Source: Donghicola tyrosinivorans
GTDB taxonomy: Bacteria > Pseudomonadota > Alphaproteobacteria > Rhodobacterales > Rhodobacteraceae
Length of the DNA: 64,000 bases
Assembly (NCBI RefSeq): GCF_003003355.1
Contig: NZ_PVTQ01000002.1
Coordinates: 186,001 to 250,000, forward strand
Direction of reading: 5' to 3'
The notes under the pieces are model-generated. The model was not told the origin of the DNA. It saw nothing but the letters and a program-made list of their open reading frames with translations, and did no database searches. A program made the position numbers and the translations under genes. This document shows positions 1 through 64,000 of this stretch, one piece after another. The first letter of the stretch is position 1; every line of letters starts with the position of its first letter.

Positions 1-2201
1 CTGATGCTCTACGTCGTCTGGATGCAACTTTGCCGGGGCGCCCTTTGGCAGCTTTGCTGGATACACCTGCTGTCGGGCGCGGGGACGCCTCGGCCGAAGC
101 GATGTGGCGTACCCATTTGCAGATGATGGCGCAGCGCGCGCGACTGGCGCGGGCGGTTCCGCCAGAGCTAAGTCAACGCCAGCGTGACCCTTATGCTTTG
201 CGATATGTTGCGGCAGTTGCGTTGGGAATGGCGCTGCTGTTCGGTTCATTCGGGATGGGGCGTGGACCTGAAGGGACGCCGGACGGCGCTGCCTTGGCAT
301 CCGGCCCTGCTTGGGAAGGTTGGTTAGAGCCGCCGAGGCACACGCGATTGCCAGCCCTTTACCTAAACGACATTCCCGAAGGTGCGCTGGATGTGGTGCA
401 GGGCAGTCGCTTGACGCTGCGAGTCTATGGCGCCGAAGGAGTGGACGTCCGCGAAACAGTAAGCGGAACGCCCGTCGATGAGACGCAGATAGCGGCCATG
501 CGCAAAGATTTCACTGTTCGCCAAGCAGGTGAGGTTGAAGTGACAGGCACCGATGGGCGGATATGGCAGATCGCTTTGCGGCCCGATCAGGTTCCGACGA
601 TCAGTCACGACGGAGAGATCGAGACCACACCCGAAGGCGAAATGACGCTGCCCTTCTGGGCCGAGGATGACTATGGCATCGTCTCGGGTACGGCGGAAAT
701 TGCGTTGGATTTGCCCAATGTGAACCGCCGTTATGGTCTGACGCCCGATCCTGAGCCACGGGACATTGTGCGGGTAGATTTGCCGATGAGCTTTTCCGGA
801 AATCGGCAGGCGTTTGGCGAGATTCTGCGTGAGGATTTCAGTCAGCATCCTTGGGCGGGGCTCCCGGTTACGATCTCGCTTTCGGTGACGGACGCACAGG
901 GGCAAGTGGGGAAATCTGCGCCGATTTCGGTTCCGCTGCCGGGGCGTAGTTTCTTTGATCCGATGGCCAAAGCGGTGATTGAGGCGCGGCGGGATTTGCT
1001 GTGGAACCGGACAAATGGCGCGCGCGTGGATCAGGTGCTGCGGGCGGTGACTTGGCTGCCTGAAGAAGTCTTCCGCGATATGGATAATTTTACCGAACTA
1101 CAGGCGATCCAAGTCCGATTGCAGGAAGGCATTGCAACAGGTGGTTTGACCTCAGAGGCTCGGGATGAGTTGGCCGAGGCGCTTTGGGCGCTGGCGTTGG
1201 CCTTGGAAGACGGTGATTTGGAGAACGCGCTTGAGCGGTTGCGGCAGGCGCAAGAACGTCTGAGCGAGGCCATGCGCAACGGGGCAAGCCCAGATGAAAT
1301 CGCGCGCTTGATGGAGGAATTACGACAGGCGACGCAGGATTATATGCGCGAACTCGCCGAGCGGAACGGGGATGAGAACGACCCCGATGCGCAGCGCTCT
1401 GGCGAGGCGACGGAACTGACACAGGACGATCTGCAGGCGATGATGGATCGCATCCAGCGGCTGATGAACGAGGGCCGGATGGCCGAGGCGCAGCAGCTAT
1501 TGGATGAGTTAATGCAGATGATGGAGAATATGCAAGTCACGCAGGGCCAAGGGGGGCAGGGCCAGCAGGCGCTGGATCAACTGGGCGATACGCTGCGGGA
1601 GCAGCAGGACCTCTCGGACGACAGCTTTAACGAGCTGAACCAGCGCCAGAATGGTCAGGGTGGCCAGCCCGAAGAGGGTGAAGGGCAAGGTCAGGGTGAT
1701 CTGGCTGATCAGTTGGCGCAGCGGCAGCAAGCATTGCGTGATGAGTTGCAGCGGCAAGAGGGCAATTTGCCCGGAGCTGGTACCGATGAAGGCGAGGCTG
1801 CGCGTCAATCTCTGCGCGATGCTGGTCGTGCGATGGATGAGGCTGCTGAGGCGCTGCGCGACGATAACTTGGGCCGCGCAATCGACCGCCAGGCAGAAGC
1901 GATTGAGCGTCTGCGCGAGGGTATGCGCAGTCTGAATGAAGCGCTAAACCAACAGGATGGTCAGCAGCAGGCGGGTGGTCAGCAAGGGCAGGGACGTCCC
2001 GCGGAAGACGGACGTCAGGACCCGCTTGGACGGCGTGAAGGCAATGGGGCTCCGTTGGGATCTGACAACGATATGCTGCAGGGTGAAGATGCCTATCGCC
2101 GGGCTGAAGAATTGACGGATGAAATCCGCCGTCGATCGTCCGAGGCGGAGCGACCGGAGGAAGAGCGCGATTACCTGAACCGATTGTTGGACCGATTCTG
2201 A
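1..2201 (+). CDS. DUF4175 / TIGR02302 family membrane protein, C-terminal 732 residues (5' end outside window)
   Basis: The reading frame is already open at base 3 (Asp-Ala-Leu-Arg-Arg-Leu), so the gene begins left of the window; the TTG at 30 is internal. A hydrophobic segment near visible residues 65-85 is a membrane anchor, followed by a long, probably periplasmic, region. The C-terminal half is mostly charged helix rich in Gln, Glu and Gly with repeated QGQG-type stretches, typical of the alphaproteobacterial TIGR02302 proteins. The function of the family is unknown. It converges on the zinc-ribbon gene with a hairpin between them. Family assignment is by overall sequence character; no catalytic motif is visible. 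Confidence 0.82.
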   Translation, partial: DALRRLDATLPGRPLAALLDTPAVGRGDASAEAMWRTHLQMMAQRARLARAVPPELSQRQRDPYALRYVAAVALGMALLFGSFGMGRGPEGTPDGAALASGPAWEGWLEPPRHTRLPALYLNDIPEGALDVVQGSRLTLRVYGAEGVDVRETVSGTPVDETQIAAMRKDFTVRQAGEVEVTGTDGRIWQIALRPDQVPTISHDGEIETTPEGEMTLPFWAEDDYGIVSGTAEIALDLPNVNRRYGLTPDPEPRDIVRVDLPMSFSGNRQAFGEILREDFSQHPWAGLPVTISLSVTDAQGQVGKSAPISVPLPGRSFFDPMAKAVIEARRDLLWNRTNGARVDQVLRAVTWLPEEVFRDMDNFTELQAIQVRLQEGIATGGLTSEARDELAEALWALALALEDGDLENALERLRQAQERLSEAMRNGASPDEIARLMEELRQATQDYMRELAERNGDENDPDAQRSGEATELTQDDLQAMMDRIQRLMNEGRMAEAQQLLDELMQMMENMQVTQGQGGQGQQALDQLGDTLREQQDLSDDSFNELNQRQNGQGGQPEEGEGQGQGDLADQLAQRQQALRDELQRQEGNLPGAGTDEGEAARQSLRDAGRAMDEAAEALRDDNLGRAIDRQAEAIERLREGMRSLNEALNQQDGQQQAGGQQGQGRPAEDGRQDPLGRREGNGAPLGSDNDMLQGEDAYRRAEELTDEIRRRSSEAERPEEERDYLNRLLDRF

Positions 2202-2223
2202 GAAATACACATGATTTAATGCG

Positions 2224-2252
2224 AAACGGGCGCGGATTTCCCGCGCCCGTTT
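2224..2252. terminator. Hairpin between convergent genes
   Basis: A perfect 12-bp stem, AAACGGGCGCGG (2224-2235) with CCGCGCCCGTTT (2241-2252) and a 5-nt loop. It has A residues on one side and T residues on the other, so it can serve as a terminator for both the DUF4175 gene and the opposing zinc-ribbon gene. Confidence 0.7.
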
Positions 2253-2275
2253 ACCGTTCCCTAAGAGGTTCCGGC

Positions 2276-3373
2276 TTATTCCTTGGTCTCAGCAGCTTCA
2301 GAGCTGAAGCTGTCCAGCCATGTCACAACCCCGCGGGCGCGGGTGTCCAGCCAACCACGCGCCTGATCCACGTTCTCGACATAGTTCTGCAGTGTGGGTG
2401 CGGCAGCGGGCATGGCTTTCGAAAGCGGGGTGGATTGGAGGTAAACAGCGCCAAGAACCAAAGCGAACAGAACAGTTAGAAAGAACCCCGACCGGAAGCC
2501 CGAGCGGGTTTCTTCGGGGTCTTCCATAAGCTCGCCCACAGTGGTGGGGCCTTGCAGGCGATCGCGGCCGCGCAGGGTCGAGTTGATGTCTTCGATATCG
2601 GGCAGCAAATCACGGCGAGAATTTGAGGGCTTCTCGGGTGTGCTTTCTTCATCCACTGCTTCGGGCTGCGCCTCTGGTTCGTCTTGGTCGTCAATCTTGT
2701 GACGTTCGACACGAATCACGCGGCGGCGCGGAGGATCGGTCAAACCCAGATCGGGCTGGGTTTCGATGGGATCAGCCTGTTTGTCCTTGGCGCGCATCTG
2801 CGATTCGTACTCGGCCTCTTCCCGCAGCAGGTCGCGAATCGCTGGGTCTAGCTCGCGTCGGGTTGCCGTGGCAGCGGCCGCAGCGGCTGCGGGCGGAACC
2901 GAAGGTGCCTCTTCCGTAGTCGCTTCGTTAGCTGCTGCTTCCGCAGCCTCTAGCCGGGCCAATAACTCTTCCGGTTCCAGTTCTTCGGCGCCGGCTGTGT
3001 CATCAGACCCGGGCGCCGCAGTTTCACTGGGGGTTTCTTGGGGCGTGTCCGCAGGAACAGGGTCTTCGGGAAGCGGTGCCTCATCGGGCGCATCTTGCGG
3101 CTCGGGATCCTGTTGGGCGGGTACAGGTTCTGGCTCTTCCGCCGGGATTGGGTCCTGAGGAAGGGGTTCAGTTCCAGTGGCTTGGACGGGGTCTTCGGTC
3201 CCACCCGCCGAAGTGTCGTCGTCGGGCAGGTCGTCTTCGGGTTCTTCCCATCCGGCAGGATGCTGGAACCACGTTACGGCGCAGTTCGAACATTGGACAT
3301 CGCGCCCGTCTTCTGGGATCACGTTGTCTGGCACTTCGTAGATCGCGCCGCAGTTCGGACAGGTTAAACGCAT
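2276..3373 (-). CDS. MJ0042-type zinc-ribbon membrane protein
   Basis: The N-terminus carries two CxxC knuckles (CPNC at residues 5-8, CSNC at 28-31), the short zinc-finger domain called MJ0042 or zinc_ribbon_4/5. Residues about 40-280 are acidic, proline-rich and of low complexity, and probably disordered. A single membrane helix lies at about 296-313, followed by 52 residues. The topology suggests a cytoplasmic zinc ribbon tethered to the membrane, but the role is unknown. A 6-bp inverted repeat (TGCGCC at 3389-3394, GGCGCA at 3399-3404) lies 15 nt upstream of the start. The gene is divergent from ftsE, and this arrangement next to ftsEX is common in the Rhodobacteraceae from general knowledge. 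Confidence 0.8.
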   Translation of the reverse strand: MRLTCPNCGAIYEVPDNVIPEDGRDVQCSNCAVTWFQHPAGWEEPEDDLPDDDTSAGGTEDPVQATGTEPLPQDPIPAEEPEPVPAQQDPEPQDAPDEAPLPEDPVPADTPQETPSETAAPGSDDTAGAEELEPEELLARLEAAEAAANEATTEEAPSVPPAAAAAAATATRRELDPAIRDLLREEAEYESQMRAKDKQADPIETQPDLGLTDPPRRRVIRVERHKIDDQDEPEAQPEAVDEESTPEKPSNSRRDLLPDIEDINSTLRGRDRLQGPTTVGELMEDPEETRSGFRSGFFLTVLFALVLGAVYLQSTPLSKAMPAAAPTLQNYVENVDQARGWLDTRARGVVTWLDSFSSEAAETKE

Positions 3374-3536
3374 ATTGCCCCCGCGTTTTGCGCCAAATGG
3401 CGCATCGGAATGTTCAAATTATCCAGTCCCTTGTAATCCTTGCTGAAAGAACTGCAAAGTCAATGCTCACAGGACGGATTGCAACCCATAGACTGGTGCG
3501 GCAAAAGCATAGGAACTTTCGGCAGAGGTTCACAGC

Positions 3537-4214
3537 GTGATCGAACTGGAAAATATGGCCTACTCCTATGGTGGCGGGGAATTGCTGAGCGGCATTTCTC
3601 TCAAGCTGGCTCCGGGGTCTTTTCACTTTCTGACGGGCCCATCCGGCGCAGGGAAAACCACGTTCTTGCGCTTGTGCTATGGCGACCTGACGGCGACCTC
3701 GGGGACGGTGCGTCTGTTCGGGCGCGACGTGCGCGATCTGACCCGCGACCAGATTGCCCTGTTGCGGCGGAAAATCGGCACGGTGCATCAAGATTGCCAG
3801 TTTCTTGATCACTTGCCGCTCTATGAAAATATCGCACTGCCGCTTACGGTTTCAGGCCATTCCGAGTGGACCGATGAGGCGAACCTGAAAGAGCTGATGC
3901 AGTGGGTGGGTCTTGGCAGTCGTGCCCGTGCTTTGCCGCCTGAATTGTCCGGGGGCGAACGGCAGCGCGCCGCGCTGGCCCGCGCGATCATCATGTCGCC
4001 CGACGTGATTCTGGCGGATGAGCCGACAGGCAACGTGGATTGGGAAATGTCCCAACGTCTGCTGACCCTGCTGGTTGAACTCAATCGGCTGGGAAAGACC
4101 GTCGTGATCGCGACCCATGATCTGGCGCTGATCCGCGCTGCGAAAAGTCAGGTTCAGGCCCGCGTTTTGCGGATCGCCAACCGCAAGCTGCAACTGGCGG
4201 GGGCGGATCTATGA
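3537..4214 (+). CDS. ftsE: Cell division ATP-binding protein FtsE
   Basis: An ABC ATPase of 225 residues, the usual FtsE length. The Walker A motif GPSGAGKT is at 34-41, the signature LSGGERQR at about 137-144 and Walker B VILADEPT at about 157-164. FtsE pairs with FtsX at the septum and couples ATP hydrolysis to activation of periplasmic cell-wall hydrolases. Start is GTG with AGAGG upstream. The stop overlaps the ftsX start by 4 nt, so the two are translationally coupled. Confidence 0.95.
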   Translation: MIELENMAYSYGGGELLSGISLKLAPGSFHFLTGPSGAGKTTFLRLCYGDLTATSGTVRLFGRDVRDLTRDQIALLRRKIGTVHQDCQFLDHLPLYENIALPLTVSGHSEWTDEANLKELMQWVGLGSRARALPPELSGGERQRAALARAIIMSPDVILADEPTGNVDWEMSQRLLTLLVELNRLGKTVVIATHDLALIRAAKSQVQARVLRIANRKLQLAGADL

Positions 4215-5113
4215 AGGCGTTGAAAACGGCTTTGGCCTTGTTGGTCGGGGATGCGCAGTCCGATCGCGTGGTGCCGCCCACCGGTCACACGGTACGGCTG
4301 ACCCTGTTCAGCGCCGGCGCGATGGCGTTTCTTGCGGTCTTTGCCCTAGCGCTTTCGATGGCGACGGGGCGTTTGGCCAGCCTTTGGGGGGATGAGTTGG
4401 CGCGCAGCTCGACCATCCGGATTTCCGCGCCCGAGGCGCAGGTGGCCGATCAGACTGCTGCGGCCCTCAAGGTGCTAGAGACCACGCCAGGAGTGGCCAG
4501 CGCCCGCGCCCTGACGACGGAAGAACAGCAGCAATTGCTTGAGCCGTGGTTCGGGAACGGCCTGAGCCTTGATGGGTTGCCGGTGCCGCAGCTGATCGAA
4601 GTGGTTGAAAAAGGCGATGGTTTTGACGCCGAGGGCCTGCGCTTGCGGCTTCAGGCCGAGGTACCCGGCGCGACGCTGGATGATCACACCCGTTGGCGGC
4701 GGCCGCTGGTGAAGGCGGCGCGTAGCTTGCGTCTGCTTGGGGCGCTGTCGCTGATCCTGATTGGCGGGACGATGGCCGCGATGATCACACTGGCGGCGAC
4801 GGCGGCTTTGGCGGCAAATTCGCAGGTGATCCGTGTGCTTCGGCTGGTGGGCGCTCAGGACAGCTATATCGCAGGTGCGTTTGTGCGGCGTTTCACGCTG
4901 CGGGCGCTGATTGGTGGCGCGGCAGGCACGGCTGTTGGTATGATCGCCGTGGCATTGTTGCCGTCGGCGCAGCCCGAAGGGGGCTTTTTAACAGGATTGG
5001 GATTTGAGGGGTGGCACTGGTTGTGGCCCCTGCTGATCCCGCCGCTAGGGGCGGTGGTGGCCTTTGTCGCCACCCGAGAGGCGGCGATGCGAACACTGAG
5101 GGGACTTCGCTGA
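4211..5113 (+). CDS. ftsX: Cell division protein FtsX
   Basis: A 300-residue FtsX-type permease with four predicted membrane helices: one near residues 37-55 and three after residue 175. A periplasmic loop of about 110 residues lies between helices 1 and 2; in the family it contacts amidase activators or hydrolases. It is the membrane partner of FtsE and overlaps it by 4 nt. The stop codon overlaps the start of the following acyltransferase, so ftsE-ftsX-plsC form one tight operon. Confidence 0.93.
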   Translation: MKALKTALALLVGDAQSDRVVPPTGHTVRLTLFSAGAMAFLAVFALALSMATGRLASLWGDELARSSTIRISAPEAQVADQTAAALKVLETTPGVASARALTTEEQQQLLEPWFGNGLSLDGLPVPQLIEVVEKGDGFDAEGLRLRLQAEVPGATLDDHTRWRRPLVKAARSLRLLGALSLILIGGTMAAMITLAATAALAANSQVIRVLRLVGAQDSYIAGAFVRRFTLRALIGGAAGTAVGMIAVALLPSAQPEGGFLTGLGFEGWHWLWPLLIPPLGAVVAFVATREAAMRTLRGLR

Positions 5114-5871
5114 TGAAACATGCAATCCAGTGGGTGCGCTCGTTTATCTTCTTTTTACAGATGTACTTCATGCTGCCGGTGATCGGGCTGGTCTGGGCAC
5201 CGTGGGCGTATTTCAGTTCGCGCGGGGCGTATTCGGCTATTCACGCCTATTGCAACTGGGTGCGCTGGACCGCCGGTTGGATGGTGGGTCTGAAGACGGA
5301 AATCCGCGGACCTGTGCCGACGGGGGAGATTTTGGTGTGTTCAAAGCATCAGAGCTTTCTGGATATTCTGATGATCGCCAGTGTTGTGCCCGAGCCGAAG
5401 TTCATCATGAAGCATAGCCTGCGCTATGCGCCGGTGATCGGCTTTTACGGCAAGATGATCGGGTGCATTCCGGTCCAGCGCGGACGCCGGTCCGAGGCAA
5501 TGCGCAAGATGGTGCTTGAGGCGCGTCGGACCGACACGCCGAAGGGCCAGTTGATTATTTACCCGCAGGGGACCCGCGTGGCCCCCGGTGTGGATGCGCC
5601 TTACAAGATCGGCGCGGGTGTTCTTTATCGTGAGATGAAGCAGCGCGTGCATCCGGCGGGCACCAATGTGGGCGTATTCTGGCCGCGTCTGGGGATTTTC
5701 CGCAAGCCTGGCGTGGCGGTCGTTGAATTCCTTGACCCGATAGAGGCGGGTCTGCCGGTGTCGGAGTTCATGGCCAAGGTGGAAGAAGTGATCGAGGAAA
5801 GCTCGGACAAGCTGATGCGCGAGGCGGGGTTCAAATTGCCCAAGGATGCGGCCAGCACTGCGGCTGAGTGA
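5113..5871 (+). CDS. plsC: 1-acyl-sn-glycerol-3-phosphate acyltransferase (PlsC family)
   Basis: A 252-residue lysophosphatidate acyltransferase-type enzyme, which makes phosphatidic acid for phospholipid synthesis at the inner membrane. N-terminal hydrophobic stretches span residues 10-30. The catalytic HX4D motif is H79-D84 (HQSFLD), and YPQGTR takes the place of the usual FPEGTR block. The ATG at 5113 overlaps the ftsX stop, which fixes the start. An in-frame upstream ATG at 5011 lies inside ftsX and is rejected. Substrate range (lysophosphatidate, or ornithine-lipid precursor as for OlsA) cannot be told from the sequence. Confidence 0.85.
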   Translation: MKHAIQWVRSFIFFLQMYFMLPVIGLVWAPWAYFSSRGAYSAIHAYCNWVRWTAGWMVGLKTEIRGPVPTGEILVCSKHQSFLDILMIASVVPEPKFIMKHSLRYAPVIGFYGKMIGCIPVQRGRRSEAMRKMVLEARRTDTPKGQLIIYPQGTRVAPGVDAPYKIGAGVLYREMKQRVHPAGTNVGVFWPRLGIFRKPGVAVVEFLDPIEAGLPVSEFMAKVEEVIEESSDKLMREAGFKLPKDAASTAAE

Positions 5872-5908
5872 TCTGAAAAGACCCGATAAGTTTTTCGAAA
5901 AAGTTTTG

Positions 5909-5944
5909 GCACCCGCGACGGAAGTTCGCGGGTGCTGCGTTTTT
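5909..5944 (+). terminator. Rho-independent terminator after plsC
   Basis: A perfect 10-bp stem, GCACCCGCGA (5909-5918) with TCGCGGGTGC (5926-5935), followed by TGCGTTTTT. It closes the ftsE-ftsX-plsC operon. Confidence 0.85.
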
Positions 5945-6059
5945 ACAGATGTGATCGGGGTTTACCCAATAGGCCTTGGTTGCATGCTCACGTTTCTACG
6001 GTTTTCGTAGAGTGACTGGGGCCGGATGGGACTGATCCTCTTTCATCCGGCCCTTTTTT
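5945..6059 (+). ncRNA. Possible small RNA ending in a second terminator
   Basis: Between the plsC terminator and the next gene lies a short stretch with its own structure. A nested hairpin (TCAC/GTGA outside, CTACG/CGTAG inside) spans about 5988-6015. It is followed by a strong terminator stem GGGCCGGATG (6018-6027) with CATCCGGCCC (6044-6053) and six T residues (6054-6059), all on the plus strand. A second plus-strand terminator about 75 nt after the first is not needed for plsC and suggests a separate short transcript. No clear promoter was identified, so this stays a candidate; a back-up terminator is the simple alternative. Confidence 0.3.
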
Positions 6060-6937
6060 CATTCCAGATGTTTTTCGAAGAAGTGATCCGGATAAGGGTC
6101 ATCGTTAAAGCGCGGGATTTCGGTCCAGCCGGTGGTTTGGTATAGGCGCAATGCCTCGGGCAGGGCGCTGTTGGTATCAAGGCGTAGTGTCGTGATGTTC
6201 AGCGCGCGGGCGGCGTCTTCGGCCTGTTGCATCAGACGCTTGGCAAGGCCAAGGCCGCGGGCCGAGGGGGCGATCCAGAGGCGTTTGACCTCAGCCACGG
6301 GGCCACCATTGCCTTTGATCCCGACGCAGCCGATGGGCATATCGTCCGAGAGGGCCACCAGAAAGGTGCCGCGCGGGGCCATCATGTCGGTGGCCTGCGG
6401 ATCGCAGCTGAGGTTCACGTCAAACCCGGTCTCAAAGCGGCGGCCCAGTTCGGCGTAGTATTCTTGCAGGCAGAACAGGGCTTGGGGTGCGCGGGGGTCT
6501 TGGACCTCGGTCCGGATGCGGTCGCGGCCAAGGGCGCTGGCGATCAGGTCCATCGCATCCAGCAGGGCCTGCGGATGGGGATGGCGGTCAAAGAGGTCAC
6601 GAGAGCGGCTGTCCGAGATGTCTTCATAGGCGGCGAATTCATCAGCGCCCGTCTCTGTAAGGGCGGCAATGCGGGCGCGGGCGTCGGTGGGGTGGGGCGT
6701 GACGGTGATCAACCCTTCCCCTTCGAGTTGGCGCAGAAGGCGGCTGAGCAGGCCGCTATCAAGGTTCAGATATTGGCGCAGCTCTGCCACGTCGGTGCGG
6801 CCGTGGCCGATGGCGTTCAGTACCCGAGCCGCCCCGAGCGAGCGGCCTCTGCCAAGGAAGGAATCGTCCAGCGCGCCGACCTCGGTGGTGACCGAGCGGG
6901 CGAAGCGGCGGAATCGTTTTATGGGGTCATGGGTCAT
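6059..6937 (-). CDS. MarR-type regulator fused to a GNAT acetyltransferase
   Basis: Two domains in 292 residues. Residues 1 to about 100 form a MarR-like winged helix (LDSGLLSRLLRQLEGEGLI recognition region, then a wing with DARAR). Residues about 150-292 form a GNAT N-acetyltransferase with an acetyl-CoA loop of RGLGLA type after VKRLWIAPSA. Such fusions are known; they probably acetylate a small molecule and sense it or its product, but the substrate is unknown. The start codon sits inside an inverted repeat, which suggests autorepression. Neighbours on both sides are unrelated and convergent or co-directional with terminators between, so it is a single-gene unit. Confidence 0.88.
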   Translation of the reverse strand: MTHDPIKRFRRFARSVTTEVGALDDSFLGRGRSLGAARVLNAIGHGRTDVAELRQYLNLDSGLLSRLLRQLEGEGLITVTPHPTDARARIAALTETGADEFAAYEDISDSRSRDLFDRHPHPQALLDAMDLIASALGRDRIRTEVQDPRAPQALFCLQEYYAELGRRFETGFDVNLSCDPQATDMMAPRGTFLVALSDDMPIGCVGIKGNGGPVAEVKRLWIAPSARGLGLAKRLMQQAEDAARALNITTLRLDTNSALPEALRLYQTTGWTEIPRFNDDPYPDHFFEKHLE

Positions 6938-6961
6938 TTATCTGACTTAGGTCAGGTAAAT
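6936..6961. promoter_or_regulatory. Operator-like inverted repeat over the MarR/GNAT start codon
   Basis: The half-sites ATTTATCTGAC (6936-6946) and GTCAGGTAAAT (6951-6961) are inverted with one mismatch in 11 and a 4-bp spacer, TTAG. The repeat overlaps the ATG of the minus-strand regulator. Size and position fit a MarR-type autoregulatory site. Binding by this protein is inferred. Confidence 0.6.
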
Positions 6962-7004
6962 TCGTGTGGCAAGAGGATTTCAGCGTTGGACCTGATCCAA
7001 ATGA

Positions 7005-7032
7005 AAAACCCCTGCACAGAGGCAGGGGTTTT
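7005..7032 (-). terminator. Terminator after lpd
   Basis: An 11-bp stem, AAAACCCCTGC (7005-7015) with GCAGGGGTTTT (7022-7032). On the minus strand it is followed by a run of T, and it lies 25 nt after the lpd stop. It ends the sucA-lpd transcript. Confidence 0.85.
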
Positions 7033-7056
7033 GCAGGTTCTTTAGATTGGCGCGTC

Positions 7057-8445
7057 TTAGGCGTGGATCGCGCCGTCGCCGCAGGCCAGAGCTGCTTCGC
7101 GGACCGCTTCCGAGTAGGTCGGGTGCGCGTGGCAGGTCAGGGCGATGTCTTCGGCCGAGGCGCCGAATTCCATGGCAACGCAGATCTCGTGGATCAGGTC
7201 GCCCGCCATCGGGCCGATGATGTGGCAGCCAAGGATGCGGTCGGTTTCTTTGTCCGCCAGCAGTTTGACAAAGCCGTCAGCAGCAAAGTTTGCCTTGGCG
7301 CGGCCATTGCCCATGAAGCTGAATTTGCCGACCTTATAGGCGCGGCCTTCGGCTTTCAGTTGCTCTTCGGTCGCGCCGACGCTGCCCACTTCGGGGTGGG
7401 TGTAGATGACGCCGGGGATGACGCCGTAGTTCACGTGGCCATGCTTGCCCGCGATGACTTCGGCGGCGGCCATGCCTTCGTCTTCGGCTTTGTGCGCCAG
7501 CATCGGGCCGGTGATCACGTCGCCGATGGCGTAGATGCCGGGCACGTTGGTCTGCCAGTGGGCGTTGGTTTTGATCTGGCCGCGGTCGGTCATCTCAACG
7601 CCCAGAGCGGCAAGGCCGAGGCCGTCGGTGAAGGGTTTGCGACCAGTGGCCACCAGCACGACATCGGCGTCGAGGGTGTGCTCGCTGTCGTCTTTCTTCA
7701 GCTTGTAGGTGACTTTGGCTTTGGACTTGGTGGTCTCGACGCCCTGAACCGCGGCACCCAGAACGAAGTTCAGGCCCTGTTTTTGCAGCAGTTTCTGGAA
7801 GGCACGGGCGACTTCGGCGTCCTGACCGGGGGTGATTGCATCCATGTACTCGACCACGGTCACCTCAGCGCCGAGGCGCTTGTAGACCGAGCCCAGTTCC
7901 AGACCGATGACGCCAGCGCCGATCACGACCATTTTCTTGGGGATCTTGGGCAGCGACAACGCTCCGGTTGAGGAGACCACGATCTCTTCGTCGATGGTCA
8001 CGCCGGGCAGGGTGGCCACTTCGGAGCCCGAAGCGATGATGATGTTCTTGGCTTCATGGACTTCGTCGCCGACTTTGACCTTGCCCGCTTCGGGGATGGT
8101 GGCCCAGCCTTTGATCCAGTCGACCTTGTTCTTTTTGAACAGGAATTCGATGCCTTTGGTGTTCTGGCCGATGACGTCGCCTTTGTAGGCCTGCATCTGG
8201 TTCCAGTCGACGCTGGGGGATTTGCCCTTGAGGCCCATGGCGGCGAAGTTGTGTTCGGCTTCGTGCAACTGGTGGGTGGCGTGCAGCAGGGCTTTCGAGG
8301 GGATACAGCCCACGTTCAGGCAGGTGCCGCCCAGAGTTTCACGGCCTTCGACACAGGCGGTTTTCAGGCCCAGTTGCGCAGCGCGGATGGCCGAAACGTA
8401 GCCGCCAGGACCAGCGCCGATCACGATCACGTCGTAGGATGCCAT
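7057..8445 (-). CDS. lpd: Dihydrolipoyl dehydrogenase (E3)
   Basis: A 462-residue flavoprotein that reoxidises the lipoyl groups of 2-oxo acid dehydrogenases with NAD+. It has the FAD motif VIGAGPGG (8-15), the redox disulfide C42-C47 in [13 protein letters not shown], a second NAD-binding GxGxxG near residue 180 and the C-terminal catalytic HAHPTYSE. The start is set at the MASYD methionine, preceded by AAGGAA; the open frame runs 27 codons further but that part lies in an intergenic repeat. It is the last gene of the suc block, so it most likely serves as E3 of 2-oxoglutarate dehydrogenase; a pyruvate dehydrogenase E3 would normally be elsewhere. Confidence 0.96.
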
Positions 8446-8470
8446 TTTGAAGTTCCTTTCTGGTGGTGAG

Positions 8471-8524
8471 AGCCGGGGGCGCTGCCCCCGGACCCCCGAG
8501 GTATTTGTGCCAAGCTGAATGGGC
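8471..8524 (+). repeat. Rhodobacteraceae intergenic repeat, copy 1
   Basis: A GC-rich hairpin (CCGGGGGC, GCT loop, GCCCCCGG) is followed by the CCCCCGAGGTATTT core and CCAAGCTGAA. It matches the units at 36728-36800 and 45635-45702 in both parts. It lies between the MAPEG gene and lpd, in the orientation opposite to their transcription. Confidence 0.75.
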
Positions 8525-8550
8525 ATTGGCGGGTTAGGGTTGGCGGCGGC

Positions 8551-8961
8551 TTAGAAAAGCGCCGCGACGAGCATGGTGGTGGTGGCCAGAAAGCCGACCG
8601 CCCAGATGTAGGAGCGCCACGGAACCCAAGCGAAGGCATAGGCGGGCACGTAGAGAATGCGGGCTGCGAGATAGGTCCAAGCACAGATTTGGGTGAGCGC
8701 TGTGGACTGGTCCGACAGGGTGGTGACCACGCAGGCGATGGTGAAGAGGATGAGCCCTTCGAAGTGGTTGTTCAGGGCGCGAAAGAGGCGGCCTGTGCGG
8801 GGGGAGACCTGCTCGATCAGGGGTTTGCCGAGGCGGTCAGGATCGCGGGGGCCGAGGGTTTTGCCGCGGCCGAGTTCAAGGTTCGCGGGGACCGACATCA
8901 GGATGTATTGGACCACTTGCAAGAGGGCCGCGAGGGTGAGGACGGTGAGTTCGGTGGTCAT
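8551..8961 (-). CDS. MAPEG family membrane protein
   Basis: A 136-residue protein with four hydrophobic helices. It matches the membrane-associated eicosanoid and glutathione metabolism (MAPEG) family, including the RALNNHFEGLILF block and the later AARILYVPAYAFAW block. Bacterial members are often glutathione transferase-like or of unknown role. The start is placed at MTTELTVL, one base after the stop of the sulfotransferase gene; an ATG 7 codons upstream would overlap that gene by 20 nt. It sits in the sucA-sucB-lpd operon, but no metabolic link is evident. Confidence 0.82.
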   Translation of the reverse strand: MTTELTVLTLAALLQVVQYILMSVPANLELGRGKTLGPRDPDRLGKPLIEQVSPRTGRLFRALNNHFEGLILFTIACVVTTLSDQSTALTQICAWTYLAARILYVPAYAFAWVPWRSYIWAVGFLATTTMLVAALF

Positions 8962-8962
8962 C

Positions 8963-9829
8963 TCAGGCAGCCTTTGCGGCATCGGGGTCGTAGTCGAACT
9001 GGGCGAAGTCGGGGCCGTAGATACGGGTGATCCGCTGGCGGACGGCGGGCGTTAGCAGGGCGTCTTTCGGTGTGCTGTCGGCGTTCTGGTTCGCAGCTTT
9101 GGCTTTGAAGGTCGCGGGCAGGGGTTGGTTCAGACGGGCGGCGACGTCTTTGAAGAACGTACCGAGGTCTTCGGTCTTGCCGATCAGGTGGGCATCAAAG
9201 AGCCCGGGCCGGATGTTGCCGTGCTGGGGGCGCCAGTGTGGGTTCACCTCTTGGAGGCCGCGGTTTTGAATGTCACTTGCGATGTAGTCGAGGAACTTCT
9301 CAAAACCGGTTGCGGTGCGGGGATCGTTGTCCCAGTCAAAGCCGACCATAGCGTTCATGCGCACGCGGTCCCAGGCGAACCAATGGCGGGCCATCTCATC
9401 CGATTTGCAGAGATACAGGTAGGCTGACACGGCGCGGGAATAGGGGTTGCGGACGGTGGTCAGGCGAAGGGCGTTGGCGAATACATCCTGACTGTCTTCG
9501 GTGTCCGCAAGGCTGCGGAACACATCGAATTCGGCCAGACGGTGCGCGACCACATCCGGATTGATGTCAAAGGGGACAAGGAGATGGGCGGATAGGGGCC
9601 GCCCGAACTCGAGTTCAAAGAGAAAGCGCTTGGTCGAGGAAGTGCCGGATTTTCCGTTGCCGCAGTAGAGCCAGCGTTTCGAGGCTGGAAAGAACTGTTG
9701 TTCCAGCCAACTCTGGGTCTCTTCCCGTGTCCGCAAGCGGGCAGGGTAGCGGTTGGCCCAGGCGTCCAGATTTTTCTGGCGCCCGGGACCGGAAAGCTTG
9801 GGCGTATGGAAAACGTCCCCCACGACCAT
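8963..9829 (-). CDS. Sulfotransferase family protein
   Basis: 288 residues with the two PAPS-binding signatures of family-2 sulfotransferases (PF03567): the phosphosulfate loop GNGKSGTSS (57-65) and the 3'-phosphate motif TVRNPYSRAVSAYL (125-138). It would transfer a sulfate group to an unknown acceptor, probably a carbohydrate. No signal peptide is seen, so it acts in the cytoplasm. It starts 10 nt after sucB and ends 1 nt before the MAPEG gene, so it is co-transcribed with TCA genes. No good ribosome binding site precedes the ATG, which suggests coupling to sucB translation. Confidence 0.8.
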   Translation of the reverse strand: MVVGDVFHTPKLSGPGRQKNLDAWANRYPARLRTREETQSWLEQQFFPASKRWLYCGNGKSGTSSTKRFLFELEFGRPLSAHLLVPFDINPDVVAHRLAEFDVFRSLADTEDSQDVFANALRLTTVRNPYSRAVSAYLYLCKSDEMARHWFAWDRVRMNAMVGFDWDNDPRTATGFEKFLDYIASDIQNRGLQEVNPHWRPQHGNIRPGLFDAHLIGKTEDLGTFFKDVAARLNQPLPATFKAKAANQNADSTPKDALLTPAVRQRITRIYGPDFAQFDYDPDAAKAA

Positions 9830-9839
9830 GCAACGCGCT

Positions 9840-11348
9840 TTAGATGTCCATCAGCAGGCGACGGGGATCTTCCAGCGCTTCTTTGACGCGCACGAGGAAG
9901 GTCACAGCGCCTTTGCCGTCGACGATACGGTGGTCGTAGGACAGCGCGAGGTACATCATGGGGCGGATTTCGACCTTGCCGTTGATGGCCATCGGACGAT
10001 CCTGGATCTTGTGCATGCCGAGGATACCCGACTGCGGGGGGTTCAGGATCGGCGAGGACATCAGCGAGCCGTAGACGCCGCCGTTCGAAATGGTGAACGA
10101 GCCGCCCTGCATCTCTGCCATGGACAGTTTGCCGTCACGGGCGCGGCGGCCTTTTTCACCGATCTCTTTTTCGATCTCGGCGAAGGACTTCTGGTCCACG
10201 TCACGCAGAACGGGAACAACTAGACCCTGCGGGGTGCCAGCTGCGATGCCCATGTGGACGTAGTTCTTGTAGACCACATCGGTGCCGTCGATCTCGGCGT
10301 TTACCTCGGGCACTTCTTTCAGAGCGTGCACACAGGCTTTGGTGAAGAACGACATGAAGCCCATACGGACGCCGTGCTTTTTCTCGAACGCGTCTTTGTA
10401 CTGGTTCCGGAGCGCCATTACCTCGGTCATGTCCACCTCGTTGTAGGTGGTCAGCATGGCTGCGGTGTTCTGGGCGTCCTTCAGACGGCGCGCGATGGTC
10501 TGGCGCAGACGGGTCATTTTCACGCGCTCTTCGCGTGCTGCATCGTCGGCGTTCGCGGTGCCACGGGGGGCAGCAGCAGGGGCAGGCGCGGCGGTTGCTG
10601 CGGCAGCGACGGCTGCGGCGGCCTTGGCCACGTCTTCTTTCATGATGCGACCGTCACGGCCCGAACCCTGAACCTGAGCGGCGGTCAGACCGGCCTCGGC
10701 CATGGCTTTCTTGGCGGCGGGCGCGTGCTCGACGTCTTTGCCGGTGCTGGCTGCTGCGGGTGCGGCAGCGGCAGGCGCGGCGGCGGGGGCAGCAGCGGCT
10801 GCGCCTTCGCCCGATGCGATCACGCCTAGTTTGCCGCCAGCCTCAACGGTGGTGCCTTCGGCAAACAGGATTTCGGTCAGAACGCCAGCTGCGGGTGCGG
10901 GCACTTCGACCGACACTTTGTCGGTTTCCAGCTCGCACAGCATTTCGTCTTGCGCGACGGTATCGCCGACCTTTTTGAACCAGGTCGAAACGGTGGCTTC
11001 GGTGACGGATTCGCCCAGAGTGGGGACCATGACGTCAACCGATGCAGCCGCCGCAGCAGCAGCGGGAGCCGCTGCGGGCGCCTTGGCTGCGGGTGCGGGC
11101 GCTGCGGCTTCGCCGCTGGCGCTGATGTTGGCCAGCAGAGCGTCAACGCCGACGGTCTCGCCTTCGTTGGCAACGATCTCGGCCAGAACACCGGCTGCGG
11201 GCGAGGGAACCTCGACGGTGACCTTGTCGGTTTCCAGTTCGCACAGCATTTCGTCAGCCTCGACACGGTCGCCGGGCTTTTTGAACCAGGTGGCGACAGT
11301 TGCCTCGGTCACGGATTCACCCAGCGTGGGGACACGGACTTCAGTCAT
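9840..11348 (-). CDS. sucB: Dihydrolipoyllysine succinyltransferase (E2 of 2-oxoglutarate dehydrogenase)
   Basis: 502 residues with two lipoyl domains in tandem (lipoylated lysines K42 and K144, both in ETDKVxVEV), separated and followed by Ala/Pro-rich linkers. A peripheral-subunit-binding domain with [15 protein letters not shown] comes next, then the catalytic acyltransferase domain ending in [13 protein letters not shown] with the active-site His and Asp. Classical E2o has one lipoyl domain, so the duplication is notable although I believe it is common in this family of bacteria. It transfers succinyl groups to CoA in the TCA cycle. It begins 3 nt after sucA. Confidence 0.95.
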
Positions 11349-11351
11349 TGT

Positions 11352-14315
11352 TTAGTTTCCTTCGACTGTCAGCGCTTCGTCGACGAGCGCGGCTTGTTGT
11401 GCTTTGTGTTGCGATGCCAGACCCGTTGCAGGCGATGCGCTGGCGGCGCGGCCGACGTAACGGGGACGGCCATGCTTTGCTTTGATGCGGCCCAGAACCC
11501 ATTCGATGTTGGGTTCGATGAAGGTCCATGCACCCTGGTTCTTGGGTTCTTCCTGACACCAGATCATCTCTGCGCCGGGGAAGCGTTCCAGTTCCTTGAC
11601 CAGCGAGATCGCGGGGAAGGGGTAGAACTGTTCGATACGCAGCAGGTAGACGTCATCGATGCCACGGGCGTCACGCTCTTCCAGCAGGTCGTAGTAGACC
11701 TTGCCCGAACACATGACCACGCGCTTGATCTTGTCGTCCGACACCAGCTGGGTGTCCGAGTTGCCGCGTTCCGCATCGTCCCACAGGACGCGGTGGAAGC
11801 TGGAGCCAGTGGTGAAGTCCTCGGCCTTGCTGATGCACATCTTGTGACGCAGCAGCGATTTCGGGGTCATCAGAACCAGCGGCTTACGGTAGCTGCGGTG
11901 CATCTGGCGACGCAGGATGTGGAAGTAGTTCGCCGGGGTCGAGCAGTTCGCCACGATCCAGTTGTCCTGACCACACATCTGCAGGAAACGCTCCAGACGG
12001 GCCGAGCTGTGCTCGGGGCCCTGACCTTCAAAGCCGTGGGGCAGAAGGCAGACCAGACCCGACATACGCAGCCATTTGCTTTCGCCCGAGCAGATGAACT
12101 GGTCGAACATGATCTGCGCGCCGTTGGCGAAGTCGCCGAACTGGGCTTCCCACATGGTCAGCGCGTTGGGTTCCGCCAGCGAGTAGCCGTATTCGAAGCC
12201 CAGAACCGCGTATTCCGACAGCATCGAGTCGATGACTTCATAGCGGGCCTGACCTTCGCGGATGTTGTTGAGCGGGTAGTAACGCTCTTCCGTGGTCTGG
12301 TCGATGAAGGCCGAGTGACGCTGCGAGAAGGTGCCGCGGGTCGAGTCCTGACCAGCCAGACGAACCGGATAGCCCTCGGTCAGAAGCGAGCCGAACGCCA
12401 GTGCTTCGCCGGTCGCCCAGTCAAAGCCTTCGCCGGTTTCGAACATCTGCTTTTTGGCTTCCAGCTGACGGGCAACGGTCTTGTGGATGTCCACAGTCTC
12501 GGGTGCGTGCACCAGAGACTTGCCGACCTCTGCCATCGTCTCGGGCTTAATGGCGGTTTTGCCGCGCTGGTACTTTTCGCCCTGCTTGTTCAGGTGCGAC
12601 CAGCGGCCATCCAGCCAGTCAGCCTTGTTCGGCTTGAAGGTTTTGCCGGTCTCGAACTCTTCGTTCAGATAGGCTTGGAACTGCGCCTTCATATCCTCGA
12701 TTTCGCCTTCGGGGATCAGGCCGTCCTTGACCAGACGCTCGGTGTAGAGCGAAAGGGTGGTCTTTTGGGTTTTGATCTTCTTGTACATCTGAGGGTTGGT
12801 GAACATGGGTTCATCCCCCTCGTTGTGACCGAAACGACGGTAGCAGAAGATGTCGATCACCACGTCCTTGTGGAACTTCTGACGGAATTCGGTCGCCACT
12901 TTGGCCGCGTGGACAACAGCCTCGGGGTCGTCGCCGTTCACGTGGAAGATCGGCGCTTCGACCATCAGGGCGATGTCGGTCGGGTAGGGCGAGCTGCGCG
13001 AGAAGTGCGGCGCGGTGGTGAAACCGATCTGGTTGTTCACAACGATATGCATGGTGCCGCCGGTGCGGTGACCGACCAGACCCGACATACCAAAGCATTC
13101 CGCCACAACGCCCTGACCTGCAAAGGCGGCGTCGCCGTGCAGCAGGATCGGCAGAACCTGTTCGCGGGACTTGTCACCCAGCTGTTCCTGCTTGGCGCGG
13201 ACCTTACCTAGAACGACGGGGTTCACCGCCTCAAGGTGCGAGGGGTTCGCGGTCAGCGACAGGTGGACCGAGTTGTCATCGAACGAACGGTCCGACGAAG
13301 CACCAAGGTGGTATTTCACGTCGCCCGAACCATCAACGTCCTCGGGCTTGAAGCTGCCGCCCTGGAATTCGTTGAAGATCGCGCGGTAGGGCTTGTTCAT
13401 CACGTTGGCCAGAACCGACAGACGGCCGCGGTGGGGCATGCCGATGACGATCTCTTTCACACCCAGCGCGCCACCGCGCTTGATGATCTGTTCCATCGCG
13501 GGGATCAGCGATTCACCACCGTCGAGGCCGAAACGCTTGGTGCCCATGTATTTCACGTGCAGGAACTTTTCGAAGCCTTCGGCCTCGACCAGTTTGTTCA
13601 GAATCGCGCGGCGGCCTTCACGGGTGAAGGTGATTTCCTTGCCGTAGCCTTCGATGCGCTCTTTCAGCCAGCTGGACTGCTCGGGGTCCGAGATGTGCAT
13701 GTACTGCAACGCGAAGGTGCCGCAGTAGGTGCGCTTGAGAACGTCAATGATCTGGCGCATCGAGGCGATCTGCAGACCAAGCACGTTGTCGATAAAGATC
13801 GGACGGTCCATGTCGGCTTCGGTGAAGCCGTAGGCATTGGGGTTCAGTTCGGGGTGGGGCTCACGGCCGTGCAGACCCAGCGGGTCCAGGTCGGCGGCCA
13901 GGTGGCCACGAATACGGTAGGCGCGGATCAGCATCAGGGCGCGGATCGAGTCCAGCACTGCGCGCTTGATCGCTTCGTCGGTAACTTCGACGCCTTTTTC
14001 GGCGGCTTTGGCTTTGATCTTGTCGCCAGCGCCTTTGGCTTCTTTGGCCGCTTCGGGCCATTCGCCAGTCAGAGCCCAAACGTTGTCGCCAGCCGGCATC
14101 GGCGGCCAGTCAGTACGGCCCCACGAGGCACCATCGGCCTCTTTCTTGACGTCGACCTCACCATCGCCAAGAGCGGCGAAGAAGGCCTGCCAGGATTCAT
14201 CGACCGAAGAAGGGTCGGTGGCATAACGGGCGTATAGCTGCTCGATGTACTCGGCGTTATGCCCCTGAAGGAAGCTCGAGGCATGGAACTGGTCGTTCGG
14301 GGATTGGTCGGTCAT
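11352..14315 (-). CDS. sucA: 2-oxoglutarate dehydrogenase E1 component
   Basis: 987 residues, full length for SucA. It starts with the short E2-binding N-terminal helix region (SFLQGHNAEYIEQLYARYATD), followed by the thiamine diphosphate-binding core with GMPHRGRLSVLANV and HLEAVNPVV, and ends with the transketolase-type C-terminal domain (EEPKNQGAW). It decarboxylates 2-oxoglutarate and passes the succinyl group to SucB. It is directly followed by sucB. A strong hairpin without a T-run precedes it. Confidence 0.97.
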   Translation of the reverse strand: MTDQSPNDQFHASSFLQGHNAEYIEQLYARYATDPSSVDESWQAFFAALGDGEVDVKKEADGASWGRTDWPPMPAGDNVWALTGEWPEAAKEAKGAGDKIKAKAAEKGVEVTDEAIKRAVLDSIRALMLIRAYRIRGHLAADLDPLGLHGREPHPELNPNAYGFTEADMDRPIFIDNVLGLQIASMRQIIDVLKRTYCGTFALQYMHISDPEQSSWLKERIEGYGKEITFTREGRRAILNKLVEAEGFEKFLHVKYMGTKRFGLDGGESLIPAMEQIIKRGGALGVKEIVIGMPHRGRLSVLANVMNKPYRAIFNEFQGGSFKPEDVDGSGDVKYHLGASSDRSFDDNSVHLSLTANPSHLEAVNPVVLGKVRAKQEQLGDKSREQVLPILLHGDAAFAGQGVVAECFGMSGLVGHRTGGTMHIVVNNQIGFTTAPHFSRSSPYPTDIALMVEAPIFHVNGDDPEAVVHAAKVATEFRQKFHKDVVIDIFCYRRFGHNEGDEPMFTNPQMYKKIKTQKTTLSLYTERLVKDGLIPEGEIEDMKAQFQAYLNEEFETGKTFKPNKADWLDGRWSHLNKQGEKYQRGKTAIKPETMAEVGKSLVHAPETVDIHKTVARQLEAKKQMFETGEGFDWATGEALAFGSLLTEGYPVRLAGQDSTRGTFSQRHSAFIDQTTEERYYPLNNIREGQARYEVIDSMLSEYAVLGFEYGYSLAEPNALTMWEAQFGDFANGAQIMFDQFICSGESKWLRMSGLVCLLPHGFEGQGPEHSSARLERFLQMCGQDNWIVANCSTPANYFHILRRQMHRSYRKPLVLMTPKSLLRHKMCISKAEDFTTGSSFHRVLWDDAERGNSDTQLVSDDKIKRVVMCSGKVYYDLLEERDARGIDDVYLLRIEQFYPFPAISLVKELERFPGAEMIWCQEEPKNQGAWTFIEPNIEWVLGRIKAKHGRPRYVGRAASASPATGLASQHKAQQAALVDEALTVEGN

Positions 14316-14339
14316 TTGGGTGCACCTGTTTAGGTTGGA

Positions 14340-14365
14340 CCCGCCCGAAGCGTCCTTCGGGCGGG
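14340..14365 (-). other. GC-rich hairpin between sucD and sucA
   Basis: A perfect 11-bp stem, CCCGCCCGAAG (14340-14350) with CTTCGGGCGGG (14355-14365) and a 4-nt loop. No T-run follows on the minus strand, so it is not a standard terminator. It could be an mRNA processing or stabilising element that sets different levels of sucCD and sucAB. Confidence 0.6.
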
Positions 14366-14412
14366 CTGTGCGTTTTGGGTGATGCCCCCGAGTGGCGGGG
14401 CACCAGAAGGCC

Positions 14413-15300
14413 TTAGCCCAGTTCGATAGCCTTCAGAACGGCTTCGCCCAGGGTTGCGGGGCTATCAGCAACAATGATGCCAGCCGACTTCATGGCTTCG
14501 ATCTTGTCTTCTGCGCCACCTTTGCCGCCTGCGACGATCGCACCGGCGTGACCCATGCGACGGCCCGGAGGGGCGGTGCGGCCCGCGATGAAACCAGCTG
14601 TGGGCTTCCAACGGCCTTTTTTCTTCTGCTCTTTCAGGAACTCGGCTGCTTCTTCTTCAGCCGAACCACCGATCTCACCGATCATGATGATCGATTGGGT
14701 TTCGGGATCGTCCAGGAACATATCCAGCACGTCGATGTGCTCGGTGCCTTTGATGGGGTCGCCACCGATGCCGACTGCGCTGGACTGGCCCAGACCTGCG
14801 TCCGAAGTCTGTTTCACAGCTTCGTAGGTCAGGGTACCCGAGCGCGACACAACGCCGACCGAGCCACGCTTGTGGATGTGGCCGGGCATAATGCCGATTT
14901 TGCAGGCGCCGGGGGTGATGACACCGGGGCAGTTCGGGCCGATCAGGCGCGACTTGCTGTCGATCAGGGCGCGCTTCACCTTCATCATATCCAGAACCGG
15001 GATACCTTCGGTGATGCAGACGATCAGTTCCATTTCCGCGTCGATGGCCTCGAGGATCGAGTCCGCTGCGAACGGCGGGGGAACGTAGATCACGGTCGCG
15101 TTGGCTTCGGTCACGTGCTTTGCTTCGTGAACCGAGTTGAACACGGGCAGGTCCAGATGGGTCTGGCCGCCTTTACCGGGGGTGACGCCGCCGACCATTT
15201 TGGTGCCGTAAGCAATGGCCTGTTCGGTGTGGAAAGTACCCTGCGAGCCGGTCAGGCCCTGACAGATGACTTTGGTGTTTTCGTCGATGAGGACTGCCAT
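14413..15300 (-). CDS. sucD: Succinyl-CoA synthetase alpha subunit
   Basis: 295 residues. It has the CoA-binding Rossmann domain ([14 protein letters not shown]) and the ligase domain with the phosphorylated active-site histidine H251 in [10 protein letters not shown]. With SucC it makes ATP or GTP from succinyl-CoA. It is separated from sucC by a small lipoprotein gene and followed by sucA. Confidence 0.97.
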
Positions 15301-15362
15301 CTTGGCGTTCTCCTAATTAGTTTGACGTATTGCGCGGATCGGAACCCGCGCGGTGTTGTTCG

Positions 15363-15599
15363 TCAGTCAAAAGCTGTGCGTGTCACTATCTGGTCTTGCG
15401 AGGCGCTGTACCCTTGCGGGACGTAGCCTATCGGACCTGGCGCCGCATCGATCGGGATACCCGACAAGGCGGTGGGCTGCTGGCCCGCAGGATACTGGAT
15501 AAAATCTTCGTCCTGGCTGGCCCCCGCCGCATGTTCGGGGGCGTTATAATTTACACAGGCCGAAAGAAACAAAACACTCGCAAAAACAGCAACACGCAT
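15363..15599 (-). CDS. Small lipoprotein between sucC and sucD
   Basis: 78 residues with a short signal sequence and lipobox, LSAC with Cys15 as the lipidated residue. The mature part is Pro/Gly/Ala-rich with no recognised domain. It starts 7 nt after sucC and is on the same strand, so it is part of the suc operon. The family is unknown to me. The lipobox and tight spacing support a real gene despite its small size. Confidence 0.72.
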   Translation of the reverse strand: MRVAVFASVLFLSACVNYNAPEHAAGASQDEDFIQYPAGQQPTALSGIPIDAAPGPIGYVPQGYSASQDQIVTRTAFD

Positions 15600-15606
15600 T
15601 CGGTAA

Positions 15607-16800
15607 TTAACCTTTCACAGCTTTAACAATCTTCTCTGCACCATCACTCAGGTTGTCAGCGGCGATCACATCAAGACCAGAGGTGTTGATGATTTCCTTG
15701 CCCTTTTCTACGTTGGTGCCTTCCAAACGGACAACCAGCGGAACTTTCAGGCCGACTTCCTTAACGGCGGCGATCACGCCCTCGGCGATCACGTCACAAC
15801 GCATGATGCCACCGAAGATGTTAACCAGGATACCCTTAACATTGGGGTCCGAGGTGATGATCTTGAACGCTTCGGTCACTTTCTCTTTGGTGGCGCCGCC
15901 ACCAACGTCGAGGAAGTTTGCGGGCTCAGCGCCGTAGAGTTTGATGATGTCCATGGTGGCCATCGCCAGACCTGCGCCGTTCACCATGCAGCCGATCTCG
16001 CCGTCCAGCGCGATGTAGTTCAGGTCGAACTTCGAAGCTGCCAGTTCTTTGGGATCTTCTTCGGTTTCGTCGCGCAGAGCTGCAACATCTGCGTGGCGGT
16101 AGACAGCGTTGCCGTCAAAGCCAAGCTTGGCGTCCAGCACCTTGAGGTTGCCGTCTTCCATGACGATCAGCGGGTTAATCTCCAGCATCTCCATGTCCTT
16201 CTCGACGAAGGCGGTGTAGAGCTGGCCCATCAGTTTCACGCACTGCTTGACCTGACCACCTTCCAGACCCAGGGCGAACGCGATGCGACGGCCGTGGTAG
16301 GGCTGGTAGCCGGTTGCAGGGTCAACCGAGAACGACAGGATCTTTTCGGGGGTCGACGCTGCGACTTCCTCGATGTCCATACCGCCTTCGGTCGAGCAGA
16401 CAAAGCTGATGCGGCTGCTGACGCGGTCGACCAGAAGGGCAAGGTACAGCTCGCGGCTGATGTCCGAACCATCTTCGATGTAGATGCGGTTCACCTGCTT
16501 GCCTGCGGGGCCGGTCTGGTGGGTAACCAGAGTACGACCCAGCATCTTCTTGGCTTCTTCCGCAGCCTCTTCGACCGACTTGGCAAGGCGGACACCGCCC
16601 TTTTCGCCAGCGTCAGCTTCTTTGAACTTGCCTTTGCCACGGCCACCGGCGTGGATCTGAGCTTTCACAACCCACAGGGGGCCGTCCAGCTCGCCAGCGG
16701 CAGTTTTGGCGTCTTCGGCCTTGAGCACGACGCGGCCGTCGCTGACCGGTGCGCCGTATTCGCGCAGCAGAGCCTTGGCCTGATATTCGTGGATGTTCAT
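15607..16800 (-). CDS. sucC: Succinyl-CoA synthetase beta subunit
   Basis: 397 residues, ADP-forming type. The N-terminal ATP-grasp domain ([33 protein letters not shown]) is followed by the C-terminal ligase domain ([17 protein letters not shown]). It supplies the nucleotide-binding subunit of succinyl-CoA synthetase. It is the first gene of the suc block, with AGG about 5 nt before the ATG and a tandem pair of palindromic operators upstream. Confidence 0.97.
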
Positions 16801-17152
16801 GGACCTGTCCCATCTTGCTGAAATTCCTGACCTGTATACGCGCCAGATTCCTGCGGATTAAGACAAAACTGCGCGGGCAGGCGTGAAATAGCCGATTTTC
16901 TGGCATTTGTGATCACAGGCTTAAAACGTGTGATCACAAATCGGGAGCCGCCTGAGTCTGTTCGAGAATATGTTACCGCGAACGGGGGCGAGTCGGCCTT
17001 TGCATCCACAAGAATGGCGATTCACATACGATCGGATTGTTGGCTATATCCACCGTGTGCCGTCGGGTATGCGGTGGTTCTATAGTTTCAGTGGCCTTGC
17101 GCAAAGGCCAAAAGCCAGCTTGACTGTAGGTAAGGGTAACGTAGGCAGGACC
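16801..17152. other. Divergent intergenic region, sucC / glycosyltransferase
   Basis: 352 bases with no convincing gene. It holds the sucC leader, the paired TGTGATCACA sites, and about 200 bases in which the frame of the plus-strand glycosyltransferase is open but lacks protein-like content. I see no clear -10/-35 promoter for sucC. Confidence 0.6.
16908..16938. promoter_or_regulatory. Paired TGTGATCACA operators upstream of sucC
   Basis: Two perfect 10-bp palindromes TGTGATCACA, at 16908-16917 and 16929-16938, lie 21 bp apart centre to centre, two helical turns. The near site is about 110 nt upstream of the sucC start. The same pair with the same spacing occurs in front of sdhC. They have no gap between half-sites, unlike the CRP/FNR family (TGTGA-N6-TCACA). 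The binding protein is not identified. Confidence 0.7.
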
Positions 17153-18178
17153 GTGCAAGCAGACAGACAAAGCTTAAGTTGGGCAATCGTGATGACCGCC
17201 AAAGAGCCTGCCGCTCTGGTCCTTGCGAATGTTGGCTGGCACCTGTCTTTGGGCGCGCGTGAGGTGCATGTCTATCTGGACGATCCGTTGGACCCCGTGG
17301 CCGAGCCTTTGCGCAAGCTGGACCGCGTGCGTGTGGTTTTATGCGATGATGCCCATTGGCAGCGGCTGGGGCCCGACGCTCAGCACGCCATGCAGACCCG
17401 CCGCCAGTCCCTGAACGCGACCGAAGCCTACAAGATGACCGAAGCCGGATGGATGATCCATCTGGACGCGGATGAGTTCCTGTACCCGCAGGGGGACATG
17501 ACCCAGATTATGGCGGACGCCTATACGATGGGCGCGGATTTCCTGCGTGTCCGTCCGTGGGAACGCACCTATGTTCGGCGCAATCCCGAGGGCCTATTCG
17601 AAGGGGCCTTTCGCATTCCGGTCGGTGGGGGCGAGGCCGAGAACTGGCGCCTCTTCGGCGATATCTCGGAATTTCTGACCAAGGGAATGACCGGCCATGC
17701 GGCGGGGAAGTCCATGGTTCAGGTCGGGCAGGATTTGCGACTGGGAATTCACACGCCAAAGAAAAAGGGCGTGCAGCTAGAGGGGCGTCCGCTGTCCGAT
17801 CTGGTGCTGCTGCATTTCGACGGCATGACGCCTTTGCACTGGATGATGAAAATCCTGCGCTATCGTTTGGTGGATGCGGGCCGCATTCACCGGATGCTTG
17901 GGGGGCACCGTCAGGCGCAGGTACTGGCGGGGGTCGAGGCCTGCGAGAGCATGACCGACCTGCTGGAGTTTCATAATCTGCTAAAGCTCACCCGTCGCCG
18001 GATGCGCATCCGGCTGGAACAGACTGGCCGCTATAACTCGCTGGAGTTTGCGCCGCATGAGGCCATCACCAAGGCACTTGGATATATGCCTGATCTCTCG
18101 GTCGATGGGTTTGACGCGGAACTGCGTCGCCGCCATCCGGAACTGCTGGGTCTGCTGCCCGACCGGATGCCTGCCTGA
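17153..18178 (+). CDS. Glycosyltransferase family 2 protein
   Basis: 341 residues from a GTG start preceded by GGCAGGA. It has a GT2-like fold of the PF13704 type: SWAIVMTAKEPAALVL at the N-terminus, an early YLDDP and the metal-binding HLDADEF (about 103-109). It probably transfers a sugar to a surface polysaccharide, with unknown donor and acceptor. An ATG 61 codons upstream in frame (16970) is possible but that stretch looks intergenic. It lies alone on the plus strand between sucC and mdh, and a strong hairpin follows it. Confidence 0.78.
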   Translation: MQADRQSLSWAIVMTAKEPAALVLANVGWHLSLGAREVHVYLDDPLDPVAEPLRKLDRVRVVLCDDAHWQRLGPDAQHAMQTRRQSLNATEAYKMTEAGWMIHLDADEFLYPQGDMTQIMADAYTMGADFLRVRPWERTYVRRNPEGLFEGAFRIPVGGGEAENWRLFGDISEFLTKGMTGHAAGKSMVQVGQDLRLGIHTPKKKGVQLEGRPLSDLVLLHFDGMTPLHWMMKILRYRLVDAGRIHRMLGGHRQAQVLAGVEACESMTDLLEFHNLLKLTRRRMRIRLEQTGRYNSLEFAPHEAITKALGYMPDLSVDGFDAELRRRHPELLGLLPDRMPA

Positions 18179-18201
18179 TCCTTTGGCAAAGGCGCAAAGA
18201 A

Positions 18202-18233
18202 AAAGGCCGGTGGGCACTGCGCCACCGGCCTTT
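18202..18233. terminator. Bidirectional terminator between glycosyltransferase and mdh
   Basis: A perfect 12-bp stem, AAAGGCCGGTGG (18202-18213) with CCACCGGCCTTT (18222-18233). It sits between convergent genes and has A/T ends suited to both strands. Confidence 0.8.
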
Positions 18234-18256
18234 CACGTTCTTACCCGATGCGGCGA

Positions 18257-19339
<1,083 letters not shown>

Positions 19340-19380
19340 CTAAAGCCTTTGTTGTATGCGTTTTTTTGAAAGGAAATTTC

Positions 19381-20136
19381 GTGGTCTCTTTCGACCTGAT
19401 GTTTTTCGCAATCACCATCCCTGCCGTACTTTTTGCTGGAATTTCAAAGGCGGGCTTCGGTTCGGGGGCCGCTTTTGCGTCGTCTTCGATTCTGGCTTTG
19501 GTGCTGGAGCCGGGGGTCGCGCTGGGAATTATGCTGCCGCTTTTGATGCTGATGGATATTTTCAGCCTGCGCCCATATTGGCGGCGTTGGAGCTGGCTGG
19601 ATTTCAAGCGGATCGCTATCGGTGCGCTGCCCGGTGTGGCGCTGGGGGCGTGGTTGTATGACATCGCTGATCCGGACCTGTTCCGCCTGTTGATCGGGGG
19701 AATCAGCTTGGGATTCGTGGCCTGGGTGATTGCCCGTGCGCGCGGTTGGGTGCGGATTTCCACTGATCCTGCGGGGCCCGTTTGGGGCGGCGTTGCGGGG
19801 CTGGCGGCGGGCTTTACCAGCTTTGTCAGCCACGCGGGCGGCCCGCCTGTGGCCGTTTATCTGCTGCGCCAAGGGTTAGAGAAAACTGCGTTTCAGGCGA
19901 CAACAGTGATCACCTTCTGGGCGATCAACCTGATGAAGTTCATCCCCTATTCGACGCTGGGGATTTTCACCCGCCAGACCCTGACTGCCGATCTTCTGTT
20001 GGCGCCTTTTGCAGTGATTGGCGTTTTCTTGGGCGTTCGGGCCCATCATCTGGTCCCCGAGAAGCCGTTTTTCATGTTTACCTATGTCGCTCTGACCCTG
20101 ACTGGGATCAAACTGATCTGGGATGGATTGTTCTAA
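19381..20136 (+). CDS. TSUP family (TauE/SafE) membrane permease
   Basis: 251 residues with about eight hydrophobic helices and the typical N-terminal AGISKAGFGSGAAF block of the TauE/SafE family, which export sulfite, sulfoacetate or other organic anions. The GTG at 19381, preceded by AAAGGA, is preferred over a TTG five codons upstream. The substrate is unknown. It is divergent from mdh and upstream of the mcl2 gene with 87 nt between. Confidence 0.85.
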   Translation: MVSFDLMFFAITIPAVLFAGISKAGFGSGAAFASSSILALVLEPGVALGIMLPLLMLMDIFSLRPYWRRWSWLDFKRIAIGALPGVALGAWLYDIADPDLFRLLIGGISLGFVAWVIARARGWVRISTDPAGPVWGGVAGLAAGFTSFVSHAGGPPVAVYLLRQGLEKTAFQATTVITFWAINLMKFIPYSTLGIFTRQTLTADLLLAPFAVIGVFLGVRAHHLVPEKPFFMFTYVALTLTGIKLIWDGLF

Positions 20137-20223
20137 AGTATTCTGCGGCGCGGCGAGATTGCGCTTGAAATAGTCGGTCGAAAATGTATCCATCCGCGCA
20201 AGATTATTGCGAGGAGATTTCTC

Positions 20224-21081
20224 ATGGACGGCACCACACGGCCCACCCGCTCGGTACTTTACATCCCCGGCTCGAAAGAGCGTGCGCTGGAAAAGGCCAA
20301 AACTCTGGCCGTCGATGCGATCATCTTCGACCTCGAAGATGCGGTTGCGATCGATGAGAAAGTCGGCGCGCGCGACACGCTGAAAGCGGCGTTGGATGCG
20401 GGCGGCTTCGGCAACCGTATGAAGATCGTGCGCATTAACGGTTTGGACACCGAATGGGGCGAAGATGACGCCCGCGCCGTGGCCGACATGGCCTGTGATG
20501 CGGTCCTTCTGCCCAAGGTTGATGGCCCCGCGCAGTTGGACGCGCTGGCCGCGCTGGTCGGTGACAAGCCTCTGTGGGCGATGATGGAGACCTGCGCTGG
20601 CATGTTGAACGCCAACGCAATCGCGGCGCATCCGAAGCTGGAAGGCTTTGTCATGGGCACCAACGATCTGGCGAAAGAGCTGAACACCCGCTTCCGCGCC
20701 GACCGTCTGCCGATGCTGACCAGCTTGCAACTGTGTCTGCTGGCGGCCAAAGCCAACGGTGTGACCATCGTGGATGGCGTTTACAACGCGTTCAAGGATG
20801 ACGAAGGCCTGAAGGCCGAGTGCGATCAAGGCCGTGACATGGGCTTTGACGGCAAGACCCTGATCCATCCGGCGCAGGTTGCTGTCTGCAACGATGCCTT
20901 TGCCCCCTCTGAGGCCGAGATTGATCTGGCCAAGCGTCAGATCGAAGCTTTTGAGGCCGCTGAGGCCGCAGGGCAGGGCGTTGCGGTGGTCGACGGCAAG
21001 ATCGTCGAAAATCTGCACATTGTCACAGCGAAGAAAATTCTGGCACAAGCGGAGGCAATTGCAGCTCTAGCCGCGGAGTAA
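20224..21081 (+). CDS. mcl2: (3S)-malyl-CoA thioesterase (CitE-like, Mcl2 type)
   Basis: 285 residues of the HpcH/HpaI aldolase (CitE) superfamily. Substrate and Mg2+ ligands are in FDLEDAVAIDEK and in the METCAGMLNANAI and GTNDLAKEL blocks. Length and N-terminus fit Mcl2 of Rhodobacter sphaeroides, a thioesterase that hydrolyses (3S)-malyl-CoA to malate at the end of the ethylmalonyl-CoA pathway, rather than Mcl1, the longer true malyl-CoA lyase. It is in the same run as mch, which supports this. RBS is AGGAG. A citrate lyase beta-like role is the alternative. Confidence 0.8.
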   Translation: MDGTTRPTRSVLYIPGSKERALEKAKTLAVDAIIFDLEDAVAIDEKVGARDTLKAALDAGGFGNRMKIVRINGLDTEWGEDDARAVADMACDAVLLPKVDGPAQLDALAALVGDKPLWAMMETCAGMLNANAIAAHPKLEGFVMGTNDLAKELNTRFRADRLPMLTSLQLCLLAAKANGVTIVDGVYNAFKDDEGLKAECDQGRDMGFDGKTLIHPAQVAVCNDAFAPSEAEIDLAKRQIEAFEAAEAAGQGVAVVDGKIVENLHIVTAKKILAQAEAIAALAAE

Positions 21082-21086
21082 GCCAG

Positions 21087-21638
21087 ATGCTTATCCTGAT
21101 CCTCGGTCTCCTGCTTTGGGCAGGGGGCCACTATTACAAGCGAATTTTGCCCGAAATTCATGAACAGATGGGGCAGAAGGCCAAAGGCCTGTCGACCCTA
21201 CTGATCGTGATGGGCTTGGCGATGATGATCGTCGGCTACCGGAATGCCGATTTCATCAACGTGTGGTATCCGCCCACGTGGACGGTGCATCTGAACAACC
21301 TGCTGATGCTGGTTGCAGTGTTCTGTCTGGGAACGGCCCACACCAAAGGCCGTCTGCGCGGCTGGACGCGGCACCCGATGCTGATCTCGGTCAAAATCTG
21401 GGCGGTGGCGCATTTGCTTGTGAACGGGGATCTGGCCTCGATCGTACTGTTCGGCGGCATGCTGCTATGGGCAGGCGTTCAGGTCATGCTGATCAATCGC
21501 GCAGCGCCTGAATGGGAGCGTCCCGAAAAGGGCCCGGCCAAGAAGGACGTCATCCTTGTGATTGCCACGCTGGTTGCCTTTGGCGTCATCACCGGCATTC
21601 ATATGGCCTTGGGCGTTTCGCCCTTCCCACAAGGATAA
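21087..21638 (+). CDS. NnrU family membrane protein
   Basis: 183 residues with about five membrane helices. It matches the NnrU family (GHYYKRILPE near the start, TWTVHLNNLLML, GTAHTKGRLRGWTRHPMLISVKIWAVAHLLVNGD), whose members are linked to nitrite/nitric oxide metabolism or carotenoid isomerisation (related to Z-ISO). It starts 5 nt after mcl2. No denitrification gene is nearby, so a nitrogen oxide role is not supported here. Confidence 0.82.
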   Translation: MLILILGLLLWAGGHYYKRILPEIHEQMGQKAKGLSTLLIVMGLAMMIVGYRNADFINVWYPPTWTVHLNNLLMLVAVFCLGTAHTKGRLRGWTRHPMLISVKIWAVAHLLVNGDLASIVLFGGMLLWAGVQVMLINRAAPEWERPEKGPAKKDVILVIATLVAFGVITGIHMALGVSPFPQG

Positions 21639-21643
21639 GACTG

Positions 21644-21850
21644 ATGAGCAAAATCTATCGTTTTCTGACCGAGGACGACACCTCGGCCTTCTGCCACAAG
21701 GTATCGCTGGCCCTGTCCAAGGGCTGGGTGCTGGAGGGCAGCCCGACCTATGCGTTTGACCACTCTACCGGCAAGATGCGGTGCGGTCAGGCGGTCACAA
21801 AAGAGATTGCGGGTGAGTACACCCCTGAAATGAAACTCGGAGAGCAATGA
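21644..21850 (+). CDS. DUF1737 domain protein
   Basis: 68 residues covering a single DUF1737 domain (YRFLTEDDTSAFCHKVSLALSKGWVLEGSPTY pattern, a short alpha/beta fold). The function is unknown. The ATG at 21644 follows the nnrU-like gene by 5 nt and the next gene starts 1 nt after its stop, so it is a true operon member. Confidence 0.78.
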   Translation: MSKIYRFLTEDDTSAFCHKVSLALSKGWVLEGSPTYAFDHSTGKMRCGQAVTKEIAGEYTPEMKLGEQ

Positions 21851-21851
21851 C

Positions 21852-22883
21852 ATGAGCAAGACCAACGCGGGACGTTTCTTTGAAGATTATGCAGTGGGCC
21901 AAGTGATTGACCACGCGGTTCCGCGGACGGTCTCGGGCGGAGAGCGCGCGCTGTATCACGCGCTCTATCCTGCCCGTCATGCCCTGTATTCGTCGGATAA
22001 ATTCGCGCAGGACAGTGGTCTGCCGAAATCGCCGATGGATGATCTGATCGCGTTCCACACCGTGTTCGGCAAGACCGTACCGGACGTGTCTTTGAACGCG
22101 GTTGCCAACCTTGGCTACGCCGAGGGCCGGTTCCTGAAGCCAGTGTACGAGGGCGACACCCTGCGTTCGCGCAGTGAGGTGATCGGGACCAAGCAGAACT
22201 CGAACGGGAAGACCGGTGTCGTCTATGTCCGCACCCAAGGTCTGAACCAGAACGACGAAGTCGTGATGGAATATGTCCGCTGGGTCATGGTGCGTAAGCG
22301 CGACGTGGATGCGGCTGTGCCTGATGCCGTTGTGCCCGATCTGAAGAAGGTTCTGGGTGTCGAGGATCTGGTGATCCCCGAGGGGCTGGATTTCTCGAAC
22401 TACGATTTCACGTTGGCCGGTGAGACTCATCGTTGGGATGATTATCAGGTGGGCGAGAAGATCGACCACGTGGATGGCGTCACCATCGAAGAGGCCGAGC
22501 ACATGATGGCCACCCGCCTGTGGCAGAACACCGCCAAGGTGCATTTCGACGCGACCTTCCGCGAAGATGGCAAGCGTCTGATCTACGGTGGTCACGTGAT
22601 CTCGATGGCGCGGGCGCTGTCGTTCAACGGTCTGGCCAACGCGCAGATGATCGTCGGCATCAACGGCGGCGCGCACGCAAACCCCTGCTTTGCTGGCGAC
22701 ACAGTAAAATGTTGGACCGAGGTGCTGGACAAGACAGAAACCAATGCCCCCGGCGTGGGTGCTTTGCGTTTGCGTCTGGTCGCAACCAAGGGTGGAACCC
22801 CGTTTGCACTAAAGGGTGAAGACGGAAAGTATGACCCCAACGTCCTTCTGGACTTGGACTATTGGGTGTTGATTCCCCGTTAA
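21852..22883 (+). CDS. mch: Mesaconyl-CoA hydratase
   Basis: 343 residues with two MaoC-like hot-dog domains (about 1-160 and 185-343); the second has DDYQVGEKIDHVDGVTIEEAEH. Length and sequence fit Mch of Rhodobacter sphaeroides, which hydrates mesaconyl-C1-CoA to beta-methylmalyl-CoA in the ethylmalonyl-CoA pathway. It is in one operon with mcl2. Downstream lie the sdh operators, so the sdh genes have their own control. Confidence 0.92.
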   Translation: MSKTNAGRFFEDYAVGQVIDHAVPRTVSGGERALYHALYPARHALYSSDKFAQDSGLPKSPMDDLIAFHTVFGKTVPDVSLNAVANLGYAEGRFLKPVYEGDTLRSRSEVIGTKQNSNGKTGVVYVRTQGLNQNDEVVMEYVRWVMVRKRDVDAAVPDAVVPDLKKVLGVEDLVIPEGLDFSNYDFTLAGETHRWDDYQVGEKIDHVDGVTIEEAEHMMATRLWQNTAKVHFDATFREDGKRLIYGGHVISMARALSFNGLANAQMIVGINGGAHANPCFAGDTVKCWTEVLDKTETNAPGVGALRLRLVATKGGTPFALKGEDGKYDPNVLLDLDYWVLIPR

Positions 22884-22891
22884 CGCTAAAG

Positions 22892-22922
22892 TGTGATCAC
22901 GCTTATTGCGGGCGTGATCACA
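22892..22922. promoter_or_regulatory. Paired TGTGATCACA-like operators upstream of sdhC
   Basis: TGTGATCACG (22892-22901) and CGTGATCACA (22913-22922) are 21 bp apart centre to centre, the same spacing as the pair before sucC. Each differs from the perfect palindrome at one outer base. They lie 9 nt after mch and about 130 nt before sdhC. Confidence 0.68.
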
Positions 22923-22968
22923 AAACCCGCGAAATGCGCGAATTTCTGTGCTGCGGTGCAGTGAAACC

Positions 22969-22996
22969 GTGACAGCACGAAAAAAATCACTATCAC
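22969..22996 (+). promoter_or_regulatory. Possible sdh promoter
   Basis: GTGACA (22969-22974), 16 bp, then TATCAC (22991-22996), a fair match to a housekeeping promoter. It is downstream of the paired palindromes, which would then lie near -80 to -110, a position more usual for activation. Weak by eye. Confidence 0.3.
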
Positions 22997-23053
22997 TCTG
23001 CTCCAAGGCACCGTGGCCGCTGGGAGTCGGCCGCGCAACCGAAAGGAAGAACA

Positions 23054-23446
23054 ATGGCTGATGTGAACCGCGGCAACCGCCCGCTCTCACCGCATCTGAC
23101 GATCTATCGCTTGCCGATCACTGCGATTACGTCGATTCTTGTCCGTATCACCGGAAACGCATTGCTGGTTGCAGCACTGATGACCGTTTGGTGGTTCCTG
23201 GCGGCCGCTTCTGGCCCCGAATACTACGAATTCGCCAACGGCGTGATCACAAGCTGGTTTGGTGATCTGGTCATGGCCCTGTCGGTGCTGGGCCTTTGGT
23301 ACCACACCCTTGGCGGCGTGCGTCACCTGATCTGGGACCAGGTCATCGGTCTGGACATCGTAACCGCTGAAAGCCTGAGCTGGGCTGTGATCATCGGGTC
23401 TGTAGCACTGACTGTGCTGACCTGGGTCATCATGCTGGTCGCATAA
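23054..23446 (+). CDS. sdhC: Succinate dehydrogenase cytochrome b556 subunit
   Basis: 130 residues with three membrane helices. The family motif RPLSPHLTIYR is at the N-terminus and the haem-ligand region HTLGGVRHLIWD is after residue 80. It anchors the SdhAB dimer and binds haem b and quinone. It is the first gene of the sdh operon, with AAGGAAG upstream. Confidence 0.95.
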   Translation: MADVNRGNRPLSPHLTIYRLPITAITSILVRITGNALLVAALMTVWWFLAAASGPEYYEFANGVITSWFGDLVMALSVLGLWYHTLGGVRHLIWDQVIGLDIVTAESLSWAVIIGSVALTVLTWVIMLVA

Positions 23447-23460
23447 GAGGAGAGCGTCAG

Positions 23461-23832
23461 ATGGCATATCTTACCCCCCGCAAGCGCGCGACAGGCATGG
23501 GCTCGGCCAAATCGGGCGTCGAGCATTTCTGGAACATGAAGGTCAGCTCGATCGGTCTGCTGATCCTGGTTCCCTTGTTCCTGTTCACTTTTGGTCCTGC
23601 TCTTGGCAGCAGCTATGAGGAAATGGTTGCCTATTACCAGCATCCGTTCCCCGCGATCGTTGCGATCCTGACCCTGAGTGTCGGTTTCATGCACTTCAAG
23701 AACGGCTTTCAGGTCCTGATCGAGGACTACGTCCACGGTGCTGCTGGCCAGTACTCGATCATTGCGATGAACTGCCTGTGCTACGCCGCTGCGGCGACCG
23801 GCATCTTCTCGATCATCCGCATCGCACTTTAA
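23461..23832 (+). CDS. sdhD: Succinate dehydrogenase membrane anchor subunit
   Basis: 123 residues, three membrane helices. It contains MHFKNGFQVLIEDYVHG, the conserved haem and quinone-site block of alphaproteobacterial SdhD. The gene is 14 nt after sdhC and 15 nt before sdhA. Confidence 0.94.
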   Translation: MAYLTPRKRATGMGSAKSGVEHFWNMKVSSIGLLILVPLFLFTFGPALGSSYEEMVAYYQHPFPAIVAILTLSVGFMHFKNGFQVLIEDYVHGAAGQYSIIAMNCLCYAAAATGIFSIIRIAL

Positions 23833-23847
23833 TTCGGAGACGCGCAG

Positions 23848-25653
23848 ATGGCTGCATACGAATACGAAACCCACGAATATGACGTGGTGGTGGTCGGCGC
23901 TGGTGGCGCGGGCCTGCGTGCAACCCTTGGCATGGCCGAACAGGGCCTGCGCACCGCTTGTGTGACCAAGGTTTTCCCGACCCGTTCGCACACTGTTGCG
24001 GCACAGGGCGGTATTGCTGCTTCGCTGGGGAACATGGGTCCCGACAGCTGGCAGTGGCACATGTACGACACCGTAAAAGGTTCGGACTGGCTGGGTGACA
24101 CCGACGCGATGGAATACCTCGCACGGGAAGCGCCCGCCGCGGTCTATGAGCTGGAGCACTATGGCGTGCCCTTCAGCCGGACCGAAGAAGGCAAAATCTA
24201 CCAGCGTCCTTTCGGTGGCCACACCACCGAATTCGGCGAAGGCCCCGCTGTGCAGCGTACCTGCGCGGCTGCGGACCGGACCGGTCACGCGATCCTGCAC
24301 ACCCTCTACGGCCAGTCGGTCAAGAACAACGCGGAATTCTTCATTGAATACTTCGCGCTGGACCTGCTGATGTCCGATGATGGCGTCTGCACCGGTGTTG
24401 TCTGCTGGAAGCTGGACGACGGTACCATGCACGTCTTCAACGCGAAGATGGTTGTTCTGGCGACCGGCGGTTATGGCCGTGCCTACTTCAGCGCGACTTC
24501 GGCCCACACCTGCACCGGTGACGGTGGCGGTATGGTGGCCCGCGCAGGTCTGCCCCTGCAGGACATGGAATTCGTTCAGTTCCACCCCACCGGTATCTAC
24601 GGCGCAGGCTGTCTGATCACCGAAGGTGCGCGTGGCGAAGGCGGTTACCTGACCAACAGCCAGGGCGAGCGCTTCATGGAGCGTTACGCACCGAACTACA
24701 AAGACCTTGCGCCGCGTGACTACGTTTCGCGTTGTATGACCATGGAAATCCGCGAAGGCCGCGGTGTGGGTTCTGAAGGGGATCACATCCACCTGAACCT
24801 GTCGCACCTGCCGCCCGAGGCGCTGCAGCTGCGTCTGCCCGGTATCTCGGAATCGGCTCGCATCTTTGCTGGCGTAGACGTCACCAAAGAGCCGATCCCC
24901 GTTATCCCGACCGTGCACTACAACATGGGCGGTATTCCGACCAACTACTGGGGCGAAGTGCTGAACCCGACCGCCGAAGACCCGACCGCAGTGGTCCCCG
25001 GTCTGATGGCTGTGGGCGAAGCGGGCTGTGCCTCGGTTCACGGTGCAAACCGTCTGGGCTCGAACTCGCTGATCGACCTCGTGGTCTTTGGCCGCGCTGC
25101 CGCGATCCGCGCTGGCGAGGTTGTCGACCGCGCCGCATCGATCCCTGCGACCAACACCGCTCAGGTCGACAAGTGCTTCGAGCGCTTCGACAGCCTGCGC
25201 AATGCAACCGGTGCAATCCCGACCGCAGACCTGCGTCTGGAAATGCAGAAGACCATGCAGCGTGACGCGGCGGTCTTCCGTACCTCGGAAACCCTGTCGC
25301 AGGGCGTGACCGACATGACGGCGATTGCTGGCAAGATGGGCGATCTGAAGGTCACCGACCGTAGCCTGGTCTGGAACACCGACCTGATGGAAACGCTGGA
25401 GCTGACCAACCTGATGCCGAACGCGCTGGCCACCATCGTTGGTGCCGAAGCCCGTAAGGAATCGCGCGGCGCCCACGCCCATGAGGATTTCACCAACCGC
25501 GACGACGAAAACTGGCGTGTACACACCGTCAGCCGCGTCGAAGGCAACAAGGTGGATCTGTCCTACCGTCCCGTAATCGTTGATCCGCTGACCAACGAAG
25601 ATCAGGGCGGCATCGAGCTGAAGAAGATCGCACCCAAGGCGCGGACTTTCTAA
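23848..25653 (+). CDS. sdhA: Succinate dehydrogenase flavoprotein subunit
   Basis: 601 residues. It has the FAD-binding [11 protein letters not shown], the covalent flavin histidine in [11 protein letters not shown], the active-site region with [22 protein letters not shown] and the C-terminal domain with the [11 protein letters not shown] block. It oxidises succinate to fumarate. The stop overlaps the start of a small lipoprotein gene, TAATG. Confidence 0.97.
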
Positions 25654-25982
25654 TGGGGATTGCAGAGGCTTTCCGGCGGGCATCGTCTGCCGGTTTGCTG
25701 ATCGGACTGGCGGCCTGCGGGGCGCAATCGGTTCCCGATCAGCCCTCTGCACCCGCGCTGGACCGGATGGCAGCATCAATGGCTATCCGTCCGGTCGTTG
25801 AAAAATATGTGCCTGCGGCGCAGGCTGGCGTGGTCTCTGACTGCGTGGCTCAAACAGCCCCCGCCGCGGACATTTCGAACTTTCTCCGGATGGGGGCGGC
25901 GTTTAACACGCAGACCCGCCGCATTCTGGAGCTGATCAAGGCGCCTGCCGCCAACGATTGTATCGCGAAACAGCTTCTCTGA
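25653..25982 (+). CDS. Small lipoprotein inside the sdh operon
   Basis: 109 residues. The signal sequence ends in a lipobox, GLAAC, with Cys22. The mature part has two further cysteines (in VSDCVAQ and NDCIAKQ) that could form a disulfide in the periplasm or outer membrane. The ATG overlaps the sdhA stop and the gene ends 12 nt before sdhB, so it must be translated with sdhAB. No domain is recognised. A role in Sdh biogenesis is only a guess from position. Confidence 0.75.
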   Translation: MGIAEAFRRASSAGLLIGLAACGAQSVPDQPSAPALDRMAASMAIRPVVEKYVPAAQAGVVSDCVAQTAPAADISNFLRMGAAFNTQTRRILELIKAPAANDCIAKQLL

Positions 25983-25994
25983 GAGGAGAGACCC

Positions 25995-26774
25995 ATGGTT
26001 GAATTGGCTCTGCCCAAGAATAGCCGTATCACCACAGGCAAAACCTGGCCCAAGCCCGAGGGTGCGACCAACCTGCGCACAGTGCAGATTTATCGCTGGA
26101 ACCCCGACGACGGTCAGAACCCGCGCGTCGATACGTACTTTGTGGACATGGACACCTGTGGTCCGATGGTTCTGGACGTTCTGATCAAGATCAAGAACGA
26201 GATGGACCCCACGCTGACCTTCCGTCGTTCGTGCCGTGAAGGCATCTGTGGCTCGTGCGCCATGAACATCGACGGGATCAACACGCTGGCCTGTATCTAC
26301 GGTCTGGATGAGATCAAAGGCGACGTGAAGATCTACCCGCTGCCGCACATGCCGGTGGTGAAGGACCTTGTTCCGGATCTGACCCACTTCTACGCACAGC
26401 ACGCCAGCATCATGCCGTGGCTGGAAACCAAGACCAACACTCCCAAGAAAGAGTGGAAGCAGTCGATCGAAGATCGCGAAAAGCTGGATGGTCTGTATGA
26501 GTGCGTTATGTGCGCCTGCTGCTCGACCAGCTGCCCCAGCTACTGGTGGAACGGCGATCGGTACCTCGGCCCTGCCGCACTGCTGCACGCCTACCGCTGG
26601 CTGATCGACAGCCGCGATGAGGCCACCGGCGAACGTCTGGACAACCTTGAAGACCCCTTCAAGCTGTACCGCTGCCACACCATCATGAACTGTGCAAAAA
26701 CTTGCCCCAAGGGTCTGAACCCTGCAAAGGCCATTGCATCGATCAAGAAGATGATGGTCGACCGCGCTTACTAA
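25995..26774 (+). CDS. sdhB: Succinate dehydrogenase iron-sulfur subunit
   Basis: 259 residues with the cysteines for three Fe-S clusters: [12 protein letters not shown] plus a following Cys (2Fe-2S), [12 protein letters not shown] (4Fe-4S) and [14 protein letters not shown] (3Fe-4S with the last 4Fe-4S ligand). It passes electrons from the flavin to quinone. AGAGGAGA precedes the ATG. A terminator follows. Confidence 0.97.
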
Positions 26775-26798
26775 GGCCGGACTGCCCAAGAGATGATC

Positions 26799-26836
26799 AA
26801 CTGCCGCGGCGCTATGCGTTCGCGGCAGTTTTGCGT
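26799..26836 (+). terminator. Terminator after sdhB
   Basis: A 10-bp stem, AACTGCCGCG (26799-26808) with CGCGGCAGTT (26821-26830), followed by TTGCGTTT. It ends the sdhCDA-lipoprotein-sdhB transcript. Confidence 0.75.
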
Positions 26837-26948
26837 TTCAGCTATGCGTTTTGCGCATGGAAAACTTGCTCAAATGTGGGGTGCACTTTGTGCGCCGCAG
26901 GTCCATATCAATACGCAGGGGAGGAGCTACCAACGTATAGGTGCTCTG

Positions 26949-27101
26949 ATGCAAGTAACTGCAAACACAACCGCTGCCGACGAAGCTCTGGAAGTTATGT
27001 TCGGCTACTACACCCCTGAGACCGATGCAGAGGCTCCCGCGACTGCGGCCGCTGCGCCGGAAGTTCACGAAGAATACGTAGATTACTACGAAGCGGCCTG
27101 A
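26949..27101 (+). CDS. Small hypothetical protein, 50 residues
   Basis: The frame is open from 26793, but the upstream part overlaps the sdhB terminator, so the ATG at 26949 is preferred. The product is acidic with Ala/Pro-rich spacing and ends in EEYVDYYEAA. A weak AGGTG lies about 8 nt before the ATG; a much better GGAGGAG is about 20 nt upstream, too far. No domain is recognised. The gene may be real, or the frame may be a chance opening. Confidence 0.4.
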   Translation: MQVTANTTAADEALEVMFGYYTPETDAEAPATAAAAPEVHEEYVDYYEAA

Positions 27102-27236
27102 ATTCAGGCTGTCTGGCGGGTGCACCCCTCTGCGCACCCATAGATTTCTGCGGGGTCCGTCTGTATGTCCTTCGGGGCAGGGGCGGGCCCCATTTGTTTT
27201 TATGAAGGTCCAAGCGGGCCGAAAGAGGAGCGCGTC

Positions 27237-27452
27237 ATGATTATCGGCATTATCGGCTTGATCGTCGCCTTTGCCTTGGTGGTCATCTTTCGCAACCCCG
27301 CCACCCGCAATTGCCGCTGGCGTGAAGACCGGCGGCGCGACAAGGACGGGCTGCGGTTCTATCGCTGTGTCAACTGCGGGGCCGAGGTCTGGGACAGCCC
27401 CAAACACAGTCCGAAAACCTGCCATAACCCTGACAAAAAAGGCACATCCTGA
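27237..27452 (+). CDS. Small membrane protein with a zinc-ribbon-like C-terminus
   Basis: 71 residues. An N-terminal membrane helix (about 2-18) is followed by a basic stretch, CRWREDRRRDKDG, and a CVNCGAE knuckle with a later Cys in PKTCHN, which together look like a metal-binding ribbon. AGAGGAG precedes the ATG. Function unknown. It stands between the sdh genes and the helicase. Confidence 0.65.
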   Translation: MIIGIIGLIVAFALVVIFRNPATRNCRWREDRRRDKDGLRFYRCVNCGAEVWDSPKHSPKTCHNPDKKGTS

Positions 27453-27532
27453 AATCCGCTTTTGCGGCAATGCAGCGATCAAAGATTGACTTTGTAGCCC
27501 GCAGGCCCCATGTGCCTGAGCAGGTGACATGA

Positions 27533-27709
27533 TCCGCCGCGTGAGCGGACCCCGCCAAAGCCTTTGGCGCACATGTCCCGCCCCCTCCGGTTCCCCCATC
27601 ACGCAGGGTTCCTACGCTTTCAGACTGCGCATAGGGTGCGGCTGTGGGCGTATCCCTCAAACCCCGCGGGCCGATGGTCCGCGCAGGGCCGTGATGCGGC
27701 CCGAAAGGA
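27533..27709 (+). promoter_or_regulatory. Structured leader of the DEAD-box helicase gene
   Basis: The 263-nt stretch before the helicase has no gene but several small stem-loops: TCCGC/GCGGA (27533-27549), GCCAAAG/CTTTGGC (27554-27568), CGCGGGCC/GGTCCGCG with one G-U pair (27665-27683) and GGGCCG/CGGCCC (27686-27702). The last ends 1 nt before the AAAGGA ribosome binding site. A long structured 5' leader would fit autoregulation or cold control of an RNA helicase, but this is inferred. Confidence 0.4.
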
Positions 27710-27715
27710 ACATTT

Positions 27716-28960
27716 TTGACTGATTTCAACAATCTGGGGCTCAGCCCCCGTCTTGTCGACCGTCTGACCGCGCTGGGTCTGACCCAGCCCACCCCCATTC
27801 AGGCCAAAGCGATCCCTCATGTGGTCGAAGGCCGTGACGTTATGGGGCTGGCGCAGACCGGTACCGGCAAGACCATGGCCTTTGCTCTGCCGATGGTGCA
27901 GCGCCTGAACAAGCACGGCAAGCGTGCGCCCAAGGGCTGCATCAACGCGCTGATTCTGGCCCCCACCCGCGAACTGGCCCGCCAGATCTCCGAGTCCGTA
28001 CACAGCCTGACCGAAGGCGGTCCGCTGCGCATTGGCATGGTCGTTGGCGGCCAGTCGATCAACGTGCAGATCAAGCGTCTGGAAAAAGGCACTGACATCC
28101 TGATCGCGACCCCCGGTCGTCTGATCGACCTGATGGACCGCAAGGCCGTTGATCTGGGCCTGACCCAGTATCTGGTGCTGGACGAGGCTGACCAGATGCT
28201 GGATCTGGGCTTTATCCATGCCCTGCGCCGTATCTCGACCCAGCTGCCGGCGGAACGCCAAACCCTGCTGTTCTCGGCGACCATGCCGAAAAAGATGGAA
28301 GAGTTGGCGCAGGCTTACCTGACCGATCCGGTAAAGGTCGAAGTGACCCCTCCGGGCCGCGCGGCCGATAAGGTGACCCAAGGTGTTCACTTCATCGACC
28401 AGAAGGCCAAACCCGACCTGCTGATCGAGCGTCTGGACCGTCACCGTGACGAACTGGCGATCGTCTTCTCGCGCACCAAACACGGGGCAGAGCGTCTGTC
28501 GCGCAAGCTGGAAGGCGCCGGTTTCGCCGCGGGCTCGATCCACGGCAACAAGAGCCAAGGCCAGCGTGACCGTGCCCTGAAGGCGTTCAAAGAAGGCAAG
28601 CTGCGCGTTCTGGTGGCCACCGATGTGGCTGCGCGTGGCATCGACATCCCCGATGTGCGCCACGTCTATAACTTTGACCTGCCCAACGTGGCCGAGAACT
28701 ACGTCCACCGCATTGGCCGGACCGCCCGCGCCGGTGCCGAAGGTGCAGCCGAGGCATTCTGCGCGCCGGACGAATTCGCCTACCTGCGTGACATCGAAAA
28801 GGTCATGAAGCTGTCGATCCCCGTCCTCAGTGGCGAGGCTCCCAAAGGCGCGGCTGCCAAGCCCGCTGCGAAAAAGCAGGGTGGCGGCAATGGTGGAAAC
28901 AACGGCCGCAACGGCCAGCGTCGCCGCCGCTCGGGTCCGCCCCGCCGCAAGGCCGCCTAA
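27716..28960 (+). CDS. DEAD-box ATP-dependent RNA helicase (RhlE-like)
   Basis: 414 residues. It has the Q motif (LTQPTPIQAKAIP), motif I AQTGTGKT (46-53), DEAD (156-159), SAT in LLFSATMP, and HRIGRTARAG in the second RecA domain. The C-terminal tail is Gly/Asn/Arg-rich and basic, typical of RhlE/RhlB-like proteins involved in RNA decay or ribosome assembly. It starts with TTG after AAAGGA. A terminator follows the stop. Confidence 0.9.
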   Translation: MTDFNNLGLSPRLVDRLTALGLTQPTPIQAKAIPHVVEGRDVMGLAQTGTGKTMAFALPMVQRLNKHGKRAPKGCINALILAPTRELARQISESVHSLTEGGPLRIGMVVGGQSINVQIKRLEKGTDILIATPGRLIDLMDRKAVDLGLTQYLVLDEADQMLDLGFIHALRRISTQLPAERQTLLFSATMPKKMEELAQAYLTDPVKVEVTPPGRAADKVTQGVHFIDQKAKPDLLIERLDRHRDELAIVFSRTKHGAERLSRKLEGAGFAAGSIHGNKSQGQRDRALKAFKEGKLRVLVATDVAARGIDIPDVRHVYNFDLPNVAENYVHRIGRTARAGAEGAAEAFCAPDEFAYLRDIEKVMKLSIPVLSGEAPKGAAAKPAAKKQGGGNGGNNGRNGQRRRRSGPPRRKAA

Positions 28961-28984
28961 GCCTTTTCTTTGGCTGAAAAATGT

Positions 28985-29018
28985 GACCTCCTGCGTGAAA
29001 CATCGCAGGAGGTCTTTT
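28985..29018 (+). terminator. Terminator after the helicase gene that contains the next gene's RBS
   Basis: A perfect 11-bp stem, GACCTCCTGCG (28985-28995) with CGCAGGAGGTC (29004-29014), followed by TTTT. The right arm holds GGAGG (29008-29012), 7 nt before the ATG of the DUF1989 gene at 29020. The same element therefore can stop transcription and hide a ribosome binding site. Confidence 0.8.
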
Positions 29019-29019
29019 C

Positions 29020-29877
29020 ATGTGTGACGCCCGCCCATCCGCGCCCGCAGACGCCGAAGCACGCCGCGCCATCGCGCCGGTCATCTGCTATCCCGTAGAC
29101 ACGCTGCCTGCCGCGCCAATGGCGCTCTATTCCGCCGCGCGGGAAGGACTGCTCTTGGTGGACACGGTCACTGCGCCTGCCCGCGACGCGGCCACCTTCA
29201 CCGTGCCTGCCGGTCATTTCTGCCGGATCGTCAGCGTGGATGGCCCTCAGGTCGGCGATTTGAACCTCTGGAATGCGAACGACCTGTCCGAGCGGTTCTT
29301 CAGCGGCAAAACCCGCGCCCTGCATGGCACCCATGTGACCACTGGTGATCGTCTTTGGTCGAACCTGCCACATCTGCGCCCTATGGCGACTGTGACCCAT
29401 GACACGCTGGGTTGGTACGGGATCGATGGATATGGTGGTTCGGTCCATGACGTGATCGGCACCCGCTGCGATCCTTACACCAATAACCTACTGTCAGGAG
29501 GCCAGTATCATCACTGCTGTCATTCCAACCTGACACGGGCGTTGGCCGATCATACGGGGCTGCCGCTGGATCAGGCTGAACTCCATGTGCATGACGTGCT
29601 GAACGTTTTCATGTGCACAGGTTTCACCCGCGATACGGGCCAGTACTTCATGAAGGCCAGTCCCGTGCGGCCGGGCGACTACTTCGAATTCTTTGCGGAA
29701 ATTGACCTGCTGGGTGCCCTTAGCGCCTGCCCAGGCGGCGATTGCAGTAGTGAACATTCCAGCGACACAGCCGCCTGCCATCGGCTGGAAATCCAGATCC
29801 TCAAACCCGCATCAGGTGCGCTGCAAGGCTGGCAAGCGCCCGCGGCCAACGGATACGACCGCAGCCACGGGCGGTAA
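29020..29877 (+). CDS. DUF1989 family protein (urea carboxylase-associated type)
   Basis: 285 residues of the DUF1989 family: TFTVPAGHFCRIVSVDGPQVGDLNLWNANDLSE, then RALHGTHVTTGDRLWSN and CHSNLTRAL, with several conserved His and Cys residues that could bind metal. Family members often sit next to urea or guanidine carboxylase genes, but none is present here, so the substrate is unknown. The ribosome binding site lies in a terminator stem. It converges with deoD, with 3 nt between the stops. Confidence 0.8.
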   Translation: MCDARPSAPADAEARRAIAPVICYPVDTLPAAPMALYSAAREGLLLVDTVTAPARDAATFTVPAGHFCRIVSVDGPQVGDLNLWNANDLSERFFSGKTRALHGTHVTTGDRLWSNLPHLRPMATVTHDTLGWYGIDGYGGSVHDVIGTRCDPYTNNLLSGGQYHHCCHSNLTRALADHTGLPLDQAELHVHDVLNVFMCTGFTRDTGQYFMKASPVRPGDYFEFFAEIDLLGALSACPGGDCSSEHSSDTAACHRLEIQILKPASGALQGWQAPAANGYDRSHGR

Positions 29878-29880
29878 TCG

Positions 29881-30585
29881 TCAGGCGAAGGCCGCCTCAA
29901 GCGCGATCTCGACCATCTCGCCAAAGCTGCGCTCGCGGTCCTCGCTTGTCAGGGCCTCGCCGGTTTGCAGATGGTCCGAGATCGTCAGAATCGCCAAAGC
30001 ACGGCGGCCGTAGCGGGCGGCCAAAGTGTAAAGCTCTGCCGCTTCCATCTCGACCGCCAGAATGCCGTGGCGGGTCATTTGCTCGTTTAGGTCGGGCCGT
30101 TCGTCATAAAACACGTCCGAGCTATAAATCCCGCCCACATGCGGGTCCGATCCCCGCGCCTCGGCTGCGGCAACCGCTGCGCGCAAGAGGCCGAAATCAG
30201 CACAGGGCGCATAGTTCACCTCGCGGAAAATCCCCTTTGAGGGCGTGGACAGGGTGGTGCTGGTCATCGCAATCACCAGATCGCGGATTTTCACTTGCGG
30301 CTGCATTCCGCCTGCCGATCCGATGCGGATCAGGGTCTGCGCGCCATAATCCTTGATCAGCTCATTGGCGTAGATCGATAGGGACGGCATCCCCATGCCG
30401 CTGCCCTGAATGGTCACCCGATGGCCGCGCCATGTGCCGGTAAAGCCCAACATCCCGCGTACATCATTTACCAGCTCTGCATCTTCCAGAAAGGTCTCGG
30501 CCGCCCATTTCGCACGATAGGGATCGCCCGGCATCAGAACGGTCTCGGCAATCTGCCCCGGCTTCGCGCCAATATGCACCGTCAT
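29881..30585 (-). CDS. deoD: Purine nucleoside phosphorylase, DeoD type
   Basis: 234 residues, the hexameric DeoD type. It has the N-terminal [22 protein letters not shown], the phosphate-binding RIGSAGGM, the ribose-binding VEMEAAELY and the catalytic aspartate in TISDHL. It splits purine (deoxy)nucleosides with phosphate to base and ribose-1-phosphate. A terminator lies upstream between it and ecm, so it has its own promoter. It could act on nucleosides taken up by the BMP-type importer at 38.6-43.3 kb. Confidence 0.93.
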
Positions 30586-30614
30586 TTCGAAAACTCCCGC
30601 TTTACCTACCGGTC

Positions 30615-30648
30615 AAAAAAGAACGGGGCCCGCCGAATGGCAAGCCCC
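30615..30648 (-). terminator. Terminator after ecm
   Basis: On the minus strand, GGGGCTTGCC and GGCGGGCCCC pair through 10 bp with two G-U pairs (30625-30648). T residues follow (A-run 30615-30620 on the plus strand). It ends the ecm transcript. Confidence 0.7.
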
Positions 30649-30708
30649 ATGCTTCTTTATTGCAAAAATACTCGACGTCACAGCGGCCTCATCCGCCGCG
30701 ACGAAAGT

Positions 30709-32676
30709 TTATTCCGCCGCGACCGGTGCCGGATCAACCAGCGCCACGATGTCCATCATGATGCGGTTCAGCTCAAAGTCTTTCGGAGTGTAGACCTTCG
30801 CCACGCCCATTTCGAGCAGACGCTTCGCGTCGTCTTCCGGAATGATGCCGCCCACAACAACGGGGATGTCCCCCAACCCCTCAGCCCGCATGCGGTTCAT
30901 CAGATCCTCAACAAGGGGGATATGGCTTCCGGACAGAATCGACAAGCCGACCACATGGGCGTTGTCCTCTCGGGTGGCCTTTACGATCTCTTCCGGAGTT
31001 AGACGGATACCTTCGTATTCGATATCCATACCACAATCGCGGGCGCGGAAGGCGATCTGCTCGGCGCCGTTGGAGTGACCGTCAAGACCAGGTTTGCCCA
31101 CAAGGAACTTTAGGCGGCGACCCAGCTTGTCGCTGACCGCATCTACGGCGGCGCGGATGTCGTCCAGACCTTCGGTCTTGTTCGATACACCACGGGCCAC
31201 GCCGGTCGGACCACGGTATTCACCGAAGGCCGCGCGCATCTCTGCCGCCCATTCGCCAGTGGTCGCACCGGCTTTGGCCGCCTTGATCGAGGCCGGCATG
31301 ACGTTGCCGCCTTCTTTGGTCACAGCGCGTAGTTCAGCCAGTGCCTCTTGTACGGCGGCCTCATCACGCTCGGCGCGCCATGCGTTCAGGCGGGTGATCT
31401 GTTCCTGCTCGACCGCGGGATCAACAACCATGATACCGCCGTCTTCGCCCATCAGCGGGCTGGGTTCGCCGTGCTGGAACTTGTTCACGCCAACCACGAT
31501 GGTTTCGTTCTTCTCGATCCGGTTCAGACGGTCGGCGTTCGATTCCACCAGACGGCCCTTCATATATTCGATCGAGCTGACCGCGCCGCCCATGCTGTCC
31601 AGTTGCGCCAGTTCCTGACGGGCACCTTCTTTCAGGGCCTCAACCTTGGCATCTACGGCGGGGTTGCCGTCGAACAGGTCCTCATATTCCAGCAGGTCGG
31701 TCTCGAATGCCAGAATCTGCTGCATCCGCATGGACCATTGCTGGTCCCACGGGCGGGGCAGGCCGAGGGCCTCGTTCCATGCGGGCAGCTGCACGGCGCG
31801 GGCGCGGGCCTTTTTCGACAGTGTCACGGCCAGCATCTCGATCAGGATGCGGTAGACGTTGTTTTCGGGCTGCTGCTCGGTCAGGCCAAGGCTGTTCACC
31901 TGTACGCCGTAACGGAAGCGGCGGTACTTGGGTTCCTGCACGCCATAACGCTCAAGGCAGATTTCGTCCCACAGGTCCACGAAGGCGCGCATTTTGCACA
32001 TCTCGGTGACAAAGCGGATGCCCGCGTTCACGAAGAAGCTGATGCGGCTGACAAGGGCAGGGAAGTCTTCGGCGGACACGCGGGGACGCAGTTCGTCCAG
32101 AACGGCGGTCGCGGTGGCCAGCGCAAAGGCCAGTTCCTGCTCGGGCGTCGCGCCGGCTTCTTGCAGGTGGTAGGAACACACGTTCATCGGGTTCCACTTG
32201 GGCACGTTCTGGTAGCAGTACTCGGCCACGTCCGCGATCAGCTTGAGCGAGGGCTTGGGCGGGCAGATATAAGTACCGCGCGACAGGTATTCCTTGATCA
32301 GATCGTTCTGAACGGTGCCTTGCAGCTTGGAAATATCCGCGCCCTGTTCCTCAGCGACCGCAATATAAAGAGACAGCAGCCAAGGCGCGGTCGCGTTAAT
32401 GGTCATCGAGGTGTTCATCTGTTCCAGCGGGATCTGGTCGAACAAGGTCCGCATGTCGCCCAGATGGCAAACGGGCACGCCCACCTTGCCAACTTCGCCG
32501 CGGGCCAGCACGTGATCGCTGTCATAACCGGTCTGGGTGGGCAGGTCGAAGGCCACCGAAAGGCCGGTCTGACCCTTGGCAAGGTTACCGCGATAGAGCG
32601 CGTTGGATTTGGCTGCGGTCGAGTGACCGGCATAGGTGCGGATCAGCCAGGGGCGGTCTTTCTGGGTCTCGGACAT
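30709..32676 (-). CDS. ecm: Ethylmalonyl-CoA mutase
   Basis: 655 residues, a coenzyme B12-dependent acyl-CoA mutase in one chain. The N-terminal substrate barrel includes TGLSVAFDLPTQTGYDSDH; the C-terminal cobalamin domain has the cobalt-ligand motif DGHSNG in KPGLDGHSNGAEQ. Compared with methylmalonyl-CoA mutase it is shorter and of the clade described in Rhodobacter. It turns (2R)-ethylmalonyl-CoA into methylsuccinyl-CoA. It is divergent from ccr, which makes its substrate. Confidence 0.94.
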   Translation of the reverse strand: MSETQKDRPWLIRTYAGHSTAAKSNALYRGNLAKGQTGLSVAFDLPTQTGYDSDHVLARGEVGKVGVPVCHLGDMRTLFDQIPLEQMNTSMTINATAPWLLSLYIAVAEEQGADISKLQGTVQNDLIKEYLSRGTYICPPKPSLKLIADVAEYCYQNVPKWNPMNVCSYHLQEAGATPEQELAFALATATAVLDELRPRVSAEDFPALVSRISFFVNAGIRFVTEMCKMRAFVDLWDEICLERYGVQEPKYRRFRYGVQVNSLGLTEQQPENNVYRILIEMLAVTLSKKARARAVQLPAWNEALGLPRPWDQQWSMRMQQILAFETDLLEYEDLFDGNPAVDAKVEALKEGARQELAQLDSMGGAVSSIEYMKGRLVESNADRLNRIEKNETIVVGVNKFQHGEPSPLMGEDGGIMVVDPAVEQEQITRLNAWRAERDEAAVQEALAELRAVTKEGGNVMPASIKAAKAGATTGEWAAEMRAAFGEYRGPTGVARGVSNKTEGLDDIRAAVDAVSDKLGRRLKFLVGKPGLDGHSNGAEQIAFRARDCGMDIEYEGIRLTPEEIVKATREDNAHVVGLSILSGSHIPLVEDLMNRMRAEGLGDIPVVVGGIIPEDDAKRLLEMGVAKVYTPKDFELNRIMMDIVALVDPAPVAAE

Positions 32677-32949
32677 GAGGGCCTCGCGTAGTCTGGTTGA
32701 GCAATTTTATTGCGTTCGATGATTGATACTTGGAATTATGTGGCCCTGTCAATTCGCCGCGATGCGGCGGAAAGCCTTTATTTTCCTAATGCTATCGCAG
32801 CATTCGACTTTCGTCGCGACATAAAATTTCAAAAATTAATCAATTTGGGTTGCGATGTTGCGTGGCCATGACTATCTCTTGTGGCAGATGCAGCGCGATT
32901 CTGCGCCGCAGAACGAAATCACACCCCGACAGGGAGTATGGAGGCACAA
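32677..32949. promoter_or_regulatory. Divergent promoter region of ecm and ccr
   Basis: 273 bases, more AT-rich than the neighbours, with no gene. It should hold the promoters of both genes. A 6-bp hairpin, CGCCGC/GCGGCG with GAT loop (32755-32769), lies near the middle, and several TGCGATG/ATCGCAG-like words recur around 32790-32860. I cannot assign an operator. Confidence 0.45.
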
Positions 32950-34233
32950 ATGGCACTTGATACGAACACTGGGATTGCCCCCTACGATGCACCCGAAAAA
33001 GAACTGTACGAGATCGGCGAAATGCCTCCCCTCGGCTATGTTCCCCCCAAGATGTACGCGTGGGCGATCCGCCGCGAACGTCATGGTGAGCCGGAAGTTT
33101 CGTTCCAGAAAGAAGTTGTCGACACTTGGAAAATCGACAGCCATGAGGTGCTGGTCCTCGTGATGGCGGCCGGTGTTAACTATAACGGTGTTTGGGCGGG
33201 CCTTGGTAAGCCGATTTCGCCGTTTGACGTGCACAAGCAAGACTACCACATCGCTGGCTCGGATGCCGCGGGTATTGTGTGGGCTGTTGGCGATAAAGTG
33301 AAAAATTGGAAAGTGGGTGATGAAGTTGTCATCCATTGTAACCAGGACGACGGCGACGACGAAGAGTGCAATGGCGGCGATCCGATGTTCTCTCCTTCGC
33401 AGCGGATCTGGGGTTATGAGACCGGTGACGGCTCGTTCTCTCAGTTCACCCGCGTTCAGGCTCAGCAGCTGATGCCCCGTCCCAAGCACCTGACTTGGGA
33501 AGAGAGCGCCTGCTACACCCTGACACTGGCCACCGCATACCGCATGCTGTTCGGTCACCACCCCCACGAGCTGAAGCCCGGCCAGAACGTTCTGGTATGG
33601 GGTGCCTCGGGTGGTCTGGGTTCCTATGCGATCCAGCTGGCAAATACTGCAGGTGCGAACGCGATCGGTGTCATCTCGGATGAGAGCAAGCGTCAGTTCG
33701 TGATGGATCAGGGCGCGAAAGGTGTCATCAACCGCAAGGACTTTAACTGCTGGGGTCAGCTGCCCACCGTGAACTCGCCCGAGTACAATGAGTGGCTGAA
33801 GGAAGCGCGTAAGTTCGGCAAGGCGATCTGGGACATCACCGGCAAGGGCGTGAGCGTTGACATGGTCTTCGAACACCCCGGCGAGGCGACCTTCCCCGTA
33901 TCGACTCTGGTCGTGAAAAAGGGCGGTATCGTGGTGATCTGTGCTGGTACCTCTGGCTTCAACTGCACCTTCGACGTCCGCTACATGTGGATGCACCAGA
34001 AGCGTCTGCAGGGCTCGCACTTTGCGAACCTCAAGCAGGCAGCCTCGGCGAACCGCCTGATGTGCGAGCGTCGTCTGGACCCCTGCATGTCGGAAGTGTT
34101 CACTTGGGACCAGATCCCGCAGGCACACACCCGCATGCTGCGCAACGAACACAAGCCCGGCAACATGGCCGTGCTGGTTCAGGCCCCCAAGACCGGCCTG
34201 CGCACATTTGAGGACGCCCTAGCCGCGAAATAA
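32950..34233 (+). CDS. ccr: Crotonyl-CoA carboxylase/reductase
   Basis: 427 residues, the key enzyme of the ethylmalonyl-CoA pathway: it reduces crotonyl-CoA with NADPH and adds CO2 to give ethylmalonyl-CoA. It is a medium-chain dehydrogenase/reductase with the cofactor loop VWGASGGLGSYAIQ and the highly conserved blocks VIHCNQDDGDDEECNGGDP and MVFEHPGEATFPVS. The start is at MALDTNT, with GGAGG 6 nt upstream; an ATG 23 codons earlier is rejected because that part is not conserved in type. Followed by a strong terminator. Confidence 0.97.
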   Translation: MALDTNTGIAPYDAPEKELYEIGEMPPLGYVPPKMYAWAIRRERHGEPEVSFQKEVVDTWKIDSHEVLVLVMAAGVNYNGVWAGLGKPISPFDVHKQDYHIAGSDAAGIVWAVGDKVKNWKVGDEVVIHCNQDDGDDEECNGGDPMFSPSQRIWGYETGDGSFSQFTRVQAQQLMPRPKHLTWEESACYTLTLATAYRMLFGHHPHELKPGQNVLVWGASGGLGSYAIQLANTAGANAIGVISDESKRQFVMDQGAKGVINRKDFNCWGQLPTVNSPEYNEWLKEARKFGKAIWDITGKGVSVDMVFEHPGEATFPVSTLVVKKGGIVVICAGTSGFNCTFDVRYMWMHQKRLQGSHFANLKQAASANRLMCERRLDPCMSEVFTWDQIPQAHTRMLRNEHKPGNMAVLVQAPKTGLRTFEDALAAK

Positions 34234-34258
34234 GTCCCGCGACTAGTCAAAATTGGAA

Positions 34259-34295
34259 AGCCGCATCTCGAAAGAGGTGCGGCTTTTGCGTTTTT
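34259..34295 (+). terminator. Terminator after ccr
   Basis: An 11-bp stem with one G-U pair and a GAAA loop, AGCCGCATCTC (34259-34269) with GAGGTGCGGCT (34274-34284), followed by TTTGCGTTTTT. Confidence 0.88.
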
Positions 34296-34424
34296 GCACT
34301 TTCGTGCGGGCAAAGGGGTATGACCTCTTGTGAGGAACACGTGAAATTGTTCATACTAGTTACATAACAAGCGACTCTTTCCAGCGTCATGCCAGATGGC
34401 CTTATCGGTTAGCGAGTTCCATTG

Positions 34425-35141
34425 ATGAAGATTTTTAACGTCGAGGCCTGCAAGCCAGCAATTGCCCGCGCCACAACGCGCGAGGATTTGCAGGATATTG
34501 CCGAAAGTATATGTAACGAAACAGGACTGCAGCATCTGATGTTCAACTCGGCAAATATGTCGGGCAGTCCGTTTTTCTTTGGGACGTATGGTATGCGGTG
34601 GATTAGCCGCTACCTTGAGATGCAGTACTACCGGAACGACCCCGTTGTTCAGGCCTGCTACCGCAGCTTTGATCCCGTGAACTGGAACCAGTTGGACTGG
34701 TCGCCCCGTCCTGCAGCACGTTTGCGCAGTGATTCATTGGAACACGGCGTGGGCTCGCAAGGGCTGTCCTTTCCCATTCGCGGGCCGTTTGCACAGTTTT
34801 CGATGCTGAATATCTCGCACACCTGCGATGACGACGAATGGAATGCCTATGTCGAAGAGAATACATGTACGTTCTTGCGGCTTGGTGTTCAGCTGAACCG
34901 CGCAGCTTTGCGGCTGCACTCCGGAGCGATCCCCGAAATCTCGCGCCATCTGTCCCCGCGTGAGATCGAAGTGATGACCCTGTTGGCCCGCGGCCAAAGT
35001 CGGAGTCAGGCCGCGCAAGAGTTGCAAATCTCAGAACATACCCTTCGGGTCCATATCGAGGCGGCGCGCAAAAAGATGGACGCTGCAAACACGATCAACG
35101 CGGTCGCCCGCTCGATCATGATGGGTTACGTCATTCTGTGA
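34425..35141 (+). CDS. LuxR-family regulator with autoinducer-binding domain (solo)
   Basis: 238 residues. Residues 1 to about 160 form an autoinducer-binding domain with the usual ligand-site residues in place: W59, Y63, D72-P73 and W87. Residues about 175-238 form a GerE/LuxR helix-turn-helix (LSPREIEVMTLLARGQSRSQAA, ISEHTLRVHIEAARKK). It should bind an acyl-homoserine lactone or similar signal. No luxI synthase lies in the window, so it is an orphan. A TTG one codon upstream is an alternative start. Its target genes are unknown. Confidence 0.88.
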   Translation: MKIFNVEACKPAIARATTREDLQDIAESICNETGLQHLMFNSANMSGSPFFFGTYGMRWISRYLEMQYYRNDPVVQACYRSFDPVNWNQLDWSPRPAARLRSDSLEHGVGSQGLSFPIRGPFAQFSMLNISHTCDDDEWNAYVEENTCTFLRLGVQLNRAALRLHSGAIPEISRHLSPREIEVMTLLARGQSRSQAAQELQISEHTLRVHIEAARKKMDAANTINAVARSIMMGYVIL

Positions 35142-35195
35142 TAAACGCGCTTTTCGCGGTTTATCTGGACCCTTGCGACAGCTAGGGTCCGGCCC

Positions 35196-36728
35196 ATGAA
35201 CAACGTACCCGCAATCACCTTTTCCGACGATCAGGCCGAGGCCCACGACCGCATCGCAGATGTGCTGCGCGGGGCTGGCGTGGATATTGACGACGGCACC
35301 ACCATGCCCCCTGTGGAGGGCAAACAAAGCGTGCTGGCCGTTACTGGCAAGGCGGGGTCGGGCAAGACCATGCTTTTGGCCAGCGTGGTTAAGGCGCTGG
35401 ATGAGGCGGGGGTCGAGATCGTCTCAGGCGATTATGAGGGGCGCAAACGCAAAGAGCGGCGTACGCTTGCCATTCTGGCACCCACCAACAAGGCGGCCAG
35501 TGTTCTGCGGATGCGCGGCGTGCCTGCCACGACGATCCACCGCATTCTGTACACGCCGGTCTATGACCCCGAGTACGAAAAGGTGGCGGAATGGCTAGCC
35601 GGTAACGGTGAGAAGCCTGAGATTGAAGGGCTGACAGATGAGGCGCTGGAGCGGGCGAAAGCCAGCTATGAGCTGCATAAATCCGTACCCGGAGCCTTGG
35701 CGGTCGCAGGGCTGCGGGGATCCGACTTTATCACGGGCTGGAAGCGGCGCGAGGCGCCGCTTGATATCGGCTTGGTCGATGAGGCCTCGATGCTAGACGA
35801 TCGTCAGTATGACGATTTGAGGGACATCTTTCCGACGCTGCTGTTGTTCGGTGATCCGGCCCAGTTGGCGCCGGTGAACCAGTCCGGCAAGATGGTGTTC
35901 GACAAGCTGCCCGCGCCAGCGGTCATGTCATTGTCCCGCATTCACCGCCAGCAGGGGGATAGCCCCATTCTGGACGTGGCGCACTCGCTGGCCGATCCGC
36001 AGCTGGGGTTTGAGGATTTCGAGAGCCTGATTCAGGATCTGGCGCGCAAGGATGATCGTGTGGTTTGGGCGCAGCGGGTCGAAGTGGATCTGATGGCGCG
36101 CAGCCCCGTGCTGGTTTGGCGAAACGCGACCCGTATCCGTCTGATCAACGCCTTTCGCAGTGTCTACGGTGCCCCCGAGACCGAGCTTTTGGAAGGCGAG
36201 CCTTTGATCTGTGACGGGATCGAACTGCCTTTGAAGCATCGCAAGAAGCGCATTGATCTGGAGGCCCGTGGTCTGATCAAGGGCGCGCAGGTGGTTTATC
36301 TGGGGCCGGGGCGAAAGCCCGGTTTTTCGCGCCTACATGTGTTGGGGGCGCTGGAGCCGCAGGTGAGTGCGGCCTCGATCGTGAAGATAGAAAAGCCCGA
36401 TGAGGAAGAGCCGTTTATCCCCTTCGCGGCCCGTATGGGGGCGACGTTCCTGCATGGGGCAGCAGTGACTATCCATAAGGCGCAGGGCTCGCAATGGCCC
36501 GAGGTGCAAGTCTTTGCCCCCGATATCTACGCAGCGGCCCGCATGGGGCGCACGGAGGCGGGGCAACCTTTGTGGAAGCGGCTGGCCTATGTGGCCGTCA
36601 CGCGGGCATCGGATCGTTTGTACTGGGTCGTCCGTTCGCGCCTGTCCAAGCCCTCGGGGCCTCTGAGTGTTTCGGACCTGGGCGGCACGCCTGCGCCGTT
36701 GCAGCTATCGGCCGAAGAGTTCGAATAA
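35196..36728 (+). CDS. RecD-like ATP-dependent DNA helicase
   Basis: 510 residues of the superfamily 1B/RecD2-like helicases. It has the Walker A motif GKAGSGKT (51-58), a Walker B region with LVDEASML, GDPAQLAPV, and late helicase motifs TIHKAQGSQWPEVQVF and YVAVTRASDRLYWV. It lacks the RecBC partners and the long N-terminal domain of RecD2, so it is a stand-alone protein, probably in DNA repair. It ends just before an intergenic repeat. Confidence 0.83.
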   Translation: MNNVPAITFSDDQAEAHDRIADVLRGAGVDIDDGTTMPPVEGKQSVLAVTGKAGSGKTMLLASVVKALDEAGVEIVSGDYEGRKRKERRTLAILAPTNKAASVLRMRGVPATTIHRILYTPVYDPEYEKVAEWLAGNGEKPEIEGLTDEALERAKASYELHKSVPGALAVAGLRGSDFITGWKRREAPLDIGLVDEASMLDDRQYDDLRDIFPTLLLFGDPAQLAPVNQSGKMVFDKLPAPAVMSLSRIHRQQGDSPILDVAHSLADPQLGFEDFESLIQDLARKDDRVVWAQRVEVDLMARSPVLVWRNATRIRLINAFRSVYGAPETELLEGEPLICDGIELPLKHRKKRIDLEARGLIKGAQVVYLGPGRKPGFSRLHVLGALEPQVSAASIVKIEKPDEEEPFIPFAARMGATFLHGAAVTIHKAQGSQWPEVQVFAPDIYAAARMGRTEAGQPLWKRLAYVAVTRASDRLYWVVRSRLSKPSGPLSVSDLGGTPAPLQLSAEEFE

Positions 36729-36800
36729 GAGGGGCGCTGCCCCTCTCACGGGCCATGCGGCCCGTTTCACTCCCCGAGGTATTTTCACCAAGATGAAGAG
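36728..36800 (+). repeat. Rhodobacteraceae intergenic repeat, copy 2
   Basis: Two hairpins, AGAGGGGC/GCCCCTCT (36728-36746) and ACGGGCC/GGCCCGT (36748-36765), are followed by the CCCCGAGGTATTTTC core and CCAAGATGAAGAG. The first hairpin overlaps the end of the helicase gene. It probably also ends transcription between the convergent genes. Confidence 0.75.
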
Positions 36801-36806
36801 GCGCGG

Positions 36807-37568
36807 TTAGCGGCGGATGAGGGCGAAGAAGGTGCTTGCGCCCCAACCGGCGGCGACGGCGATGGCCAGTGACATGAGGCCATAGAGGAAGGCCTGTTCG
36901 CGGGAAAGCTCATATAGCCAGCGCTCAAGCCCGACTTTTTGCACGATGATCGGGGTCTCATAGGAAGAGACAACCGCGCCGCCGCGGGTGAGGAAAATAC
37001 GGGTGAGGTATTCCCCTTCGGTCAGGTTCGCGGGCAGGGCGATGTTCGCGTCAAAAAGCGTGGATTCCTTGAGGGAGGCCGTATCCGGCAGCAGTTTATA
37101 GGTACCGGTGTTTTCGCGGATGCGGATGAGGGCATCATTGAAGGGTTGGGCGTCTTGTACATCCAGCGGCGCCCCGACCGAGCGGATCGCGCGGGGGATG
37201 GAGATTTTGTGCCGCAGGTCTTCGGTCTCTGACAGGATCTCTTTGAGCGGGCCGGTCGAGGCGACTGCGTAGAAGCTGGGGGCGCGATCGATTTCCACCG
37301 ATTTGGTGTTCATCCAGATGCCGAAGACCCGTTCTTTGCGCCAGACCGTGACCGGGCCTGACGGTCCTGCGACCGTGATGATGACCTCAAGCGGGGCGCT
37401 GTCATCAGCGGGTTTGTCCCGTTTCACTGCGCCGTAAATCAGGATGTCCGAGCCGTCGAAGTCCGTGGTGATGCGGATTTCTTCGTGGCTGAGGCCTAGG
37501 ACCACCTCTTCGGCGTGAAGGGGGGCTGCGATGATCAGCAATAGGAGCAGGGCAAGGCGGCGGAGCAT
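36807..37568 (-). CDS. TIGR02186 family membrane protein
   Basis: 253 residues. A signal peptide (about 1-19, ending HAEE) is followed by a periplasmic beta-rich domain and one C-terminal membrane helix (about 228-246). It matches the TIGR02186 family, found in alphaproteobacteria next to TSUP permeases; function unknown. It starts 1 nt after the TSUP gene, so the two are co-transcribed and likely work together. Confidence 0.85.
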   Translation of the reverse strand: MLRRLALLLLLIIAAPLHAEEVVLGLSHEEIRITTDFDGSDILIYGAVKRDKPADDSAPLEVIITVAGPSGPVTVWRKERVFGIWMNTKSVEIDRAPSFYAVASTGPLKEILSETEDLRHKISIPRAIRSVGAPLDVQDAQPFNDALIRIRENTGTYKLLPDTASLKESTLFDANIALPANLTEGEYLTRIFLTRGGAVVSSYETPIIVQKVGLERWLYELSREQAFLYGLMSLAIAVAAGWGASTFFALIRR

Positions 37569-37569
37569 C

Positions 37570-38481
37570 TTAGGAGGCTCCGATCGAGTAGAGGTCCGAG
37601 GGTGTCAGCAGCAGATCAAGGGCCAGCTTGCCGCAGACGATCAGCACAAGGGCGGCAAGGGCCACGCGCAGTTGCTCGGCCCGCAGGCGGGCGCCAAGCT
37701 GGGTGCCGAACTGGGCGCCGATGACGCCGCCGATCAGCAGGAACAGGGCCAGCGCGATGTCCACAGTGTGGTTGGTGGTGGCGTGCAGCATGGTGGTGAA
37801 GGCGCTGACGAAAATGATCTGGAAAAGCGAGGTTCCGACGACCACTTTGGTGGGCATATGCAGCAGGTAGATCATGGCAGGCACCATGATGAAGCCGCCG
37901 CCGACGCCCATGATTGCGGCCAGAACGCCTACGGCTAGACCGACCAGCAGGGGCGGGATGACCGAGATATAAAGGCCCGATGCACGGAAACGCATCTTGA
38001 GCGGTAGGGTTTGGGCAAGGCCGCGGGTTTTGCGGTGGGCTTTGACAGGGCCCTGGGTGCGGCTGCGGCGCAGGGCGCGCAGGCTCTCGACCATCATGAG
38101 GGCGCCGATGATGCCGAGGAAAACCACGTAGAAGAGGTTCACCAGAAGGTCGACTTGCCCCAACTGCTTCAGAAGGTTGAAGATCCAGACCCCGAAGCCT
38201 GATCCCACAAGGCCGCCTGCCAGCAGGACCGAGCCCATCTTGAAATCGACCGTCTTGCGTTTCAGGTGCGCCATCAGTGCCGAGAAGGACGAGGCAACGA
38301 TCTGGTTCGCGCCGGTGGCCACGGCCACGGCGGGTGGAATGCCGATGAAGAACAGCAATGGGGTGATCAGAAAGCCGCCGCCGACGCCGAACATTCCGGA
38401 AAGGACCCCGACCATGCCGCCTAGACCAAGCAGCAGGAACGCGTTGACTGAGATTTCGGCTATGGGAAGGTAGATCTGCAT
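37570..38481 (-). CDS. TSUP family (TauE/SafE) membrane permease
   Basis: 303 residues, two repeats of a four-helix unit, each opening with a GxxxGxxxGVGGGF block (SGMFGVGGGFLITPLLFF and AAIMGVGGGFIMVPAMIY). It belongs to the sulfite/organosulfur anion exporter superfamily. It is paired with the TIGR02186 gene downstream. Substrate unknown. It is distinct from the shorter TSUP protein at 19.4 kb. Confidence 0.88.
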   Translation of the reverse strand: MQIYLPIAEISVNAFLLLGLGGMVGVLSGMFGVGGGFLITPLLFFIGIPPAVAVATGANQIVASSFSALMAHLKRKTVDFKMGSVLLAGGLVGSGFGVWIFNLLKQLGQVDLLVNLFYVVFLGIIGALMMVESLRALRRSRTQGPVKAHRKTRGLAQTLPLKMRFRASGLYISVIPPLLVGLAVGVLAAIMGVGGGFIMVPAMIYLLHMPTKVVVGTSLFQIIFVSAFTTMLHATTNHTVDIALALFLLIGGVIGAQFGTQLGARLRAEQLRVALAALVLIVCGKLALDLLLTPSDLYSIGAS

Positions 38482-38598
38482 GATTCACCGTATCGCAGCC
38501 GCAGCAAACTGGGCAACAGAAGGAAGCGCTGGCGGGAATCTTTTCCTGCGAACTGGCGCGCTTACAACACCGCGGTCTGTTTGTGTTTGCGGATGCAG

Positions 38599-38622
38599 AA
38601 AAGGGCCCGCGTGGGGCCCTTT
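38599..38622 (-). terminator. Terminator after the BMP-type ABC operon
   Basis: AAAGGGCCC (38600-38608) pairs with GGGCCCTTT (38614-38622), a 9-bp stem. On the minus strand the second arm ends in T residues. It lies 10 nt past the last permease stop. Confidence 0.8.
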
Positions 38623-38631
38623 GTCTATGGT

Positions 38632-39600
38632 TCAGCGTTCTTTCACGTAAGGCTCGCCCCCCGCACGTGGCGGGATGGCCTTGCCTACGAAGCCTGCCAG
38701 AATGATCACCGTCAGGATGTAGGGCAGCGCGTCCATGAACTGTACGGGGATGACCACGCCGCCCAGATCGATGTTCTGGTAACGCAGGGCGACCGCTTGC
38801 AAGAGGCCGAACAGCAAAGTGGCCCCAAGGGCGTACCAAGGCCGCCATTTCGCAAAGATCAGTGCCGCTAGCGCGATGTAGCCGCGCCCTGCTGTCATGT
38901 CTTTGACAAAGCCCGCTTGCAGGCCGGTGGCAAGGTAGGCCCCCGCAAGACCGCACAGCACGCCACAGATGGCGACGGCCGCATAGCGCAGGCCGGTGAC
39001 CGAGACGCCAGCCGTGTCCACCGCAGCAGGGTTTTCGCCCACAGCGCGTAGACGCAGGCCAAAGCGGGTGCGGTAAAGGATCCACCATGTCAGCGGCACC
39101 ATCGCCAGCGCGATATACACCAGCGCCGAGTGGCCCGAGATCAGATCGCTGTAGATCGGCCCGATGAAGGGGACGCCCGCAAGGCTGTCCGCGAAGGGCA
39201 GTGTGATGGGCTCGAACCGTGCGCCGCCGATCAGGGACGGGGTGCGACCCCCTTGCTGGAACCAACTTTGGGCGATCAGCACCGTCAGACCTGCGGCCAG
39301 AAAGTTGATCGCCACGGCAGAGATTAGCTGGTTGCCACGGAAGGTGATCGAGGCCAGCCCGTGGATCACCGACAGCGCCAGTGAGGCTCCGACACCGGCC
39401 AAGAGACCCAGCCAGACCGAGCCGCTGACATAGGCGACAGCAGCCGACATAAAGGCAGCGGCCAGCATTTTGCCCTCAAGCCCGATGTCGAAGACACCAG
39501 CCCGTTCGCTGTAAAGACCGGCAAGGCAAGCCAGCAGCAGAGGTGTTGCCAGTCGCACGGTGGAATCGAGGATCTGGATGATCGTCAGGAAATCCATCAC
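38632..39600 (-). CDS. ABC transporter permease (BMP/nucleoside type, second subunit)
   Basis: 322 residues with about nine membrane helices. It is a branched-chain-type permease (BPD_transp_2) of the YufQ/NupQ kind, with LYSERAGVFDIGLEGKMLAAAF near the start and GENPAAVDTAGVSV in a cytoplasmic loop. It forms the channel with the preceding permease, overlapping it by 4 nt. The family takes up nucleosides or related ligands. Confidence 0.88.
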   Translation of the reverse strand: MMDFLTIIQILDSTVRLATPLLLACLAGLYSERAGVFDIGLEGKMLAAAFMSAAVAYVSGSVWLGLLAGVGASLALSVIHGLASITFRGNQLISAVAINFLAAGLTVLIAQSWFQQGGRTPSLIGGARFEPITLPFADSLAGVPFIGPIYSDLISGHSALVYIALAMVPLTWWILYRTRFGLRLRAVGENPAAVDTAGVSVTGLRYAAVAICGVLCGLAGAYLATGLQAGFVKDMTAGRGYIALAALIFAKWRPWYALGATLLFGLLQAVALRYQNIDLGGVVIPVQFMDALPYILTVIILAGFVGKAIPPRAGGEPYVKER

Positions 39601-40688
39601 GCCTCTCCTTTCCGGCGGGTGAACAGACGCTCGACCGGCATGCGGACCATGTCATCAAGTGCACCGGTGAAAAGGATCACAAGGGCTTGGATAACGACGA
39701 TCAACTCGCGCGGGATGCTGGTCCAGAGGGCCAATTCCGCACCGCCTTGGTAGAGGAAACCGAACAGCAGCGCGGCGATCAGCACGCCTGCCGGATGGTT
39801 GCGCCCCATGAGGGCCACGGCGATACCGATAAAGCCTGCGCCTTCAACGGCGTTCATGACCAGACGCTCGGCCTCGCCCATGACATTGTTAATGGCCATC
39901 AGACCCGCGAGGCCGCCCGAAATCAGCATGGCGATGACGGTGATGCGCACGGGGTTGATGCCAGCATAGACGGCGGCGGGTTCCGAATGGCCAAAGGCGC
40001 GAATTTCATACCCTAGCTTGGTGCGCCACAGCAGCAGCCAGACCACAAAGCAGGCCAGCAGACCCACAAGGAAGGTCACGTTGGCGGGCGCGGCCTTTGA
40101 GAACGCGATCCCCAGCGGGGCCAGTAGATCATGCAGTGTGGGCAGGTGGGTGGCCTCGGGGAACTTGGCGGTGGCGGGGTCCATAGACCCTTGGGGCCGC
40201 AGCAGGTTCACTAAGATGTAGTTCAGCAAAGCGGCGGCGATGAAGTTGAACATGATCGTGGTGATCACGATATGGCTGCCGCGTTTGGCTTGCAAATAGC
40301 CCGGGATCAGTGCCCATGCCGCGCCAAAGATGGCGGCGGCAGCGGCGGCGACCGGCAGGGCGATCAGCCAATGGGGCAGGGGAAGGTAAAGGCAGGCCAG
40401 CGCCACGCCAAGACCGCCAAGCATCGCCTGACCTTCGCCGCCGATGTTGAACATTCGTGCGTGATAGGCGACCGAAACCGCAAGGCCGGTGAAGATGAAG
40501 TTGGTGGTGTAATACAGCGTATAGCCCCACCCGTAGGTGGACCCCAGCGCGCCGGACACCATCATCTTGAGCGCCGCCCAAGGGTTTTCACCGATTGCCA
40601 GAATGACCAGCGCCGACAGGCCAGCGGCCAGCAGCAGCGAGATCAGGGGGATGAGAAAGACATCCGCCCAACGGGGCATCTTATCCAT
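39597..40688 (-). CDS. ABC transporter permease (BMP/nucleoside type, first subunit)
   Basis: 363 residues with about nine membrane helices, of the YufP/NupP kind. It has ARMFNIGGEGQAMLGGLGVAL and the cytoplasmic loop GHSEPAAVYAGINPVRI. It overlaps the ATPase gene upstream by 8 nt and the second permease by 4 nt, so the operon is translationally coupled. Confidence 0.88.
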   Translation of the reverse strand: MDKMPRWADVFLIPLISLLLAAGLSALVILAIGENPWAALKMMVSGALGSTYGWGYTLYYTTNFIFTGLAVSVAYHARMFNIGGEGQAMLGGLGVALACLYLPLPHWLIALPVAAAAAAIFGAAWALIPGYLQAKRGSHIVITTIMFNFIAAALLNYILVNLLRPQGSMDPATAKFPEATHLPTLHDLLAPLGIAFSKAAPANVTFLVGLLACFVVWLLLWRTKLGYEIRAFGHSEPAAVYAGINPVRITVIAMLISGGLAGLMAINNVMGEAERLVMNAVEGAGFIGIAVALMGRNHPAGVLIAALLFGFLYQGGAELALWTSIPRELIVVIQALVILFTGALDDMVRMPVERLFTRRKGEA

Positions 40689-42288
40689 TTCGGGACGCCT
40701 CCTGTCCTTGGGGGCCTGTGTCGGTGATCCCCGCCATCATCAGCCCCAGTTCCTTTTCGTTGGTCTGCGCGGGATCGCGCACGCCCATGATCTGCCCGTC
40801 GAACATCACCGCGATGCGGTCCGAGAGGGCGAAAATCTCGTCCAACTCGACCGAGACCAGCAAGATCGCCTTGCCCTGATCGCGCAGGGCGATGATCTGT
40901 TCGTGGATGAATTCGATCGCGCCGATGTCCACGCCGCGGGTGGGCTGGCCGATCAGCAGCAGGTCGGGGTTCCGCTCGATCTCGCGGGCGACGACGATCT
41001 TTTGCTGGTTGCCGCCCGAAAAGCTTTTGGCCGAGAGCCAGCAATCAGGCGGGCGCACGTCGAACTTGGCCATTTTGGCCTGCGTGTCCTGACGCAAGGC
41101 ATCATTGTCCATGAACAGCCCGCGCTGGTATTTCGGGTCGTCGTGATAGCCGAAGGCCACGTTCTCCCACGCGTGAAAGTCCATGATCAGGCCTTCGCGC
41201 TGACGGTCTTCGGGCACATGGGCGATGCCGCGCTTGCGGCGCGAACGGGCGTCGGATTTCAGGCCGGTCAGGTCCAGTTCCTGCCCGTTCACACGGATGC
41301 TGCCCTTGCCAGAGCGCATCCCGCCCAAGACCTGCAACAGTTCCGACTGGCCGTTGCCTGCGACACCGGCGATGCCCAGAACCTCGCCCGCGCGGATGTC
41401 CAGATCGATGCCTTTGAGCCGTTCAACGCCCGCCTCATCGCGGACCCGCAGCCCGCGCACTTCTAGCACCGTGTCGCCTGGATTGGCGGCGGTTTTATCT
41501 ACGCGCAGCAGAACCTTACGGCCCACCATCAGCTCGGCTAGCTGTTCGGGGCTGGTTTCGGAGGTTTTGACCGTTGCGGTCATCTGGCCACGGCGCATCA
41601 CGCTGACCGTGTCAGTGATCTCCATGATTTCCCGCAGCTTGTGTGTGATCAGGATGATGGTTTTGCCTTCGCGCCGCAGGTTCTCAAGGATGCGAAACAG
41701 GTGATCGGCCTCGGCGGGGGTCAGCACGCCGGTCGGTTCGTCCAGGATCAGGATTTCGGCCTGACGGTACAGCGCCTTGAGGATTTCCACGCGCTGCTGG
41801 TGGCCGACGCTCAGATCCTCGACCACCGCATCAGGATTGACGTTCAATTCATATTCTTTGGCCAGCGCGGTCAGTTCCTTGCGCGCCTTGGCCAGCGAGG
41901 GACGCAAAAGCGCGCCATCCTCGGCCCCGAGAATGACGTTCTCAAGGACAGTGAAATTCTGCACCAGCTTGAAGTGCTGGAAGACCATGCCGATGCCCGC
42001 CGCGATAGCGGTCTGGCTGTCGGTGATGTTCTTTTTATCGCCGTTGACGAAAATCTCGCCCTTATCGGCTTTGTAAAAGCCGTAGAGGATCGACATCAGG
42101 GTTGATTTGCCCGCGCCGTTTTCCCCGATGATCCCGTGGATCGTTCCGGGCATTACCCTGATCGAGATGTCCTTGTTCGCTTGCACCGGCCCGAAAGCCT
42201 TCGAGATGCCCCTCAGCTCGATTGCCGGAGCGCGGGACGCATCAGGGGCGACCATCTCTGGCCGCCCCGTCTGTTGGTTGTCCACCAT
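40681..42288 (-). CDS. ABC transporter ATP-binding protein (double ATPase, BMP/nucleoside type)
   Basis: 535 residues with two fused ATPase domains, like sugar and nucleoside importers (YufO/NupO, RbsA). The first has Walker A GENGAGKS and signature LSVGHQQR; the second has the degenerate Walker A GVAGNGQS and signature FSGGNQQK. It drives uptake by the two permeases downstream. The substrate-binding gene is 8 nt upstream. Confidence 0.9.
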   Translation of the reverse strand: MVDNQQTGRPEMVAPDASRAPAIELRGISKAFGPVQANKDISIRVMPGTIHGIIGENGAGKSTLMSILYGFYKADKGEIFVNGDKKNITDSQTAIAAGIGMVFQHFKLVQNFTVLENVILGAEDGALLRPSLAKARKELTALAKEYELNVNPDAVVEDLSVGHQQRVEILKALYRQAEILILDEPTGVLTPAEADHLFRILENLRREGKTIILITHKLREIMEITDTVSVMRRGQMTATVKTSETSPEQLAELMVGRKVLLRVDKTAANPGDTVLEVRGLRVRDEAGVERLKGIDLDIRAGEVLGIAGVAGNGQSELLQVLGGMRSGKGSIRVNGQELDLTGLKSDARSRRKRGIAHVPEDRQREGLIMDFHAWENVAFGYHDDPKYQRGLFMDNDALRQDTQAKMAKFDVRPPDCWLSAKSFSGGNQQKIVVAREIERNPDLLLIGQPTRGVDIGAIEFIHEQIIALRDQGKAILLVSVELDEIFALSDRIAVMFDGQIMGVRDPAQTNEKELGLMMAGITDTGPQGQEASRNG

Positions 42289-42296
42289 CTGTCCGC

Positions 42297-43286
42297 TTAC
42301 TCGACGGGGCAGGCGCTGTCAGCCATGTAGTCATGAACCAGCAGCTCGCCGCTGGCGATCTTGGCTGCGGCCTCATCGACGCTGGCTTTCATTTCGTCGG
42401 TGACCAGATCGGCGTTGAATTCATCCATTGCGTAGCCGATGCCGCCGTTTGCGATGCCCATGACCTGGAAACCGGTCGCCAGTTCAGGGCCATCTTTGAA
42501 GGCCTCATAAACGGCGTTGTCTACGCGCTTGAGCATCGAGGTCAGGACGTGACCGGGGAACATGTAGTTCTGGTTGCTGTCCACGCCGATGCCGTAGATG
42601 CCTGCATCCGCTGCGGCCTGCAGAACACCTACACCGGTGCCGCCTGCTGCGTGGTAAACCACGTCTGCGCCTTGTGCGATCTGGGCTTTGGTCAGCTCGC
42701 CGCCTTTTACGGGATCACCCCACGCGGCGGGGGTGGTGCCGGTCATGTTCTGGATGACGGTCGCATCGGGGTTCACGGCCTTCACGCCCTGAACGTAACC
42801 ACAGGCAAATTTGCGAATCAGCGGAATGTCCATGCCGCCCACAAAACCCACAACGCCGCTGGCCGATTTCTGGGCGGCCATCATACCCACCAGATACGAG
42901 CCTTCGTGTTCGTTGAACACGACCGAGCGCACGTTGTCGCCGGGGGTGACCATATCGATGATGACGAACTTGGTGTCGGGATAGTCTGCTGCGACTTCTT
43001 CCAGCGCGCTGCCAAAGGCAAAGCCTGCCATCACAACAGGGTTTGCACCCGACTCAGCAAAGCGGCGCAGGGCCTGCTCACGCTGCGCTTCGGATTGCAG
43101 TTCGATTTCGCGGAACGACTCGCCGGTTTCTTCGGCCCACTTCTGGGCGCCAGCAAAGGCCGCCTCGTTGAAGCTTTTGTCGAACTTGCCGCCAAGGTCA
43201 AAGATCAGGGCGGGTTCAGCGGCCGCAGCGCCTGCGGTCAGGGCCAGCGCGGCGGCTGCGCCGAAGAATTTGTGCATAAGGGTCAT
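42297..43286 (-). CDS. BMP family ABC transporter substrate-binding protein
   Basis: 329 residues of the basic membrane protein (BMP/PnrA) family. A Sec signal peptide ends at about residue 23 (AGAAAAEP); no lipobox cysteine is seen, so it should be soluble in the periplasm. The conserved start of the mature domain, FDLGGKFDKSFNEAAFAG, is present. Members bind purine nucleosides, sometimes other ligands. The start is at MTLMHKF, with AGGAGA upstream; the frame is open 8 codons further. It is the first gene of the importer operon. Confidence 0.9.
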   Translation of the reverse strand: MTLMHKFFGAAAALALTAGAAAAEPALIFDLGGKFDKSFNEAAFAGAQKWAEETGESFREIELQSEAQREQALRRFAESGANPVVMAGFAFGSALEEVAADYPDTKFVIIDMVTPGDNVRSVVFNEHEGSYLVGMMAAQKSASGVVGFVGGMDIPLIRKFACGYVQGVKAVNPDATVIQNMTGTTPAAWGDPVKGGELTKAQIAQGADVVYHAAGGTGVGVLQAAADAGIYGIGVDSNQNYMFPGHVLTSMLKRVDNAVYEAFKDGPELATGFQVMGIANGGIGYAMDEFNADLVTDEMKASVDEAAAKIASGELLVHDYMADSACPVE

Positions 43287-43436
43287 AAGACTCTCCTGTT
43301 GGATGCGCACGCGACAGGTTCGATTGGTGTCACGTCTCTGGGCCGGGACTCTCGGCCCCGGTTCTATTCCAATTTAGTGCGCAGCCTTACCGGAGGGTCA
43401 ACTGGTTTTTGATCGTTTGGTCATATGACCAAGCGT

Positions 43437-43868
43437 TCAGAAGGCAAAAGTTCGTGTCATCACCAATGCGTCGGCTTTCCGGCCGTCTTGCAGGTGGTAG
43501 TAGGCCTTACGAACGCCCGCCTTTTCCCAGCCTTCCGCTAAGTAAAGCGTTATGGCTGCGGTGTTTTCCGCCATCACTTCCAGAAAGCCCATCTCTGCGC
43601 CCATCTCCTGAGCGCGTTGGTGGAATTCCCGCAGATTAGCCCGCCCAAGGCCCTTCTTGCGATGATCGGGATCGGTCACGATCGTCAGCAGCTCGGCCTC
43701 GCCGGCGATCACGCGGCCCAAGGCAAAGCCTCGGTCGTCGCCACAGACAAAGCAGGCATCATGGGCCAGAAAGCTATCAAACTCAGCTTCAGACCACGGG
43801 CGCAGATCGTGCATCCCCTTGCGATGCAGCACGGCCAAAGTTGCCGAATTCAAAGGCGCGGCGCTCAT
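43437..43868 (-). CDS. rimI: Ribosomal protein alanine N-acetyltransferase (RimI-like)
   Basis: 143 residues, one GNAT domain with the acetyl-CoA loop HRKKGLGRANL and the late ENTAAITLYLAEGWEKAGVRKAYY, typical of RimI. It N-acetylates ribosomal protein S18 in other bacteria. It overlaps the stop of tsaB by 4 nt, the usual tsaB-rimI arrangement. Confidence 0.85.
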   Translation of the reverse strand: MSAAPLNSATLAVLHRKGMHDLRPWSEAEFDSFLAHDACFVCGDDRGFALGRVIAGEAELLTIVTDPDHRKKGLGRANLREFHQRAQEMGAEMGFLEVMAENTAAITLYLAEGWEKAGVRKAYYHLQDGRKADALVMTRTFAF

Positions 43869-44455
43869 GGAATGATCTGGGGCGGCGCGTCTTTGGCCGG
43901 AGCCGCGTCGGCTGCCCGCAGATACAGGGGCACGGGGGCCTCGGTCTGGGTCATCGCGCGGGTCAGGGCAATGCGGGCGATCCGCTCGGCCAGATCCTCA
44001 GCAGTTGAGACCTCGGCGCAAGGGATCGTGTCATCATGCCCGTCAGCCGCGGCCCGCATCAGGGGCGCTTCGGGCGCACAGCCAAAGCCTTGCTCATAGA
44101 GTTGATCGCGCGGTGCGCTGACCACGGTGCGCACAGGGCGCGGCGCATCCAGTGCCAAGGCCTCAAGGGTCGAAACGCCCACCGCCGGAATATCCAGCGC
44201 CAAGGCCAGTCCCCGCGCCGCCGAGACAGAGATGCGAATGCCGGTAAAGTTCCCGGGCCCAACGCCCACGCCGATCACAGACAGATCGGACCATGTGCAG
44301 CCGCCCTCAGCCAGAACCTCTTCCAGCAGGGGCATCAGCCGTTCTGCCTGCCCACGGGACATGGCGTCGGCACGGGCCGCGACCAACTGGTCCCCTTGCA
44401 ACAAAGCGGCCGCGCAATGCGCGGCCGATGTATCGAATGCCAGCGTCCAGACCAT
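43865..44455 (-). CDS. tsaB: tRNA threonylcarbamoyladenosine biosynthesis protein TsaB
   Basis: 196 residues, somewhat shorter than the E. coli protein (231). It has the ASKHA-fold start LAFDTSAAHCAAALL and SVIGVGVGPGNFTGIRISVSAARGLA. It is the partner of TsaD in making the t6A37 modification of tRNA. It lies 2 nt after nfu and overlaps rimI. Confidence 0.92.
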   Translation of the reverse strand: MVWTLAFDTSAAHCAAALLQGDQLVAARADAMSRGQAERLMPLLEEVLAEGGCTWSDLSVIGVGVGPGNFTGIRISVSAARGLALALDIPAVGVSTLEALALDAPRPVRTVVSAPRDQLYEQGFGCAPEAPLMRAAADGHDDTIPCAEVSTAEDLAERIARIALTRAMTQTEAPVPLYLRAADAAPAKDAPPQIIP

Positions 44456-44457
44456 CG

Positions 44458-45021
44458 TTATACGGCGACGGGACGAACTTCGGTGACTTCAGGAATGTAG
44501 TGACGCAGCAAGTTCTCGATCCCCATCTTCAGGGTCAAAGTGCTGCTGGGGCAACCGGCGCAAGCGCCTTGCATGTGCAGATAAACAACGCCGCGCTCAA
44601 AGCCGTGGAAGGTGATGTCGCCACCATCCTGAGCCACAGCAGGACGCACGCGTGTATCCAGAAGCTCTTTGATCTGGCCGACGATCTCGGCATCCTCACC
44701 GGTATGCTCTGCATGGCCCGAACCCGCAGTCGCGCCATCGTCAATCACCGGTGCGCCGGACTGGAAATGCTCCATGATCGCGCCCAGAAGGCTGGGTTTG
44801 ATGTGATCCCACTCAACCGCATCAGCTTTGGTTACGGTGACAAAGTCATTGCCCAGAAAAACACCAGCCACACCGTCCACATCAAACAAACGCTTTGCCA
44901 AGGGCGACTTGGAAGCACTGTCTTGGGTCGGAAAATCTGCGGTGCCCACTTCCAGCACGGCCTGGCCGGGCAGGAACTTCAGGGTCGCGGGGTTCGGGGT
45001 CGATTCGGTCTGGATGAACAT
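44458..45021 (-). CDS. NifU-like Fe-S cluster carrier (Nfu type)
   Basis: 187 residues. An N-terminal Nfu_N domain (MFIQTESTPNPATLKFLPG) is followed by a C-terminal NifU domain whose CxxC, C154 and C157 in GACAGCPSS, binds a 4Fe-4S cluster for delivery to target proteins. It is the first gene of nfu-tsaB-rimI and has an Irr-type palindrome and a TTGACA element upstream, which suggests iron-dependent control. Confidence 0.92.
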   Translation of the reverse strand: MFIQTESTPNPATLKFLPGQAVLEVGTADFPTQDSASKSPLAKRLFDVDGVAGVFLGNDFVTVTKADAVEWDHIKPSLLGAIMEHFQSGAPVIDDGATAGSGHAEHTGEDAEIVGQIKELLDTRVRPAVAQDGGDITFHGFERGVVYLHMQGACAGCPSSTLTLKMGIENLLRHYIPEVTEVRPVAV

Positions 45022-45067
45022 GGGCGCCTCCGTTGCTTGCCTTGGATATGCGGACCCGTCAGCAAAC

Positions 45068-45091
45068 TGTCAAGGTTTAGAATTATTCTAA
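45068..45091 (-). promoter_or_regulatory. Iron control element (Irr-type box) next to the nfu promoter
   Basis: TTAGAATTATTCTAA (45077-45091) is a perfect 6-bp inverted repeat with a 3-bp centre. It fits the alphaproteobacterial Irr box, TTTAGAA-N3-TTCTAAA, except at one outer base. On the minus strand it is followed 3 bp later by TTGACA (45073-45068), a good -35 element. The box thus lies just upstream of -35, where Irr can activate or repress. Irr itself is not in the window. Confidence 0.6.
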
Positions 45092-45108
45092 TAAATCACT
45101 GGCACGCG

Positions 45109-45564
45109 TCAGGTGATGGCCTCAAGACGCTCTTTGCTCATGTCGCCAGGCACGATGGTGATCGGAATCGGCAAGGTTCCCGCATTCCGCGTCATCTGCG
45201 TGACCAGCGGACCAGGCCCGCCCTTGCCGGTCCCAGCCCCAAGAACCAGAACACCCACTTCGGGGTCTTCACGGACCTGAGCCAGAATTTCCGGGACCGG
45301 TTCCCCTTCGCGAATGACCAATTCGGGGTCCACATGCTGCTTGTCGCGCATCCACTTGGCAAAGACCTCGAAATGCGCGGTGATCCGCTCGCGCTCTTCC
45401 TGCCGCATGATGTCTCCGACACCGATCCAGTGGTTGAACTCATCGGGCGGAATAATCGACAGGATCGTGACTCCGCCACCCGTATGAGCAGCCCGCATGG
45501 CGGCAAAGCGCATTGCGTTCAGACATTCTCGGGAATCGTCCAATATGACCAGAAACTTGCGCAT
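45109..45564 (-). CDS. Universal stress protein family (UspA) protein
   Basis: 151 residues with the UspA fold: MRKFLVILDDSREC at the start and the ATP-binding-like VLGAGTGKGGPGPLV, ending in PITIVPG. It probably binds ATP. The start is at MRKFL, preceded by GGAGGCCGCTT; the frame runs 18 codons further upstream without family features. It is followed by nfu with 87 nt in between that hold the Irr-type box. Confidence 0.85.
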   Translation of the reverse strand: MRKFLVILDDSRECLNAMRFAAMRAAHTGGGVTILSIIPPDEFNHWIGVGDIMRQEERERITAHFEVFAKWMRDKQHVDPELVIREGEPVPEILAQVREDPEVGVLVLGAGTGKGGPGPLVTQMTRNAGTLPIPITIVPGDMSKERLEAIT

Positions 45565-45634
45565 AAGCGGCCTCCAAACCTGAACAGAAACTTTGCACAA
45601 GCCCGACCGGACTGGCAAGCACCTCCGGTCGCCC

Positions 45635-45702
45635 CTTCATCTTGGTCCAAATACCTCGGGGGTGAATTGGCCAAAGGCCAAGAGGGGGCAGCGCCCCCTC
45701 CT
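45635..45702 (-). repeat. Rhodobacteraceae intergenic repeat, copy 3
   Basis: Read on the minus strand it has a hairpin GAGGGGGC/GCCCCCTC, a TTGGCC/GGCCAA stem, the CCCCCGAGGTATTTGG core and CCAAGATGAAG. It matches copy 2 closely. It lies between trpS and the universal stress gene, in the direction of their transcription. Confidence 0.75.
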
Positions 45703-45737
45703 GACAGGTCTCTCAACCGCCCCGAAGGGCAAATAGA

Positions 45738-46763
45738 TTAGCGCCCGCGCAACAGCCCTACGATGTCATAGGTCTGTTGCAGGATCGGCTCGGCGATCTC
45801 TTTCGCGCGGTCCGCGCCCTGCAGTAGCAGGCGGTCGATCTCGGCGGGATCGTCCATCAGACGCTTCATCTCGCCCGAGATCGGAGCCAGCTTTTCAACC
45901 GCCAAATCGGCCAGTGCGGGCTTGAACTTGCCCCAGCCTTCGCCGCCGAATTCGGCAATCACGGTCTCATTGGTCATATCCGCCAGAGCGGCGTAGATGT
46001 TCACAAGGTTGCGCGCCTCGGGGCGTTCGCTCAGACCATCAAGGGTCTCGGGCAGGGGCTCGGGATCGGTTTTGGCCTTCTTGAACTTCTTGGCGATGGT
46101 GTCCGCGTCATCGGTCATGTTGATGCGCTCCATGTCGGACTCGCCTGACTTGGACATCTTCTTGGACCCGTCGCGCAGGTTCATCACGCGGGTGGCGGGG
46201 CCTTCGATGATCGGCTCGCACAGGGGGAAAAAGTTCTCTGCCTTGAAGTCGTTGTTGAACTTGGTCGCGATGTCGCGGGTCAGTTCCACGTGCTGCTTCT
46301 GGTCCTCGCCCACGGGAACGTGGGTCGCGTGATACAGCAGAATGTCCGCCGCCATCAGCGAGGGATAGGCATAAAGACCCAGCGAGACCTTCTCGGCGTT
46401 TTTACCGGCCTTGTCCTTGAACTGGGTCATGCGGTTCATCCAGCCCACACGCGCGACACAGTTGAAGATCCAGCCCAGTTCCGCGTGCTGCGGGACAGCG
46501 GCCTGATTGAACAGGATCGATTTCGTCGGGTCGATGCCTGAGGCAAGGAAACCGGCGGCAACTTCGCGCGTGGCATGTTTCAGCTCTGCGGGGTCTTGCC
46601 AGACGGTGATCGCATGCAGATCCACGACACAATAAATGGTCTCGTAGTCCTGTCCCTGCATGTCCACAAAGCGTTTGATCGCACCAAGGTAGTTCCCCAG
46701 TGTCAAACCGCCCGAAGGTTTAATCCCCGAAAAGACGCGGGGGGTATGGGTGGCTGCAGTCAT
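45738..46763 (-). CDS. trpS: Tryptophanyl-tRNA synthetase
   Basis: 341 residues, class I synthetase. It has the HIGH-equivalent [10 protein letters not shown] near residue 17 and KMSKS in KMSKSGES. It charges tRNA-Trp. The start is at MTAATHTP, with GGAGAA 7 nt upstream; an ATG 11 codons earlier lacks a site. It is divergent from the rhomboid-like gene. Confidence 0.95.
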
Positions 46764-46835
46764 CGGAATTCTCCGTCTGGATTTTAAGGCCTGCATCGCT
46801 TACCCCCTGCATAAAGCCCCAGTCAAGGAGCGCCC

Positions 46836-47522
46836 ATGAGCGATCAGCCCCACCAAGGTCCCGTCAACCCGCTTCCACCGGTGATTGTGGCCCTGTTCTT
46901 TCTGATTTTCGGCATCGAGATCACCTTCTTCCTTGGCGAGAAAGGCATTGTCGGCGGCCCTGCGGCTGTGGGTTGGCGTCTGGCGGCGCTTGAGGAATAC
47001 GGTTTCTCGCCCAAGATTTTCTGGTGGATGATCGAGAATGGTGTCTACCCGCCAGAGCATCTCAAGCGGTTCCTGTCCTATGCCTTTGTTCATGCGAACT
47101 TTACCCACACGCTGTTTGTGGGGGTTTTCCTTCTGGCCTTGGGCAAGATGGTGGGCGAGGCCTTTGGTGCCGTCGCGACCCTTTTCATCTTTGTGCTTTC
47201 GGCCATCTGCGGTGCAGTGGTCTACGGCCTTGTTGTGGGCGGCGAGACTTGGCTGGTCGGCGGCTATCCGGCAGTCTACGGCCTGATCGGGGCCTTCACC
47301 TACATCCTCTGGCTGCGCCTTGGCCAAATGGGCGAGGCTCAGGTGCGGGCGTTTTCGCTGATCGGGTTTTTGCTGGGGATCCAGTTGATCTTTGGCCTGC
47401 TTTTCGGCGGCCCGCCGGACTGGGTCGGCGATATCGGCGGTTTCGCCACCGGCTTTCTGGTGTCCTTCATCGTCAGCCCCGGTGGGTGGAGCAAAATTCT
47501 GGACAAGCTACGCCAGCGCTGA
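46836..47522 (+). CDS. Rhomboid-like membrane protein lacking the catalytic residues
   Basis: 228 residues, six membrane helices of rhomboid type. The helix-2 histidines are present (HANFTH, 86-91). Where active rhomboids have GxSGAxxG, this has GGYPAVYG (142-149), so the catalytic serine is replaced. Where they have HxGGxxxG in helix 6, this has DIGGFATG (199-206), so the catalytic histidine is replaced by Asp. It is therefore predicted to bind membrane proteins without cutting them, like iRhoms and derlins. The intact frame and well-kept fold argue against a decaying gene. Confidence 0.82.
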   Translation: MSDQPHQGPVNPLPPVIVALFFLIFGIEITFFLGEKGIVGGPAAVGWRLAALEEYGFSPKIFWWMIENGVYPPEHLKRFLSYAFVHANFTHTLFVGVFLLALGKMVGEAFGAVATLFIFVLSAICGAVVYGLVVGGETWLVGGYPAVYGLIGAFTYILWLRLGQMGEAQVRAFSLIGFLLGIQLIFGLLFGGPPDWVGDIGGFATGFLVSFIVSPGGWSKILDKLRQR

Positions 47523-47538
47523 ACGCGCTGGCTTTTTT
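47512..47538 (+). terminator. Terminator overlapping the end of the rhomboid-like gene
   Basis: An 8-bp stem, GCCAGCGC (47512-47519) with GCGCTGGC (47525-47532), followed by six T. The gene's TGA stop (47520-47522) is in the loop. Confidence 0.82.
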
Positions 47539-47551
47539 CTTTGGCCGCGCC

Positions 47552-49096
47552 TTATTTCCGGCGGCGCATGTTCCGTTTCAACTCGGACAGTTTCAGGCCC
47601 CCTAGGCGGTCCACCACGATAAAGTAGGTGGCGATGCCGATGGTCACCAAGATCAGCAGCGCCAGATAGCGCAGGCCGCCTTGGTGCAGCATGTCGTCAA
47701 GGAACCGGCTGCACACTACTAAGATCACGCCCATGAACAGGCTCGCGCCGATGATGCGGGGTAGGCGTGTGGCAAAACGGGCATCAAGCTGTGCCGCCTC
47801 TCCCATCTTGCGCGAGAGGATCCAGAGGATGACAACACTGCTCCAACCCGCCAGCGTGGTGCCCCAAGCGGCAGCGATAAAGCCGATGTAAGGCGACAGG
47901 CCAATCGCGATGCCTGCGTTCACCACCATCGAGGCCAGCGCCACATAGAACGGACGCTTGGTGTCTTCGCGGGCAAAGAACAGGGGCTGTAGCACCTTTT
48001 GCAACACGAAGGACGGCAGGCCGATGCCGTAGACCGCAACCGCAAGGGCGGTGTTATGGGCATCCTCGGCGCTGAAGGCTCCGCGCTGGAACAGGACGGT
48101 TACCAGAGGCGTCGCGATGACCAGAAGGGCAACGGCGGCGGGGATGGTCAGGGCCAGACTGATCTCGGCCGCGCGGTTCATGGCGTCACGTCCGCCAGCC
48201 GTATCACCCGCCCGCAGGCGGCGCGAGAGGTCCGGCAGTAGCACAACGCCAATCGCAATGCCGACCACACCCAAAGGCAGTTGGTACAGGCGGTCTGCGT
48301 AGTTCAGCCATGCCACCGCTCCGTCAAAAAAGCTGGCAACCTGGCGGCCAATCAGCAGGTTCACCTGCACCACGCCGCCCGCCAAAGCGGCAGGGGCGGC
48401 GATCATTGCCAGACGTTTGACGTCCGGTGTCATGCGCGGCCAATGGGGGATGATCCGGAACCCGGCATTCGCGGCGCTTTTCCAGACGATAGCCAGTTGT
48501 GCGACGCCTGCGACGGGCACCGCCCAACTCAGGGTCAGGCCGGGGTCCCAGCCAAAGACGCTGCCTGCCCCCATTGCCAGAAGGAAGATCACATTCAGCG
48601 CCACAGGTGCGGCAGCCGCTGCAAAGAACCGCCCCAACGAGTTCAGCACCCCCGACAGCAGCGCCGCCAACGAGATCAGCAGAATGTACGGAAAGGCGAT
48701 CCGGCCAAAGGTCACCGCCAGATCGAACCGCTCATCCGCGGCAAAGCCACTGGCCATCGCCAGTACCAGCGCGGGCATGAACAGTTGTGCCACCAGTGTG
48801 AACAGGATCAACACCGAGGCCAGCGCACTGAAGGCGTCCGAAGCAAAGCCTTTGGGGTCTTCGTCCCCTTCCAGCTTTTTCGAGAACATGGGCACGAAGG
48901 CCATGTTGAACGCCCCTTCTGCAAAGAAGCGGCGGAACATGTTGGGCAGGGAAAACGCGATTAGAAAGGCCTCGGCCACGGGGCCTGCACCAAGCATCGC
49001 GGCAATCACGATGTCCCTCGCAAAGCCCAAGATGCGGCTGGCAAAGGTCCAGACGCCGACCGTCAGAAAACCTGACATTAACCGGATGGGGTTCAC
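47552..49096 (-). CDS. murJ: Lipid II flippase MurJ
   Basis: 514 residues with about 14 membrane helices, of the MviN/MurJ family (SRILGFARDIVIAAMLGAGPVAEAFLIAF, LPNMFRRFFAEGAFNMAFVP). It moves lipid II across the inner membrane for peptidoglycan synthesis. Its ATG overlaps the glnD stop, which fixes the start and shows co-transcription with glnD. Confidence 0.95.
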   Translation of the reverse strand: MNPIRLMSGFLTVGVWTFASRILGFARDIVIAAMLGAGPVAEAFLIAFSLPNMFRRFFAEGAFNMAFVPMFSKKLEGDEDPKGFASDAFSALASVLILFTLVAQLFMPALVLAMASGFAADERFDLAVTFGRIAFPYILLISLAALLSGVLNSLGRFFAAAAAPVALNVIFLLAMGAGSVFGWDPGLTLSWAVPVAGVAQLAIVWKSAANAGFRIIPHWPRMTPDVKRLAMIAAPAALAGGVVQVNLLIGRQVASFFDGAVAWLNYADRLYQLPLGVVGIAIGVVLLPDLSRRLRAGDTAGGRDAMNRAAEISLALTIPAAVALLVIATPLVTVLFQRGAFSAEDAHNTALAVAVYGIGLPSFVLQKVLQPLFFAREDTKRPFYVALASMVVNAGIAIGLSPYIGFIAAAWGTTLAGWSSVVILWILSRKMGEAAQLDARFATRLPRIIGASLFMGVILVVCSRFLDDMLHQGGLRYLALLILVTIGIATYFIVVDRLGGLKLSELKRNMRRRK

Positions 49097-51843
49097 GCAA
49101 TTGCCCTTTCTACGCCCTTGTCGATCGCCTCACGCAGGCGTTTCTCCAAGGCTTCCCGTTTGCTCTGGCTGTAGAACTTCAGGCCGAACATGTCCTTAAC
49201 ATAGAAGGTATCGACCACCTGTTCCCCGTATGTCGCGATGACCGCGCTACTGATGTAGATGTTGTTGCTACTCAGCGTGCGGGCCAGATCGTACAGCAGG
49301 CCGGGACGGTCACGGGTGTCTACCTCGATGATTGTGTAGATCTCGGAGCCGTCGTTGTCGAAGGTGATCGAGGTCGGGACGCGGAACGCCTTTTCCCGTT
49401 TTTTGAACTTGTCTTTGTCCTTCAGCGCCTGACCAGCCAGAACCTCGCCCTTGAGGATTTTGAGGATCATGGTGCGCAGACGAGCCAGACGGGATTCCTC
49501 ATAGGGATGGCCTTCGGCGTCCTGAACCCAGAACACGGCAGTCGCGTAGCCATCCTTGGAGGTGTAGGTCCGTGCATCCACCACGTTTGCCCCGACCAGC
49601 GCAAGCGCACCGGCAAGGCGGGCAAAGATGCCCGGGTGGTCCTGCATGGCAAAGCAGGCGCGGGTGGCATCGCGGTCCGGATCAGGATGCAGGTCGATGC
49701 GGATTTCATCGTCCTCCAAACCCTTGAGCAGGTTCGCAAAGATGACATGGGTCTGCTGGGGCAGGCCCTGCCAGTAGGGCGGATAGTGCCGCTTGGTTTC
49801 TTCGCGCAGGGCGGATTCGGTCCAATCCTTGAGGGCCGCACGCAAGGCGGATTTGGCCTCGTTCCCACGGCTTTCGCGGTTCACTTCTTCCAGACCATGT
49901 TCCAGCGCCTTGGCGGTTTCCGCGTGCAACTGGCGCAGCAGCATGGCTTTCCAGTTGTTCCACGTGTTGGGGCCAACGCCGCGAATATCGCAGACGGTCA
50001 GAACGGTTAGCAGGTCCAGCCGCTTGCGGGTCTTAACCGCCTTGGCAAAGGCACGCACCGTGCGCGGGTCCGAGATGTCGCGCTTCTGCGCCATATCGGA
50101 CATCAGCAGGTGATAGCGCACCAGCCATTCCACAGTTTCGCATTCCTCGCGCTTCAGCCCCAGACGCGGGGTGATCTTGCGGGAAATCTGCGCCCCGAGG
50201 ATCGAGTGATCCTCTTTCCGGCCCTTGCCGATGTCATGCAGCAGCATCGCCACATACAGAACCTTGCGGTTGATGCCTTCGTCAAAGATCGACGAGGCCA
50301 GCGGCAGCGGTTCGGTCAGTTCCTGACGTTCGATCTGGGCCATCTGGCTGATGCACTGGATCGTATGCTCGTCCACGGTGTAGCTGTGGTACATGTTGAA
50401 CTGCATCATCGCCACGATGGGGGCGAATTCCGGCATGAAGGCGGCCAGAACCCCAAGCTCGTTCATGCGGCGCAGGGCGCGTTCGGGGTTGCCCCGTTTC
50501 AGCAGTAGATCAAGGAAGATCTTGTTGGCTTCCTTGCTGTTGCGCAGCTCATCATCGATCAGATGCAGGTTGGCCACCACCAGACGCATGGCGTTCGGGT
50601 GGATCAACAGGCCGGTCCGCAGGGCCTCATCGAAGAGGTGCAGAAAGTTCACCGGCGCGCTCAGGAACAGCTTTTCGTCCTTGATGCCAAGGCGGTTGTT
50701 GATCTCGACGTAGTTCGGGCTCAGCTTTTTGCGGCGACGGAAGAAGGTCGCCAGCGAGGGGCCGGCCTTGGTGTGGGTGGCTTCCAGCGCGGTCAGGAAG
50801 ATGCGGGTCAGATCGCCCACCGAAGTGGCATGACGGAAATAATCCTGCATGAAGTGTTCCACCGCGCGGCGGCCGCCGCCATCGGCGTAGCCCATGCGGC
50901 TGGCGACCTCGACCTGAAGGTCAAAGGTTAGCTGTTCGGTGGGACGGTTGGTCGCCAGATGCAGGTGGCAACGGGTCGCCCAGATGAAATCCTCGGCCTT
51001 TTCCAAGCGCTGGAATTCATCCTTGGTAAAGACGCCCAAAGGCACCAAATCGGCAGCATCGTTCACGCCGTGTACATATTTGGCGATCCAGAACACCGAT
51101 TGCAGGTCGCGCAGACCGCCTTTGCCTTCTTTGACGTTGGGCTCGACCACATAACGCTGGCCGCCTTGCTTTTCGTGACGCAGATCGCGCTCTTCCAGCT
51201 TGGCGGTGATGAATTCCCGCTCGGTGCCTTTGAACAGATCGTTGCGCAGACGCTTGCGCAGATCTTTGGCTAGCTCTTCATCGCCGTCCAGATAACGCTG
51301 TTCCAAAAGGGCGGTGCGGATGGTGAAATCCTCGCGGCCCAGCTTAATGCAGTCGCTGATGGTGCGGCTGGCGTGGCCGACTTTCAGGCGCAGGTCCCAC
51401 AGCAGGTAGAGCATCGATTCAATGACGCTCTCGGCCCAAGGAGTGATTTTGTAGGGGGTCAGGAACAGCAGGTCGACATCCGAGAACGGCGCCATATCGC
51501 CCCGCCCGTAGCCGCCAACCGCCAGTACCGCCAGACGTTCGCCGCTGGTCGGGGTCGACAGCGGATGCGCGTAATTGGTCGCATATTTCAACACCGCATG
51601 GACAAGGCTATCGGTCAGGTAGGTATAGGCATGGATCGTGGGGCGCGCCTGAAACGGAGAAGCCCCGAAGCGCTCGGCGATCAACGTGCGACCGGCCTTC
51701 TGGGCGTCCATCAGAATTTTCAGTGTTTTGCTACGCAGGGCGGATAGATCGCCACTTGCCTCTTCGGCGGCCTTTGCAATTTCGGCATCGACCGCCGCCC
51801 GGTCAAAGATAGCTTCGGCCGGGCAGATCAGATCTTCGTACAT
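49093..51843 (-). CDS. glnD: Protein-PII uridylyltransferase / uridylyl-removing enzyme
   Basis: 916 residues. The N-terminal nucleotidyltransferase domain has VGGYGRGDMAPFSDVDLL; the central HD hydrolase domain has LLHDIGKGRKEDHS; two ACT domains at the C-terminus bind glutamine (HPGIFARLAGALALVGANVVDARTYTS and RPGLLYDLARTLSSNNIYISSA). It reports nitrogen status through PII. AAAGGAC precedes the ATG. It lies 26 nt after a lipoprotein gene and overlaps murJ. Confidence 0.96.
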   Translation of the reverse strand: MYEDLICPAEAIFDRAAVDAEIAKAAEEASGDLSALRSKTLKILMDAQKAGRTLIAERFGASPFQARPTIHAYTYLTDSLVHAVLKYATNYAHPLSTPTSGERLAVLAVGGYGRGDMAPFSDVDLLFLTPYKITPWAESVIESMLYLLWDLRLKVGHASRTISDCIKLGREDFTIRTALLEQRYLDGDEELAKDLRKRLRNDLFKGTEREFITAKLEERDLRHEKQGGQRYVVEPNVKEGKGGLRDLQSVFWIAKYVHGVNDAADLVPLGVFTKDEFQRLEKAEDFIWATRCHLHLATNRPTEQLTFDLQVEVASRMGYADGGGRRAVEHFMQDYFRHATSVGDLTRIFLTALEATHTKAGPSLATFFRRRKKLSPNYVEINNRLGIKDEKLFLSAPVNFLHLFDEALRTGLLIHPNAMRLVVANLHLIDDELRNSKEANKIFLDLLLKRGNPERALRRMNELGVLAAFMPEFAPIVAMMQFNMYHSYTVDEHTIQCISQMAQIERQELTEPLPLASSIFDEGINRKVLYVAMLLHDIGKGRKEDHSILGAQISRKITPRLGLKREECETVEWLVRYHLLMSDMAQKRDISDPRTVRAFAKAVKTRKRLDLLTVLTVCDIRGVGPNTWNNWKAMLLRQLHAETAKALEHGLEEVNRESRGNEAKSALRAALKDWTESALREETKRHYPPYWQGLPQQTHVIFANLLKGLEDDEIRIDLHPDPDRDATRACFAMQDHPGIFARLAGALALVGANVVDARTYTSKDGYATAVFWVQDAEGHPYEESRLARLRTMILKILKGEVLAGQALKDKDKFKKREKAFRVPTSITFDNDGSEIYTIIEVDTRDRPGLLYDLARTLSSNNIYISSAVIATYGEQVVDTFYVKDMFGLKFYSQSKREALEKRLREAIDKGVERAIA

Positions 51844-51869
51844 AATAGTCCTTTGGAAGGAATGCCGGT

Positions 51870-53054
51870 TTAGAAACCGGCACGCGCAAAGCTGCTTGGG
51901 GCAGAATCAATCACCATGATCTGCTTGTTCTGGATGGTTGCCACGGCCAAACCGCGGTCATTGGTGCCATCGGGGTTCAGGCGGAAGATGCCTGTCACGC
52001 CTTCAAAGCCCTGTGCCTGCGTCAGCGACGGCTTGCTCAGCGCATTAGGGCGACCGCTGGCCACCAGCGCGCCGATCGCGGCAATCCCGTCATAGGCCAG
52101 ACCGGCGATCGGGTGGGCCGCGGTGCCGTAGGTCGCCTGATAGCGGCCGTTGAACTGGGCCGTCCGGCTGGGATCAGGCAACGAGAACCAAGACCCTTGC
52201 ACGCCGGGCAGTTCCAGCGTTTGTGCGGGAATGTCCAGACGGGTCAGGCTGACGTATTGGGTGGTCTCGGGGCTCAGGCCGCTTTCGGGCAGCAGCTGGG
52301 TCAGCAGTGGAATGGTCCCGTCGGTCGTGCCGGTCAGGAACAGGGTGTCCGAGTTGGCCGCGCTGGCTTTGATCTGCGGAACAGCCGCAATCACCCCCTG
52401 CTGCGAGAATTCGTGACGCACAGCCGCGTTCACCTGCATGCCAGCACGGCGGGCGGCGACAGAAACGGCGTTCTGACCCAATTCGCCTGCCAGATTGTCT
52501 GCATAAACGACGGTGACGCTCTGTTTGCCTTGCGCTTTTGCGTAGGTCATCAGGCGGTTGGCCGAGGTCTGGAATAGCGGCCCCAGCACGAACACGTTGT
52601 TGCCTGCAATGGTGGCGTTGTTCGAGAAGGCTAACACGTTGACACCGCGCTGCGCGGCAATGACACCTACTGCGTTGGCCGCTTCCGCATAGACCGGCCC
52701 AAGGATGATCTCAGAGCCGTCATTCAGCGCAGTGGTGGCCGCCGAGGATGCGCCCGCAGCGCTGCCACCAGTGTTATAGACCTGCAACTGGATTTGGGCG
52801 CCTTGCAGGTCGGCAATCGCCATGCGAGCCGCGTTTTCCAATGCGGTTGCAAGGATGTCATCGCTGGGCTGGCCCGACCCTGCGGGCACCAGTAGCGCGA
52901 CCTTTACGGGCTTGCTGGGTGCGGTGCGCGGGCCAGATGGTGCGCTTAAATTTGTCATCCCCGGAGAACATGCCGCAACAGCAACAAGCGCAGCAGGAGC
53001 GATGGCAAGACGCGCCGCCTTGCACGCGGCTTTAAATAACTTGATTATTGTCAC
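51870..53054 (-). CDS. Penicillin-binding protein activator-like lipoprotein
   Basis: 394 residues from a GTG with AGGGGGA upstream; the longer open frame (44 more codons) lacks a signal sequence. A lipobox, VAAC with Cys29, is followed by a type-I periplasmic binding fold (VKVALLVPAGSG, TALNDGSEIILGPVYAEAANAVG, NVLAFSNNATIAGNNVFVLG), as in the LpoA C-terminal domain. It may activate a peptidoglycan synthase from the outer membrane. A free substrate-binding role is the alternative. It leads glnD-murJ and is divergent from rsmI, the usual partner of such genes. Confidence 0.8.
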   Translation of the reverse strand: MTIIKLFKAACKAARLAIAPAALVAVAACSPGMTNLSAPSGPRTAPSKPVKVALLVPAGSGQPSDDILATALENAARMAIADLQGAQIQLQVYNTGGSAAGASSAATTALNDGSEIILGPVYAEAANAVGVIAAQRGVNVLAFSNNATIAGNNVFVLGPLFQTSANRLMTYAKAQGKQSVTVVYADNLAGELGQNAVSVAARRAGMQVNAAVRHEFSQQGVIAAVPQIKASAANSDTLFLTGTTDGTIPLLTQLLPESGLSPETTQYVSLTRLDIPAQTLELPGVQGSWFSLPDPSRTAQFNGRYQATYGTAAHPIAGLAYDGIAAIGALVASGRPNALSKPSLTQAQGFEGVTGIFRLNPDGTNDRGLAVATIQNKQIMVIDSAPSSFARAGF

Positions 53055-53131
53055 TTTCCGATCCCCCTGACACACAAGCCAATAACGAATGCTAATGCGG
53101 CGGATCATAAAGCAGAGGGGGCACGGGTCCA

Positions 53132-53998
53132 GTGGGTAATCATAGAATAGAAACAATCGCGCCGGGCTTGCATTTTGTTGCAACACCTATCGGCAGCGCC
53201 CGAGATATCACATTGCGTGCAATGGACGTTTTGGCCTCGGCGGATGTGCTGGCGGCCGAGGATACGCGTACGCTGCGCCACCTGATGGAAATCCACGGCA
53301 TCCCGTTGGGGGACCGTCATCTGGTGGCCTATCATGATCATAACGGCCCGCAGGCCCGACCCAAGATCATGAAGGCGCTGGAAGACGGCAAATCCGTCGC
53401 CTACGCGTCAGAAGCGGGCACCCCGTTGGTGGCTGATCCTGGCTTCCAGTTGTCGAAAGAGGCGATTGCCGCAGGTTATCCAGTCTATGCCGCGCCGGGG
53501 GCCTCTGCGGTCCTGACAGCGCTGACGATTGCAGGTCTGCCGACGGACAAATTCCTGTTTGCAGGCTTTTTGCCAAACACCTCCTCCCAGCGGAAAACCG
53601 CCTTGGCAGAGTTGGGCCAGATCCCCGCGACACTGGTCTTCTACGAATCGCCCAAGCGGGTCGCCGCGATGGTGCGCGATGCAGCAGACGTTCTGGGCGC
53701 AGGTCGCTCCGCCGCGATTTGCCGTGAACTGACCAAGAAATTCGAGGAAACCTTGCGCGGCTCTCTGGGGGACCTAAGCGGTATTCTGGCGGAACGGACG
53801 CTGAAGGGCGAAGTCGTTGTGCTGATTGATCGCGGAAATCCTGCGGCCGTTAACGAAATCTCCATTGAACAGCAGCTAAAAGAGGCACTGACGACTATGT
53901 CTTTGCGTGATGCCAGCGAAGCGGTCGCAAATGCAAACGGCCTGCCGCGACGCAAGGTGTATCAAATGGCTTTGGCAATGGGGAAGGATGACGGATGA
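53132..53998 (+). CDS. rsmI: 16S rRNA (cytidine1402-2'-O)-methyltransferase
   Basis: 288 residues of the tetrapyrrole methylase fold. It has LHFVATPIGSARDITLRAMDVL, AEDTRT, ASEAGTPLVADPGFQL and PGASAVLTAL, typical of RsmI. It methylates C1402 of 16S rRNA with S-adenosylmethionine. The start is GTG after AGAGGGGG. The stop overlaps the yraN start by 4 nt. Confidence 0.95.
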   Translation: MGNHRIETIAPGLHFVATPIGSARDITLRAMDVLASADVLAAEDTRTLRHLMEIHGIPLGDRHLVAYHDHNGPQARPKIMKALEDGKSVAYASEAGTPLVADPGFQLSKEAIAAGYPVYAAPGASAVLTALTIAGLPTDKFLFAGFLPNTSSQRKTALAELGQIPATLVFYESPKRVAAMVRDAADVLGAGRSAAICRELTKKFEETLRGSLGDLSGILAERTLKGEVVVLIDRGNPAAVNEISIEQQLKEALTTMSLRDASEAVANANGLPRRKVYQMALAMGKDDG

Positions 53999-54351
53999 AC
54001 GGACGGATGCGCTATGAGGCGGGTCTCGCAGCTGAAAATGTTGTTGCGGACCAATATCGCGATCAAGGCTATGACATTCTTGCCCGTCGCTGGCGCGGTC
54101 GTGCCGGCGAAATTGATATTGTCGCCAAAAGGGACGATGGTTTGGTGTTCATTGAGGTGAAGGCATCGAAAACCCACGATCAGGCAGCGCAGGCATTAGG
54201 CTATCGACAGCAACGCCGCCTTCTGTCGGCTGCAGAAGAATTTGCGGGGACACAGCCTGACGGGCTGCTTTCTCAAATGCGTGTCGATGTGGCTTTGATG
54301 GACCGTAGCGGTCAGGTCAGTATCCTTGAGAATGCGCTAATGGCGGCCTGA
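53995..54351 (+). CDS. UPF0102 family protein (YraN-like)
   Basis: 118 residues with a restriction-endonuclease-like fold: [38 protein letters not shown], then VFIEVKAS, the E...D...ExK catalytic pattern. The role is unknown, probably a nuclease in DNA metabolism. It overlaps rsmI, a very common pairing. Confidence 0.9.
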
Positions 54352-54410
54352 ACCATTGCACTGGGGCCTCTTGCACGCCATGTATCATGGCAAACCTGCA
54401 GGAGATTTCG

Positions 54411-55352
54411 ATGGCTCTGAAGATTGCCTTCATGATGGACCCGATCGGTCCGATCAATATTGACGCCGATAGCACATTCCGTCTGGCTGAAGAGGCGCAG
54501 GCCCGTGGGCATGAGCTGTTCTATTACACTCCGGACAACATGTATTACCGTGAGGGTCATGTTTTTGCACGAATGTCGTCGCTGACCGTGCGTCGGGTGA
54601 AAGGTGATCACTTTGAGCTTGGCGAAGAGAAAGAGGTCAATCTAGCGGATCTGGATGTGGTCTGGCTGCGTCAGGATCCGCCCTTTGACATGCACTATAT
54701 CACCACGACGCACCTGTTAGAGCGTGTCCACCCTGATACGCTGGTGGTGAATGACCCCTTCTGGGTGCGTAATTGCCCCGAGAAATTGATGGTGCTGGAT
54801 TTCCCGGAACTGACGCCGCCGACGATCATCGCCCGTGATCTGAAAGCCTTGCGCGATTTCAAGGAAAACCATGGTGATGTGATCCTCAAGCCGCTTTATG
54901 GCAACGGCGGGGCGGGCGTGTTCAAGCTGACCCGTGATGATCGCAATCTGGCCTCGCTTTTCGAAACCTTCACCGGCTTTTCGCGTGAGCCGCTGATTGT
55001 GCAGAAATTCCTGCCTGCCGTGTCCAAAGGCGACAAGCGCGTGATACTGGTGGATGGTGAGCCTGTTGGCGCGATCAACCGCGTACCTGCTGCTGGCGAG
55101 ACCCGCAGCAACATGCATGTTGGCGGCCGGCCGGAAAAAGTCGGCCTGACAGAGCGCGATCTTGAAATCTGCGCCACCATCGGCCCCCGCCTGAAAGAGC
55201 GTGGTCTGGTCTTTGTGGGGATTGACGTCATTGGCGATTGGCTGACCGAGATCAACGTGACCTCGCCCACCGGAATTCAAGAGCTAGAGCGGTTTGACGG
55301 GGTCAATATCGCCGAGAAAATCTGGCAGGCGATCGAAGCAAAGCGTTCATGA
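54411..55352 (+). CDS. gshB: Glutathione synthetase
   Basis: 313 residues, ATP-grasp enzyme that joins gamma-glutamylcysteine and glycine. It has [23 protein letters not shown] at the start, the nucleotide-binding [18 protein letters not shown] and the substrate loop [11 protein letters not shown]. The start is at MALKI with GGAG 6 nt upstream. It runs 6 nt into the convergent comM-like gene. Confidence 0.95.
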
Positions 55353-56867
55353 CTTGCGCGTGGGGGACAGGGTCAACCTGAACCCCGCGGCTTCGGCGAT
55401 GTGGTGGCGCTCCACATGGTCCGCGCCTTCCAGATCGGCGATTGTCCGTGCCACCCGCAAGATGCGGTGATAGCCACGGGCAGACAGGCCGATCTTTTCG
55501 GCAACCTTTGAAATCAGCGCCTGCCCTGCATCGTCAGGTCGGGCGATTTCTTCCAAGAGTTGGCCCTCGCAGTCCGCGTTACTGCGCGTGTGATCAATGG
55601 CCTCATAGCGACGTTTCTGGATGTCATGGGCCGCACTGACCCGTGCGGCTACGTCGCCAGAGGTCTCGCCCGAGGCAGGCATTCCCAGATCAGTGTAGGA
55701 CACAGGCGGAACTTCGACCCGTAGATCGAACCGATCCATCAAGGGGCCGCTGATTTTTCCCAAATAATCGGCGCCACAAGCGGGCGCGCGCGAACAGGCG
55801 CGATCGGCCTCAGGCAGGTATCCGCAGCGGCAAGGGTTGGCGGCTGCGATCAGGGTCACGCGGCTGGGGTAGCGCACGTGGGCGTTGGCGCGGGCCACCA
55901 TGACGCTGCCTGTCTCTAGGGGCTGGCGCAGGGTCTCCAGCACCGAGCGGGCGAATTCGGGCAACTCATCCAGAAACAGAACGCCGTTGTGGGCAAGGCT
56001 GATCTCGCCCGGACCGGCGCTGCGGCCACCGCCGACAATTGCCGCCTTGGAGGCCGTGTGGTGCGGTTCGCGGAAGGGGCGGGCGCGGGAGATGCCACCA
56101 TGATCCAGCAGTCCCGCGACCGAATGGATCATGCTGGTCTCGAGCGCTTCGGGCGCAGTGAGGGGCGGTAGAATGCCGGGCATTCGCGCGGCCAACATGG
56201 ATTTGCCAGAGCCGGGGGTGCCCATCATGAACAGGTGGTGGCGTCCTGCGGCAGCAATCTCTAAAGCGCGCTTTGCACGTTCCTGTCCTTTCACATCGCG
56301 CAAACACAGATGCTGTGAAGGATGGGTCGCATCGCCCGGCGTGGCAGGGGGCAGTAGGCCTTGTCCGGTGTAGTGCCTTAATATTGTTGCCAAATCACGG
56401 GCTGCGATCACCTCGGCGTTGCCGACCCATGCCGCTTCCGAGCCGCAGGCGGCGGGGCAAAGCAGAGACTTGTCCTCCTCGGCTGCGGTCATGGCGGCGG
56501 GCAGGGCACCCGGTACTGGGATCAGGCTGCCGTCCAACGACAGTTCGCCCAAAGCAACGGTGCTTTCTGCGGCGTCAGATGGGATGATTTCCAATGCGGC
56601 CAAAAGAGCCAAGGCGATGGGGAGGTCGAAGTGCGACCCCTCTTTCGGCAAGTCCGCGGGTGAGAGATTCACGCTGATCCGTTTTGAGGGCAGGGCCACT
56701 GCTAGGGCGGACATGGCTGCCCGCACCCGTTCACGCGCCTCCGAGACTGCTTTGTCCGGCAGGCCAACGACTGAAAACGCGGGCAGGCCGGGTGTGACGG
56801 CGCATTGCACCTCAACCAGACGGGCGGTGACCCCTTCGAAAGCGACTGTGAAAACCCGACTGATCAT
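55347..56867 (-). CDS. comM: YifB/ComM family Mg-chelatase-like AAA ATPase
   Basis: 506 residues. An N-terminal Lon-like domain ([25 protein letters not shown]) is followed by the AAA+ domain with Walker A GTPGSGKS and the zinc-like [10 protein letters not shown] block, then a C-terminal Mg-chelatase domain. ComM is a branch-migration helicase that helps integrate DNA during transformation. The stop overlaps gshB by 6 nt on the other strand. Confidence 0.92.
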
Positions 56868-56915
56868 GCCCGCGCCCTTTTTCTTAAGGCTTAAGCAGGG
56901 ATGGTTGCCAAATGG

Positions 56916-57494
56916 TTAAAGGGCGGCAGGAAACTGGTTCACTGTGATTTCGTGAAACGCGCCGTCATAGTTGAATTGACTGACCGAGAGGGGGGCGATC
57001 ACTTGCGCAAGCGCGTCATAAGCGCTGATGTCCCGCGCCCGCTGAACGACGGTCAGGATCGGTCCCATATGCGCCACGACGATCAGTCCTTTGGGGTGAT
57101 GGGCCAGTAAATCAGTCAGCCTCTCATGGACCCGCTGTGAAAGTTGGTTCCAGCTCTCGCCCTCTGGCGGGGCGGTGTCGCCGGGCTGTTCGTAGTACTG
57201 CCGCAGGGCGCCGGGGGTGCTATCGTCAATCTCTGTCCAGCTGCGATCTTCCCATGCCCCCATGTGGATTTCCCGAAATTGGGCCGCATGGGGCAACCGG
57301 CGCCGCGCCCCTTGGATCGCGTCTGCCGTCTGCCGCGCCCGCAGCAGGTCGGACGAGATCACGGGCAGGTCTGGCAGAGCGCCCTTAAGCCCCGCGATAG
57401 CCTGTCGGTCGGACAGGTCGGCGGGCACATCCGTCCAACCAATCAGCTTTTTCACATGGGTTGGCCCGTGGCGGACCATGAAAAGTTGCGTCAC
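56916..57494 (-). CDS. Histidine phosphatase family protein (CobC / phosphoglycerate mutase-like)
   Basis: 192 residues with the catalytic RHG in FMVRHGPTH near the start and a second His in VVAHMGPILTV. The GTG start overlaps the cobU stop (GTGA), with AGGGAC upstream. Being coupled to cobU, it is likely alpha-ribazole phosphatase (CobC) in the last steps of cobalamin synthesis, but the family has many substrates. Confidence 0.8.
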   Translation of the reverse strand: MTQLFMVRHGPTHVKKLIGWTDVPADLSDRQAIAGLKGALPDLPVISSDLLRARQTADAIQGARRRLPHAAQFREIHMGAWEDRSWTEIDDSTPGALRQYYEQPGDTAPPEGESWNQLSQRVHERLTDLLAHHPKGLIVVAHMGPILTVVQRARDISAYDALAQVIAPLSVSQFNYDGAFHEITVNQFPAAL

Positions 57495-58015
57495 GGCAAT
57501 TGTCCCTTCAGCGTCAGTGGCAGGCCCGCGATGACGGTGACGACCAGATCGGCACGGGCGGCGAGGCGGCGGTTCAATCGCCCTTGGGCCTCGCGAAAGC
57601 GGCGGGCCAAGGCGTTTTCCGGCACGATGCCTGCGCCCACTTCGTTGGTGACGATGACCACGGGGCCTTTGGCGGCGGCAAGACCGGCGGTCAGGGCGGC
57701 CTCGGCGGCATCCAGATCGTGTTCGGCCAACAGATGATTGGTCAGCCACATGGTGGCGCAGTCCAGCAGGGCTACCTCATCCTCAGCCATTGTCCCAAGG
57801 GCAGTTTCGGGGTCCAGCGGCGTTTCCACCGTGCGCCAACCAGCGGCGGCGCGGGCGTCCTGATGGGCGCGGATTTTGGCACGCATCTCATCATCCCATG
57901 CCTGCGCGGTGGCTATATAGAGCCTGTGCGAAGATGCAGAAACGACGATTTCTTCAGCAAAATCAGACTTCCCTGAGGCGGCGCCTCCGATGACCACAGT
58001 TAGGGGGGGCAACAT
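57491..58015 (-). CDS. cobU: Adenosylcobinamide kinase / adenosylcobinamide-phosphate guanylyltransferase
   Basis: 174 residues with a P-loop GGAASGKS (10-17), the RLYIATAQAWDDEM block and VTNEVGAGIVPE, typical of CobU/CobP. It phosphorylates adenosylcobinamide and adds GMP in cobalamin assembly. Cobalamin is needed by the ethylmalonyl-CoA mutase in this window. It overlaps the phosphatase gene. Confidence 0.93.
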   Translation of the reverse strand: MLPPLTVVIGGAASGKSDFAEEIVVSASSHRLYIATAQAWDDEMRAKIRAHQDARAAAGWRTVETPLDPETALGTMAEDEVALLDCATMWLTNHLLAEHDLDAAEAALTAGLAAAKGPVVIVTNEVGAGIVPENALARRFREAQGRLNRRLAARADLVVTVIAGLPLTLKGQLP

Positions 58016-58101
58016 TTTTTCACCTCATAGTGAACTAAACCGGACCCTCGTGCGTAGACCCTACATCAACACAATGAGACGCCCGTCATCGGTGCGATAA
58101 C

Positions 58102-58995
58102 ATGGGAGTAGCACATATGGCTCTGGATGCCCAAGTGGACAAGACACTGTCTCGCGCTGCCATGAAGGCAGAACTGCTGGATGCTGAAACCGAATTGGCG
58201 CTGGCCTATGCGTGGCGCGATCATCGGGATGAAGCGGCGCTGCACCGGCTGATTACGGCCTACATGCGTCTGGCGATCTCGATGGCGGCGAAGTTCCGGC
58301 GTTATGGTGCGCCCATGAATGACCTGATCCAAGAAGCGGGTCTGGGCCTGATGAAAGCGGCTGAAAAATTCGACCCTGATCGCGGTGTGCGGTTTTCGAC
58401 CTATGCTGTGTGGTGGATCAAGGCCTCGGTCCAGGACTATGTGATGCGCAATTGGTCGATGGTGCGGACCGGCTCGACCAGCAGTCAGAAGTCTCTGTTC
58501 TTCAACATGCGCCGTGTGCAGGCCCGTCTGGAGCGAGAGGCGCAGGCTGATGGGATCGAATTGGACCGTCACCAGTTGCACGAAAAGATCGCCCATGAGG
58601 TCGGTGTGCCTTTGAATGACGTGATCATGATGGAGGCGCGTTTGTCGGGGAATGATTTTTCCCTGAACGCGACGCAATCCAGCGATGAAGATGGTCGCGA
58701 ATGGATCGACAGCCTTGAGGATGTTGGCGAGCAGGCAGAGCATACCGTCGCCCATCAGCACGATATGGCGCGTCTGCGCGGTTGGCTGCTAAGCGCGATG
58801 GGGGCGCTGAACGAGCGCGAGCGATTTATCATTCGCGAACGGAAGTTGGTTGATGAACCCCGCACGCTGGAAAGTCTTGGCCAAGAGTTGGGCTTGTCGA
58901 AAGAGCGGGTGCGCCAGCTTGAGGCCGCAGCCTTCCAGAAAATGCGCAAAACTCTTGAGAACGAAAGCAAAGAGGTTCATGCGTTCTTGGTATGA
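58102..58995 (+). CDS. rpoH2: RNA polymerase sigma-32 factor, RpoH2 type
   Basis: 297 residues. Region 2 has FDPDRGVRFSTYAVWWIKASVQDYVMRNWS; the RpoH box is QKSLFFNMRR; region 4 has GLSKERVRQLEAAA. The start ALDAQVDKTLSRAAMKAELLDAETELALAYAWRD is like RpoHII of Rhodobacter sphaeroides rather than RpoHI. That factor serves the singlet oxygen response there, under the ECF factor RpoE. A possible TGAACT-N18-TAGACC element lies at 58031-58060. The stop overlaps the next gene. Confidence 0.9.
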   Translation: MGVAHMALDAQVDKTLSRAAMKAELLDAETELALAYAWRDHRDEAALHRLITAYMRLAISMAAKFRRYGAPMNDLIQEAGLGLMKAAEKFDPDRGVRFSTYAVWWIKASVQDYVMRNWSMVRTGSTSSQKSLFFNMRRVQARLEREAQADGIELDRHQLHEKIAHEVGVPLNDVIMMEARLSGNDFSLNATQSSDEDGREWIDSLEDVGEQAEHTVAHQHDMARLRGWLLSAMGALNERERFIIRERKLVDEPRTLESLGQELGLSKERVRQLEAAAFQKMRKTLENESKEVHAFLV

Positions 58996-59798
58996 GAACA
59001 CCAGCTTTTCTTCTTGTTTGCCTTGTCGCTCTGCCCGCCCACGGGGCGCAGATTGATGACATCACGGACCTGCCCGACGGGCAGGTCTTTGTATTAGGCG
59101 AATACCACGATTCCGCCATCCAGCACCTGAACCAAGCGCGGGCCATCAGGGCAATTTCGCCCGCTGCCGTGGTGTTTGAACAGTTGACGCCCGATGTTGC
59201 GGCCAAGCTTACCGCTGAGGATCGCGTATCGCCTGAGCAGCTGGAAAAGGTGACCGGTTGGGCCGACAGCGGCTGGCCCTCGATGGACATTTATTGGCCG
59301 GTCTTTGAGGCCGTGGGGCAGGCGGCAATCTATGGCGCTTGGGTCCAGCGTGAGGATTTGCGCGCCTCGGTCGGACAGGGGGCTGCGGCGGTCTTCGGGC
59401 CAGAGGCGGCGCGGTTCGGTCTGGATCAGAGCTTGCCTGAAGATCAGCAAGAAATCCGTGAGGCCGAGCAGATGGAGGCCCACTGTAACGCCATGCCAGC
59501 CGAGATGATGGGCGGGATGGTCGAAAGCCAGCGTCTGCGCGATGCGGCTTTGGCGCAGGCGGCGTTGACTGCGCTTGAAGATACCGGCGGGCCTGTGGCG
59601 GTGATTACCGGCAATGGTCACGCCCGTAATGATTGGGGAATGCCTTATCTGCTTGGTCTTGCAGCGCCCGATGTGCGGGTGATTTCGGTCGGGCAGTTGG
59701 AGCAGGCGCCGGATGATCAGCCCCCTTATGATCTGTGGCTGGTCACTGCGCCGACCGAGCGCGACGATCCTTGTACCACCTTTGGCACGCAGGAGTGA
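58992..59798 (+). CDS. ChaN-like haem-binding uptake protein (DUF399 / Tiki superfamily)
   Basis: 268 residues. A signal peptide (about 1-18, ending AHGA) leads into a ChaN-like domain with FVLGEYHDSAIQH, VVFEQLTPD and ITGNGHARNDWGMP, the conserved E/H residues of the EreA/ChaN/Tiki superfamily. Some members bind haem in iron uptake. The ATG overlaps the rpoH2 stop by 4 nt, so the gene should follow rpoH2 expression. Confidence 0.82.
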   Translation: MRTPAFLLVCLVALPAHGAQIDDITDLPDGQVFVLGEYHDSAIQHLNQARAIRAISPAAVVFEQLTPDVAAKLTAEDRVSPEQLEKVTGWADSGWPSMDIYWPVFEAVGQAAIYGAWVQREDLRASVGQGAAAVFGPEAARFGLDQSLPEDQQEIREAEQMEAHCNAMPAEMMGGMVESQRLRDAALAQAALTALEDTGGPVAVITGNGHARNDWGMPYLLGLAAPDVRVISVGQLEQAPDDQPPYDLWLVTAPTERDDPCTTFGTQE

Positions 59799-59855
59799 TT
59801 GCGCTTTTCCCTGTCGGTCTTTACCAGTTGTGTAAGGACCTGAGGAGGTGGCGCT

Positions 59856-61049
59856 ATGCTGGCTGGCAAACGCATTCTGCTGATCATCGGGGGCGGGATC
59901 GCCGCCTACAAATGCCTTGAGCTGATCCGCCTGTTGCGCGGTGACGGGGCTCATGTGACGCCTGTTATGACCAAGGCAGCGGCAGAGTTTGTGACGCCTT
60001 TGTCGGTCTCGGCCTTGGCGGGCGAAAAGGCGATGACCGATTTGTTCGATCTGACCGAAGAGGCAGAGATGGGGCATATCCAGCTGTCCCGCAGCGCCGA
60101 TCTGGTGGTTGTGGCCCCTGTTACGGCGGACCTGATGGCCAAGATGGCGGGCGGTCACGCGAATGATCTGGCCTCGACCCTGCTGATGGCGACGGATACG
60201 CCGGTTCTGGTGGCCCCTGCCATGAATGTGCGCATGTGGGAACACCCCGCAACCCAGCGCAATCTGGCGACAATGAAGGCGGACGGTATCCGCTTTGTCG
60301 GTCCTGATGAGGGCGATATGGCCTGCGGTGAATACGGGCCGGGCCGCATGGCAGAACCCGCCGCGATATTCAAAGCCATCAAGGATGCGCTGATTGACGG
60401 GCCGTTGAAGGGCCAGCATGTGCTGGTGACCTCTGGCCCAACTCATGAACCGATTGACCCCGTGCGCTACATTGCCAACCGCTCGTCCGGTGCGCAGGGC
60501 ACTGCCATTGCCGAGGCGCTGATGCGTCTGGGGGCAGAGGTGACCTTTGTGACGGGACCGGCCTCGGTTCCGGCGCCTTTGGGGGCACGGGTGATCCGTG
60601 TGGAAACCGCTGATCAGATGTTGCGTGCCGTAGAAAAGGCGCTGCCTGTGGATGCGGCGGTCTTTGCGGCGGCTGTGGCCGATTGGCGTGTGGCGGGCGC
60701 TTCGAACAGCAAGATCAAGAAGCAGGCGGGCAAATTGCCAACGCTGGAGTTCGCCGAGAACCCCGACATTCTGGCCCGCGTGTCGCAAATGAGCGAAGGG
60801 CGGCCCAAGCTGGTGGTGGGCTTTGCCGCCGAGACCGATGACGTGATCGCAAATGCAACGGCAAAGCGGGTCCGCAAGGGGTGTGACTGGATCGTTGCCA
60901 ACGACGTGCGCCCAGAAACCGGCATTATGGGCGGTCAGGAAAATAAGGTGACCGTGGTCAAGGCCGATAGCGCAGAGGACTGGCCCCGTATGTCCAAGAC
61001 AGACGTGTCGGATCGTCTGGCCGCCGAGATAGCAGCCGCGCTGGCGTGA
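59856..61049 (+). CDS. coaBC: Bifunctional phosphopantothenoylcysteine decarboxylase / synthase
   Basis: 397 residues. The N-terminal CoaC flavoprotein domain has GGGIAAYKCLELIRLL, the active His in MGHIQLSRSAD and the Cys in GDMACGEYGPGRM. The C-terminal CoaB domain has TSGPTHEPIDPVRYIANRSSG and the SKIKKQ lysines. It makes 4'-phosphopantetheine for coenzyme A. Start ATG with GAGGAGG upstream. It converges with a response regulator gene 4 nt away. Confidence 0.96.
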   Translation: MLAGKRILLIIGGGIAAYKCLELIRLLRGDGAHVTPVMTKAAAEFVTPLSVSALAGEKAMTDLFDLTEEAEMGHIQLSRSADLVVVAPVTADLMAKMAGGHANDLASTLLMATDTPVLVAPAMNVRMWEHPATQRNLATMKADGIRFVGPDEGDMACGEYGPGRMAEPAAIFKAIKDALIDGPLKGQHVLVTSGPTHEPIDPVRYIANRSSGAQGTAIAEALMRLGAEVTFVTGPASVPAPLGARVIRVETADQMLRAVEKALPVDAAVFAAAVADWRVAGASNSKIKKQAGKLPTLEFAENPDILARVSQMSEGRPKLVVGFAAETDDVIANATAKRVRKGCDWIVANDVRPETGIMGGQENKVTVVKADSAEDWPRMSKTDVSDRLAAEIAAALA

Positions 61050-61053
61050 TAAA

Positions 61054-61482
61054 TTAGGGCAGTTTGACCGTTTCGATATAGGCGCGCATCAGAGAGATGA
61101 TCCGCTCCATGCCTTCGTCGATTTCGGCTTTGCGCAGGTACCCAGAGATGCCCATACGGTAGCTTTGGTCGATATCCCGCTCTTCATCCGAGGTGGATAG
61201 GATGAAAACTGGCGTTTTCATCAGGTCGGGATCTTTGCGCATTACGTCCAGAGTCTCAAATCCGTCAAGGACGGGCATGTTCAGGTCCAGAAGCACCACA
61301 AATGCGGTGTCTGTCTCTGCTTTCATAAGTTCGATCGCTTCGTTCCCGTTGGCTGCATAAGCCACCGGAACCTCAAGCCCATGTTCAGCAAGGGCGCGCA
61401 GGATGATTTCACGGTCTATTTCGTCATCATCTACGACTAATAAAGTAGCTTTGGATGTTTGTTTGGGAAACAGAGCATTCAT
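61054..61482 (-). CDS. Single-domain response regulator
   Basis: 142 residues, one receiver domain only. The acidic pocket DDDE follows LLVV, the phosphorylation Asp is in VLLDLNMPVLDG and the conserved Lys is in YLRKAE. No output domain and no kinase gene lie nearby, so it probably works in a phosphorelay or by binding a partner, like Rcp1-type regulators. It is divergent from the second receiver gene with a long spacer. Confidence 0.88.
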   Translation of the reverse strand: MNALFPKQTSKATLLVVDDDEIDREIILRALAEHGLEVPVAYAANGNEAIELMKAETDTAFVVLLDLNMPVLDGFETLDVMRKDPDLMKTPVFILSTSDEERDIDQSYRMGISGYLRKAEIDEGMERIISLMRAYIETVKLP

Positions 61483-61873
61483 TCCATGAACCTAAAAAAA
61501 AACATCCTTACAGATGGGCGGTCATTTTAGCGCTACTATACTGACAAGCGCAAATTTGTGGGGTGCGACGTCGTGCAAAACTGCAAGACGCATCTTGCCT
61601 GTTTAATCGATTTCCGCAGCGGAGGAAGTACACATCTAAGCAAATGCCGTCTTGCTTGTATTAAAAGATAGGAAAATAAGGCGCTTTGACATATAATATG
61701 TATTCAATAGTCAGTTTTGCATGGCGGAATGGATAATACCTAGTGATTTCTGCATGTGTTGAACTGCTGCTGAATGTCCCTTACGGTTAAGAGAGTTAAG
61801 GCATGCGTGCCTTTGGTTTGTCTTCTAGTGATTCATGGTTCGCACGCCAGAAACGCCCCCTTTGGAGACTTGT
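61483..61873. other. 391-base AT-richer spacer between two response regulator genes
   Basis: No gene is seen. The stretch is much more AT-rich than its surroundings. It holds a hairpin GCAAGA/TCTTGC (61583-61598) with a further CGTCTTGC at 61648-61655, and ACATA/TATGT around 61689-61701 next to a TTGACA and a TATAAT that overlap and cannot both serve one promoter. It must carry both divergent promoters. Confidence 0.5.
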
Positions 61874-62293
61874 ATGCACATCACCTTTATCGAAGATGAT
61901 GATCTTCACGCAGAAATCGTCACCCGCTGGCTGAAGTCGGCGGACACCTATTCCGTGGAGCGCTTCAAGTCACCAAGCGAATTCATGGAGGCTGCCAGCC
62001 AAGGCACACTACAGGTCCCGGATCTGGTGTTCGTTGACTATAATCTGGGCGAGATGACCGGTGATGAGTTTATCCGCGAAATGCGTAACCTGTCCGGCGA
62101 CGTTTCGGGCGCAGGTGTGGTCCTGTTCTCGGGACTGGATGAATTCTCGTTTTTGGAAATTCTCGAACAGGTGGAAGTCGATGGTTTCCTCATGAAGGAT
62201 GACCTGAGCCGTGAAAAATTGTTCATGGTCATCAAAGTCGCTGCACGCAGCGCGCAGGCTGTGCGTATGGCAGCGCGGGTCGGGGCGGCATAG
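61874..62293 (+). CDS. Single-domain response regulator
   Basis: 139 residues, one receiver domain. It has EDDD near the start, the phosphorylation Asp in VFVDYNLGEM and Lys in FLMKDD. The start is MHITF, with GGAG 7 nt upstream; the frame is open 13 codons earlier. It differs clearly from the receiver at 61.05 kb, so it is not a recent duplicate. No kinase is adjacent. Confidence 0.86.
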   Translation: MHITFIEDDDLHAEIVTRWLKSADTYSVERFKSPSEFMEAASQGTLQVPDLVFVDYNLGEMTGDEFIREMRNLSGDVSGAGVVLFSGLDEFSFLEILEQVEVDGFLMKDDLSREKLFMVIKVAARSAQAVRMAARVGAA

Positions 62294-62325
62294 TCCCCGG
62301 CCTTTTGCGCTGCCTTTCCCTTGGT

Positions 62326-63204
62326 TCAATCGCCGACAGGTTCTGGATAGGGCAGGGTAACGTTGGCCGGAATAACCAGCTGTTCGTTCTGCATCTTGAA
62401 TGCGGTTGAGACCCATTCAATGGCCAGTTGAACCACGCTATCATTGCGTCGGGTGCCATGGAAATAAGCCCAGACCGGATGCGAGACAGGTTCGAACTGG
62501 GTTAAGAGGCGCAAACCCCGTTGGCGCACTGCAAAGTCTTCGGTCAGTGTCGCAGCGAAGGGCAGCTTCTGGATAACATCTGCACAGAGCATTCCATCAT
62601 TCAGAACCATCTGCTCCGGGCCCATCACGGAGGCAACTTCTTCCTGTTGCGGATCTAGCGGCGGACAGTTCTCTAATCTGATCCAGCTTTTCAGATTGTT
62701 TTGGTGGGCGGCACCGCACCAGACAGCGGTTTTGACCGCGCCAACGCGTCGCTGCACAAGGTTACCTTCACCGAACTGAGTGGTGGTGATGAAGACGTCT
62801 GTTTCCCCAAAGCCAAGGCTGGCCGTACCAAAACGCAGGGTGAACACCACGTTAGGTATGGTTTCAAAAAGACTGGAGACCGCGCCCATCACGCGGGACT
62901 GCCGGATGACGCTATCACAGTTGATCCGCAACTCTCGTGGTGCGGTATCATCGTTGTTCTCTGTTTCCAGTTTTTGCAGAACTTCTTCGGTTTGGTTGGC
63001 CAGATCGGCCAGCGCATTGGCGAAGGAAGTCGGTTTCCACTTTTGTCCCTCTTTGGTGAAAAGAGGTGCGCCAAGTTCCTCTGAGAGGCCGTGAATCCGA
63101 CGCGAGACCGTGGCTACGTTGGTTTTAAGCGCATTTGCGGCACCGGACATGGTGCCATAGCGCTTTAAAGCCAAACAGTATTTCAGATCATCCCAATTGT
63201 GCAT
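62326..63204 (-). CDS. LysR-type transcriptional regulator
   Basis: 292 residues. The N-terminal winged helix is MHNWDDLKYCLALKRYGTMSGAANALKTNVATVSRRIHGLSEELG, followed by a substrate-binding-like domain that is rather divergent and lacks the usual strong LysR blocks. The target and ligand are unknown. It converges on the response regulator gene with 32 nt between. About 290 bases without a gene separate it from dut. Confidence 0.82.
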   Translation of the reverse strand: MHNWDDLKYCLALKRYGTMSGAANALKTNVATVSRRIHGLSEELGAPLFTKEGQKWKPTSFANALADLANQTEEVLQKLETENNDDTAPRELRINCDSVIRQSRVMGAVSSLFETIPNVVFTLRFGTASLGFGETDVFITTTQFGEGNLVQRRVGAVKTAVWCGAAHQNNLKSWIRLENCPPLDPQQEEVASVMGPEQMVLNDGMLCADVIQKLPFAATLTEDFAVRQRGLRLLTQFEPVSHPVWAYFHGTRRNDSVVQLAIEWVSTAFKMQNEQLVIPANVTLPYPEPVGD

Positions 63205-63490
63205 AATATCTCACAAGTGCTGTTTGGTTTCAGGGCGATCGGGGAAAACATGGCCGCATGAGTGAGAGGGCCAAAAGCACTGGGGACAAGGTAAACGAGA
63301 TACGCCCATAAGGTGTACCCTAGAGTAAATCTTGAGTATGTCTAACACAATATCAAAGGGCCGTGGTGCGGGATAGTCAGGTATTCCCTGTGCCCGCCAA
63401 TATTCGAGCCAGGCATATCCCGACGGTTCCGCTTGTAGTCGCCGCGTGGAACGCTAGGCTCTGCTCCATCATTTTCAGCTAGGAGAGCTT

Positions 63491-63970
63491 ATGACGCTTT
63501 CGTCGTTCACCCCCGGGATCGAGGTTAAGGTTCTTGATCAAAGACTTCATGATTGGGGCCTGCCGAAATACCAGAGCGACATGGCCGCAGCGGTTGATCT
63601 GCACGCCTGTATCGACGCGCCTTTGCACGTGAAGCCCCAAGAGGCAGCTGTTCTGGTTCCCTCGGGGATCGCGCTGTTCATGAATAATGCCCATGTGGCT
63701 GCGATGATCCTGCCGCGCTCGGGGTTAGGGCACAAGAAGGGTTTGGTAATGGGGAATTCGGTGGGCTTGATCGATCCCGATTACACCGCCCAGATCTACG
63801 TCAGCGTCTGGAACCGCAATCCGTCGGGCGATGCGATTGTGATCGACCCAGGTGAGCGGATTGCGCAAATGATCTTTGTGCCTGTGGTGCGGCCGCAATT
63901 GGCAGTGGTTGACGAATTTTCGGGCCAGACCGCCCGTGGCGGTGGTGGCTTCGGTTCGACCGGCACCTGA
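63491..63970 (+). CDS. dut: Deoxyuridine 5'-triphosphate nucleotidohydrolase (dUTPase)
   Basis: 159 residues, trimeric dUTPase. Five motifs are seen: SDMAAAVDLHA, PRSGLGHKKG, GLIDPDYTAQI, RIAQMIF and RGGGGFGSTG at the C-terminus. Motif 3 has Ala where Gly is usual. It hydrolyses dUTP to dUMP and keeps uracil out of DNA. AGGAGA is 5 nt before the ATG. Confidence 0.94.
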   Translation: MTLSSFTPGIEVKVLDQRLHDWGLPKYQSDMAAAVDLHACIDAPLHVKPQEAAVLVPSGIALFMNNAHVAAMILPRSGLGHKKGLVMGNSVGLIDPDYTAQIYVSVWNRNPSGDAIVIDPGERIAQMIFVPVVRPQLAVVDEFSGQTARGGGGFGSTGT

Positions 63971-63984
63971 GAAAGGGACAAGGG

Positions 63985-64000
63985 ATGACGCTGTTTCTAG
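63985..64000 (+). CDS. Start of a further gene, cut by the window end
   Basis: An ATG with AAGGG 1-2 nt and GGGACAAGGG just upstream lies 14 nt after the dut stop, reading Met-Thr-Leu-Phe-Leu before the window ends. Position suggests a gene co-transcribed with dut. Nothing can be said of its product. Confidence 0.4.

Follow-up and report, generated by a model that had tools for sequence, protein, structure and literature searches.

Palindrome pairs upstream of sucC, sdhC and fumC

The 64,000-nucleotide stretch of the Donghicola tyrosinivorans genome analyzed here (the window) carries tandem palindromes upstream of two sets of tricarboxylic acid (TCA) cycle genes, raising the question of which protein recognizes them and how their arrangement acts on transcription. 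A preliminary description had reported two perfect palindromes 21 bp apart before sucC, matched by a second set before sdhC, and its coordinates proved exact. Two copies of TGTGATCACA precede sucC, and a near-perfect set, TGTGATCACG and CGTGATCACA, likewise 21 bp apart, precedes sdhC. The features of the two regions are as follows.

16908-16917, no strand: sucC-proximal palindrome TGTGATCACA, taken from the window sequence
16929-16938, no strand: sucC-distal palindrome TGTGATCACA, 21 bp from the proximal palindrome
16857-16862, minus strand: putative -35 of sucC, CTTAAT, 75 bp from the first base of the distal GTGATCAC
16833-16838, minus strand: putative -10 of sucC, TATACA, read from the sequence
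15607-16800, minus strand: sucC, succinate-CoA ligase beta subunit (NCBIfam NF001913, E=1.7e-177)
14413-15300, minus strand: sucD
11352-14315, minus strand: sucA, 2-oxoglutarate dehydrogenase E1
9840-11348, minus strand: sucB
7057-8526, minus strand: lpd, dihydrolipoyl dehydrogenase, further downstream on the same strand, a probable operon member
22892-22901, no strand: sdhC-distal palindrome TGTGATCACG
22913-22922, no strand: sdhC-proximal palindrome CGTGATCACA
22969-22974, plus strand: putative -35 of sdhC, GTGACA, 76 bp from the first base of the distal GTGATCAC
22991-22996, plus strand: putative -10 of sdhC, TATCAC, as suggested by the sequence
23054-23446, plus strand: sdhC (TIGR02970, E=8.1e-34)
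23461-23832, plus strand: probable sdhD, assigned by position (no NCBIfam match at E<=1e-30)
23848-25653, plus strand: sdhA (TIGR01816)
25995-26774, plus strand: sdhB (NF004616, E=2.1e-115)

A glycosyltransferase-family-2-like gene (PF13704; 16970-18178, plus strand) sits between sucC and mdh (18257-19228, minus strand); mdh and sucC are often neighbours in alphaproteobacteria.

The word GTGATCAC was found nine times in the window against an expectation of 1.11. As the preliminary description had stated, it also occurs singly inside genes, the five single copies (at 7511, 19906, 23243, 40261 and 54604) all lying within listed open reading frames. Allowing up to three mismatches, the pattern GTGATCAC-N13-GTGATCAC gave two matches in the window, both perfect (0.30 expected at three mismatches), and two or more such loose matches arose in 4 of 100 shuffled sequences. 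A pattern scan of the whole 4.68-Mb genome identified three perfect pairs, at sucC, sdhC and fumC, the last (G000:C14:88863-88891) being 109 bp upstream of its gene; each of the remaining 10 matches had two mismatches. Within the window the paired arrangement is confined to the two TCA promoters, as described, and the genome adds the pair of fumC. The expectation that this spacing would not be equally frequent elsewhere stands, as the only other perfect pair is that of fumC.

The sucC and sdhC promoter sets share the consensus TTTGTGATCACA-N11-TGTGATCACAAA, and in both sets the bases immediately flanking the pair externally are better conserved than the internal ones. The half-sites of CRP (TGTGA/TCACA) are separated by a 6-bp gap and those of FNR (TTGAT/ATCAA) by a 4-bp gap, whereas the half-sites in both window pairs abut without a gap. 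CRP and FNR were therefore set aside on half-site geometry, in agreement with the preliminary description.

Distribution of the pairs across genomes

Of the 160 Rhodobacteraceae genomes sampled, 140 contain the 21-bp pair by pattern with at most one mismatch, and seven others carry a 20-bp version before sucC (loci L261, L262, L263, L266, L267, L270 and L271). Within a separate set of 61 relatives, the 21-bp pair (at most one mismatch) was present in 31 of the 37 genomes from the same family, including one (G007) whose one-mismatch match looks due to chance, and in none of the 24 genomes from other alphaproteobacterial families. A reversed control pattern yielded no match in either the 61-relative or the 160-genome table. 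The palindrome includes GATC and single copies lie within genes, as would be expected of a methylation mark or of chance repetition without any regulator. However, pairing is strict and recurs at the same operons throughout the family, all 24 genomes of other families lack the 21-bp pair, and the reversed control is empty, which together render such an origin extremely improbable.

A scan of public genome contigs for the pair returned at least 120 stretches. Among the matches listed, the pair lay before sucC or sdhC in 95 of 120, labelled mostly as Rhodobacteraceae or as a genus belonging to that family, with some labels broader or different; the other 25 comprised 21 from other taxa, two with the pair at the stretch edge and two Rhodobacteraceae in other settings. 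At least 209 distinct pair promoters (at most one mismatch, identical promoters collapsed) were assigned, 111 of sucC, 94 of sdhC and four of fumC, the last from the present genome, two of the same genus and one of another genus. Outside these counts are 35 pair positions in 28 loci unassigned to a promoter: the 21 loci from other taxa, L049 and L080 (edges), L074 and L132 (other Rhodobacteraceae settings), L076 (second site at an edge), L294 (contig end) and L333 (before sucA). In a Sphingobacterium stretch (L115, 2362-2642), words resembling GTGATCAC recur with 21-bp spacing outside any assigned TCA promoter.

Among the matches listed, a pair was present in 58 of 58 readable sucC regions. 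Of 45 readable regions preceding sdhC, again among the matches listed, a perfect 21-bp pair was the best match in 41, one had a one-mismatch 21-bp pair, one had both a perfect 55-bp pair and a 21-bp pair with one mismatch, and two had no pair. Since loci were selected for carrying a pair, the few picked via the other gene are the informative ones; both regions were visible in nine loci. The expectation that related genomes would conserve the pairs ahead of sucC and sdhC is borne out. The pair of G194 (L333, G194:C4:92532-94360) lies between mdh and sucA and not before sucC, again at a TCA operon, which suggests that the operon may have kept its site after sucCD was relocated or disappeared.

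A candidate AkgR ortholog

We take RSP_0981 of R. sphaeroides to be AkgR, the subject of an mBio paper (Imam et al. 2015, mBio 6:e02461-14). In print, GTGATCAC is described as a motif bound by AkgR, which belongs to the GntR family and acts as an activator in R. sphaeroides (PMC6365646), and RSP_0981, a GntR protein, is named in a network reconstruction as the predicted regulator of sucCD, sdh and sucAB (PMC4344238). The targets of the pairs identified here match those predicted for RSP_0981.

The D. tyrosinivorans genome contains 27 GntR genes above the cut-off. The candidate for AkgR (L198, G000:C2:45767-46420; 218 amino acids) lies on the same contig as the window, 157 to 163 kb from its pairs, and has the FadR-type GntR architecture, with GntR (PF00392, E=6.5e-15) and FCD (PF07729, E=2.9e-18) domains; its best match among solved chains is McbR (4p9f, E=1.3e-22). 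In Fertoeibacter niger, a 73%-identical counterpart is located about 2 kb past sdhB, and in Defluviimonas the sucC pair and a counterpart are about 10 kb apart, positions that fit the close locus numbers RSP_0981, RSP_0974-6 and RSP_0967. When the 27 GntR proteins were compared with the fetched site loci L014 to L162 (mostly 3 to 8 kb), no match at E<=1e-8 was obtained; thus, the regulator is usually not beside its targets within those stretches. Judging from gene position, family and co-occurrence with the pairs (see below), L198 is likely the AkgR ortholog, and its gene is referred to as akgR. By eye, the open reading frames flanking akgR (L198, 649-1419 and 2167-3129; G000:C2, about 45 to 47 kb) resemble a zinc-dependent hydrolase and, facing it, an acetyl-CoA carboxylase alpha subunit gene.

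A single palindrome in the akgR promoter

A perfect GTGATCAC was found just upstream of the start region in all 30 of the top-scoring akgR orthologs. In 29 of these, [CT]TGAC starts exactly 18 bp ahead of the word, which places the right half-site of the word over the expected -10 of akgR, and an ATG follows the word after 8 to 11 bp in 29 of 30. Among 20 further, mostly the weakest-scoring, orthologs the word was present in 11 and absent in nine, giving 41 of 50 overall. Of 26 GntR loci in the D. tyrosinivorans genome (L192, at a contig end, was left out), only L198 has GTGATCAC upstream of the GntR domain. The placement of the word over the -10, with the ATG 8 to 11 bp on, predicts self-repression and a leaderless message.

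No second word with at most one mismatch was found 19 to 22 bp from the self-site in the 30 top-scoring orthologs. In five of them (L216, L219, L221, L225 and L227) a word with two mismatches lies 19 to 20 bp away, so that the description of the self-site as lone is not absolute; such words are perhaps the faint second half of a pair.

Co-occurrence of akgR and the pairs

Using a cut-off of E<=1e-79, an akgR ortholog was identified in 144 of the 160 family genomes, all at least 90% complete. Both akgR and the 21-bp pair were present in 136 genomes, akgR only in eight, the pair only in four and neither in 12 (odds ratio 51, p=5e-10); these genomes are related and the counts ignore kinship, and the location of the pair before a TCA gene was checked in 50 of the 136, the rest being scored by pattern. 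Seven of the eight genomes with akgR only carry the 20-bp sucC pair (20-bp pairs were sought before sucC, not sdhC), and in the eighth (G093), which could not be assessed, sucC is truncated. Of the four with the pair only, G007 and G130 lack one ahead of sucC, so that the pattern matches look like chance, and G022 and G142 do carry pairs, with no akgR found in fragmented assemblies (about 210 and 320 contigs, respectively). After correction, 143 of the 145 pair-bearing genomes hold akgR, as against none of the 14 that lack pairs, the region preceding sucC having been inspected in 12 of these 14 (the exceptions being G143 and G189).

As a control, a 174-amino-acid part of another GntR protein (L179) was searched at E<1e-60 and found in 120 of the 160 genomes. 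It also correlates with the pairs, with an odds ratio of 10 uncorrected that rises to about 60 when corrected in the same way (119 of the 145 pair-bearing genomes versus 1 of the 14 others). Both genes are missing from genomes devoid of pairs, a sign that shared ancestry accounts for much of the co-occurrence. What singles akgR out is its absence from just two of the 145 pair-bearing genomes, whereas 26 of them lack the control (p=1e-6).

Binding of the pairs by another GntR protein, either alone or sharing the sites with AkgR, was also considered. The paralog at L203, about 40% identical, is close enough to recognize a similar word, and second matches occur in many of the 160 genomes. Against this, there are pair-bearing genomes, such as G009, G018 and G019, in which akgR is the only match at E<=1e-30 when all candidates are scored, and no GTGATCAC lies upstream at the paralog locus (L203, G000:C12:46266-46442); we consider a part for such a protein very unlikely. 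Genomes outside the sample of 160 show a like co-occurrence: G001, G003, G025, G031 and G036 have akgR and pairs (the akgR match in G036 being weaker, at 49% identity), G011 and G024 have neither a good akgR match nor pairs, and the 24 genomes of other families gave no akgR match better than 3.8e-30.

Helical register between the pairs and the promoters

Offsets to the -35 are counted from the distal GTGATCAC, starting at its first base, with elements assigned by pattern or by eye. Of the 94 sdhC promoters, 84 contain a -35-like [GT]TGAC, which is unique in 75; the phase test omits the 10 promoters without this element and the nine with several. Offsets fell at 65 (n = 1), 76 to 79 (n = 6), 86 to 89 (n = 57), 97 to 99 (n = 6), 107 to 109 (n = 4) and 243 (n = 1), with 10 to 11.5 bp between clusters. 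At a period of 10.5 bp the resultant length was 0.89 from pair to -35, a value boosted by the large modal cluster, compared with 0.11 from pair to ATG and 0.08 from -35 to ATG. For the 17 nonmodal cases (243 excluded) it was 0.86, versus 0.08 from pair to ATG; none of 20,000 random draws was as high, and with each distinct offset counted once the p value was 0.00045, counts that ignore ancestry.

Among the 111 sucC promoters, the TT of CCNTT[TCA] fell at an offset of 75 to 77 in 40 of 66 matches, and 24 of 29 strict -10 matches, found in 27 of the 111 promoters, were at 99 to 101. The fumC promoter of D. tyrosinivorans has TTGCGA at 77 and GTAAAC at 99. Hence, sucC and this fumC share one register, one turn nearer than the modal sdhC; the offset of the D. 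tyrosinivorans sdhC is 76. The distance from pair to -35 steps by whole turns with the same face kept, which favours activation from one face of the helix; this register is as expected if an upstream activator touches RNA polymerase.

Repression of sucC and sdhC by AkgR bound at the pairs, through a loop or as a roadblock, has in its favour that many GntR proteins are repressors and that the self-site is positioned like a repressor site. However, simple repressors do not act from positions as far ahead of the -35 as those of the pairs, and the pairs are in helical register with it. AkgR is moreover termed an activator in print (PMC6365646), and repression from the pairs appears very unlikely.

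Proposed mode of action

Observed in this study are the word, its spacing and targets, the co-occurrence with akgR and the helical phasing of the pair to the sdhC promoter. Our reading, to which we give a probability of roughly 85%, is that the pairs are double operators of the AkgR ortholog, two palindromes upstream bringing about activation and a lone copy in the promoter bringing about self-limitation. One AkgR dimer would bind each gapless GTGATCAC, and a spacing of about two helical turns (21 bp, in some genomes 20 bp) would let the two dimers hold each other on one face of the DNA. Cooperative binding is inferred from the sequence, given that the distance is fixed at 20 or 21 bp. The distal word starts about 65 to 110 bp away from the -35, and from there the dimers could touch RNA polymerase; transcription of sucCD(AB-lpd) and sdhCDAB would rise as a result, as would that of fumC in this genus. 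AkgR bound to the lone palindrome at its own -10 would block akgR. It is somewhat more tentatively proposed, though we still lean toward it, that the architecture encodes the sign of regulation, the phased pair activating the TCA segment and the -10 palindrome repressing akgR on a leaderless message, the whole being retained in most of the Rhodobacteraceae sampled and absent where the regulator is absent.

The preliminary description had proposed cooperative binding of one regulator on one helix face, setting the TCA segment from succinyl-CoA to fumarate. Its one-face element is upheld by the alternative 20-bp spacing, which is also about two turns, and by the sdhC -35 being in register with the pair. 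The single regulator is supported as well, with the qualifications that the word and the likely regulator (AkgR) are known and that fumC is paired too.

The result is a family-wide, testable rule for the control of a central respiratory segment that names a candidate protein, and loss of the circuit becomes predictable for particular genomes. The GntR/FCD family is better known for repressors, and the one-turn steps in natural promoters amount to a natural experiment on activator-polymerase geometry in this family.

Comparison with known systems

The regulator, the motif and the main targets are already known. The paired rule, the promoter register, the self-site, the joint absence of regulator and pairs and the addition of fumC were not found in the papers searched; some of them may be reported in the primary AkgR paper. 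Among papers containing TGTGATCACA, none concerned this regulation as judged by title and the start of the abstract.

CceR (RSP_1663), a LacI-family protein, is also a predicted regulator of sdh and mdh in R. sphaeroides, but its motif, an inverted repeat GTT-N6-8-AAC, is different (PMC4344238), and it was set aside on this ground. The CceR regulon described for Paracoccus denitrificans excludes succinate dehydrogenase, 2-oxoglutarate dehydrogenase and fumarase (PMC11323563). RedB and FnrL were set aside as well, their effects on sdh, suc and fumC being termed indirect (PMC9603517).

PS417_07240 of Pseudomonas simiae, a GntR-like protein 32% identical to AkgR, has a proposed GTGATCAC before its own gene, which heads a deoxyribonate cluster (PMC6365646). 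It differs in that its target is sugar-acid catabolism and not the TCA cycle, and the passage describing it makes no mention of a pair (PMC6365646). The closest system is the AkgR (RSP_0981) regulon of R. sphaeroides (see also PLoS Comput Biol e1004103), which has the same word GTGATCAC (PMC6365646), the same targets sucCD, sucAB and sdh (PMC4344238), a regulator of the same GntR family and a matching gene neighbourhood in a relative. Relative to that regulon, fumC is added in the genus studied here.
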